Source: Candidatus Mediterraneibacter intestinipullorum
GTDB taxonomy: Bacteria > Bacillota > Clostridia > Lachnospirales > Lachnospiraceae
Assembly (NCBI GenBank): GCA_019118665.1
Contig: DWYM01000062.1
Span: 1-37,394, forward strand
Reading direction: 5' to 3'
Length of the DNA stretch: 37,394 nucleotides
The notes beneath the pieces are model-generated. The model had not been told where the DNA came from, did no database searches, and was given only the letters and a program-made list of their open reading frames with translations. Each line of letters starts with the position of its first letter. Position 1 is the stretch's first letter. Positions 1 to 37,394 of the stretch are shown piece after piece. A program made the position numbers and the translations under genes.

Positions 1-58
1 TGATGATCTTAAATGTTTTCAGTTGCTTTTGAGACAATGTGATTTTACCTTCTTTCAT
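1..58 (-). CDS. Partial transposase N-terminus (IS element, runs off left edge)
   Basis: Reading the minus strand from an ATG at 58-56 gives 19 codons with no stop before the window edge. The peptide starts MKEGKITLSQKQL, a charged, helical opening like that of helix-turn-helix transposases such as the ISNCY/IS1202 group. Only the first 19 residues are visible, so the family is a guess. No good ribosome binding site is seen upstream (59-75 is A/T-rich). The adjacent 80-117 repeats fit the end of an insertion sequence whose body lies to the left of the window. It could also be a chance ORF, since the evidence is a short peptide resemblance plus context. Confidence 0.4.
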   Translation of the reverse strand, partial: MKEGKITLSQKQLKTFKII

Positions 59-79
59 AGTTTTATAGTTTATCAAAAA

Positions 80-117
80 GTGACATTATCTCAAGAGAAT
101 CCTAAGGTGACATTATC
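80..117. repeat. Two direct copies of GTGACATTATC, likely IS end
   Basis: GTGACATTATC occurs exactly at 80-90 and 107-117, a 27-nt period. Repeated short motifs near the tips are typical of transposase-binding ends in several IS families. Together with the transposase-like peptide at 1-58, this suggests the right end of an element. The exact outer boundary and any target duplication cannot be set from this window. Confidence 0.45.
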
Positions 118-149
118 ATAAGTGAATAACACGCGGAAAAAGGCGCGAC

Positions 150-179
150 TTGACAGAGCGCGTTCCATAATGCTATGAT
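150..179 (+). promoter_or_regulatory. glmS promoter
   Basis: TTGACA at 150-155 and TATGAT at 174-179 are separated by 18 nt, a good housekeeping sigma promoter. Transcription would start near 186, leaving a leader of about 130 nt before glmS. Confidence 0.65.
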
Positions 180-239
180 AGACCTCGTAGCTTGTTAACA
201 TATTCCTGAATATAAGAGGAAGTAGTGTCGTTTTTAATT

Positions 240-290
240 GGTGATAAGATTTTTCGAAAAAGAGTGGAAGATTTTATCACCTTTTTGTTT
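240..290 (+). terminator. Leader terminator (possible attenuator) before glmS
   Basis: GGTGATAA (240-247) pairs with TTATCACC (274-281), followed by TTTTTGTTTT (282-291); an inner TTTTT-CG-AAAAA adds stability. It lies between the glmS promoter and the start codon, only about 25 nt before ATG. The upstream leader has its own small hairpins (CCTC 183-186 with GAGG near 217; ATATTC-CT-GAATAT). This is either a regulated attenuator for glmS or the end of a separate small transcript of about 105 nt. Confidence 0.55.
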
Positions 291-314
291 TGAGTCAAAG
301 GAGGATCGCATTAC

Positions 315-2153
315 ATGTGTGGAATCGTAGGATTTGTAGGAGAGGAGCCGGCAGCTCCGATCCTGTTGTCAGGACTGGAGAAGCTGGAATACAGAGGATA
401 TGATTCGGCGGGGATCGCTGTGCGGGATGAAGAGTCAGGAAAGATCGAGATCGTGAAAGCAAAAGGGAGACTGAAGATCCTTTCAGAAAAAACAGACGGA
501 GGAATGGCGGTGCCGGGAACTTGCGGTATCGGCCACACCCGCTGGGCCACCCATGGGGAACCGTCAGAGAATAATGCCCATCCTCACTGTGCGGATGACA
601 TGTCTGTTGTGCTCGTGCATAATGGGATTATCGAGAATTACCAGGAATTAAAGGAGAAGCTCCTCAGATCGGGATATAGCTTTTATTCTCAGACAGACAC
701 GGAAATTGCCGTAAAATTAGTTGATCATTATTATAAAAAGACAGGCACGCCTCTGGAGGCGCTGACCCGCGCCATGCTGCGTATCAGAGGCTCATACGCA
801 TTCGGCGTGATGTTCCGCGACTGCCCGGGCAGGCTCTTTGCGGCGAGAAAGGACAGCCCGCTCATCATCGGGAAGAATGAGGCGGGATGCCTTATCGCAT
901 CGGATGTTCCCGCGATCCTTGACAAGACGAGAAATGTCTTTTATATAGGAAACCTGGAGGTTGCTGAACTCAGCAGGGATGAGATCCATTTCTATAATAT
1001 CGACAGGGAAGAAATCCACAAAGACATGGTGGAGATCAAGTGGGATGCGGAATCTGCTGAAAAAGGCGGATATGAGCATTTTATGCTGAAGGAGATCCAT
1101 GAGCAGCCGAAGGCAGTCCAGGATACGGTCGGAGCCTATGTAAAGGACGGACAGATCGATCTGTCCGAAGTGGGGCTTACGAGCGAGATGCTGGCAGGCC
1201 TGGAGAGAGTCTATATCGTTGCATGCGGTTCGGCGTACCATGTAGGCGTAGTGGCAAAATATGTGATGGAAGAACTGGCGGACGTTCCGGTGGAAGTGGA
1301 CCTGGCGTCAGAGTTCCGTTACAGGAACCCGAAGCTTATGAAGGATTCCATGGTGATCGTGGTATCCCAGTCAGGTGAAACAGCGGACAGCCTTGCCGCC
1401 CTGCGCCTGGCGAAGGAGAAAGGGGTGCCTGTCCTTGGGATCGTCAACGTAGTGGGATCCAGCATCGCCCGGGAAAGCGATTTCATCCTCTATACTTATG
1501 CGGGACCGGAGATTTCTGTGGCGACTACAAAGGCGTACAGCACACAGCTCATCGCGGTGTATCTGCTTGCGATCCAGACGGCGTTTGCAAAGGGACTGAT
1601 CGGTGAGGACCGGTACGCAGAACTGATCGCGGAGCTTGGAAGACTTCCGGTGAAAATCCAGAAAACACTGGACGATAAGGAGCGTATCCAATGGTTTGCG
1701 AGCAAGTATGCCAATGCAAAGGATATCTTCTTTATCGGGCGCGGTATCGACTATGCCATCAGTCTTGAAGGAAGCCTGAAGATGAAAGAGATCAGCTATA
1801 TCCATTCAGAGGCCTATGCGGCAGGGGAACTGAAGCATGGAACGATCAGCCTGATTGAGGATGGGACCCTTGTCATCGGCGTTGTCACCCAGGAGGAGCT
1901 TTTTGAGAAGACGCTGAGCAACATGGTGGAGACGAAGAGCAGAGGCGCTTACCTGATGGGGCTGACCTTGTATGGAAATTATAATATCGAGGACAATGCG
2001 GACTTCTCCGTGTATGTTCCGAAGACAGAACAGTATTTCACGACCAGCCTTGCGATCGTGCCGCTGCAGCTTATGGGTTATTATGTCAGCGTGGCAAAAG
2101 GACTGGATGTGGATAAGCCGAGGAACCTGGCAAAATCTGTGACAGTAGAATAA
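315..2153 (+). CDS. glmS: Glutamine--fructose-6-phosphate aminotransferase (isomerizing)
   Basis: Cytoplasmic enzyme that makes glucosamine-6-phosphate from fructose-6-phosphate and glutamine, the first step to UDP-GlcNAc for peptidoglycan. The 612 residues match the family length. After Met removal the N-terminal nucleophile is Cys2 (MCGIVGFVG), heading a class II glutamine amidotransferase domain (about 1-220). Two SIS sugar-isomerase domains follow (about 285-425 and 455-595), and the C-terminus has the usual DKPRNLAKSVTVE tail. The start follows AAAGGAGG (297-304). It is monocistronic: own promoter at 150, terminator at 2204-2258. No glmS ribozyme core was recognised in the leader; a terminator hairpin is there instead. 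Identity is secure. Confidence 0.97.
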   Translation: MCGIVGFVGEEPAAPILLSGLEKLEYRGYDSAGIAVRDEESGKIEIVKAKGRLKILSEKTDGGMAVPGTCGIGHTRWATHGEPSENNAHPHCADDMSVVLVHNGIIENYQELKEKLLRSGYSFYSQTDTEIAVKLVDHYYKKTGTPLEALTRAMLRIRGSYAFGVMFRDCPGRLFAARKDSPLIIGKNEAGCLIASDVPAILDKTRNVFYIGNLEVAELSRDEIHFYNIDREEIHKDMVEIKWDAESAEKGGYEHFMLKEIHEQPKAVQDTVGAYVKDGQIDLSEVGLTSEMLAGLERVYIVACGSAYHVGVVAKYVMEELADVPVEVDLASEFRYRNPKLMKDSMVIVVSQSGETADSLAALRLAKEKGVPVLGIVNVVGSSIARESDFILYTYAGPEISVATTKAYSTQLIAVYLLAIQTAFAKGLIGEDRYAELIAELGRLPVKIQKTLDDKERIQWFASKYANAKDIFFIGRGIDYAISLEGSLKMKEISYIHSEAYAAGELKHGTISLIEDGTLVIGVVTQEELFEKTLSNMVETKSRGAYLMGLTLYGNYNIEDNADFSVYVPKTEQYFTTSLAIVPLQLMGYYVSVAKGLDVDKPRNLAKSVTVE

Positions 2154-2203
2154 TACTCCCGGCCATAGCATACGGATGCGCGGCTGTGCGGTGCTTTGTA
2201 TAA

Positions 2204-2258
2204 AAAGCTGTATTTGTGGGAAAAATGTGAGAGAACCCTGCAAATACAGCCTTTTTTT
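2204..2258 (+). terminator. glmS intrinsic terminator
   Basis: GCTGTATTTG (2207-2216) pairs with CAAATACAGC (2241-2250), extended by GGG/CCC, then seven T residues (2252-2258). It separates glmS from the pst operon. Confidence 0.85.
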
Positions 2259-2261
2259 GAT

Positions 2262-2316
2262 TTTACATAGATTTAACATAACATTGATCTTACATTTTAC
2301 ATTCCTTTTTTATCAT
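2262..2316 (+). promoter_or_regulatory. Pho box and promoter of the pst operon
   Basis: Four hexamers lie at 11-11-12 nt steps: TTTACA (2262), TTAACA (2273), TTGATC (2284) and TTTACA (2296). This matches the known Firmicute PhoP-type site of TT(A/T/C)ACA direct repeats on one helix face. A -10 like TATCAT (2311-2316) sits 9 nt after the last repeat, in place of a normal -35. The PhoB/PhoR pair encoded at 6763-8819 is the obvious regulator, so the operon should be induced by phosphate starvation and autoregulated. Confidence 0.7.
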
Positions 2317-2409
2317 AAATACCGTTGACGGACGCAAGACAGTTCCGGCGGCAGCGGCAAGATGCCGAAGTACATAATAATCGTAATTCGAAAAGGAGAT
2401 TATGGGACA

Positions 2410-3318
2410 ATGAAAATGAAAAAGTTTATCTCAGTATTCGCAGCAGTATCAATGGTAGCTGCAATGGCAGCAGGATGCGGAAGCAACAATGATACATCCG
2501 CACAGGGAGGCGCGGCAGCAGATGAAGGAACAGGTTCCGAGTGGGACGCGGCAAATGCCATCACAGTTGTTTCTCGCGAGGAAGGTTCAGGAACAAGAGG
2601 CGCTTTCACAGAGCTGTTCGGTGTTGTTGACGATGATGACAACGATATGACGACTCTTGACGCTCAGGTAACAAACAGTACATCCGTTATGATGACAACC
2701 GTATCTGAGAATGAGTACGCGATCGGATACATTTCTCTCGGATCTCTTGACGAATCACTTGTAAAAGCTGTTAAGATCGACGGAGCTGAAGCGACAGCCG
2801 AGAATATCGAGAACGGATCATACAAAGTATCCAGACCGTTTAATGTAGCGGTAAAACCGGATTCTGACAATGCGGTCGCAAAAGATTTCATGGCGTTCAT
2901 CATGAGTACAGAGGGACAGGAAGTAGTATCCGGTGAGGGCTACATTCCGGTATCCGGGGTAGAGGCTTACGCAGGAGAGGCTCCGGAAGGAAGCTGTGTA
3001 GTAGGAGGGTCCTCCTCCGTATCTCCGCTGATGGAGAAGTTGATCGAGGCTTATAAAAAAGTAAACCCGAACGCATCTATTGAGCTTCAGACATCTGATT
3101 CCACAACAGGTATGACTTCCGCTATCGAGGGAAGCTATGACATCGGTATGGCATCCAGGGAGCTGAAAGAGGAAGAAGCTGCTGAGCTTGAGGGCACAGT
3201 GATCGCAACGGACGGTATCGCGGTCATCGTAAATCAGGGCAATCCCACAGACGACCTGTCAGCAGACCAGGTAAAGAGCATTTATCTTGGTGATGTAGTA
3301 ACATGGGACGCGATCTAA
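2410..3318 (+). CDS. pstS: Phosphate-binding lipoprotein PstS, circularly permuted
   Basis: Extracytoplasmic phosphate receptor for the PstCAB importer. The ATG at 2410 follows AAAAGGAG and opens a lipoprotein signal peptide with lipobox AAGC (Cys23); an in-frame ATG at 2362 would put 16 residues before it and is less likely. The mature protein (302 residues in all) carries the family motifs in swapped order. The half with SREEGSGTRG (55-64), AIGYISLGSL and GYIPV comes first, and the half with VGGSSSVSPLMEK (198-210), TSDSTTGM (228-235) and NPTDDLSADQVKSIYLGDVVTW comes last. In ordinary PstS such as that of B. subtilis the second block precedes the first. The protein ends just after VTWDAI, exactly where the normal hinge junction would be. 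Motifs on both sides of the cleft are kept, so it should bind phosphate. Confidence 0.93.
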   Translation: MKMKKFISVFAAVSMVAAMAAGCGSNNDTSAQGGAAADEGTGSEWDAANAITVVSREEGSGTRGAFTELFGVVDDDDNDMTTLDAQVTNSTSVMMTTVSENEYAIGYISLGSLDESLVKAVKIDGAEATAENIENGSYKVSRPFNVAVKPDSDNAVAKDFMAFIMSTEGQEVVSGEGYIPVSGVEAYAGEAPEGSCVVGGSSSVSPLMEKLIEAYKKVNPNASIELQTSDSTTGMTSAIEGSYDIGMASRELKEEEAAELEGTVIATDGIAVIVNQGNPTDDLSADQVKSIYLGDVVTWDAI

Positions 3319-3388
3319 GCGGATCGGTACAAACTGAAAATACCATAAAGAGAAATCACTGAGTAAAAGATTTCCGCTTTTAAAATGT

Positions 3389-3423
3389 GAGCCGGGCAGA
3401 TATGGAGCATGTCTTCCCGGCTC
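3389..3423 (+). other. Intergenic hairpin between pstS and pstC
   Basis: GAGCCGGG (3389-3396) pairs perfectly with CCCGGCTC (3416-3423), with AGA/TCT continuing inside the loop. There is no T tract, and the pstC ribosome site follows at once. A weaker AAGCGG (3317-3322)/CCGCTT (3374-3379) pair encloses the stretch before it. Such stems between a binding protein and its permease genes usually protect the upstream message and give more PstS than channel; that role is inferred. Confidence 0.6.
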
Positions 3424-3437
3424 ATTAGGAGGAAAAA

Positions 3438-4331
3438 ATGAAATCAAAAGCATGGACTGAAAAATTCATGCAGGGAATATTTTTCGTGGCCGCGTGCGCA
3501 TCCGTGCTGGCGGTGGCGCTCATCTGCATCTTTCTGTTTGCGAATGGTATCCCTGCAATGAGAGAAATCGGATTTATCAAGTTTATCACAGGAGAGATCT
3601 GGCGTCCGAACAGTGATCAGTTCGGCATCCTGCCCATGATCGTAGGAAGCCTCTATGTGACTGCGGGAGCGATCATCTTCGGAGTGCCCATCGGTATCCT
3701 GACTTCTGTCTTTATGGCGATGTACTGTCCGAAGCGTATTTACAAGCCGCTGAAAGCAGCTACAGAGCTTCTTGCAGGGATCCCTTCGGTCATCTATGGT
3801 TTCTTCGGGCTGGTGGTTGTTGTGCCTCTGATCCGTGAGTTCGGTACCGCGCTGTACAAGGCGGGGATCGTACAGAAGCCTGGCAACGGAAACAGTATCC
3901 TGACCGCGTCTTTGATTCTGGGCATGATGATCCTCCCGACCATCATAGGGACGACAGAGAGCGCGATGCGCGCGGTTCCGGCACATTACTATGAGGGATC
4001 GCTGGCGCTTGGGGCAACAAAAGAGAGGAGTATTTTCCGCGTCATCATCCCGGCTGCAAAATCAGGCGTCATCGCAGGGATCGTGCTGGGGATCGGGCGC
4101 GCCATCGGTGAGACGATGGCGGTCATCATGATCGTCGGCAATCAGGCGCGTATTACGACGAGTATGCTGGATGGCATCCGCACCCTGACCGGAAACATTG
4201 TTATCGAGATGGGATATGCCACAGGGCTGCACCGTGAAGCGCTGATCGCAACAGGCGTTGTGCTCTTTGTGTTCATCCTGATCATCAATCTGAGCGTGGC
4301 ATTGTTAAAGAGGGGGGCGGATCATGAGTAA
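3438..4331 (+). CDS. pstC: Phosphate ABC transporter permease PstC
   Basis: Integral membrane subunit of the high-affinity phosphate importer. The 297-residue protein has about six hydrophobic segments. It carries the permease-to-ATPase coupling (EAA) loop around YEGSLALGATKERSIFRVI, followed by GRAIGETMAVIMIVGN, both typical of PstC. The start follows AGGAGGAAAAA. The gene overlaps pstA by 8 nt (4324-4331), implying translational coupling and one-to-one assembly with PstA. Confidence 0.96.
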   Translation: MKSKAWTEKFMQGIFFVAACASVLAVALICIFLFANGIPAMREIGFIKFITGEIWRPNSDQFGILPMIVGSLYVTAGAIIFGVPIGILTSVFMAMYCPKRIYKPLKAATELLAGIPSVIYGFFGLVVVVPLIREFGTALYKAGIVQKPGNGNSILTASLILGMMILPTIIGTTESAMRAVPAHYYEGSLALGATKERSIFRVIIPAAKSGVIAGIVLGIGRAIGETMAVIMIVGNQARITTSMLDGIRTLTGNIVIEMGYATGLHREALIATGVVLFVFILIINLSVALLKRGADHE

Positions 4332-5214
4332 TGAAGTGAGCAGGAGCAAGCAGATGATCAATAAGACAACGATAGGCGATAAATTCAGAACTTATTTAAA
4401 ACATCCGGGTTCATTTATCCTGATGCTGCTCGTGATGCTGGCGTCTGTCATCACGTTTGCCGTACTTATTTTCCTGATCGCCTATATCCTGATCAATGGA
4501 GTGCCGCATATCACACCGTCGCTCTTCTCCTTGGAGTACAGCTCTGAGAATGCATCGGTGGTGCCGGCATTTGTCAACACCATCGTTATGACGTTGTTAT
4601 CCCTGCTGATCGCGGTCCCTTTCGGGATCTTCTCTGCGATCTTTCTTGTAGAGTATGCGAAAAGAGGAAATAAATTCATAGAAGTCATCCGGCTGACGAC
4701 AGAGACGCTTTCCGGTATTCCGTCTATCGTATACGGACTCTTCGGCATGTTGTTCTTTGTAAATGCTCTGGGCTGGGGGTTCTCCCTTCTGGCAGGAGCT
4801 TTCACCATCGCGATCATGATCCTCCCGCTGATCATGAGGACGACGGAAGAAGCATTAAAAGCAGTTCCGGACTCTTACCGTGAAGGAAGCTTCGGACTGG
4901 GTGCGGGCAAGCTGCGCACCGTATTCCGGATCGTTCTTCCGTCAGCGATCCCCGGCGTCCTGGCAGGAGTGATCCTGGCAATCGGACGTATCGTGGGAGA
5001 GACGGCAGCGCTGATGTATACATCGGGAACGGTTGCACAGATCCCGGACAGCGTAATGGGATCAGGACGTACTCTGGCTCTCCATATGTATGTCCTGTCA
5101 AGCGAAGGACTCTATATGGATAAGGCTTATGCCACAGCGGTCATCCTGCTCATCCTGGTGGTGGGGATCAACGCAGTATCAAGTGTGATCGCGAGAAAGC
5201 TTACAAAAGTATAA
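4324..5214 (+). CDS. pstA: Phosphate ABC transporter permease PstA
   Basis: Second membrane subunit of the Pst importer (296 residues), partner of PstC. A charged N-terminal tail of about 25 residues leads into the first membrane helix. The EAA loop reads REGSFGLGAGKLRTVFRIV, followed by GRIVGETAALMYTSG, the PstA counterpart of the PstC motif. GGGGGG just inside the end of pstC (4312-4317) serves as ribosome site. A 33-nt palindrome lies between it and pstB. Confidence 0.96.
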   Translation: MSNEVSRSKQMINKTTIGDKFRTYLKHPGSFILMLLVMLASVITFAVLIFLIAYILINGVPHITPSLFSLEYSSENASVVPAFVNTIVMTLLSLLIAVPFGIFSAIFLVEYAKRGNKFIEVIRLTTETLSGIPSIVYGLFGMLFFVNALGWGFSLLAGAFTIAIMILPLIMRTTEEALKAVPDSYREGSFGLGAGKLRTVFRIVLPSAIPGVLAGVILAIGRIVGETAALMYTSGTVAQIPDSVMGSGRTLALHMYVLSSEGLYMDKAYATAVILLILVVGINAVSSVIARKLTKV

Positions 5215-5234
5215 ATGTGAAAAAACTGTGAAAG

Positions 5235-5267
5235 GGGACGTAGTAAAATCCGATTTCACTACGTCCC
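5235..5267. repeat. 33-nt palindromic repeat, copy 1
   Basis: GGGACGTAGT (5235-5244) and ACTACGTCCC (5258-5267) form a 10-bp stem, continued inside by AAAT/ATTT after one mismatch. Two further copies with identical arms lie at 11426-11458 and 11598-11630. This one is in the pstA-pstB gap with no T tract, so it may act as an mRNA stem or processing site rather than a terminator. Confidence 0.8.
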
Positions 5268-5289
5268 AAATCAAGGAAAGGGAAAGAAA

Positions 5290-6039
5290 ATGTCTAAGAT
5301 CAGTATCAAAAATCTGGATTTGTATTACGGCGATTTTAAAGCCCTCAAGGATGTGAACCTGGAGATCGAAGCCAACAAGATCACAGCATTTATCGGGCCT
5401 TCTGGCTGTGGGAAATCAACGCTTCTCAAGTCCATCAACCGTATGAACGACCTTGTGGAGGGCTGCCGCATCGACGGTGAGATCCTCCTTGACGGACAGA
5501 ATATCTTCAAGGGCATGGATGTGAATATGTTAAGGAAACGTGTGGGTATGGTTTTCCAGAAACCCAATCCGTTTCCCATGAGCATCTACGACAATATCGC
5601 GTTCGGACCGAGGACACACGGCATCCATTCCAAATCAAAGCTGGATGACATCGTGGAAAGGTCACTGCGCAACGCTGCGATCTGGGATGAGTGCAAAGAC
5701 CGTCTGAAGACGAGTGCTCTCGGCATGTCCGGCGGACAGCAGCAGAGGCTCTGTATTGCCAGGGCGCTTGCCGTGGAACCGGAGGTGCTCCTCATGGATG
5801 AGCCCACGTCCGCGCTCGATCCGATCTCCACGTCCAAGATCGAAGACCTTGCGATGGAATTGAAAAAAGATTATACTATCGTTATGGTGACGCACAACAT
5901 GCAGCAGGCAGTGCGCGTGTCTGATAATACCGCGTTTTTCCTGCTCGGAGAGGTCGTGGAATACAATGATACGGAGAAATTGTTCTCCATACCGGCAGAT
6001 AAGAGAACAGAAGACTATATCACAGGGAGGTTTGGTTAA
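5290..6039 (+). CDS. pstB: Phosphate ABC transporter ATP-binding protein PstB
   Basis: Cytoplasmic ATPase that powers phosphate import through PstCA. The 249 residues hold a complete nucleotide-binding domain: Walker [10 protein letters not shown] (36-44), Q-loop in VFQKPNPFP, signature MSGGQQQR, Walker [13 protein letters not shown] and H-loop MVTH. The [15 protein letters not shown] stretch is characteristic of PstB. The ribosome site is AAGGAAAGGGAAAG. phoU follows after 3 nt. Confidence 0.97.
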
Positions 6040-6042
6040 ATT

Positions 6043-6714
6043 ATGCGTAACAAATTTGATGAACAGCTTCATTTTCTGGATGAACAGCTTACCCATATGG
6101 GAGAACTCTGTGAGACAGCTATCGCAAAGGCGACCCAGGCTCTGAAAGACGGGAGCGCGGAGCAAGCGAGGATCATTATTTCAGAGGATGAGGAGATCGA
6201 TCAGTGTGAGAAAGATATTGAGAGGATGTGCCTGAAGCTCCTGCTCCAGCAGCAGCCGGTGGCAAAAGATCTGAGAAGGATCTCAGCGGCTCTTAAGATG
6301 ATCACAGACATGGAGCGTATCGGCGATCAGACAGCGGACATCGCGGAGATCATCCTTTCTTCCAAGAAATGGGCGGCAACCGCTGAAAACATCCAGGTGA
6401 TCGGCACCATGGCTGTTGAGGTCAGCAAAATGGTGCGCAACAGTGTGACTGCTTATGTGAACAGAGACCTGGAACTTGCCCGGGACGTGATGAGGGCGGA
6501 TGACGAGGTCGACCTGTACTTTGACGAAGTGAAAGACGAGATGATCAACTTCATCAAGGAAGAGAAGGGGGAGAACGGCAAGGCGATCTTTGACCTGATC
6601 ATGGTGACAAAATATCTGGAGCGTATCGGTGATCACGCGACGAACATCGCCGAGTGGGTGGAATTTTCCATCACAGGCGTGCATAAGGACAGCGCGATCA
6701 TGCATGAGAGCTGA
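6043..6714 (+). CDS. phoU: Phosphate signalling protein PhoU
   Basis: Peripheral regulator that links PstB activity to the PhoR kinase and keeps the Pho response off when phosphate is plentiful. The 223-residue, all-helical protein has two PhoU repeats (about 1-105 and 110-215). Each carries a metal-binding region of the type MTDMERIGDQTADIAE (near 85-100) and TKYLERIGDHATNIAEW (near 190-207). GGGAGG overlapping the end of pstB is the ribosome site. Confidence 0.95.
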   Translation: MRNKFDEQLHFLDEQLTHMGELCETAIAKATQALKDGSAEQARIIISEDEEIDQCEKDIERMCLKLLLQQQPVAKDLRRISAALKMITDMERIGDQTADIAEIILSSKKWAATAENIQVIGTMAVEVSKMVRNSVTAYVNRDLELARDVMRADDEVDLYFDEVKDEMINFIKEEKGENGKAIFDLIMVTKYLERIGDHATNIAEWVEFSITGVHKDSAIMHES

Positions 6715-6762
6715 GGACGGCAGAAAGAAATGGCAAAATAAAACGAAGGAGAACTCGAAACG

Positions 6763-7437
6763 ATGATATATTGCGTGGAAGATGACGACAACATCAGGGA
6801 GCTTGTGATATATACGCTGGAAACGACCGGGCTTAAGGCCAGAGGGTTTGCAGAAGGTTCTGCCTTCATGGAGGCCCTGGCGTTTGATACGCCGGAGCTG
6901 ATCCTGCTTGACATCATGTTGCCCGGCGATGATGGGCTGGAACTTCTGAAAAAGCTGAAATCTTCTCCCAAGACAAAGGGGATCCCTGTGATCATGGTGA
7001 CCGCAAAGGGTACAGAGTATGACAAGGTGGTCGGGCTGGATTCAGGAGCAGACGATTATGTGACAAAACCTTTCGGCATGATGGAGCTTGTCTCCAGGAT
7101 CAAGGCGGTCTTACGGCGTTCGGGCAAAGTGGAAGACCGGATCGATATGGAGTTGGCGGGAGTCCGCATGGATATAAGGAAGCATGAAGTCACTGTAGAT
7201 GGAAAACAGGTGGCGCTCACGCTCAAAGAGTTTGAACTGCTGGAAAAGCTGATGCGCAATCAGGGGATCGTCCTGACCAGGGATCAGCTCCTGACAGAGA
7301 TCTGGGGCTATGATTTCGATGGTGAGACAAGGACGGTAGACGTACATATCCGGACTTTGCGGCAGAAACTAGGCGAAAAGGGTGAGATCATCCAGACCGT
7401 CCGGGGCGTAGGATACCGAGTTGGAGGAACCGCGTAA
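6763..7437 (+). CDS. phoB: Response regulator PhoB/PhoP (OmpR family)
   Basis: DNA-binding response regulator of the phosphate two-component system. The receiver domain (about 1-115) has the acidic pocket at EDDD (6-9), the phospho-acceptor Asp50 in LLDIMLPG, the switch Thr in VTAKG and Lys in TKPFG. The C-terminal winged helix (about 130-222) ends in RTLRQKLGEKG and VRGVGYRV, typical of OmpR/PhoB proteins. AAGGAG precedes the start. phoR follows after 2 nt. The Pho box at 2262 is its predicted target. The PhoB assignment relies on context with pst genes as well as sequence. Confidence 0.93.
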   Translation: MIYCVEDDDNIRELVIYTLETTGLKARGFAEGSAFMEALAFDTPELILLDIMLPGDDGLELLKKLKSSPKTKGIPVIMVTAKGTEYDKVVGLDSGADDYVTKPFGMMELVSRIKAVLRRSGKVEDRIDMELAGVRMDIRKHEVTVDGKQVALTLKEFELLEKLMRNQGIVLTRDQLLTEIWGYDFDGETRTVDVHIRTLRQKLGEKGEIIQTVRGVGYRVGGTA

Positions 7438-7439
7438 AT

Positions 7440-8819
7440 ATGGTGAGGAAGATTCAGCAGAATATTCAGAAAAAGATGGGAAAGAAGCGTCCCTGGAGCA
7501 TGGAGCAGAAGATACAGAAAAGCATGATGGTCATTCTGGCAGTGACCCTCGTGCTTTTCTACGCTATTTTGTCAGTGATCCTTTATAATGAGAACCTGTC
7601 CCTTCTCCGGTCAGAGGTCCGGCAGGAGGCCAGATACATACGGATAGCGATCAATATCGCCGGCGCAGAGTATTTGGAAGAAATGGATAATGTTGACGTC
7701 CAGACCCGGGTGACCCGGATCTCGGAGGACGGAAGTGTGCTCTATGACTCCAGGCGTGACGGCAGCATGCTGGAAAATCACAGCGGAAGACAGGAGATCA
7801 TGGATGCCCTGAAGAATGGAGAGGGCGAGGATATGCGCCGTTCGGCAACCGTGCAGAAGGATATGTATTACTATGCCCTTCTCCTTGATGATGGGACTGT
7901 GCTGAGGGTGTCAAGGGCAGCGGACAGCCTGGTCAGCACAGCGCTGGGAGTCATTCCTGTGATCGGCGGACTGGCAGTCCTGATGGTGCTCTTGGCCATG
8001 CTCCTCGCGAAGTGGCAGACAGCCCGCCTTATCAAACCGATCAATGAACTGGATCTGGAGCATCCTCTTGAAAATGCGGTCTATGCGGAGCTGGATCCGC
8101 TTCTGATCGCCATGGATAAACAGAATAAGGAGAAAGAGGCGGTATCCAACATGAGAAAGGAGTTCTCCGCCAATGTGTCCCATGAGCTTAAGACCCCGCT
8201 CACATCAATCTCCGGCTATGCGGAGATCATGAAGAATGGGATGGTGCGCCCTGCGGACATTCCGGTGTTCTCGGAGCGTATTTACAAAGAAGCGCGCCGG
8301 CTCATCACCCTGGTAGAGGACATCATCAAACTGTCCAAACTGGATGAGGAGTCGGTGGAGCTTGAGAAACAGGAGGTCGATCTCTATGATCTGACAAGGG
8401 AGATCATAAGCCGGCTCGCGCCCCAGGCATCCCAGAAGAATATCCGGATGGAGATGACCGGAGAACCAGTGAAATATTCCGGCATCCGCCAGATCCTGGA
8501 TGAGATGATCTACAATGTATGTGAGAATGCGATCAAATATAACAACGATGGCGGCCGGGTGACCGTCTGGGCGGGCAATACGCTGGACGGTCCAAGGGTC
8601 AGCGTCACTGACACCGGCATCGGTATCCCAAAGGAGCATCACGAGCGTATCTTCGAGCGGTTCTACAGGGTGGACAAGAGCCATTCCAAAGAAAGAGGAG
8701 GTACGGGCCTGGGACTGTCTATCGTGAAGCATGGGGCTCTCCTGCACGGCGCGAAGGTCAGTGTGGACAGTATGCCGGGCAGAGGAACAAAGATTGAGAT
8801 ACAGTTTCCAAAACAGTAA
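7440..8819 (+). CDS. phoR: Sensor histidine kinase PhoR
   Basis: Membrane sensor kinase that pairs with the PhoB-type regulator just upstream. In its 459 residues, TM1 lies at about 30-50, an extracytoplasmic region at 51-168 and TM2 at 170-190. A short linker with coiled-coil character leads to the dimerisation/phospho-acceptor domain with His248 in ANVSHELKTPL. The ATPase domain shows the N box NVCENAIKYN, G1 DTGIGIP, the F box FERFYRVD and G2 GGTGLGLSI. The outer domain is about 120 residues, small for a PAS-like sensor. No clear intrinsic terminator is seen after the gene. Confidence 0.93.
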   Translation: MVRKIQQNIQKKMGKKRPWSMEQKIQKSMMVILAVTLVLFYAILSVILYNENLSLLRSEVRQEARYIRIAINIAGAEYLEEMDNVDVQTRVTRISEDGSVLYDSRRDGSMLENHSGRQEIMDALKNGEGEDMRRSATVQKDMYYYALLLDDGTVLRVSRAADSLVSTALGVIPVIGGLAVLMVLLAMLLAKWQTARLIKPINELDLEHPLENAVYAELDPLLIAMDKQNKEKEAVSNMRKEFSANVSHELKTPLTSISGYAEIMKNGMVRPADIPVFSERIYKEARRLITLVEDIIKLSKLDEESVELEKQEVDLYDLTREIISRLAPQASQKNIRMEMTGEPVKYSGIRQILDEMIYNVCENAIKYNNDGGRVTVWAGNTLDGPRVSVTDTGIGIPKEHHERIFERFYRVDKSHSKERGGTGLGLSIVKHGALLHGAKVSVDSMPGRGTKIEIQFPKQ

Positions 8820-9032
8820 AAGTGATCACCGGATCTGCGGGGGCGGCGGTACTGATCGGCATTTATCTCCTGCGCGTTCGGATATCGATATAAGGTATGG
8901 AAAACATCTGGAAACAATCTACTAAAACAGGTGGATTGCACTCCGGAAAATACAATATATGGTATAAACAGTCTCTTTATTGTTCAAAATTAAATACAAG
9001 GGTGTTTTTGAGAACGATTATCGATATAAACC

Positions 9033-9061
9033 TTGTCATTTTATAAACCTGATGTTATACT
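9033..9061 (+). promoter_or_regulatory. pflB promoter
   Basis: TTGTCA (9033-9038) and TATACT (9056-9061) with a 17-nt spacer, giving a start near 9068 and an 80-nt leader. The gap 8820-9147 (328 nt) holds this promoter, a possible Fur-like palindrome just upstream (9009-9023) and nothing else that could be supported. Confidence 0.7.
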
Positions 9062-9147
9062 AGCGCATGAAAGCTGACACGGACAAGAAGGTTATCCTTT
9101 GTCGGCTCATGATTCAAATGATCAAGGATTTCAGAGGAGGTTTTCAA

Positions 9148-11406
9148 ATGACAAAGACAAATTTTGACCAGTGGTCTGGTTTTAAAGGTCATCTCTGGAA
9201 AGAGGAAGTCAATGTGCGTGATTTCATCCAGCACAACTACACTCAGTATGATGGGGATGAATCTTTCCTGGCAGACCCTACAGAAGCAACAGACAAACTT
9301 TGGGGTGAGCTTTCCAGACTTCAGAAAGAAGAGCGTGCAAAAGGCGGCGTTCTGGATATGGAGACAGAGATCGTTTCCGGCCTGACGGCATATGGACCGG
9401 GATATATCAACGAGGAGATGAAAGATCTGGAGCAGGTCGTTGGACTCCAGACAGACAAACCGCTGAAGAGAGCGTTCATGCCGTACGGCGGGATCAACAT
9501 GGCGGAGCAGGCTTGTACGACATACGGATATACACCGAGTGAAAAACTGCATGAAATCTTTACAAAATATCATAAGACACACAACCAGGCAGTATTTGAC
9601 GTATATACGCCTGAGATGAAGAAAGCGCGTCACAACAAGATTATCACAGGACTTCCGGACACATACGGAAGAGGCCGTATCGTAGGCGATTACCGCCGTG
9701 TGGCTCTCTATGGTATTGACTACCTGATCGAGGAGAAGCAGGCAGATTTTGTTGAGTATGAAAGACACGGAATGAAGGGGACAGATTTCCGTCTCCGTGA
9801 GGAGATCGCTGATCAGATCCGCGCCCTGAGAGAGATGAAAGAAATGGCGGCGGTTTACGGATATGATATTTCCAAACCGGCGACAAACGCGAAAGAGGCT
9901 GTTCAGTGGCTGTACTTTGGATATCTCGCAGCGATCAAGACACAGAACGGCGCTGCTATGAGTGTGGGACGTATTTCTACATTCCTTGATATCTATATCC
10001 AGAGAGATCTGGAGAATGGCGTCCTGACGGAAGAGCAGGCGCAGGAGTTGATCGACCACATTGTCATGAAGTTCAGAATGGTGAAGTTCGCGAGAGTTCC
10101 CTCTTACAATGAACTGTTCTCAGGGGACCCGGTATGGGCAACGCTGGAGATGGCGGGAATCGGAATGGACGGACGCCACATGGTTACAAAGAACGATTAC
10201 CGTTTCCTCCACACACTGGAGAACATGGGACCGTCACCGGAGCCGAACCTGACAGTCCTGTACTCCTCAAACCTGCCGGAGAACTTCAAGAAATATGCAG
10301 CTTATATTTCTGTTAAGACAAGCTCTATCCAGTATGAGAACGACGACGTGATGCGTCCGGTATGGGGTGATGACTATTCGATCTGCTGCTGCGTATCCGC
10401 GACAGAGACAGGTAAGGAGATCCAGTTCTTCGGAGCCCGCGCGAACCTTGCAAAATGCCTTCTGTACGCGATCAACGGCGGTGTTGACGAGAAGACAAAA
10501 CAGCAGGTATCGCCGCTGTACAGACCGATCACATCCGAGTACCTTGATTTTGACGAGGTCATGGAAAAATATGATCAGATGATGGAGTGGCTGTCCAAGT
10601 TGTATGTGGATACCCTGAACATGATCCACTACATGCATGATAAATACTACTATGAGGCCGCTGAGATGGCTCTCATCGATACCAATGTAAGACGCACATT
10701 CGCCACAGGTATCGCAGGATTCTCACATGTTGTCGACTCTTTAAGCGCGATCAAATACGCAAAAGTGAAAGTGATCCGCGATGAGGACGGGCTTGCAGTT
10801 GATTATGAGGTGGAAGGCGATTTCCCGAAATACGGAAATGATGATGACCGCGCCGATGAGATCGCGGTATGGCTGCTCCGCACTTTTATGAGCAAGCTGA
10901 AGAAGTGCCACACATACAGAAATTCCGAGCCTACAACATCCATCCTTACCATCACATCCAATGTGGTTTACGGTAAGGCTACAGGATCTCTTCCGGATGG
11001 AAGAAAAGCAGGCGAGCCGCTGGCACCGGGAGCGAACCCATCCTACGGCGCAGAAAAGAACGGTTTTCTTGCTTCCCTTAACTCAGTTGCGAAACTGCCG
11101 TATGAGCAGGCGCTTGATGGAATCTCCAATACACAGACGATCAGCCCGGGAGCGCTTGGACATGATGACAATGAGCGTAAGAACAATCTTTTCCATGTGA
11201 TGGACGGATACTTCGATCAGGGAGCACATCACCTGAACGTGAACGTATTCGGTACAGAGAAACTGATCGATGCGATGGAGCATCCGGAAAAAGAAGAGTA
11301 TGCAAACTTCACGATCCGTGTATCCGGATACGCGGTGAAGTTCATCGACCTGACAAGAGAGCAGCAGCTTGACGTGATCGCAAGAACCTGCCACGACAGA
11401 ATGTAA
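9148..11406 (+). CDS. pflB: Formate C-acetyltransferase (pyruvate formate-lyase)
   Basis: Glycyl-radical enzyme that cleaves pyruvate with CoA to acetyl-CoA and formate in anaerobic fermentation. The ATG at 9148 follows AGGAGG (9135-9140); an in-frame ATG at 9067 sits at the predicted transcription start and is rejected. The 752 residues are close to the E. coli length. The active-site cysteines lie in SICCCVSAT (Cys413-415, one more Cys than the usual pair). The radical glycine is Gly727 in RVSGYAVKF near the C-terminus. It is oxygen-sensitive by nature and needs the activase encoded next at 11646. A hairpin repeat followed by TTTTT at 11426-11463 probably ends its message. Confidence 0.97.
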
Positions 11407-11425
11407 TATTTGTATTTTGTATTTG

Positions 11426-11458
11426 GGGACGTAGTAAAATTGAGTTTGACTACGTCCC
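11426..11458. repeat. 33-nt palindromic repeat, copy 2 (likely pflB terminator)
   Basis: GGGACGTAGT (11426-11435) and ACTACGTCCC (11449-11458) are identical to the arms of the copies at 5235 and 11598. Here the stem is followed by TTTTT (11459-11463), so it looks able to work as the intrinsic terminator of pflB. The loop side differs from the other copies. Confidence 0.8.
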
Positions 11459-11467
11459 TTTTTAGTG

Positions 11468-11588
11468 ATAGGCCTGTCCCTTTTTTGAAAACTGCATGAA
11501 GTTGTAAGCGAATAGATGTATTTTTAATAATGGAATCGTACATTATTACTAAAAAGGGTATGGTGGAATAGAAAAGGGACAGGGCTAT
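11468..11588. repeat. 121-bp MITE-like element with 17-bp inverted ends
   Basis: The left end (11468-11484, ATAGGCCTGTCCCTTTT) and right end (11572-11588) are inverted copies with one mismatch in 17. The centre has its own AATAATG/CATTATT hairpin. It is bracketed by copies 2 and 3 of the 33-nt palindrome, so the whole 11426-11630 stretch is nearly symmetric. No ORF is present. It may be a non-autonomous mobile element or two nested REP-like units. Confidence 0.65.
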
Positions 11589-11597
11589 TTTCGGTTT

Positions 11598-11630
11598 GGG
11601 ACGTAGTAAAATCGAATTTTACTACGTCCC
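11598..11630. repeat. 33-nt palindromic repeat, copy 3
   Basis: This is the perfect copy: 15-bp arms (GGGACGTAGTAAAAT at 11598-11612 with its exact complement at 11616-11630) around a CGA loop. It ends 4 nt before the pflA ribosome site (AAGGAG), so folding could affect pflA translation. Confidence 0.85.
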
Positions 11631-11645
11631 CGAAAGGAGAAAAAA

Positions 11646-12380
11646 ATGAACGGTTTTATTCATTCTATGGAGAGTTTCGGCTCGGTTGACGGACCGGGCG
11701 TGCGTTTTGTTATTTTTCTTGCCGGATGTCCAATGCGGTGCCAGTTCTGCCACAACCCCGATACCTGGAATATACAGGTAGGGGATCAGAAGAGTGCGGA
11801 TGATATCCTGGAGCAGGCGCTGCGGTACAGGCCATACTGGAAGGACGGCGGCGGGATCACAGTGAGCGGTGGAGAGCCCCTTCTCCAGATGGACTTCATG
11901 ATCGAACTGTTTCAGAAAGCGAAGGAAAAGGGAGTCAACACGACTATTGATACAAGCGGCGTGTCTTTTACAAGAGAAGAGCCCTTTTTCGGAAAGTTTA
12001 ATGAGCTGATGAAGTATACAGATTTGCTGTTGGTGGATATCAAGCATATTGATGATGGGCAGCATAAGATTCTGACAGGGCACACAAATGAGAATATCCT
12101 GGACATGGCGCGGTATCTGTCTGAGATTGGCAAGCCAGTCTGGATCAGGCATGTGCTGGTACCGGAGAGAAATGACCAGGATGAATATCTTAAGAAACTT
12201 TATGACTTTATAAAAACGTTAAATAATGTCGAAAAGGTGGAGGTGCTTCCTTACCATACTTTTGGCGAATATAAGTGGAAAGAGCTGGGATATGAATACC
12301 CGCTGACAGGGATCGAACCGCCGACAAAAGAACGGATCCGGAATGCAAATGAAATCCTGCACACAGGGCAGGCATCATAA
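11646..12380 (+). CDS. pflA: Pyruvate formate-lyase activating enzyme (radical SAM)
   Basis: Radical SAM protein that installs the glycyl radical on PflB using S-adenosylmethionine and a [4Fe-4S] cluster. The cluster ligands are Cys28, Cys32 and Cys35 (GCPMRCQFCHNP), with the SAM-binding SGGEPLLQ motif near residue 78. At 244 residues it matches the family. The start follows AAGGAGAAAAAA. It is separated from pflB by a 240-nt palindrome-rich gap, so it may be transcribed or processed separately. A GC-rich hairpin follows at 12392. Confidence 0.96.
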   Translation: MNGFIHSMESFGSVDGPGVRFVIFLAGCPMRCQFCHNPDTWNIQVGDQKSADDILEQALRYRPYWKDGGGITVSGGEPLLQMDFMIELFQKAKEKGVNTTIDTSGVSFTREEPFFGKFNELMKYTDLLLVDIKHIDDGQHKILTGHTNENILDMARYLSEIGKPVWIRHVLVPERNDQDEYLKKLYDFIKTLNNVEKVEVLPYHTFGEYKWKELGYEYPLTGIEPPTKERIRNANEILHTGQAS

Positions 12381-12391
12381 GAAAAGGCAGT

Positions 12392-12423
12392 GGAGCGGGA
12401 ATCGGAAAGAGATTTCCCGCTCC
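12392..12423. terminator. Hairpin after pflA (weak terminator)
   Basis: GGAGCGGGAA (12392-12401) pairs perfectly with TTCCCGCTCC (12414-12423). There is no T run after it on either strand, so it may protect the 3' end of the message rather than terminate well. It lies between the convergent pflA and hxlR genes. Confidence 0.5.
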
Positions 12424-12499
12424 GTTGTGTGTCCGGCCGGTTCGCCATGGCAGTCCTATGGTACAGCCGGATATCAGCCTCATCTGTAAGGGAAGAAGA

Positions 12500-12826
12500 T
12501 CACTTCAACTGTTTTTTATAATCGTTTCCCCATTGCTCCATTGCGTTAAGGATCGGGCGCATGGATTCTCCCAGGGGCGACAGGGCATATTCTACTCTTG
12601 GGGGCACTTCCGGATAGACGGTCCGCGTAATGATCCCATCCTCCTCCATGGAACGGAGGCTGTCTGTCAGGACTTTCTGGCTGATTCCCTCCAGATCTTT
12701 TTTCAGTTCGTTAAACCGCCAGGGGCGTGAGCGAAGATTTCTTATGATCAGCAGCTTCCATTTGCTTCCGATCAGCTGTACAGTGGTCGCCACCGGACAC
12801 GCAGGTAATTCTTCTTTTGTAAGCAT
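12500..12826 (-). CDS. HxlR-family transcriptional regulator
   Basis: Small winged-helix DNA-binding protein (108 residues) of the HxlR group, whose characterised members sense quinones, aldehydes or redox stress. It has the conserved N-terminal cysteine (Cys10 in PACPVATTV), which is the sensing residue in proteins such as YodB. The HTH core includes LIGSKWKLLIIRNL, RPWRFNELKKDL and ISQKVLTDSLRSMEEDGI, and the wing carries RVEYALSPLGES. The start follows a GAGGTG ribosome site on the minus strand. The gene is divergent from the sirtuin at 13123, with an operator-like palindrome between them. The actual signal is unknown. Confidence 0.92.
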   Translation of the reverse strand: MLTKEELPACPVATTVQLIGSKWKLLIIRNLRSRPWRFNELKKDLEGISQKVLTDSLRSMEEDGIITRTVYPEVPPRVEYALSPLGESMRPILNAMEQWGNDYKKQLK

Positions 12827-12894
12827 AGTTTATCACCTCATATTGACAGTCAAGTTCTTCCGGATAATAGGATTGAATCGAATGTTACATCCTG

Positions 12895-12923
12895 ATTATA
12901 GTGTAATATGCCGGGTAAATCAA
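12895..12923 (-). promoter_or_regulatory. hxlR promoter (minus strand)
   Basis: On the minus strand, TTGATT (complement of 12918-12923) and TATAAT (complement of 12895-12900) are 17 nt apart, about 70 nt before the hxlR start. Confidence 0.6.
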
Positions 12924-12965
12924 TATACCGCAGTCTTGTATGCGGCTTTTACTTTACAGCATGAC

Positions 12966-12983
12966 AGTTACTTTTTTGTAACT
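12966..12983. promoter_or_regulatory. HxlR-type operator palindrome
   Basis: A perfect inverted repeat, AGTTAC-TTTTTT-GTAACT, lies in the divergent hxlR/sirtuin gap. It resembles the TTAC...GTAA sites reported for HxlR regulators. It ends 22 nt upstream of the sirtuin -35 and lies about 43 nt upstream of the hxlR -35, so it could serve both genes. Binding is inferred from form and place. Confidence 0.6.
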
Positions 12984-13004
12984 ACGATACAAAATTGTGC
13001 GTAC

Positions 13005-13033
13005 TTTACGGACAAATGGAGCCGGAATATAAT
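13005..13033 (+). promoter_or_regulatory. Promoter of the sirtuin gene
   Basis: TTTACG (13005-13010), a 17-nt spacer and a consensus TATAAT (13028-13033). The weak -35 would suit activation or de-repression by the regulator bound just upstream. Confidence 0.6.
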
Positions 13034-13122
13034 GAAGCTGTAAATGCTGTAGGTGAAACGCTGTATGGTTGATACAGACGGAAAAATGAGTGTGTTTCAT
13101 TCTGGTCATGAGGTGATATTCC

Positions 13123-14052
13123 ATGTTTTTAAAAAGAGTGAGCACAGAGACCGCCGGGGCTTCCCGGGAACAGGTCAAAAGGCTGAAAAGAGAATTGGAA
13201 AGCGCGGATGCGGTGGTCCTTGGCGCGGGCGCAGGTTTGTCTGCGGCAGCGGGGATGCAGTATGACGGAGCGCGGTTTAAACGGTATTTTGGAGATTTTC
13301 ATGAGAAATACGGATTTCGGGACATGTATTCCGGGGGATTTTATCCTTATGAAACCCTGGAAGAACACTGGGCATATTGGAGCAGATACATTTTTATCAA
13401 CCGTTATATGGATGCTCCTGAGCCGGTGTATCATGGACTGTATGCTCTGGTGAAGGATAAGGATTATTTTGTCATTACTACAAATGTGGACCACTGCTTT
13501 CAGAAGGCGGGCTTTGACAGGCAGCGCCTGTTCTACACACAGGGCGATTATGGACTGTTCCAGTGCTCTGCCCCCTGTCATAGCAGTACATATGACAATG
13601 AAGAGACTGTCCGGCAGATGGTCCTGGCTCAGGGCTATGAGATCGATGGAGGGGGCGGGCTCTTCCTCCCGGACGGTGTAAATGCGAAAATGGCGATCCC
13701 CTCAGAGCTTGTTCCCCTCTGCCCGAAGTGCGGGAAACCGATGAGCATGAATCTGAGGGCGGATGATACCTTTGTGCAGGACCGAGGATGGTATGCAGCA
13801 GCAGAACGCTATCAGGAATTTCTCCGGCGTCATAGCGGCCTGCATATCCTGTATCTGGAGCTTGGCGTGGGTGGGAATACGCCGGGAATCATCAAGTACC
13901 CCTTCTGGCAGATGACAGCGCATAACCCGAAGGCCGTGTATGCGTGCGTCAATTATGGGGAGGCGGTCTGCCCGCAGGAGATTGACAGTCAGTCGATCTG
14001 CATTGACAAGGATATACGTTCTTGCTTATCTCTGATAAATTCCGGGGCATAA
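13123..14052 (+). CDS. SIR2-family protein, class M-like (possible protein ADP-ribosyltransferase)
   Basis: NAD-dependent sirtuin-fold protein of 309 residues. The Rossmann NAD site is GAGAGLSAAAG (34-44). The NxD motif is TTNVDHCFQ (Asn121, Asp123). A zinc ribbon is suggested by Cys148/Cys152 (FQCSAPC) and Cys200/Cys203 (CPKCG). The residue at the place of the deacetylase catalytic histidine is Gln140, in TQGDYGLFQC. As recalled from the literature, this Asn/Asp/Gln trio with the same spacing is the hallmark of the macrodomain-linked SirTM enzymes, which ADP-ribosylate a lipoyl carrier protein. Here no macrodomain, GcvH-like or lipoate ligase gene is adjacent, so the substrate is unknown. 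The start follows AGGTGA. HxlR control is likely. Confidence 0.85.
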   Translation: MFLKRVSTETAGASREQVKRLKRELESADAVVLGAGAGLSAAAGMQYDGARFKRYFGDFHEKYGFRDMYSGGFYPYETLEEHWAYWSRYIFINRYMDAPEPVYHGLYALVKDKDYFVITTNVDHCFQKAGFDRQRLFYTQGDYGLFQCSAPCHSSTYDNEETVRQMVLAQGYEIDGGGGLFLPDGVNAKMAIPSELVPLCPKCGKPMSMNLRADDTFVQDRGWYAAAERYQEFLRRHSGLHILYLELGVGGNTPGIIKYPFWQMTAHNPKAVYACVNYGEAVCPQEIDSQSICIDKDIRSCLSLINSGA

Positions 14053-14225
14053 CATTTTCCGAGTCTATCAGGATTATTTAACGAGGAAATCCTTTCATCG
14101 CTGATGGAGAAAAATACAGCTATGATAGCACAGAAACGAGGGGAAATCAAATCTTTTTTTCTTATCGGCTTCGGTGTACACTGGATAGAGGAGTCTGATG
14201 TACAGAGAAAAGAGGGATATTGATA

Positions 14226-15425
14226 ATGAATAGGAAAGAAATACTCGAGATCAGAAAGCAGTTCACACCGGCAAACTGCGCGATCACCCGGATCTGCGGC
14301 TGCTATGTGGATCACGAAAAAACAAAAAAGATGGAGTCAAAGGATGCCTTTCTTTCCCTGCCGGAAGAAGAAGCATTCAAATATTTTGATATATTTAAAA
14401 AGACATTGTCCGGAACAGTAGGAAAAAATATGCTGAACCTGGAATTTCCCCTTGACGCGGAGATGCCCGGGGGGACTCAGGAATTTCTCCTTAAGCTCAG
14501 GGACAGCAAACTGGAAGACGATATGCTCCTGGAAGAATTTTACGACAAAGTGATCGCTACATATGACTATGCGGAGAATTATTATATTATCCTCATCCAT
14601 GCGATGTACGATATCCCGGGGAAATCTTCGGACGGTCTGGAGATGTTTGACGCTTCGGACGAGGTGTATGAGTACCTGCTCATGAGCATTTGTCCGGTAT
14701 CCCTTTCCAAGGCAGGGCTGAGTTACAACGCGGAGGATAACCGTATCCAGGACCGCATCCGTGACTGGATCGTGGACATGCCTGCAAACGGTTTCCTTTT
14801 CCCGGCATTTAATGACAGGGGCACGGATCTGCACAGTATCCTGTATTATACGAAGAAATCCGAGGACCTGCAGCCGGAGCTGATCAGCCAGCTCCTGGGA
14901 GCGGGGATGCCCATGTCCGCTGATACGCAGAAGGAGACATTCCAGATGATCATTGAGGATACTCTGGGAGAGGACGGAGACTATGAGACGGTCCGCAATA
15001 TCCACGAGACCCTCAATGACCTGATCGAGGAGCATAAGGAAGAGCCGGAACCGCTTGCGCTTGATAAGACGGAGATGAAGAAAATCTTTGAGCAGAGCGG
15101 TGTGGAGCCTGAGAAAATGGAGAGCTTTGACCGGAATTTTGAGGAAAATGCCGGAGAGAAAGCTTCCCTGCTGGCGGCGAATATCGCGGAGACGAGAAAA
15201 TTCAATATCGAGACACCGGATGTGATCATCAAGGTGAATCCGGACAGGGCGGATCTGGTGGAGACCAGGGTCATTGACGGAAGGCAGTGTCTGGTCATCC
15301 CGGTGGATGATCATATTGAAGTAAATGGGATCAATGTGAGGACGATCAGAATGAAAGAAAACATTGCTCTGTCCGGTGCGGACAGGGAACAGGATGGCGG
15401 AGAAGGAATTCCGTTTGAGGAATAA
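14226..15425 (+). CDS. DUF4317 family protein, function unknown
   Basis: Soluble, acidic protein of about 399 residues from the ATG at 14226; an in-frame TTG at 14220 would add two residues. The spacing from AGAGGGA favours the ATG. The opening (NRKEILEIRKQFTPANCAITRICGCYVD) matches my memory of the DUF4317 family found across Clostridia. No membrane segment, signal peptide or catalytic motif is evident. The C-terminal quarter contains TPDVIIKVNPDRADLVETRV. It is a single-gene unit with a strong terminator after it. No promoter was convincing in the 170-nt gap upstream. I do not assign a function. Confidence 0.8.
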   Translation: MNRKEILEIRKQFTPANCAITRICGCYVDHEKTKKMESKDAFLSLPEEEAFKYFDIFKKTLSGTVGKNMLNLEFPLDAEMPGGTQEFLLKLRDSKLEDDMLLEEFYDKVIATYDYAENYYIILIHAMYDIPGKSSDGLEMFDASDEVYEYLLMSICPVSLSKAGLSYNAEDNRIQDRIRDWIVDMPANGFLFPAFNDRGTDLHSILYYTKKSEDLQPELISQLLGAGMPMSADTQKETFQMIIEDTLGEDGDYETVRNIHETLNDLIEEHKEEPEPLALDKTEMKKIFEQSGVEPEKMESFDRNFEENAGEKASLLAANIAETRKFNIETPDVIIKVNPDRADLVETRVIDGRQCLVIPVDDHIEVNGINVRTIRMKENIALSGADREQDGGEGIPFEE

Positions 15426-15437
15426 TATGGCATTTTG

Positions 15438-15472
15438 TCCGGGAGGAAGACCTCCCGGATTTTTCTTGTTTT
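15438..15472 (+). terminator. Strong intrinsic terminator after the DUF4317 gene
   Basis: CCGGGAGG (15439-15446), loop AAGA, CCTCCCGG (15451-15458), closed by T438/A459, then ATTTTTCTTGTTTT. Confidence 0.9.
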
Positions 15473-15543
15473 ATAAATAATTAAAGAACTAATTAAAATT
15501 GTGCGAAAAGTATGAATAAAACATGAATAATTCCATTTCAACC

Positions 15544-15593
15544 TTGACTTTATTGTGTAGTAATACTAATATAATATTTAGTTGCTTAACTAA
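15544..15593 (+). promoter_or_regulatory. Promoter and MarR operator of the exporter operon
   Basis: TTGACT (15544-15549) is followed by -10 candidates TAATAT (15567, 17-nt spacer) or TATAAT (15570, 20-nt spacer). Overlapping the expected start is a perfect inverted repeat TTAGTT-GCTT-AACTAA (15578-15593), the usual shape of MarR sites. Self-repression by the gene product at 15693 and induction by a ligand or drug are inferred. Confidence 0.6.
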
Positions 15594-15692
15594 TTGATAT
15601 TGGTTTCCGAGAAGGAGGGCTTCATTTGCAGAGGGCAATGCAGTGTGACTGAAGAAACGGAAGCAGACAGAAGACAGCAGGGAGGGAAGACA

Positions 15693-16148
15693 ATGTATCA
15701 ATGTGATATGAATAAAGTTCCGGTTCTGGGGCTTATAGGCATGGTCTCTCACAGGGCCATGAATACGGCAAAGGGGATGTATCAGGAATTTGACCTGAAC
15801 CGGAGCCAGGCGAGCGTGCTTTTTATGCTCCATCAGCGGGACTCCATGTCCCAGAAAGAGCTGGCGGCACAGTTGGATGTCACGGCTCCATCCATTACTT
15901 CCATGATCCAGAAGATGGAGCGGGATAAGTATATCGCCAGAGAACCGGACCAGCATGACCAGCGTGTCATGAGGCTGACCCTGACAGAGAAAGGAAAATC
16001 CTGCATTCAGGCTGTTAAAGATGTGGCGGACCGGATGGAAGAGATCCTGTTCCAGGGGATGAGTCTGGAGGAGAAGCTGCTTTTCAGGCGGCTCATGATC
16101 CAGGCGGGTGATAATCTTGAGAGTTATGAAAGGAACAAAAAGGTATGA
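15693..16148 (+). CDS. MarR-family transcriptional regulator
   Basis: Winged-helix repressor of 151 residues. The ATG at 15693 follows GGGAGGG; an in-frame TTG at 15594 would overlap the operator and is rejected. The DNA-binding region includes SQKELAAQLDVTAPSIT and the wing DQHDQRVMRLTLTEKG, both standard MarR. It overlaps the exporter gene by 4 nt (ATGA), so it is the first gene of a three-gene operon and most likely controls it by binding 15578-15593. Confidence 0.93.
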   Translation: MYQCDMNKVPVLGLIGMVSHRAMNTAKGMYQEFDLNRSQASVLFMLHQRDSMSQKELAAQLDVTAPSITSMIQKMERDKYIAREPDQHDQRVMRLTLTEKGKSCIQAVKDVADRMEEILFQGMSLEEKLLFRRLMIQAGDNLESYERNKKV

Positions 16149-18457
16149 AAAATCTATTTAAATATGCGGCAGAGCACTGGAAGTCTCTGCTCGCGATCAT
16201 TGTGATCCTGTTTGTCCAGGCGTACTGCGACCTGTCTCTGCCCGCCTATACATCAGATATTGTAAATATAGGCATCCAGCAGGGCGGGATCCAGGATCAG
16301 ATCCCGGAAGCCGTATCAGTAGATGAGATGGAGAAGCTGCTCCTGTTCGTCCCTGAGGAAGAGCAGGAGACGGTCCTGAGTATGTATGATACAGATGACA
16401 GTACCTATGAGAAAGAAGCATATGTTCTGAAAGATCCTGTTTCACAGGATGAAGAGCAGGTGGAAGAACTGGGCGATATCCTTGCCTGTCCCATGATGCT
16501 GACGGCAGGATTCGAGTCCGGCAGCGACATGACAAAGCAGATCGAAGAACAGATGAAAGCCAATCTTCCGGAACAGATGGCCTCAGATGACATGACCGTG
16601 TTTGACATTCTGGAGATGATCCCGGTAGAACAGAAGTCTGTCCTTGTAGAAGAGATGGAAAAGCAGATGAAGGATCTGCCGGATACGATCCTTGAGCAGG
16701 CGGCGGTCAGCTATGTGGGAGCCGCATATGAAGACCTTGGGATGGATATGGATGACATCCAGATCCATTATCTTCTTGTCACCGGGGGAAAGATGGTAGC
16801 GCTTGCCTTTCTCGGCATGGCGGCAAGTGTGCTGGTGGGATTCCTCGCTTCCCGGGTGGGGGCTGCGACAGGACGCGATCTCAGAGGAAGAGTTTTCCAC
16901 AAGGTAGTCGGATTCTCCAATAATGAGTTCGATCATTTTTCCACGGCATCCCTGATCACCAGGAGTACGAATGACATCCAGCAGATCCAGCTCATCATCG
17001 TCATGCTGCTGCGCATTGTGCTCTATGCTCCCATCCTGGCGGTCGGCGGCGTTCTGCAGGTATTACAGACAAATGTGTCCATGTCCTGGATCATCGGCCT
17101 TGCAGTCGTTTTGATCGGTCTGGTCATCCTTGTCCTTTTCCTGGTGGCAATGCCCAGATTTAAGATCCTTCAGACCCTGGTAGATAAGGTGAACCTGGTC
17201 ATGAGGGAAATCCTTACCGGTCTCCGGGTCATCCGGGCGTTCAGCACACAGAAGCATGAGGAGGAGCGCTTTGACGATGCTAATAAAATGCTGACAAAGA
17301 CGAACCTGTTCGTAAACCGTGCCATGACATTTATGATGCCTGTCATGATGCTGATCATGAATGGGGTTTCCGTCCTGATCATGTGGAGCGGAGCGCATGG
17401 GATTGATCAGGGACAGATGCAGGTGGGCGACATGATGGCTTTCATACAGTATACAATGCAGATCATCATGGGCTTTCTGATGCTGTGCATGCTCTCTATC
17501 ATGCTGCCGAGAGCGGCTGTTGCGGCGGACCGTGTGGAGGAAGTGCTTTCCAGCAGGACCGTCATCCACGATCCGGAGCAGCCGGAGATATTTTCGGGAG
17601 AAAAGAAAGGGCTGCTTGTGTTTGACCATGTTTCCTTTAAATATCCCGGGGCGGATGAAAACGTCCTTCACGATATTACATTTACGGCGAAACCAGGTGA
17701 GACGACGGCGATCATCGGGAGCACCGGGAGCGGCAAGTCTACGCTGGTCAACCTGATCCCGAGATTCTACGATGTGTCTGAGGGACGTATTACTCTGGAT
17801 GATGTGGATATCCGGGACGTGACCCAGCATGAACTCAGGGAGAAGCTTGGATATGTTCCCCAGAAGGGGCTGCTCTTCTCCGGGGATATCGCTTCGAATA
17901 TCATGTTCGGCAATCCAGACGGCGGAGCAGAAGAAATGAAAGAGGCGGCTAAGATCGCGCAGGCAGCAGAATTCATCGACGCAAAGCCAGACGGTTACCG
18001 CAGCCATATCGCACAGGGCGGCTCCAATGTATCCGGCGGCCAGAAACAGAGACTGTCCATCGCCAGGGCGATCGCAAAGCGCCCGGAAGTGTTTATCTTT
18101 GATGACAGTTTCTCAGCTCTTGACTTTAAGACAGATGTGACTCTGAGAAAGGCGCTGAAGAAGCGAACAGAGAACAGTACGGTCCTGATCGTTGCGCAGC
18201 GGATCAGCACGATCCTGAACGCAGAGCAGATCATCGTGCTGGATGACGGCAGAGTGGCAGGGATCGGAACCCATAAAGAGCTGTTGGAAAACTGCGAGGT
18301 ATACCGGCAGATCGCGGCGTCCCAGCTCTCGGAATCAGAGCTGGCAGCAGGAACGCGGTCGGCCGGACACAGCGGTCCGGGTCGAGGATCAGACCATGCG
18401 GAAGAATCTGCCGGGAGCGCGTCATATTCAGGAGAGGAGGTGCCCAGCCATGGCTAG
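16145..18457 (+). CDS. ABC exporter subunit 1 (fused permease-ATPase) with large external loop and degenerate Walker B
   Basis: Half-transporter of 770 residues, larger than the usual 580-600. TM1 is at about 13-35 and TM2 begins near 210. Between them is an acidic insert of about 160 residues, expected to lie outside the cell because it joins TM1 and TM2. The ATPase has Walker A GSTGSGKST (from residue 525), signature VSGGQKQR and Walker B FIFDDSFSALD. Asp654 stands where the catalytic Glu normally is, so this site should be poorly hydrolytic. The C-terminus adds a Ser/Gly-rich tail of about 45 residues. It pairs with the gene at 18450, which it overlaps by 8 nt. The substrate is unknown; MarR-linked pairs are often drug or lipid exporters. 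Confidence 0.92.
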   Translation: MKNLFKYAAEHWKSLLAIIVILFVQAYCDLSLPAYTSDIVNIGIQQGGIQDQIPEAVSVDEMEKLLLFVPEEEQETVLSMYDTDDSTYEKEAYVLKDPVSQDEEQVEELGDILACPMMLTAGFESGSDMTKQIEEQMKANLPEQMASDDMTVFDILEMIPVEQKSVLVEEMEKQMKDLPDTILEQAAVSYVGAAYEDLGMDMDDIQIHYLLVTGGKMVALAFLGMAASVLVGFLASRVGAATGRDLRGRVFHKVVGFSNNEFDHFSTASLITRSTNDIQQIQLIIVMLLRIVLYAPILAVGGVLQVLQTNVSMSWIIGLAVVLIGLVILVLFLVAMPRFKILQTLVDKVNLVMREILTGLRVIRAFSTQKHEEERFDDANKMLTKTNLFVNRAMTFMMPVMMLIMNGVSVLIMWSGAHGIDQGQMQVGDMMAFIQYTMQIIMGFLMLCMLSIMLPRAAVAADRVEEVLSSRTVIHDPEQPEIFSGEKKGLLVFDHVSFKYPGADENVLHDITFTAKPGETTAIIGSTGSGKSTLVNLIPRFYDVSEGRITLDDVDIRDVTQHELREKLGYVPQKGLLFSGDIASNIMFGNPDGGAEEMKEAAKIAQAAEFIDAKPDGYRSHIAQGGSNVSGGQKQRLSIARAIAKRPEVFIFDDSFSALDFKTDVTLRKALKKRTENSTVLIVAQRISTILNAEQIIVLDDGRVAGIGTHKELLENCEVYRQIAASQLSESELAAGTRSAGHSGPGRGSDHAEESAGSASYSGEEVPSHG

Positions 18458-20282
18458 AGGTATGGGAAGCCCACATGGAGGAAACATGGCGGGCGAAAAG
18501 GCAAAAGATTTTAAAGGAACGGTCAAAAAACTGTTCCGCTATATGAGCGCTTTTAAAGTGCATATGTTCTTCGTGGCAGTATTTGCCATCTGCGGCACGG
18601 TCTTTAATATCGTCGGCCCGAAGATCCTCGGAAAAGCGACTACAGAGATTTTTAACGGACTGGTAAGCAAAGTGTCGGGCGGCAGCGGAATGGATTTCGG
18701 GAAGATCGGAAGGATCCTTCTGATCACCCTGGGACTGTATCTGATAAGCGCCCTGTGTACTTTTATCCAGGGGATCATCATGACAGGCATTTCCCAGAAG
18801 ACGACTTACCGTCTGAGAAAGGAGATCTCGGAGAAGGTCAACCGGATGCCAATGAACTATTTTGATACAAAGCCGGTGGGAGAGGTGCTCTCCCGCGTGA
18901 CCAACGATGTGGACACACTGGGACAGAGCCTGAACCAGAGCGCCACTCAGATGATCACCTCGGTGGCTACCCTGATCGGCGTGTTGATCATGATGTTTTC
19001 GATCAGCCCGCTGATGACGCTGGTGGCGCTTCTGATCCTGCCGGTCTCGGTGCTCCTCATTTCATTTGTTATGAAGCATTCTCAGAAATTTTTCCGGGGG
19101 CAGCAGGCATACCTCGGCAATGTGAATGGACAGGTGGAGGAGATATACAGCGGACACAATATCATCAAAGCCTTCAATAAAGAAGAAGATGTGATCCGGG
19201 AATTTAATGAAACAAATGGGAAACTCTATGATTCCGCATGGAGATCACAGTTTTTCTCCGGCATGATGATGCCGGTCATGCAGTTCATCGGAAATCTGGG
19301 TTATGTAGGTGTGGCAATCCTGGGAGGATTCCTCGTGATCAGGAACTCCATCGAAGTCGGTGATATCCAGTCCTTTATCCAGTATGTAAGGAACTTTACC
19401 CAGCCCATCCAGCAGGTGGCGCAGGTCACAAATATGCTGCAGCTCACAGCGGCGGCATCAGAGAGGGTGTTTGAATTTCTTGACGAAGAGGAAGAGGATC
19501 AGACAGTGCCTGACCCGGTATCTGTTGACGGTCTTCAGGGCAACGTAGAGTTTGACCATGTGCATTTCGGGTATAACCCGGATAAGATCATTATCAATGA
19601 CTTCTCCGCAAAGGTAAAAGAAGGGCAGAAGATCGCCATTGTAGGACCGACCGGGGCAGGAAAGACGACCATGATCAAGCTGCTCATGCGTTTTTATGAC
19701 GTGAACAGCGGGGCGATCAAGATTGACGGACACGATGTCCGCGACTTTAACCGAAGCGAGCTCAGAGAAATGTTCGGCATGGTGCTCCAGGATACATGGC
19801 TGTTCCACGGCACGATCATGGAAAATATCCGCTACGGAAGGCTGGATGCCACGGATGAGGAAGTCATCCGGGCTGCGAAGGCTGCCCATGTACACCGTTT
19901 CGTGCAGACTCTGCCCGGGGGCTATAACATGGAACTGAATGAAGAGGCGACCAACGTCTCCCAGGGGCAGAAACAGCTCCTCACCATCGCAAGGGCGATC
20001 CTTGCGGACCCGAAGATACTGATTCTCGATGAGGCAACAAGCTCCGTTGATACAAGGACAGAGGTCCTCATCCAGAAAGCCATGGATAATCTGATGAAGG
20101 GCAGGACCAGCTTCGTCATCGCCCATAGGCTGTCCACCATCCGGGACGCGGATTTGATCCTGGTCATGAAAGACGGCGACATCGTCGAGCAGGGAACACA
20201 TGAGGCGCTCCTGGAAAAAGGAGGTTTCTACGCGGATCTGTACAACTCCCAGTTTGAATCAACAGATCAGACGTGTGCGTAA
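18450..20282 (+). CDS. ABC exporter subunit 2 (fused permease-ATPase)
   Basis: Partner half-transporter of 610 residues. The ATG at 18450 follows GGAGAGGAGG; an in-frame ATG at 18243 inside the previous gene is rejected. Six membrane helices occupy about 35-320. The ATPase has Walker A GPTGAGKTT, Walker B LILDEATSSVD with the catalytic Glu intact and the H-loop in VIAHRLSTI. Its signature reads VSQGQKQ rather than VSGGQ. Combined with the Asp in subunit 1, this gives one active and one degenerate ATP site, as in heterodimeric exporters of the TM287/288 type. No ordinary terminator follows; the next 200 nt are large inverted repeats. Confidence 0.93.
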   Translation: MARGMGSPHGGNMAGEKAKDFKGTVKKLFRYMSAFKVHMFFVAVFAICGTVFNIVGPKILGKATTEIFNGLVSKVSGGSGMDFGKIGRILLITLGLYLISALCTFIQGIIMTGISQKTTYRLRKEISEKVNRMPMNYFDTKPVGEVLSRVTNDVDTLGQSLNQSATQMITSVATLIGVLIMMFSISPLMTLVALLILPVSVLLISFVMKHSQKFFRGQQAYLGNVNGQVEEIYSGHNIIKAFNKEEDVIREFNETNGKLYDSAWRSQFFSGMMMPVMQFIGNLGYVGVAILGGFLVIRNSIEVGDIQSFIQYVRNFTQPIQQVAQVTNMLQLTAAASERVFEFLDEEEEDQTVPDPVSVDGLQGNVEFDHVHFGYNPDKIIINDFSAKVKEGQKIAIVGPTGAGKTTMIKLLMRFYDVNSGAIKIDGHDVRDFNRSELREMFGMVLQDTWLFHGTIMENIRYGRLDATDEEVIRAAKAAHVHRFVQTLPGGYNMELNEEATNVSQGQKQLLTIARAILADPKILILDEATSSVDTRTEVLIQKAMDNLMKGRTSFVIAHRLSTIRDADLILVMKDGDIVEQGTHEALLEKGGFYADLYNSQFESTDQTCA

Positions 20283-20302
20283 AATCTGAATTTGTTTAAT
20301 CG

Positions 20303-20459
20303 ATAGGATGTGTCCGCCGGGGAATGGGTGTGGCTGGCAGACACGCTCGCGCTCGGACCGCAACATAGCGGTACATAGTGCTGCAAAAGACGCAGCCCAA
20401 GTACCGATGTTGCTTTACGGTCTTTCAGCCATACCCATTCCCGGCTGGTCGCATCCTAT
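20303..20459. repeat. 157-nt self-complementary element (giant imperfect hairpin)
   Basis: Nested complementary arms run almost end to end. ATAGGATG (20303-20310) pairs with CATCCTAT (20452-20459), and the block 20317-20336 with 20426-20444 (about 18 pairs, one bulge). GACCG (20356-20360) pairs with CGGTC (20418-20422). GCAACAT (20360-20366) pairs with ATGTTGC (20407-20413), CGGTAC (20369-20374) with GTACCG (20401-20406), and GCTGC (20380-20384) with GCAGC (20392-20396). No credible ORF is present. The form fits a MITE or a structured RNA. This and the next two inverted repeats fill most of the 516-nt gap between the exporter and moaC. Confidence 0.75.
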
Positions 20460-20482
20460 GATTAAAAGAATTTCAGATTTTG

Positions 20483-20680
20483 AAAAAAAGGGAGCTTTAC
20501 GCATCAACTAGGGAATGAGACCTTGGTTTTGCCGTTAAAGCTCCCTTTGCATTTTACTTTGAGAATCCTGAATTTTCTGGAAACTGCCGATCGGATGAAC
20601 ATAGAAAACCGCAGACCATTTTAAGATATATCCCCATCCGTCGCGAATATATCTTAAAAAGCTAGCGGTTTTCGGATGTT
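20483..20680 (-). ncRNA. Candidate minus-strand small RNA with terminator
   Basis: Two further inverted repeats lie here. On the minus strand, a TATACT -10 (complement of 20684-20689) with a poor -35 precedes a hairpin with three stems: AACAT/ATGTT (20598-20602 and 20676-20680), AAAACCGC/GCGGTTTT (20605-20612 and 20665-20672) and a 13-bp stem (20619-20631 and 20647-20659). Downstream on the same strand a 13-bp stem (20536-20548 with 20487-20499) is followed by a T run (complement of 20483-20489), as in a terminator, although its loop is about 36 nt. The order promoter, hairpin, terminator suggests a transcript of about 195 nt. Equally, these may be inert repeats. Confidence 0.3.
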
Positions 20681-20761
20681 TTAAGTATACGCAGTTCCAC
20701 AGATAAATTCAGATTGCCATACTGAGAAGGGAAATTTGGGATAGTATCTGCTCGTGAACTG

Positions 20762-20770
20762 TGATAGAAT
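20762..20770 (+). promoter_or_regulatory. moaC promoter (extended -10)
   Basis: TGATAGAAT gives an extended -10 (TGn plus TAGAAT at 20765-20770) with no good -35. Transcription would start near 20777, leaving a leader of about 22 nt, too short for a molybdenum-cofactor riboswitch. Confidence 0.4.
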
Positions 20771-20798
20771 AATCGGGAAAAGAAAGCAGGTATTTGAT

Positions 20799-21344
20799 AT
20801 GGGATTTACACATTTTGATGAAAACGGAAAGGCTGTCATGGTAGATGTGACAGGAAAGGACGACACGGCCCGCGAGGCGCAGGCAACTGGAAAGATCACT
20901 GTGAGCCGTGACGTATTCCGTGCAGTCAGCGCGGGCACAGTCGGAAAGGGCGATGTGCTGGGCGTGGCGGCGACGGCAGGGATCATGGGCGCAAAGCGCA
21001 CCTCTGAACTGATCCCCATGTGCCATATCCTTCCTATCACGAACTGCAGGATAGATTTTGATATGGATGAAGAGGAAAGCTCCATCTACTGTAATTGTAC
21101 TGTGAAAGTGACCGGGAAGACCGGGGTGGAGATGGAGGCGCTGACCGGGGTGAGCGTGGCGCTGCTTACAATATATGACATGTGCAAGGCCATGGATAAA
21201 TCCATGGAGATCAGCGAGATCTATCTTGTGAAAAAGACCGGGGGAAAAAGCGGCGAGGTACACAATGACCTCCATTCCCACAGAACCGGGAAAACAGGCA
21301 GACACGGACGCGGAAATACCCGCCGGGAACTTGACATACTTTAA
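20799..21344 (+). CDS. moaC: Cyclic pyranopterin monophosphate synthase MoaC
   Basis: Works after MoaA to form cyclic pyranopterin monophosphate, the first stable molybdopterin precursor. The ATG at 20799 follows AAAGCAGG; an earlier in-frame start at 20754 lies upstream of the predicted -10 and is rejected. Family motifs include [26 protein letters not shown] and [24 protein letters not shown]. At 181 residues it has about 20 more than usual, as a basic tail after [10 protein letters not shown]. First gene of a co-directional run. Confidence 0.95.
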
Positions 21345-21392
21345 GCGGAAGAACAGCGCTGCGAGGTACAGCGGTGTTCCTATAAAAGGAGC

Positions 21393-21905
21393 ATGATGGG
21401 ACAGATGGAAGGATACAGATGGAAAGCGGCGGTGGTGACACTGAGCGATAAAGGATACGCCGGCGAGCGGGAGGATAAGAGCGGCCCCCTTATCTGTGAG
21501 ATGATAACAGAGGCAGGGTATGATGTGGAAAAAAGACTGCTTCTTCCGGACGAAAAGGAAGAAATAAAAAAATGTTTATGCACACTGTGCGATGAGGATG
21601 GGATGGATGTGGTCTTTACCACAGGTGGGACAGGATTCGCGCCCAGAGACTGTACACCCGAGGCGACGCTTGAGGCGGCGGAAAGGAATGCGCCCGGGAT
21701 TGCGGAGGCGATGCGCTTTGCATCCCTTAAAGTGACACCCAGAGGCATGCTGAGCCGGGGCGTCTCGGTCATCAGGGGGAAGACGTTGATCCTCAATCTT
21801 CCGGGCAGCCCCAAGGCTGTCCGGGAGAATCTGGAGGCTGTGCTCCCGACTCTGGATCATGGGCTTGCGATCCTGACGGAAAGAGCAGGGGAGTGCGCGA
21901 AATGA
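21393..21905 (+). CDS. mogA: Molybdopterin adenylyltransferase-type protein (MogA/MoaB family)
   Basis: MoCF-fold protein of 170 residues that binds molybdopterin and, in MogA, adenylylates it before metal insertion. The signature TTGGTGFAPRDCTPEAT and the later PGSPKAVRENLEAVLP are typical. The start follows AAAAGGAG; a second ATG follows directly and would shorten it by one residue. Its stop overlaps the moaA start (ATGA), so the two are translationally coupled. MogA versus MoaB cannot be separated by eye. Confidence 0.88.
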   Translation: MMGQMEGYRWKAAVVTLSDKGYAGEREDKSGPLICEMITEAGYDVEKRLLLPDEKEEIKKCLCTLCDEDGMDVVFTTGGTGFAPRDCTPEATLEAAERNAPGIAEAMRFASLKVTPRGMLSRGVSVIRGKTLILNLPGSPKAVRENLEAVLPTLDHGLAILTERAGECAK

Positions 21906-22933
21906 GAGATCAGTTTGGCAGGGCCATTGATTACATGCGGGTGTCAGTGACTGACCGCTGCAATCTCCGATGCGTCTACTGCATGCCCGCGGCAGGGGTG
22001 CCTTTTGTTCCCCATGAAGAGATCCTCAGCTTTGATGAGATCGCGAGGATCTGCCGGATCGGCGCAGAGCTGGGCATCACGAAGCTGAAGCTGACAGGAG
22101 GAGAGCCCCTGGTACGCAGAGGACTCCCGGATCTTCTGGGAATGCTGAAGAGGATCCCGGGGATCGAGCAGGTTACACTGACGACAAATGGTACACTTTT
22201 AAAAGAACAAATAAACGAATTAGTTTCTAATGGCTTGAATTCTGTCAATATCAGCATTGATACCCTGGATCCGGAGCGATACCGTGAAGTGACCAGGGGA
22301 GGAAGTGTGGAAAAGGCTTGGGAAGGCTTGGACGCCGCTGCTGGATTCCCGGGGCTCAGGGTTAAAGTGAATTGCGTGCCTTTGCAGGGCGCGGAAGACG
22401 AAGAATATATCCGTCTGGCTCTTCTTGCAAAGGAGGGAAAAGCGGATGTGCGCTTTATTGAGATGATGCCCATTGGCATGGGAAAGGTGTTTTCAGGGCG
22501 GAGTAAAGAAGAAATCTATTCGATATTGAAGCAGGTGTACGGAGAGCCGGAGGCGTACGACGGCCGTCTGGGAAACGGTCCGGCTGTCTATGTACAGTTT
22601 CCGGGATTTCGGAAACATGTGGGCTTTATCAGTGCGGTATCCCATCAGTTCTGCAGCGGATGCAACCGTATCCGGCTTACTTCGGAAGGATATCTGAAGC
22701 CATGTCTTCAGTATGGGAGCGGAACAGATCTGAAGAAATTGCTCAGAGGCGGCGCGGATGATGACATGATCCGCAGGGAGATCGAGCGCACGATCTTTTC
22801 CAAACCGGCAAGCCATCAGTTTGACGCTTCATGCGCGGCGGTTCCCGGGGAGGAGAGTGGAAATGAAGGCGATGAAGATACAGGGGACGGAGATTCTCTT
22901 GAAAAAAAGGGAATGTCCAGGATCGGAGGATAA
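21902..22933 (+). CDS. moaA: GTP 3',8-cyclase MoaA (radical SAM)
   Basis: Converts GTP to 3',8-cyclo-7,8-dihydro-GTP, the first step of molybdenum cofactor synthesis, with MoaC next. The N-terminal radical-SAM cluster is bound by Cys20, Cys24 and Cys27 (CNLRCVYC). The second cluster uses CSGCNRIRLTSEGYLKPC. The C-terminus ends in the required Gly-Gly (MSRIGG). The ATG at 21902 overlaps the mogA stop; a GTG at 21893 would add three residues. The 343 residues include a Glu/Asp/Gly-rich stretch just before the GG tail, making it slightly longer than usual. Confidence 0.95.
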   Translation: MRDQFGRAIDYMRVSVTDRCNLRCVYCMPAAGVPFVPHEEILSFDEIARICRIGAELGITKLKLTGGEPLVRRGLPDLLGMLKRIPGIEQVTLTTNGTLLKEQINELVSNGLNSVNISIDTLDPERYREVTRGGSVEKAWEGLDAAAGFPGLRVKVNCVPLQGAEDEEYIRLALLAKEGKADVRFIEMMPIGMGKVFSGRSKEEIYSILKQVYGEPEAYDGRLGNGPAVYVQFPGFRKHVGFISAVSHQFCSGCNRIRLTSEGYLKPCLQYGSGTDLKKLLRGGADDDMIRREIERTIFSKPASHQFDASCAAVPGEESGNEGDEDTGDGDSLEKKGMSRIGG

Positions 22934-22942
22934 CATCAGGAT

Positions 22943-23380
22943 ATGGGACAGGTGACAGCAGTCTGTACAAGCCCGGCGAAGGGCACGCAGAAGCAGAAGG
23001 TGAAGGAAGGCATATTTATAGAAGATCATGGGATACAGGGAGACGCCCATGCCGGGAAATGGCATCGCCAGGTCAGCCTTCTTTCCTATGACAAGATCGA
23101 AGCGTTCCGTGCCAGAGGCGCTGAGGTGGAAGACGGCGCTTTCGGGGAAAATCTTGTGGTCAGGGGAATCGACTTCCGGTCTCTGCCGGTTGGAACGCGC
23201 CTTTGCTGCAATGACGTGATACTGGAGCTGACGCAGATCGGAAAGGAGTGCCATCACGGATGCCAGATCTTCCAGAAGATGGGAGACTGTATCATGCCCA
23301 GAGAGGGCGTGTTTGCCAGAGTGATCCGGGGAGGAAAGATCCGGGTTGGCGACGAGATGAAGGTGGAAAACAATGAGTAG
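22943..23380 (+). CDS. MOSC domain protein
   Basis: Single-domain MOSC protein (145 residues), a fold shared with the C-terminus of molybdenum cofactor sulfurases. It shows GIQGDAHAGKWHRQVSLLS, FGENLVVRGID, a cysteine-bearing GKECHHGCQI and a closing GGKIRVGDEM. Stand-alone MOSC proteins are thought to help sulfur or cofactor transfer to molybdenum enzymes. It lies 9 nt after moaA, which supports that link. It overlaps the next gene by 8 nt. Confidence 0.92.
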   Translation: MGQVTAVCTSPAKGTQKQKVKEGIFIEDHGIQGDAHAGKWHRQVSLLSYDKIEAFRARGAEVEDGAFGENLVVRGIDFRSLPVGTRLCCNDVILELTQIGKECHHGCQIFQKMGDCIMPREGVFARVIRGGKIRVGDEMKVENNE

Positions 23381-24305
23381 AGCGAAAACAGTATTTTGGA
23401 GGACCGGCGTCCTGCTCTGCCTGGCGGCGTGCGCCGCAGGTTTGCTGGCAGCCTGTTCCGGGCGGGTGCAGGAGACCGGAGCGGAGCTGGCGGAGGGGAC
23501 AGAAAAGGAGCAGGCCAGCCAGGAGGAAACAAACTATACATTTCAGGATGTGGAGGGGAATGAATATGAAGCGCCTCTGCTTTCCGGCGTTCCCAAATGT
23601 ACATATGATTTCTCGAAACTTAAGACAGATGAGGACACTGGGTACAAAAGCTTCCATGATGAGGAAAATGGAGTGACCGCTCGCTTCGGGATCGATGTGT
23701 CCGAATTCCAGGGTGAGGAGATCGACTGGAAGCAGGTGAAAGACAGTGGAGTTGAGTTTGTCAGCATCCGTCTCGGTTACCGCGCGTATGGAGATACAGG
23801 TGATCTGGTCATGGATGCCATGTACGAACAGAACATCAAAGGCGCGCTGGACGCAGGCCTGGATGTGGGGGTCTATTTCTTCTCCCAGGCAGTCAGCGCG
23901 GCTGAGGCGGTGGAGGAGGCCGAGTTTGTGCTGAAACATTTAAAGCCTTATGAGATAACAGGCCCGGTCGTCTATGATACGGAGGAGATCAAGTGGGATA
24001 CCGCCCGCACGGATGTGAATACGGATAAGGATTTTACGAATTTCTGCAAAGTGTTCTGTGAAACCGTGGAGCAGGAAGGGTATGATACTATGATCTATTC
24101 TAATATGAAGTGGATGGCGTTTACCCTTGATATGGAAGAACTTGCGGAGTATGATTTCTGGTATGCGGATTACCACGATATTCCCCAGTGCCCCTATGAC
24201 TATGCGATCTGGCAGTACAGCGAGACCGGGGCGGTTCCGGGGATCAATGCGAATGTAGATCTGAACCTTTGGTTTCAGAAAGAAAGCGGACAGCAGGAGG
24301 GATAA
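23373..24305 (+). CDS. Putative lipoprotein lysozyme, glycoside hydrolase family 25
   Basis: Probable cell-wall muramidase anchored to the outer membrane face by lipid. Residues 1-28 form a signal peptide with lipobox LAAC (Cys28), followed by a Glu-rich linker to about residue 50. The GH25 barrel begins near 100 with FGIDVSEFQGEEIDW (Asp108). It has the acidic pair region VVYDTEEIKW and ends with DYAIWQYSETGAVPGINANVDLN. At 310 residues it has no separate wall-binding repeats. Overlap with the MOSC gene suggests co-transcription; a functional link to the cofactor genes is not expected. Confidence 0.9.
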   Translation: MSRAKTVFWRTGVLLCLAACAAGLLAACSGRVQETGAELAEGTEKEQASQEETNYTFQDVEGNEYEAPLLSGVPKCTYDFSKLKTDEDTGYKSFHDEENGVTARFGIDVSEFQGEEIDWKQVKDSGVEFVSIRLGYRAYGDTGDLVMDAMYEQNIKGALDAGLDVGVYFFSQAVSAAEAVEEAEFVLKHLKPYEITGPVVYDTEEIKWDTARTDVNTDKDFTNFCKVFCETVEQEGYDTMIYSNMKWMAFTLDMEELAEYDFWYADYHDIPQCPYDYAIWQYSETGAVPGINANVDLNLWFQKESGQQEG

Positions 24306-24308
24306 GGG

Positions 24309-25262
24309 ATGAAATGGAACAAATTCCGGTTAAAAACAACAACAGAGGCAGAAGATATCGTCAGTAGCATGCTCATGGACCTGGGGATACAGGGGGTGGA
24401 GATCCAGGATAAGATCCCGCTTACCCAGTCTGACAAGGAGCAGATGTTCGTAGATATCCTCCCTGAGGCGGAGGAGGATGACGGAGTGGCTTATCTGAGC
24501 TTTTATCTGGAGCCGGAGGAAGATCAGGAGAAGATCCTCTCAGATGTGCGCCGGGAGCTTAAGGAAATGTCAGCTTATGTGGATGTGGGCGAGTGTCTCA
24601 TCGAACAATCCGAGACAGAGGATGTGGACTGGGTGAACAACTGGAAGCAGTATTTCCATCAGTTCTATGTGGACGACATCCTTATCATCCCCTCCTGGGA
24701 GGATGTAAAACCGGAGGATGAGGACAAGCTGGTCATCCATATCGATCCGGGGACTGCGTTCGGCACAGGGATGCATGAGACGACACAGCTCTGCATCCGC
24801 CAGATCCGCAAATATGTGACACCGGATACAAAGATCCTTGACGTGGGATGTGGGAGCGGGATACTGGGCATGCTGGCGCTGAAGTTCGGCACCGCATATT
24901 CCGTGGGGACGGATCTGGATCCGTGCGCCATCGACGCTACCCATGAAAATATGGAAGTAAACGGCATTCCGAAAGAAAAGTATGAAGTGATGACAGGAAA
25001 CATCATTGATGACAGGGAAGTGCAGGATAAGGTGGGATATGATTGCTATGACATCGTTGCCGCAAACATCCTGGCAGACGTCCTTGTGGAACTGACCCCG
25101 GTCATTGTAAGACAGTTAAAGCCCGGAGGAGTGTATATCACCAGCGGGATCATTGACGATAAAGAGCAGACCGTAGTCGATGCGGTAAAGGCGGCGGGAC
25201 TTGAAGTGCTTGACGTTACCTGTCAGGGCGAGTGGGTCTGCGTGACAGCGAGGAAGAACTAA
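24309..25262 (+). CDS. prmA: Ribosomal protein L11 methyltransferase PrmA
   Basis: SAM-dependent methyltransferase that trimethylates ribosomal protein L11. The N-terminal substrate-recognition part is about 1-130. The Rossmann domain has ILDVGCGSGILGMLALKFG as motif I, DLDPCAIDATHENMEVNG as motif II and DIVAANILADVL as the catalytic-site region. Its 317 residues match the family. The stop codon TAA shares its last base with the ATG of rsmE, a common pairing of these two genes. Confidence 0.95.
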   Translation: MKWNKFRLKTTTEAEDIVSSMLMDLGIQGVEIQDKIPLTQSDKEQMFVDILPEAEEDDGVAYLSFYLEPEEDQEKILSDVRRELKEMSAYVDVGECLIEQSETEDVDWVNNWKQYFHQFYVDDILIIPSWEDVKPEDEDKLVIHIDPGTAFGTGMHETTQLCIRQIRKYVTPDTKILDVGCGSGILGMLALKFGTAYSVGTDLDPCAIDATHENMEVNGIPKEKYEVMTGNIIDDREVQDKVGYDCYDIVAANILADVLVELTPVIVRQLKPGGVYITSGIIDDKEQTVVDAVKAAGLEVLDVTCQGEWVCVTARKN

Positions 25263-26008
25263 TGCAGCAGTTTTTTGCAGGGACATCTCAGATAAAAGAG
25301 AATAAGATCTGTCTGGAAGGCCCGGACGTCAACCATATGAAAAATGTGCTCCGCATGAAACCGGGGGAAGACGTGCGGATCAGTGACGGCGCGGGGAAGA
25401 CGTATATCTGCCGCATCAGCGCTTACGAGGAACAGACAGCGGTGCTTGATATCTTTAAGGAGCTGGACTCGGACACAGAGCTGCCTTCCAGGATCGTGCT
25501 GTTCCAGGGTCTCCCAAAGGGGGACAAGATGGAGTGGATCGTGCAGAAAGCTGTGGAACTGGGCGCATACAGCATTGTTCCCTTTGCGGCAAAGCGCTCC
25601 GTGGTAAAGCTGGATGAGAAAAAGGCGGCGAAGAAACAGGCGCGCTGGCAGGCCATTGCCAGGGGGGCGGCGGAACAGTCCGGCCGGGGCATCGTTCCGG
25701 AGATCCATACAGTGTACACTTTTGCGGAAGCCCTTAAAATGGCGGAAGTGATGGATGTTATCCTCATCCCCTATGAGCTGGAAGAGGGGATGAAAGAGAC
25801 GGCGCGCGTGCTGGAAAGCATCGCTCCGGGACAGTCTGTGGGGATCTTCATCGGGCCCGAAGGCGGATTCGAGGAAGAGGAAGTGGAGCGCGCGAAAGAG
25901 TCAGGAGCCCATCCGGTCACACTGGGAAAGCGGATCCTGCGGACAGAGACGGCGGGGCTTGCCGCTCTGTCGATCCTTATGTACCATCTGGAGAGCCTGA
26001 CTGCATGA
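25262..26008 (+). CDS. rsmE: 16S rRNA (uracil-1498-N3)-methyltransferase RsmE
   Basis: SPOUT-class enzyme that methylates U1498 in 16S rRNA. A PUA-like N-terminal domain (about 1-70) precedes the knotted domain. The cofactor motifs IFIGPEGGFEEEEVERA and VTLGKRILRTETA are clear. The ATG at 25262 is used because it forms the TAATG junction with prmA; an in-frame upstream start lies inside prmA. Length is 248 residues. Confidence 0.95.
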   Translation: MQQFFAGTSQIKENKICLEGPDVNHMKNVLRMKPGEDVRISDGAGKTYICRISAYEEQTAVLDIFKELDSDTELPSRIVLFQGLPKGDKMEWIVQKAVELGAYSIVPFAAKRSVVKLDEKKAAKKQARWQAIARGAAEQSGRGIVPEIHTVYTFAEALKMAEVMDVILIPYELEEGMKETARVLESIAPGQSVGIFIGPEGGFEEEEVERAKESGAHPVTLGKRILRTETAGLAALSILMYHLESLTA

Positions 26009-26064
26009 ACAGGCGTCCGGTATATGCATAATTTAATAGTAAGAAAAAGTAAAGGAAAGGAACA

Positions 26065-27222
26065 ATGGAAGTTTATCTGGACAATTCCGCCACGACCATG
26101 TGTTACCCGGAAGTGGGGGAACTGGTATATAAAGTAATGTGCCGTGATTACGGTAATCCGTCATCCCTGTACCGAAAGGGAGTGGAGGCGGAGCATTATA
26201 TCCGTGAAGCGAAAGAGACGATCGCCAAGCTTTTGAAAGTCAATGCCAAGGAAATCTTTTTTACCTCCGGCGGCACGGAGAGCGATAACCTGGCTCTCAT
26301 CGGATGCGCCCGGGCCAACCGGCGCAGGGGAAATCACCTGATCACCTCTTCTATCGAGCATCCCGCGATCCTGAATACGATGCGGTATCTGGAGGAAGAA
26401 GAAGGATTCAGGGTGACGTATCTTCCGGTGGATGAGCAGGGAAGGATCCGCCTTGACGCGCTGAAGGAGGCGCTGTGTCCGGAGACCATTCTCGTATCTG
26501 TTATGTATGTAAACAATGAGGTGGGAACGGTCCAGCCCATCCTGGAGGCAGCGCAGATCACAAAGAGATATAATTCTTCGATCCTGTTCCATACAGACGC
26601 GGTGCAGGGGTTCGGGAAATACCGTATTTACCCTAAGCGCATGGGGATCGATCTGCTTTCGGCAAGCGGGCATAAGATTCACGGACCAAAGGGCGTGGGC
26701 TTTCTCTATATCGACAGCCGGGTAAAGATCCAGCCCATCCTCTTTGGCGGAGGACAGCAGAAGGATATCCGTTCCGGCACGGAAAATGTGCCGGGGATCG
26801 CAGGACTGGGTCTTGCGTCCAGGATGGTCTGCCAGGACCTGGAGATGAAGACAGCCCTTATGAGGGAACTGAAAGCGCACTTCATAGAAGGGCTTGAAAG
26901 GATCGGCAATACAACGGTACACGGCGTGACAGATGAGGGGAGCGCTCCCCATATCATCAGCGTGGGCATTGCAGGAGTCCGCAGTGAAGTCCTTCTCCAT
27001 ACGCTGGAGGACAAGGGCATCTATGTCTCTTCCGGATCGGCGTGTTCATCGAACCATCCGGCAGTCAGCGGCGTTTTAAAAGCGATCGGAACACCGAGAG
27101 AATATCTGGACGCCACACTGCGTTTCAGCATGTCCGAGTTCACGACAAAAGAAGAAATTGACTATACGCTGGAAACACTATATAATTGTATACCGATGCT
27201 TCGGAAATTTACACGGCGCTGA
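26065..27222 (+). CDS. Cysteine desulfurase (NifS/IscS type)
   Basis: PLP enzyme that takes sulfur from cysteine and holds it as a persulfide. The PLP lysine lies in ASGHKIHGPKG. The active-site cysteine is in SSGSACSSNHP, and the N-terminal VYLDNSATT is standard. At 385 residues it matches the IscS/NifS class. The position directly before thiI strongly suggests it is the dedicated sulfur donor for tRNA 4-thiouridine, as with the NifZ-ThiI pair in B. subtilis. The ribosome site is AAAGGAAAGGAA. Confidence 0.94.
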   Translation: MEVYLDNSATTMCYPEVGELVYKVMCRDYGNPSSLYRKGVEAEHYIREAKETIAKLLKVNAKEIFFTSGGTESDNLALIGCARANRRRGNHLITSSIEHPAILNTMRYLEEEEGFRVTYLPVDEQGRIRLDALKEALCPETILVSVMYVNNEVGTVQPILEAAQITKRYNSSILFHTDAVQGFGKYRIYPKRMGIDLLSASGHKIHGPKGVGFLYIDSRVKIQPILFGGGQQKDIRSGTENVPGIAGLGLASRMVCQDLEMKTALMRELKAHFIEGLERIGNTTVHGVTDEGSAPHIISVGIAGVRSEVLLHTLEDKGIYVSSGSACSSNHPAVSGVLKAIGTPREYLDATLRFSMSEFTTKEEIDYTLETLYNCIPMLRKFTRR

Positions 27223-27314
27223 CGCGCCGGCAGGAGCTGCGTCCGGTGTATGCGGCACGGAGAGAAACTGTCCGTGTGAAAATGCGCCGGCCGCGGCAGA
27301 AAAAGGAGAGAATC

Positions 27315-28499
27315 ATGGAGTTTCATTCATTTTTGATCAAATATGGAGAAATCGGGATAAAGGGCAAAAACCGCTATATGTTTGAGGATGCTCTTGTGCG
27401 TCAGATCCGGTATGCCCTTAAAGATGTGGACGGAGAGTTTCTTGTACACAAATGTCACGGCAGAGTTTATGTGGACTGCGAGGGTGGATATGACTACGAA
27501 GAAACGATAGAGAGCCTTAAAAAGGTGTTCGGTATCGTTGGCATCTGCCCTGTGGTGAGAAAACCGGTCAGGGAGCTTGAAGAGCTGAAAAAGGATGTTG
27601 TCGTTTATGTGGGCGAGATGTATCCGGAGGGCGACAAGACGTTCAAGGTGGAGGCGAGACGAGCGAACAAGCGTTATCCTGTGAATTCCATGGAGATCAA
27701 CTGTGAACTGGGTGAAGCGGTGCTGGAGGCATACCCGGGGATGAGGGTGGATGTACATCATCCGGATATCCGGCTGAATGTAGAGATCCGTGAGGAGGTC
27801 TACCTGTATTCTGAGATCATACCCGGACCGGGCGGTATGCCTGTAGGGACAAACGGCAGCGCGATGCTGCTCCTGTCAGGAGGAATCGACAGCCCGGTAG
27901 CAGGCTATATGATCGCGAAGAGAGGCGTGGAGATCGAGGCGACTTATTTCCATGCTCCTCCGTATACGAGCGAGCGCGCAAAGGAGAAAGTCATTGACCT
28001 TGCCCGCCTGGTGTCCGCTTATGCGGGACCGATCAAACTTCATATTGTCAACTTTACAGATATACAGCTTGCGATCTATGAAAAATGCCCCCATGACGAG
28101 CTGACGATCATCATGCGCCGGTACATGATGCGGATCGCAGAGCACTTTGCCAGAGAGGACGGCAGCCTCGGCCTGGTCACAGGCGAGAGCATCGGCCAGG
28201 TGGCGAGTCAGACCATGAAGAGCCTGGCAGCGACCAATGCGGTGTGCACCCTTCCGGTGTACCGTCCGCTCATTGGATTTGATAAGAGGGAGATCGTGGA
28301 GATTTCCGAGAAGATCGACACCTATGAGACTTCCATCCAGCCCTTTGAGGACTGCTGTACGATCTTTGTGGCAAAGCATCCGGTGACAAAGCCGAATGTG
28401 GAGCGGATCGAAAAATCAGAGCTGAACCTGTCCGGAAATATAGAAGAGCTCATGAAGACGGCGGTTGAAACAGCAGAAGTGATCACAGTCGGAAAGTGA
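27315..28499 (+). CDS. thiI: tRNA 4-thiouridine synthase ThiI (no rhodanese domain)
   Basis: Adenylates U8 of tRNA and replaces its oxygen with sulfur. The ATG at 27315 follows AAAAAGGAGAG; an in-frame start at 27186 lies inside the previous gene. An N-terminal ferredoxin-like and THUMP region (about 1-165) precedes the PP-loop SGGIDSP and the conserved EDCCTIFVAKHPVTKP. At 394 residues it lacks the C-terminal rhodanese domain of the E. coli protein, so sulfur must come from a partner, presumably the desulfurase upstream. A bidirectional terminator follows. Confidence 0.95.
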   Translation: MEFHSFLIKYGEIGIKGKNRYMFEDALVRQIRYALKDVDGEFLVHKCHGRVYVDCEGGYDYEETIESLKKVFGIVGICPVVRKPVRELEELKKDVVVYVGEMYPEGDKTFKVEARRANKRYPVNSMEINCELGEAVLEAYPGMRVDVHHPDIRLNVEIREEVYLYSEIIPGPGGMPVGTNGSAMLLLSGGIDSPVAGYMIAKRGVEIEATYFHAPPYTSERAKEKVIDLARLVSAYAGPIKLHIVNFTDIQLAIYEKCPHDELTIIMRRYMMRIAEHFAREDGSLGLVTGESIGQVASQTMKSLAATNAVCTLPVYRPLIGFDKREIVEISEKIDTYETSIQPFEDCCTIFVAKHPVTKPNVERIEKSELNLSGNIEELMKTAVETAEVITVGK

Positions 28500-28512
28500 T
28501 CCCGGTAGAATG

Positions 28513-28545
28513 AAAAGAGCTGCCTCGCGTTGAGACAGCTCTTTC
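28513..28545. terminator. Bidirectional terminator between thiI and the HPr-like gene
   Basis: AAAGAGCTG (28514-28522) pairs with CAGCTCTTT (28536-28544), with CTC/GAG further in. T runs flank it on both strands, suiting the convergent genes. Confidence 0.8.
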
Positions 28546-28566
28546 ATAAGTAAAACTTTTGTCTGC

Positions 28567-28800
28567 TTATTTAATGATATAAGGATCCAGCGCGGTGAGA
28601 ATGTTGTCAATGTCTCCGTCTGCGTGGATGTTGAGATCGATCGGCTTGGAAAGATCCAGGCTGAAGATTCCCATGATGGATTTGGCATCTATAACATATC
28701 TTCCGGATACTAAATCGAAGTCATTGTCGTACTTTGTAATTTCATTTACAAAAGATTTTACTTTGTCGATTGAGTTTAATGAAATCTGTACTGTTTTCAT
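28567..28800 (-). CDS. HPr-like protein lacking the phosphorylatable histidine
   Basis: Small HPr-fold protein (77 residues). It keeps the regulatory-serine region, KSIMGIFSLDL (Ser41, aligning with Ser46 of HPr). The segment where HPr has GIHARPA reads SIDKVKSF here, so the PTS histidine is absent. It therefore cannot relay phosphate in the sugar PTS. Like Crh of B. subtilis (Gln at that position), it could still be a target of HPr kinase or a partner of CcpA, which is inference. AGGAGG precedes the ATG on the minus strand. Monocistronic, with its own promoter. Confidence 0.88.
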   Translation of the reverse strand: MKTVQISLNSIDKVKSFVNEITKYDNDFDLVSGRYVIDAKSIMGIFSLDLSKPIDLNIHADGDIDNILTALDPYIIK

Positions 28801-28855
28801 TTTAAATAATCCTCCTTGAATCATAAAATAATATGGGGATACAAACCTCATGTCT

Positions 28856-28884
28856 ATTCTAGGGGATGCTATCGGAAAAGTCAA
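28856..28884 (-). promoter_or_regulatory. Promoter of the HPr-like gene (minus strand)
   Basis: On the minus strand, TTGACT (complement of 28879-28884), a 17-nt spacer and TAGAAT (complement of 28856-28861), about 55 nt before the start codon. Confidence 0.7.
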
Positions 28885-28915
28885 GTGACATAAAGGAAAA
28901 AAGAGGTAATCCAGT

Positions 28916-30271
28916 ATGAAAAAAGCAGCACTCCACAATTTGGGATGCAAGGTAAATGCATATGAAACAGAAGCGATGCAGGAGATGCTCGAACAGGCGG
29001 GGTATGAGATCGTGCCCTTTAAAGAGGGAGCGGACGTGTATGTCATCAACACCTGCACAGTGACCAACATCGCAGACAGGAAATCACGTCAGATGCTCCA
29101 CCGCGCAAGGAAGCTGAATCCGGAAGCCGTGGTCGTGGCGGCAGGGTGTTATGTGCAGGCACAGGACGGAAAAGAGCATGATCCGTGTATCGATATCGTG
29201 ATCGGCAACAACCATAAAAAAGATTTGGTGAGGATCCTCGGAGAATATGAGGCCGGCAGGGTGAAGCGCCGGGAGGACCAGCGCGGCAAAGCCCAAGAGG
29301 AAGGACATGCGGCATCCGGCGACAGATATACCGCATGGGAGATCGAGGACATCAACCGGACAAAAGAATACGAAGCGCTGCGGCTTACCCGCACAGGGGA
29401 ACACACCCGGGCGTATATCAAGGTGCAGGACGGATGCAATCAGTTCTGTACATACTGCATCATCCCTTATGCTAGAGGGCGGGTGCGCAGCCGGGACATG
29501 CAGGATGTTGCGGAAGAAGTAAGGAGGCTTGCAGAGAAGGGTTACAGAGAGGTCGTGCTCACCGGCATTCACCTGAGCTCCTACGGCATTGATTTCGATG
29601 GGCAGAGACATCTGCTGGATCTGATACGCGTTGTCCATGAAACGGAGGGGATCATGCGGATCCGCCTGGGATCTCTTGAACCCGGTATTGTGACGGATGA
29701 GTTTGCAAAAGCGCTTGCGTCAATGCCGAAACTCTGTCCCCATTTCCATCTCTCTCTCCAGAGCGGATGCGACGCCACGTTAAAGAGGATGAACCGTCGT
29801 TATACAAGTTCTGAGTATTATGAAAAATGCAGGATCCTCAGGAAATATTTTGACGCCCCGGCTCTTACTACGGACGTGATCGTCGGATTCCCCGGGGAGA
29901 CAGAAGAAGAGTTCCGTGAGTCTTTTGATTTTGTAGATAAATTGGATTTCTATGAGACTCATATTTTTAAATACTCCAGAAGAGAAGGAACGAAAGCGGC
30001 CGCTATGGAGGATCAGGTGGACGAGCAGACGAAAGCAGAGAGGAGCGCGCTTATGATCATACTGGGCGAGAGGAAGCGGGAGGCATATGAGCGCAGTTTT
30101 ATCGGGAAAGAGGTCGAAGTACTCGTTGAGGAGGAAGCGCTGGTCGGCGGGAAGTCCGTGCAGACCGGACATACAAAAGAATATATTAAAATTGCACTAG
30201 ACACAGAGGAAAATCTCCGCAATTGTATCGTAAACGTTCAAATTGATAATGACTCACAAATTATACATTGA
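28916..30271 (+). CDS. mtaB: tRNA t6A37 methylthiotransferase MtaB
   Basis: Radical SAM methylthiotransferase that turns N6-threonylcarbamoyladenosine-37 of tRNA into its 2-methylthio form. The auxiliary cluster ligands are Cys11, Cys47 and Cys78. The radical-SAM cluster is in [18 protein letters not shown], and a TRAM-like RNA-binding domain closes the 451-residue protein. The opening ([15 protein letters not shown]) fits MtaB (YqeV) rather than MiaB or RimO. Its stop codon TGA lies inside the -35 of the next promoter. Confidence 0.94.
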
Positions 30272-30296
30272 ATTTTAAAGGGGATTATATTAAAAT
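30268..30296 (+). promoter_or_regulatory. Promoter of the ireB-ruvX-fur operon
   Basis: TTGAAT (30268-30273), a 17-nt spacer and TAAAAT (30291-30296). The -35 overlaps the mtaB stop codon. The leader of about 100 nt before ireB contains TCTGGG/CCCAGA and CCGGC/GCCGG stems. Confidence 0.6.
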
Positions 30297-30399
30297 TGTA
30301 AATAGGGATTCTGGGTCTTCCCAGAGAAGAGAGGCGGTCCGCCGGCATCAGGCGGCTGCCGGAAACAATAAGATCATACACAGAAGGAGGAGCATCAGG

Positions 30400-30663
30400 A
30401 TGAGTGATTTAGGCAATACACAATTCTTTCAGGTAGAGCCCGGACCGCAGATATCCGCAAAGGATATCCTTGAGATCGTGTTCAAGGCCCTGAAAGAAAA
30501 AGGATACAATCCGGTCAATCAGATCGTTGGATATATCATGTCAGGAGATCCCACTTATATTACCAGCTACAATGGGGCGAGAAGCCTTGTGATGAAGGTG
30601 GAGAGGGACGAGCTTGTAGAAGAGATGTTAAAAGCGTATATTGAGCACAATTCATGGGAATAA
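30400..30663 (+). CDS. IreB family regulatory phosphoprotein (UPF0297)
   Basis: Small cytoplasmic protein (87 residues) of the IreB/YrzL family. In Enterococcus, IreB is a substrate of the IreK Ser/Thr kinase and affects cephalosporin resistance. The start ATG at 30400 follows AGAAGGAGG, and the earlier in-frame codon at 30268 is part of mtaB and the promoter. The body ([22 protein letters not shown], then [18 protein letters not shown]) is highly typical. ruvX follows after 6 nt, the standard Firmicute order. Confidence 0.94.
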
Positions 30664-30669
30664 TCAATT

Positions 30670-31125
30670 ATGAGGATCATGGGGCTTGATTATGGGACTA
30701 AGACCGTTGGAGTGGCGATCAGCGACCCTCTCGGACTTACAGCCCAGGCAATAGAGACGATTGAACGGAAAGAGGAGAACAAGCTGAGGCGCACCTGCGC
30801 GCGTATCGAGGAACTCATCGAAAAATACGATGTGGAGACGATCGTGCTTGGTTTTCCAAAGCATATGAACAATGATATCGGGGAGCGCGCTGAAAAGTCG
30901 CTGGAATTCAGAGATATGCTCCATCGCAGGACAGGGCTTGAGATCATCATGTGGGATGAGCGGCTGACCACGGTGGAAGCGGAACGTACCCTGATCGAGA
31001 GCAGTGTGAGGCGGGAGAACCGGAAGAAGCACATTGATCAGATCGCGGCAGTGTTCATTCTTCAGGGATATCTGGATCTTCTCCACATGAAGAAAGTGGA
31101 AGAAAGAGCGGCGGATGAGGCGTGA
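30670..31125 (+). CDS. ruvX: Holliday junction resolvase-like protein RuvX/YqgF
   Basis: RNase H-fold nuclease (151 residues) implicated in Holliday junction resolution and 16S rRNA 5' processing. The N-terminal [12 protein letters not shown] contains the first catalytic Asp. [14 protein letters not shown] and [14 protein letters not shown] are further family motifs, and the C-terminal [15 protein letters not shown] carries the last acidic residue. Sits between ireB and the DUF1292 gene, as in B. subtilis yrzL-yrrK-yrzB. Confidence 0.94.
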
Positions 31126-31148
31126 AACAGTAATAAGGGGCGTTTTTA

Positions 31149-31409
31149 ATGGAGAAAATAAGATTTACTTTCGCAGACGGCAGCGGGGAGGATGAGTTCT
31201 TCGTACTTGAGGAAACAACGATAAACGGCAGTACATATATACTTGTCACGGATTCCGAGGAAGATGACGCAGAATGTCTGATATTGAAAGAGACGGAGAA
31301 AAGTGTGCCGGGGGACAGTGTTTATGAGGTCGTGGAAGACGAAACAGAACTTCTGGCGGTGTCGAAAGTCTTTGAAGAGCTGCTGGAGGATGTGAACATA
31401 GAAATGTAA
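31149..31409 (+). CDS. DUF1292 domain protein (YrzB-like)
   Basis: Acidic 86-residue protein of unknown function, present next to ruvX throughout Firmicutes. It has the DUF1292 pattern of short beta strands: IRFTFADGSGEDEFFVLEE, then STYILVTDSEEDDAECLIL, then YEVVEDETELLAVSKVFEELL. No catalytic motif, signal or membrane segment is seen. The constant linkage with ireB and ruvX is the only functional hint. Confidence 0.9.
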   Translation: MEKIRFTFADGSGEDEFFVLEETTINGSTYILVTDSEEDDAECLILKETEKSVPGDSVYEVVEDETELLAVSKVFEELLEDVNIEM

Positions 31410-31434
31410 CAGTTGAGAGGACACGGATGTACGA

Positions 31435-31890
31435 ATGGAACAGAAAAAAACAGAGGAACTGCTCAGAAAAAGGCTGAAAGAGAAAGGGCTTAAGGTGACG
31501 CATCAGCGGCTTTTGATCCTTTCTGTGCTGGAGCAGAACAGCGGCAGGCATATGACAGCGGAGGATATCTATGAGCTTGTGACGGAAGATTATCCCGAGA
31601 TCGGGCTGGCGACAGTATACCGGACCCTTCAGCTTCTCTGGGATATGCAGCTCGTAGACAGGATCAGCTTGGATGATGGATGCGTGCGCTATGAGATCGG
31701 ACATCTGCTGAAAGATGAGACAAAGCACAACCATCACCATCTCATATGCAGAAAATGCAGTAAGGTGCTGCCTTTTGACGCGGACCTTCTGGATGATCTG
31801 GAGCAGCATATCGAGGAAACTGCCGGATTTCATGTGCTGGACCATGAACTGAAATTTTATGGCGTGTGCAGGGAGTGCGCGAATAAGTAA
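31435..31890 (+). CDS. Fur-family transcriptional regulator
   Basis: Metal-dependent repressor of 151 residues. The winged helix covers about 1-85 (VTHQRLLILSVLE, then TVYRTLQLL). The dimer domain has the regulatory metal cluster KHNHHHLICRKCSKV and a structural zinc site of two CxxC pairs (CRKC and CREC). It could be Fur, PerR or Zur; the sequence alone does not settle the metal. No strong ribosome site precedes the ATG at 31435. A weak AGCAG/CTGCT stem with TTTTT follows, so it may end the operon before rnj. Confidence 0.9.
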   Translation: MEQKKTEELLRKRLKEKGLKVTHQRLLILSVLEQNSGRHMTAEDIYELVTEDYPEIGLATVYRTLQLLWDMQLVDRISLDDGCVRYEIGHLLKDETKHNHHHLICRKCSKVLPFDADLLDDLEQHIEETAGFHVLDHELKFYGVCRECANK

Positions 31891-31977
31891 AAAGCAGTCA
31901 CTGAACCTGCTGTTCTTTTTGTGTCCCAAAGCGAGAAATAAAGTGTTACATAAAATCATTATGGAGGTGTTGATTTA

Positions 31978-33648
31978 TTGAAGAAAGAGAAAAAAGGAAA
32001 ATTGCGTATCATACCGTTGGGAGGCCTGGAGCAGATCGGTATGAACATTACTGCCTTTGAATATGAAGACAGTATTATTGTTGTGGACTGCGGACTTGCC
32101 TTCCCGGAAGATGATATGCTGGGGATCGATCTGGTGATCCCGGATGTGACATATTTAAAGGACAATGCGTCCAAGGTGAAAGGCTTTGTCATCACCCACG
32201 GACATGAGGATCATATCGGAGCGCTGCCGTATGTGTTAAAAGAGATCAATCTTCCGATCTACACGACAAAGCTTACGATGGGGATCATTGAGAATAAATT
32301 AAAGGAGCACAATCTTCTGCGCAGTACAAAGCGCAAGGTCGTGCAGCATGGACAGTCTATCAACCTGGGGAAATTCAGGATCGAATTTATTAAGACAAAC
32401 CACAGTATCCAGGACGCTTCGGCCCTGGCGATCTATTCGCCTGCGGGCGTGGTCATCCACACTGGAGATTTTAAGGTAGATTATACGCCGGTGTTCGGAG
32501 ACGTCATTGACCTGCAGAGATTTGCGGAGATTGGAAAGAAGGGCGTGCTGGCGCTGATGTCTGACAGTACGAATGCGGAAAGGCATGGGTTTACCCAGTC
32601 CGAGCGGACGGTGGGGATCACCTTTGACCATATCTTTGCGGAACATCAGAACACTCGTCTGATCATCGCCACGTTCGCGTCCAATGTGGACCGTGTGCAG
32701 CAGATCATCAACTCCGCGTATAAATATCACAGAAAAGTGGTGGTAGAGGGGCGGAGCATGGTAAACATCATCTCCATTGCCTCTGAACTGGGATATCTCC
32801 ATCTTCCGGAGAACACGCTGATCGAGATCGATGAGATGAAGAATTACCCGCCGGAGAAGATGGTGCTCATCACTACAGGGAGTCAGGGAGAGTCCATGGC
32901 GGCGCTCTCCAGGATGGCGGCGGACGTGCACCGCAAGGTCACGATCCAGCCAAATGACACCATCATTTTCAGTTCCAACCCGATCCCGGGAAATGAGAAA
33001 TCGGTATCCCGCGTGATAAATGAGCTGTCCGCAAAAGGCGCGGAGGTCATTTTCCAGGATACTCATGTATCCGGACATGCCTGCCAGGAAGAGCTGAAAC
33101 TGATCTACGCTCTTGTGAAGCCGAAATACGCCATCCCGATACACGGCGAGTACCGTCATCTGAAAGCAAATGCCGAGGTGGCAAGAGCACTGGGCGTTCC
33201 GAAGGAAAATATATTTATCATCCAGTCAGGCGATGTGCTGGAGCTGGACGATGAATCCGCGAAGGTCGTGGACAAGGTGCATACAGGGACGGTCCTGGTG
33301 GATGGACTGGGAGTGGGCGATGTGGGAAATATCGTGCTCCGGGACAGACAGCATCTTGCGGAAGACGGCATCATTATTGTAGTGCTGACACTGGAGCGCC
33401 GGACAAACCGCCTTCTGGCCGGACCGGATATCGTATCCCGGGGATTTGTCTATGTAAGAGAGTCCGAACAGCTTATGGAAGATGCAAGAAAGGCTGTGTC
33501 AGACGCACTTGATAAATGTCTGGGCGGACGCCACACAGACTGGAACAAGATCAAGCTCGTCATCCGCGACTCGATGAACGACTATATCTGGAAAAAGACG
33601 AAGAGAAAGCCCATGGTGATCCCGATCATCATGGATGTAGATGTGTAA
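31978..33648 (+). CDS. rnj: Ribonuclease J
   Basis: Metallo-beta-lactamase/beta-CASP ribonuclease with 5'-3' exonuclease and endonuclease activity, central to mRNA decay and rRNA maturation in Firmicutes. The metal motif HGHEDH is at 74-79. Later motifs include MSDSTNAERHGFT, TTGSQGESMAALSRMA and IHGEYRHLKANA. The start is a TTG at 31978, 8 nt after GGAGGTG; no in-frame ATG fits. Its 556 residues match RNase J1/J2; which paralogue cannot be told. Confidence 0.95.
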   Translation: MKKEKKGKLRIIPLGGLEQIGMNITAFEYEDSIIVVDCGLAFPEDDMLGIDLVIPDVTYLKDNASKVKGFVITHGHEDHIGALPYVLKEINLPIYTTKLTMGIIENKLKEHNLLRSTKRKVVQHGQSINLGKFRIEFIKTNHSIQDASALAIYSPAGVVIHTGDFKVDYTPVFGDVIDLQRFAEIGKKGVLALMSDSTNAERHGFTQSERTVGITFDHIFAEHQNTRLIIATFASNVDRVQQIINSAYKYHRKVVVEGRSMVNIISIASELGYLHLPENTLIEIDEMKNYPPEKMVLITTGSQGESMAALSRMAADVHRKVTIQPNDTIIFSSNPIPGNEKSVSRVINELSAKGAEVIFQDTHVSGHACQEELKLIYALVKPKYAIPIHGEYRHLKANAEVARALGVPKENIFIIQSGDVLELDDESAKVVDKVHTGTVLVDGLGVGDVGNIVLRDRQHLAEDGIIIVVLTLERRTNRLLAGPDIVSRGFVYVRESEQLMEDARKAVSDALDKCLGGRHTDWNKIKLVIRDSMNDYIWKKTKRKPMVIPIIMDVDV

Positions 33649-33651
33649 GAT

Positions 33652-34368
33652 ATGATAGTAGATGAACGTATCGTTACCTTCATCAATTCGCTTGATACAA
33701 AAAACAGTGAAATACTGGAGACGATCGAGAAGGAAGCACTTGCAGCTTCTGTTCCCATTATAAGGCGGGAAATGCAGAGCTTCCTCAAGACGCTCCTGCT
33801 GATCAAAAAACCTATGCGCATTCTGGAAATCGGAACTGCCGTAGGTTTCTCTGCGTTATTGATGAGTGAATATGTGCCGGAAGGGTGCCGGATAACAACG
33901 ATTGAAAATTATGACAAACGGATTCCCATTGCCAGGGAGAATTTTCGCCGGGCGGGGAAAGAAGAACAGATTACCCTGATAGAAGGGGATGCAGCGGAAG
34001 TGATGAAGACGCTGTCAGGACCCTTTGATCTTATTTTTATGGATGCGGCGAAAGGACAGTATATCCACTATTTGACGGAAGCTCTCCGGCTTCTGCCTAA
34101 GGACGGCGTTCTCGTCTCTGATAATGTAATGCAGGATGGGGACGTGATCGAATCCCGGTTCGCGGTGGAGCGCCGGAACCGGACGATCCACGCGCGCATG
34201 AGGGAGTATCTGTATGAGCTGAAACACAATGAGGCTCTTGTGACATCTATCATTCCCCTTGGGGACGGTGTAGCGGTGAGTGTGAAGCAAGATCCCAAGG
34301 CGGAACGCGGTTCCGAGATAAAAAAAGTACAAAGACAGGAGGAGACAGAATATGGCCAGACATCCTGA
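33652..34368 (+). CDS. trmR: O-methyltransferase, likely tRNA 5-hydroxyuridine methyltransferase
   Basis: Class I SAM-dependent methyltransferase of 238 residues. The SAM motif is ILEIGTAVGFSALLMSEY, followed by TIENYDKRIPIARENF, and the metal/catalytic region is DLIFMDAAKGQYIHYL with DNVMQDG. It is similar in form to B. subtilis TrmR (YrrM), which methylates ho5U34 to mo5U34 in tRNA. It overlaps the U32-family gene by 17 nt; in B. subtilis the same neighbours (yrrN/yrrO) make the hydroxyuridine. Function is therefore inferred from fold plus pairing. No clear ribosome site is seen, suggesting coupling to rnj 3 nt upstream. Confidence 0.85.
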   Translation: MIVDERIVTFINSLDTKNSEILETIEKEALAASVPIIRREMQSFLKTLLLIKKPMRILEIGTAVGFSALLMSEYVPEGCRITTIENYDKRIPIARENFRRAGKEEQITLIEGDAAEVMKTLSGPFDLIFMDAAKGQYIHYLTEALRLLPKDGVLVSDNVMQDGDVIESRFAVERRNRTIHARMREYLYELKHNEALVTSIIPLGDGVAVSVKQDPKAERGSEIKKVQRQEETEYGQTS

Positions 34369-35608
34369 ATTACTGATCCCGGCGAGCAGCCTGGAAGTTT
34401 TAAAGACAGCGGTCATTTTCGGAGCGGATGCTGTGTATATCGGCGGGGAGGCATTTGGGCTGAGGGCAAAGGCAAAGAATTTCTCTATGGAAGAAATGAA
34501 GGAGGGGATCAGATTTGCCCATGCCCACGATGTGAAGGTCTATGTCACGGCAAATATCCTGGCGCACAATCACGATCTGCCCGGCGTACGTCAGTATTTT
34601 GAAGAGTTAAAAGAGATAAGACCAGATGCCCTGATCATTGCGGATCCGGGTGTGTTTGACATTGCAAAAGAGGTGTGCCCGGAGATCGAACGGCACATCA
34701 GCACCCAAGCTAATAATACGAATTATGGGACCTATAATTTCTGGTACCGCCAGGGTGCGAGCCGGGTCGTGTCCGCCCGGGAGCTGTCCATGGAGGAGTT
34801 GAAAGAGCTGAGGGAGAATATCCCCGCGGATCTGGAGATCGAGACCTTTGTCCACGGAGCGATGTGCATGGCTTATTCCGGGCGCTGCCTTTTGAGCAAT
34901 TATTTCACCGGGCGGGACGCCAACCGGGGAGCCTGCACCCATCCCTGCCGTTGGAAATATGCAGTGGTGGAGGAGACAAGGCCGGGCGAATACATGCCGG
35001 TTTATGAAAATGAGAGGGGAACCTATATTTTCAATTCCAAAGATTTGTGCATGATCCAGCATATCCCGGAGCTGCTCAACGCGGGAATTGACAGCCTGAA
35101 GATCGAAGGGCGCATGAAGACGGCCCTCTATGTGGCGACAGTAGCGCGCACATACAGAAAGGCCATTGACGATTACAAGAAGGATCCAAAGCTATACCGG
35201 AAGAATATGCCATGGTATCTTGACCAGATATCCAACTGTACTTACCGGCAGTTTACCACAGGCTTTTTCTTCGGAAAGCCGGATGAAACCACACAGATCT
35301 ATGACAGCAACACATATAATAAAGAATATACCTATCTCGGTATTGCCGGCGAGATAAAAGACGGGCTCTGCCGGATCGAGCAGCGGAATAAATTCTCTGT
35401 GGGAGAGACCATAGAGATCATGAAGCCCTGCGGGGATAATGTGGAATTGGAAGTAAAAAGGATCCTCAATGAAGATGGGGAAGAGCAGGAGAGCGCGCCC
35501 CACTCAAAGCAGGTGCTGTGGATAGAGCTGAGCGAGACGCCGGACGTGTACGATATTCTGAGGCGGAGCGAAACGGATAGAGCTGCTGGAAAAAAGAATC
35601 AGTTGTAA
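34352..35608 (+). CDS. U32 family protein, likely tRNA uridine hydroxylation protein TrhP
   Basis: Protein of 418 residues annotated in the family as peptidase U32. It begins HPELLIPASSLEVLKTAVIFGADAVYIGG and has the cysteine-rich core GAMCMAYSGRCLLSNY plus GACTHPCRW, expected to bind an Fe-S cluster. TrhP/YrrO members take part in prephenate-dependent 5-hydroxyuridine formation at tRNA position 34, which the adjacent methyltransferase would complete. AGGAGG precedes the ATG at 34352. No protease activity is implied. The final codons overlap the 6S-like RNA promoter. Confidence 0.88.
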   Translation: MARHPELLIPASSLEVLKTAVIFGADAVYIGGEAFGLRAKAKNFSMEEMKEGIRFAHAHDVKVYVTANILAHNHDLPGVRQYFEELKEIRPDALIIADPGVFDIAKEVCPEIERHISTQANNTNYGTYNFWYRQGASRVVSARELSMEELKELRENIPADLEIETFVHGAMCMAYSGRCLLSNYFTGRDANRGACTHPCRWKYAVVEETRPGEYMPVYENERGTYIFNSKDLCMIQHIPELLNAGIDSLKIEGRMKTALYVATVARTYRKAIDDYKKDPKLYRKNMPWYLDQISNCTYRQFTTGFFFGKPDETTQIYDSNTYNKEYTYLGIAGEIKDGLCRIEQRNKFSVGETIEIMKPCGDNVELEVKRILNEDGEEQESAPHSKQVLWIELSETPDVYDILRRSETDRAAGKKNQL

Positions 35609-35631
35609 AAAGCCTGCAACCGGAGTATAAT
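35603..35631 (+). promoter_or_regulatory. Promoter of the 6S-like RNA
   Basis: TTGTAA (35603-35608), a 17-nt spacer and a consensus TATAAT (35626-35631). The -35 overlaps the stop codon of the U32-family gene. Start expected near 35638. Confidence 0.65.
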
Positions 35632-35637
35632 ATTTGT

Positions 35638-35869
35638 AGAGTAAATAAGCAGATCAACCTGGGATGTGCGACAACCCTGTAATTTTGAACCTACATTTGA
35701 TTAAAAGGGATTCCTATATTTCTGTAATATGTCAGGCCTCCGTTATGCAGTGGACGACAGAAAAACAGATGCGGTTGCCCACCTGGCTGCGGCTAGGACT
35801 CAAAATACAGGACCGGCATTTTGGGTGACTACGAAAGATAAAGGCGGTCGTCTTGTACGGCCGCTTTTT
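35638..35869 (+). ncRNA. ssrS: Structured RNA, probably 6S RNA
   Basis: A free-standing transcription unit of about 230 nt without an ORF: promoter at 35603-35631 and intrinsic terminator at 35844-35869. Its arms form a long closing stem: CCTGTA-TTTTGA (35676-35688, one bulged A) pairs with TCAAAATACAGG (35800-35811). Inside are weaker pairings such as GCAG/CTGC around 35740 and 35787, leaving a large central bubble. That rod-with-bubble form is the 6S RNA hallmark, where it mimics an open promoter to hold RNA polymerase. The stretch 35683-35720 also resembles clostridial 6S sequences as I remember them. No match to RNase P, tmRNA or SRP motifs was found. Confidence 0.62.
35844..35869 (+). 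terminator. Terminator of the 6S-like RNA
   Basis: GCGGTCGT (35844-35851), loop CTTGT, ACGGCCGC (35857-35864), with one G-U pair, then TTTTT. Confidence 0.88.
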
Positions 35870-35951
35870 CCACTTGATATTTATACCGCAGGGTATCCTG
35901 GCCGGTGTATCTGTATATTATGATTATGAATTTTCAGCGGGCTTTTATATT

Positions 35952-36845
35952 ATGGAGAAGAGAAAACGGATCAAAGAGCAGATCATCAAGATCATCAAAA
36001 CGATTAACTCTCATCACATGGGTGTCTATGCGGCTCAGGCAGCCTATTTTTTTATGCTGTCCCTGATCCCGATCTTTCTCCTTCTGCTCACTATGGTGCA
36101 GTATACGGATGTGACGATGAATGACGTACTCAACGCGGTCCTTCGGGTATTTCCTGATTCGGTCTCTTTCCTGATCAGAAGTATCGTGATCCAGGTTTAT
36201 ACCCAGTCGGAGGGAGTGATCCCGGTCACGATCATTGTAGCCCTCTGGTCGGCGGGAAAAGGCGTTCTTTCTGTCACATCGGGACTGAACTGCATTTATT
36301 CCAACACGGAGACGCGAAATTACTTTTATCTGAGGATCAGAGCGTCGCTCTATACGGTGCTATTCCTGCTGGCGATCATGCTCTCCCTCATTATCTCGGT
36401 ATTTGGAAACAGCATCAGCGTGATGGTATATGAGTATATTCCGTTTTTGAGCAAGGTGGTGGATTTTATCATGCGGATAAGGACCTTCGTGACGCTTGCC
36501 GTGCTGACTCTGTTCTGGGATCTGGTGTACAAATTCCTCCCTAACCGGGGACCTGGCGCAAAGGCAACGCTGCGCGGGCAGCTGCCTGGAGCAGTGTTTA
36601 CAGCATGCGGGTGGCTTTTGATCTCCTTTTTCTTTTCAGTCTATCTGGATGTGTTTACAGGGTTTTCCAGTATGTACGGCAGCCTGACGACGATCATCCT
36701 GATCCTGCTGTGGCTGTATGGGTGTATGTATATTATTCTCCTGGGAGGAGAAATGAACGCGATCCTGGAAGAATACACCGGAAAATGGACACGCGGTGAA
36801 AAACAGAATGAAGAAATGGGCAGAAAGAAGATTGAGCAGGGTTGA
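35952..36845 (+). CDS. YihY/BrkB family inner membrane protein
   Basis: Integral membrane protein of about 297 residues with six hydrophobic segments. The ATG at 35952 is chosen because the longer in-frame ORF from 35853 would begin inside the RNA terminator; the ribosome site is weak. Family features are the opening HHMGVYAAQAAYFFMLSLIPIF, the segment VTIIVALWSAGKGVLSVTSGLN and the end YGSLTTIILILLWLYGCMYIILLGGEMNA. The family was once thought to be RNase BN, which has been disproved; its role is unsettled. A charged tail follows the last helix. Confidence 0.92.
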   Translation: MEKRKRIKEQIIKIIKTINSHHMGVYAAQAAYFFMLSLIPIFLLLLTMVQYTDVTMNDVLNAVLRVFPDSVSFLIRSIVIQVYTQSEGVIPVTIIVALWSAGKGVLSVTSGLNCIYSNTETRNYFYLRIRASLYTVLFLLAIMLSLIISVFGNSISVMVYEYIPFLSKVVDFIMRIRTFVTLAVLTLFWDLVYKFLPNRGPGAKATLRGQLPGAVFTACGWLLISFFFSVYLDVFTGFSSMYGSLTTIILILLWLYGCMYIILLGGEMNAILEEYTGKWTRGEKQNEEMGRKKIEQG

Positions 36846-36869
36846 CAAAAAAGGAACATATGTTAAAAT
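36842..36869 (+). promoter_or_regulatory. Promoter of the T-box leader
   Basis: A consensus TTGACA (36842-36847) and TAAAAT (36864-36869) with a 16-nt spacer and an upstream TG. The YihY stop codon TGA is inside the -35. Confidence 0.75.
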
Positions 36870-36875
36870 GAAAAA

Positions 36876-37140
36876 GTAATTTTGAAAAAAGCTGTGATCG
36901 TGTAAAGTAGAGACCCATTTTCTATCAGAGAGAGAAAATCACCGGCTGAAAGTTTTCTTTAGTTCAGATGGCGATCGAATTTCCCACGTTAGCTGCGTTT
37001 TTGAACAGTCTGAGATGATCAGCGAGTAGAAAGCGCCGTGACTGTACGTTACACAGACTGGAGTGCCCGCAGCGCTGCTGTGGGAAACAGGGTGGTACCG
37101 CGAGTTTTATGACCTCGTCCCTTTTGGGACGGGGTTTTTT
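36876..37140 (+). promoter_or_regulatory. T-box leader, probably Phe-tRNA sensing
   Basis: The canonical T-box AGGGTGGTACCGCG is at 37089-37102. It is followed by a terminator with a 9-bp stem (37113-37121 with 37126-37134), a TTTT loop and TTTTTT. Upstream Stem I elements are present: AGTAGA, CAGAGAG, GGCTGAAAG, and the specifier-loop GAA at 36977-36979. The codon after GAA is TTT (or TTC one base on); both read Phe, so uncharged tRNA-Phe is the likely ligand and pheS/pheT the likely target beyond the window. The anticodon assignment is moderate. No coding start is seen in the remaining 254 nt. Confidence 0.9.
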
Positions 37141-37162
37141 GTGTGTGGGATTTATACGAAAT

Positions 37163-37266
37163 AAGGAAACACCACAGGGGTATACCTTTATGCCGTTAAA
37201 TACACGGCAGTAACAAGGAAATACCGCAGGGGCATACCTCTATGCCGTTAAAAGCACGGCGGCAAT
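37163..37266. repeat. Two tandem 52-nt repeats with hairpin and mini-ORF
   Basis: Units at 37163-37214 and 37215-37266 match at most positions. Each holds an AGGGG, a GGTATACC-like stretch, and GCCGT...ACGGC that can form a 5-bp hairpin. Each also encodes a short ORF 10 nt after AGGGG: MPLNTRQ (37190-37213) and MPLKARRQ (37242-37268). The rest of the terminal gap 37267-37394 holds only a CAGACCA/TGGTCTG hairpin (37345-37369) and no gene. Confidence 0.65.
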
Positions 37267-37394
37267 AAGTCTGCAAATAAAAAGTCAAGCAGAAATTAAT
37301 GAACTTTGAAAATTTTATACAGGTTGAAAAAAGAGTATCACAACCAGACCACCGCAGTACGCTGGTCTGAAGCAAAGTATGGTATTAAAATCAG

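Follow-up and report, generated by a model that had tools for sequence, protein, structure and literature searches.

A predicted class M sirtuin beside a divergent HxlR regulator in Candidatus Mediterraneibacter intestinipullorum, and a Zn-Macro gene on another contig

The locus considered here raises the question of what a class M sirtuin (SirTM) modifies, and what reverses the modification, when none of its known partner genes is encoded beside it. The window, by which the whole analysed stretch of 37,394 nt is meant (contig DWYM01000062.1), carries a sirtuin-like gene that was read in a first-pass annotation as an orphan of the SirTM type, with an unknown target and eraser. The reading favoured below, to which a probability of roughly 0.6 is given, is that the gene encodes a working SirTM writer that has been split from a Zn-Macro eraser on contig C6, is controlled by an HxlR regulator and acts on a target other than GcvH-L.

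Table 1. Positions of the features discussed (window coordinates unless a locus or contig is named).
Feature	Position	Strand	Basis or remark
HxlR-family winged-helix regulator, divergent	12500..12826	-	Pfam HxlR PF01638, 110.5 bits (cut-off 20.8)
Candidate HxlR operator	12966..13004	.	AGTTAC-N6-GTAACTA (12966-12984), then a stretch ending GTGCGTAC
Sigma-70-like promoter match before SirTM	13005..13033	+	TTTACG-17-TATAAT; consensus match only
SirTM (class M sirtuin, P0001), 309 aa, predicted NAD-dependent protein ADP-ribosyltransferase	13123..14052	+	sequence, fold and residues
Key residues of P0001 (SpySirTM counterpart)	N121 (Asn118), V122/D123 (Ala119/Asp120), Q140 (Gln137), R212 (Arg192), G248VGGNTP254 (GVGx[NT]TP), N277 (Asn258); zinc cysteines C148/C152/C200/C203		SpySirTM active site as given in passages of PMC4518038
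DUF4317 protein	14220..15425	+	syntenic neighbour, thought not to be part of the system
Zn-Macro (P0002), predicted protein-ADP-ribose hydrolase	L034:663-1532 (contig C6)
Mutator-family (IS256-like) transposase remnant	L034:1-663
Second odd sirtuin	L002:1441-2181 (G000:C114)		Pfam SIR2, 91 bits
Tandem SirTM arrays	L093:6259-8941 (G224:C9), L094, L095, L096, L097, L098, L099, L044, L045, L046, L049
Short SirTM fragments	G188:C8, G080:C12, G063:C222, G142:C52, L043:3147, L145:5406 and others
Loci with ACGX peptide and SirTM	L037, L038, L041, L129, L150, L154, L164, L170, L177, L189, L202, L212, L213, L220, L221 and others

Sequence, fold and active site of the window sirtuin

The open reading frame begins with ATG and has exactly the boundaries listed in Table 1. 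When its product, P0001, was compared with all PDB chains using phmmer, the best match was SpySirTM (5a3a; E = 2.8e-63), followed by Mfs1, a fungal fusion protein (8rsn; E = 1.8e-24). Only two further chains matched at E<=1, both weakly, and neither is a sirtuin. The AF2 model (24 sequences; pLDDT 88.9, pTM 0.85) gives the same ranking, with a TM of 0.82/0.88 and an E of 1e-29 against 5a3a and with Mfs1 as next best, while canonical sirtuins among the 50 matches listed reach E = 3e-9 or worse and a query TM of about 0.5.

Each element of the published SpySirTM active site has a counterpart in P0001 (Table 1), and four cysteines stand where the zinc site is expected. In the phmmer alignment N121, D123 and Q140 pair with chain positions N128, D130 and Q147 of 5a3a, which, with the offset of 10 fixed by N118, are the published N118, D120 and Q137, so that the SirTM-like residue spacing described in the first-pass annotation is recovered. 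Its further statement that these three residues replace the deacetylase pattern also holds: Q140-G141 occupies the position of the HG motif of classical sirtuins, glutamine rather than histidine being aligned at the active site, and SirTMs are the closest proteins by sequence and by fold. N121, D123 and Q140 are invariant in 63/63 main-clade sequences, the window SirTM included, and R212 is retained in 62/63. Together with a dN/dS of 0.20 relative to the nearest relative, genome G209 (306 codons), which indicates purifying selection, this conservation argues that the pattern is not due to chance. With glutamine for the histidine of HG, the N/D/R set, and the GVGx[NT]TP motif and Asn258 equivalents all present, P0001 is, on sequence criteria, a class M sirtuin rather than part of a macro-linked operon. 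Judged by its residues, it is most likely an ADP-ribosyltransferase rather than a deacylase, in agreement with the possibility raised in the first pass.

A Zn-Macro on another contig

The first-pass annotation had noticed none of the usual partners (macrodomain, GcvH-L, lipoate ligase) near the SirTM gene, and genome searches and tblastn gave the same result: no SirTM-type macrodomain gene adjoins P0001, and a macro remnant in the window was rejected, the best tblastn match of P0002 there having an E of 0.085. The description of the gene as an orphan with an unknown eraser is therefore apt for the window and not for the genome, since the search for a SirTM-linked macrodomain that the first-pass annotation had proposed returned one Macro-family match, on contig C6 (G000:C6) and not on the SirTM contig. 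The protein concerned, P0002, has the features that define SirTM-type Zn-Macros in passages of PMC11490716, namely NAAN (NAAN132), a Cx4HxC zinc loop (at 141), Dx3H (at 150) and an N-terminal extension. It scores 347.6 bits against the NCBIfam protein-ADP-ribose hydrolase model (cut-off 272), and its top PDB match is MorMacro (8rsi; E = 1.3e-86), followed by SauMacro (5kiv). Its true start probably lies further downstream, because the alignments with most homologues begin only at about residue 30. Genes for an Rrf2 regulator, a PNPOx-4Fe-4S flavoprotein and an OpuBC/OpuA-type transporter follow in a row, and a transposase remnant lies directly upstream, near the contig end (Table 1). The eraser is thus probably encoded in the genome, on C6.

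The same arrangement is found in G209 (99% complete), where the SirTM locus reads pflB-pflA-HxlR-SirTM-DUF4317, with no macro, and a different contig carries macro-Rrf2-PNPOxFer4-OpuBC-OpuA; the separation of the two genes therefore seems older than the window species and G209. A divergent Fur-family gene is located upstream of the G209 macro, in the place of the transposase remnant beside P0002. The two macros are 89% identical (dN/dS 0.13). P0002 is also 78-82% identical to macros of three genomes of the same genus (G222, G233 and G212), where the adjoining SirTM is of a type that shares just 41-52% identity with P0001. Because these are, that of G209 aside, its closest macros, the original writer of P0002 may, on sequence grounds, have been another sirtuin, since lost. 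In other genera, macros 68-78% identical to P0002 are located near main-type SirTMs (L128, L129, L130, L133, L134 and L135).

Relatives were named from the best 80 of 584 confirmed SirTM matches in a scan of GTDB genomes. Among these best 80, at least 62 loci have a Zn-Macro gene no more than 2 kb from SirTM, a lower bound because several loci end near SirTM (e.g., L178, L200 and L217); of the 18 others, 15 have a macro match somewhere in the genome, at E<=1e-60 in 12 cases. Within 5 kb of SirTM in the same 80 loci are PNPOx-Fer4 (27), radical SAM enzyme (13), nitroreductase (13) and Rrf2 (9) genes. On the SirTM tree, which has 128 rows, P0001 and its G209 counterpart form a sister pair (100*) surrounded by SirTMs that are paired with a macro. 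Loci without a macro are spread over the tree, the 25 such rows outside the ACGX group (a count that omits six ACGX-labelled rows also lacking a macro) requiring 19 changes, compared with a shuffled mean of 23.1 and a value as low in 6/500 shuffles. Because of this spread, and of the frequency with which a macro accompanies SirTM, the absence of a local macro from the window looks derived.

Across 200 genomes of the family, SirTM is present in 92, Zn-Macro in 88 and both in 82, i.e., Zn-Macro occurs in 82/92 SirTM genomes versus 6/108 others (Fisher 8e-37); the cut of E<=1e-40 removed 17/109 genomes with weak or fragmentary SirTM matches and 45/133 genomes with Zn-Macro matches. In the genus sample, 33/41 genomes have a SirTM match, and the 31 with a strong Zn-Macro all fall within those 33. 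SirTMs of Lachnospiraceae, and Zn-Macro/SirTM pairs without GcvH-L, are already described in passages of PMC4518038 and PMC11490716.

Several other arrangements were seen in the survey. Divergent SirTM paralogues that share 31-37% identity with P0001 stand in tandem, two or three to an array, in 11 loci (Table 1), with an Rrf2 gene adjoining in 9/11. Among 26 copies of this class, Gln140 is replaced by Glu in 11, the GVG motif lacks TP in 11 and Arg212 is lost in 11. Six family genomes (G027, G058, G102, G118, G159 and G195) have divergent copies only, among the SirTM matches listed, and no strong Zn-Macro, and the tandem paralogues could possibly represent a pair of active and altered sirtuins that operates without a zinc eraser. 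In five loci of the same genus (L082, L086, L090, L092 and L100), SirTM is followed by another recurrent neighbor, a DUF5131 protein sharing 65-66% identity with the one in L047. The IMG/VR viral collection contains eight SirTM loci, of which only L226 and L227 resemble P0001 closely along most of the protein (best segment 60% and 71% identical, respectively); in both, SirTM is at or near a contig end, perhaps in the host flank of a provirus.

The divergent HxlR gene and its candidate control site

The first-pass annotation had pointed to an HxlR regulator divergent from SirTM, and this gene proved to be a recurrent partner, an HxlR gene lying within 5 kb of SirTM in 35 of the best 80 of 584 loci. 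The window protein also matches the RrpB model (120.5 bits), under its cut-off of 175. The 296-bp region between the divergent genes is 88% identical to that of G209 (250/285 aligned positions) and contains 7 promoter-like matches, compared with a shuffled mean of 2.3. The match before SirTM begins at the base directly after the candidate operator (Table 1).

GTAACTA or its complement is present in 26/51 regions (250 bp each) upstream of SirTM-linked HxlR genes, compared with a mean of 1.6 and a maximum of 6 in first-order Markov samples, for a motif that was picked after the sequences had been viewed. In 20 of the 26 regions GTAACTA is followed by GTGCNTAC, and the fuller palindrome GTTAC-N4-9-GTAAC is found in 9/51 (shuffled mean 0.04). 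The location of the palindromic site directly before the promoter match fits control of SirTM by HxlR, which, as far as the sequence indicates, probably regulates the gene from this site.

Taken together, P0001 would transfer ADP-ribose from NAD+ to a partner protein, an activity assigned from homology, active-site identity and fold, and would probably be incapable of deacylation because Gln140 replaces the catalytic His. It would act as writer in a SirTM/Zn-Macro pair, the genes of which became separated; the Zn-Macro is present on C6, from where it would serve as eraser in trans. HxlR would control transcription of SirTM at the palindromic site next to the promoter and, given this control, the mark would probably be laid or lifted upon a redox or electrophile signal; redox control is suggested by the behavior of HxlR relatives. 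For the target, the best guess is a protein like those that accompany the pair in relatives, i.e., a redox, thiol or flavin protein.

Candidate targets and comparison with known systems

Some relatives encode a cassette composed of a divergent HxlR, an ACGX-repeat peptide, a radical SAM/SPASM enzyme, a nitroreductase, PNPOx-Fer4, Zn-Macro and SirTM, the content of which varies, some loci lacking some of the genes and others, such as L154 and L041, being complete. The radical SAM/SPASM enzyme belongs to TIGR04340, the 'ACGX system' (616-619 bits; cut-off 400), and precursor ORFs, identified by direct reading of their ACGSACGAGDKPEEKPA-like repeats, are located upstream of its gene. In the loci with both peptide and SirTM (Table 1) the enzyme is almost always encoded, whereas HxlR, nitroreductase, PNPOx-Fer4 and Zn-Macro are found in part of them. 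A putative conserved small protein, 'c11', was rejected, being an antisense frame of the ACGX peptide.

It could be proposed that SirTM and Zn-Macro act on the ACGX peptide and that the window is a reduced relic whose sirtuin has switched target. The maturase, rSAM_ACGX, is encoded in 24/200 family genomes; SirTM is present in 21 of these 24 versus 71/176 others (Fisher 1.3e-5), and the two genes lie within 5 kb of each other in 14/24, counting same-contig positions among the SirTM matches listed. The window HxlR also speaks for this proposal: on a tree of 51 rows it falls in a clade with 11/12 ACGX-flagged HxlRs, a figure resting on an ORF-based flag that missed the peptide-bearing L202, and the other HxlR type is separated from this clade with an SH-aLRT of 99. 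Since its HxlR is of the ACGX-linked type, the window locus could be a reduced descendant of the cassette. However, the window SirTM groups apart from the ACGX-linked SirTMs on the SirTM tree, which counts against simple descent. TIGR04340 was not found in the window genome (G000) or in G209, and matches in the window or C6 were unconvincing (best E 0.15 for the enzyme and 0.43 for the peptide). Remnants of rSAM_ACGX, nitroreductase or ACGX peptide in the window, C6 and the two G209 loci were rejected, the best match (E = 0.046) being a short, chance-like one of the ACGX peptide in L126. Moreover, the peptide ORF occurs in just 12 of the best 80 of 584 loci and the enzyme in 3/41 genus-sample genomes, three of the 24 ACGX genomes lack SirTM, and gene linkage is not modification. 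The proposal is accordingly regarded as improbable for the window, if still the most serious competitor of the split writer/eraser reading.

A broader version, in which SirTM and Zn-Macro of gut Clostridia reversibly ADP-ribosylate the cysteine-repeat ACGX peptide, modified by its radical SAM enzyme, as the counterpart of GcvH-L, with the window as a split, reduced descendant of the cassette, is put forward tentatively and with slightly more doubt. By analogy, the cassette may be suggested to parallel the extended operon, uniting under HxlR control a writer, an eraser and flavin oxidoreductases with a sulphur-bearing carrier and the enzyme that modifies it. Among the papers listed from the open literature, none tied ACGX/TIGR04340 to ADP-ribosylation, or SirTM to radical SAM enzymes or HxlR. 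The ACGX peptide is nevertheless a concrete candidate and may be a long-sought target, although its enzyme was not found in the window genome; it would, if so, have the role that lipoyl-GcvH-L has in staphylococci.

It is quite unlikely that P0001 is a decaying leftover of the loss of a local macro. Fragments of SirTM are frequent in relatives, and several short C-terminal ones (covering about residues 229-305), located beside or away from Zn-Macro genes (Table 1), indicate repeated decay of the gene; in addition, SirTM has diverged faster than any other gene in the comparison with G209, at 80% amino acid identity versus 90% for MarR, 93% for DUF4317, 96% for PflA and 98% for both HxlR and PflB, which could reflect relaxed constraint. 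Against decay stand the intact ORF, the retained active-site residues, the dN/dS given above, the conserved intergenic region and the retention of Zn-Macro in both the window genome and G209.

The target established elsewhere, lipoylated GcvH-L, is the sole known SirTM substrate according to passages of PMC4518038 and PMC11490716, and the window SirTM might by the same token modify a GcvH or GcvH-L encoded elsewhere in the genome, as in Staphylococcus and Streptococcus. This is very improbable. In the genome, which is 83% complete, so that genes scored as absent may lie in missing sequence, there is no match to GcvH (PF01597) or to an LplA/LipB-fold lipoate ligase (PF21948), and hence neither of these extended-operon components. 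GcvH was likewise detected at 0 of the best 80 of 584 loci when up to 7 kb, as far as the contig extended, was searched by tblastn; the six queries were canonical GcvH proteins, so that a divergent GcvH-L might have escaped them. In the 200 family genomes the two genes are not associated, full-length GcvH (E<1e-25; 27 genomes) occurring in 13/92 SirTM genomes versus 14/108 others (p = 0.84) and any match (88 genomes, 65 of them above the Pfam cut-off) in 40/92 versus 48/108 (p = 1.0). In addition, MorMacro, which comes from a minimal pair, is inactive on GcvH-L, as stated in a passage of PMC11490716. Lipoyl-GcvH-L was rejected as target on the genome, locus and family evidence, and GcvH-L is unlikely to be modified by the window SirTM; the doubt about it voiced in the first-pass annotation was thus justified. 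The lack of GcvH-L is not in itself new, because carrier-free pairs, those of Lachnospiraceae included, had been described.

Least probable of all is an ordinary sirtuin deacylase, for which a weak resemblance to the Sir2 deacylase models of Pfam and NCBIfam and the general sirtuin fold could be cited, since the catalytic His is absent, the Pfam SIR2 score is below threshold (17.9 bits; cut-off 24), SirTMs are the best matches by sequence and fold, and the genome encodes a separate canonical-looking sirtuin (L001) with TQNID and HG. A genome-wide SIR2 search listed two other loci and not P0001. The second odd sirtuin of Table 1 has TRRIAG for TQNIDG and KG for HG, and so lacks the usual Asn and His.

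The window system can thus be taken as a known one, the SirTM/Zn-Macro system, in a split and probably HxlR-controlled form. With SpySirTM and SauSirTM (Rack et al., 2015; 5a3a), as portrayed in passages of PMC4518038, P0001 shares the class, QG for HG, the N/D/Q/R set, GVGxNTP, the zinc cysteines and, for SpySirTM, the fold. In contrast to their extended operon, no GcvH-L, LplA2, OYE or LLM was found beside P0001, the macro is not adjacent and a divergent HxlR gene is found instead. ACGX systems are clustered in some relatives with HxlR, Zn-Macro and SirTM, but rSAM_ACGX was not found in the genome of the window. The fungal fusion Mfs1 (8rsn), for which a redox role is proposed in a passage of PMC4518038, consists of the same two domains in one protein, whereas here they are encoded by two separated genes. 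The minimal pair of Methanobrevibacter oralis, described in passages of PMC11490716, likewise combines a writer and a zinc eraser without a lipoyl carrier, and its MorMacro (8rsi) is the solved structure closest to P0002; in the window genome, however, writer and eraser are on different contigs, HxlR adjoining the former and Rrf2 and a PNPOx-Fer4 flavoprotein the latter. While carrier-free SirTM/Zn-Macro pairs were already known, in this family too, the separation of the genes and the HxlR site are new, as is, most importantly, the neighborhood evidence on candidate targets. In Lachnospiraceae the pair is unconnected with GcvH. Its frequent neighbors are HxlR, Rrf2 or a flavin/Fe-S protein, and in part of the family it is linked to a small peptide with cysteine repeats for which a dedicated radical SAM enzyme is encoded; together these contexts provide a short, testable list of candidate targets.
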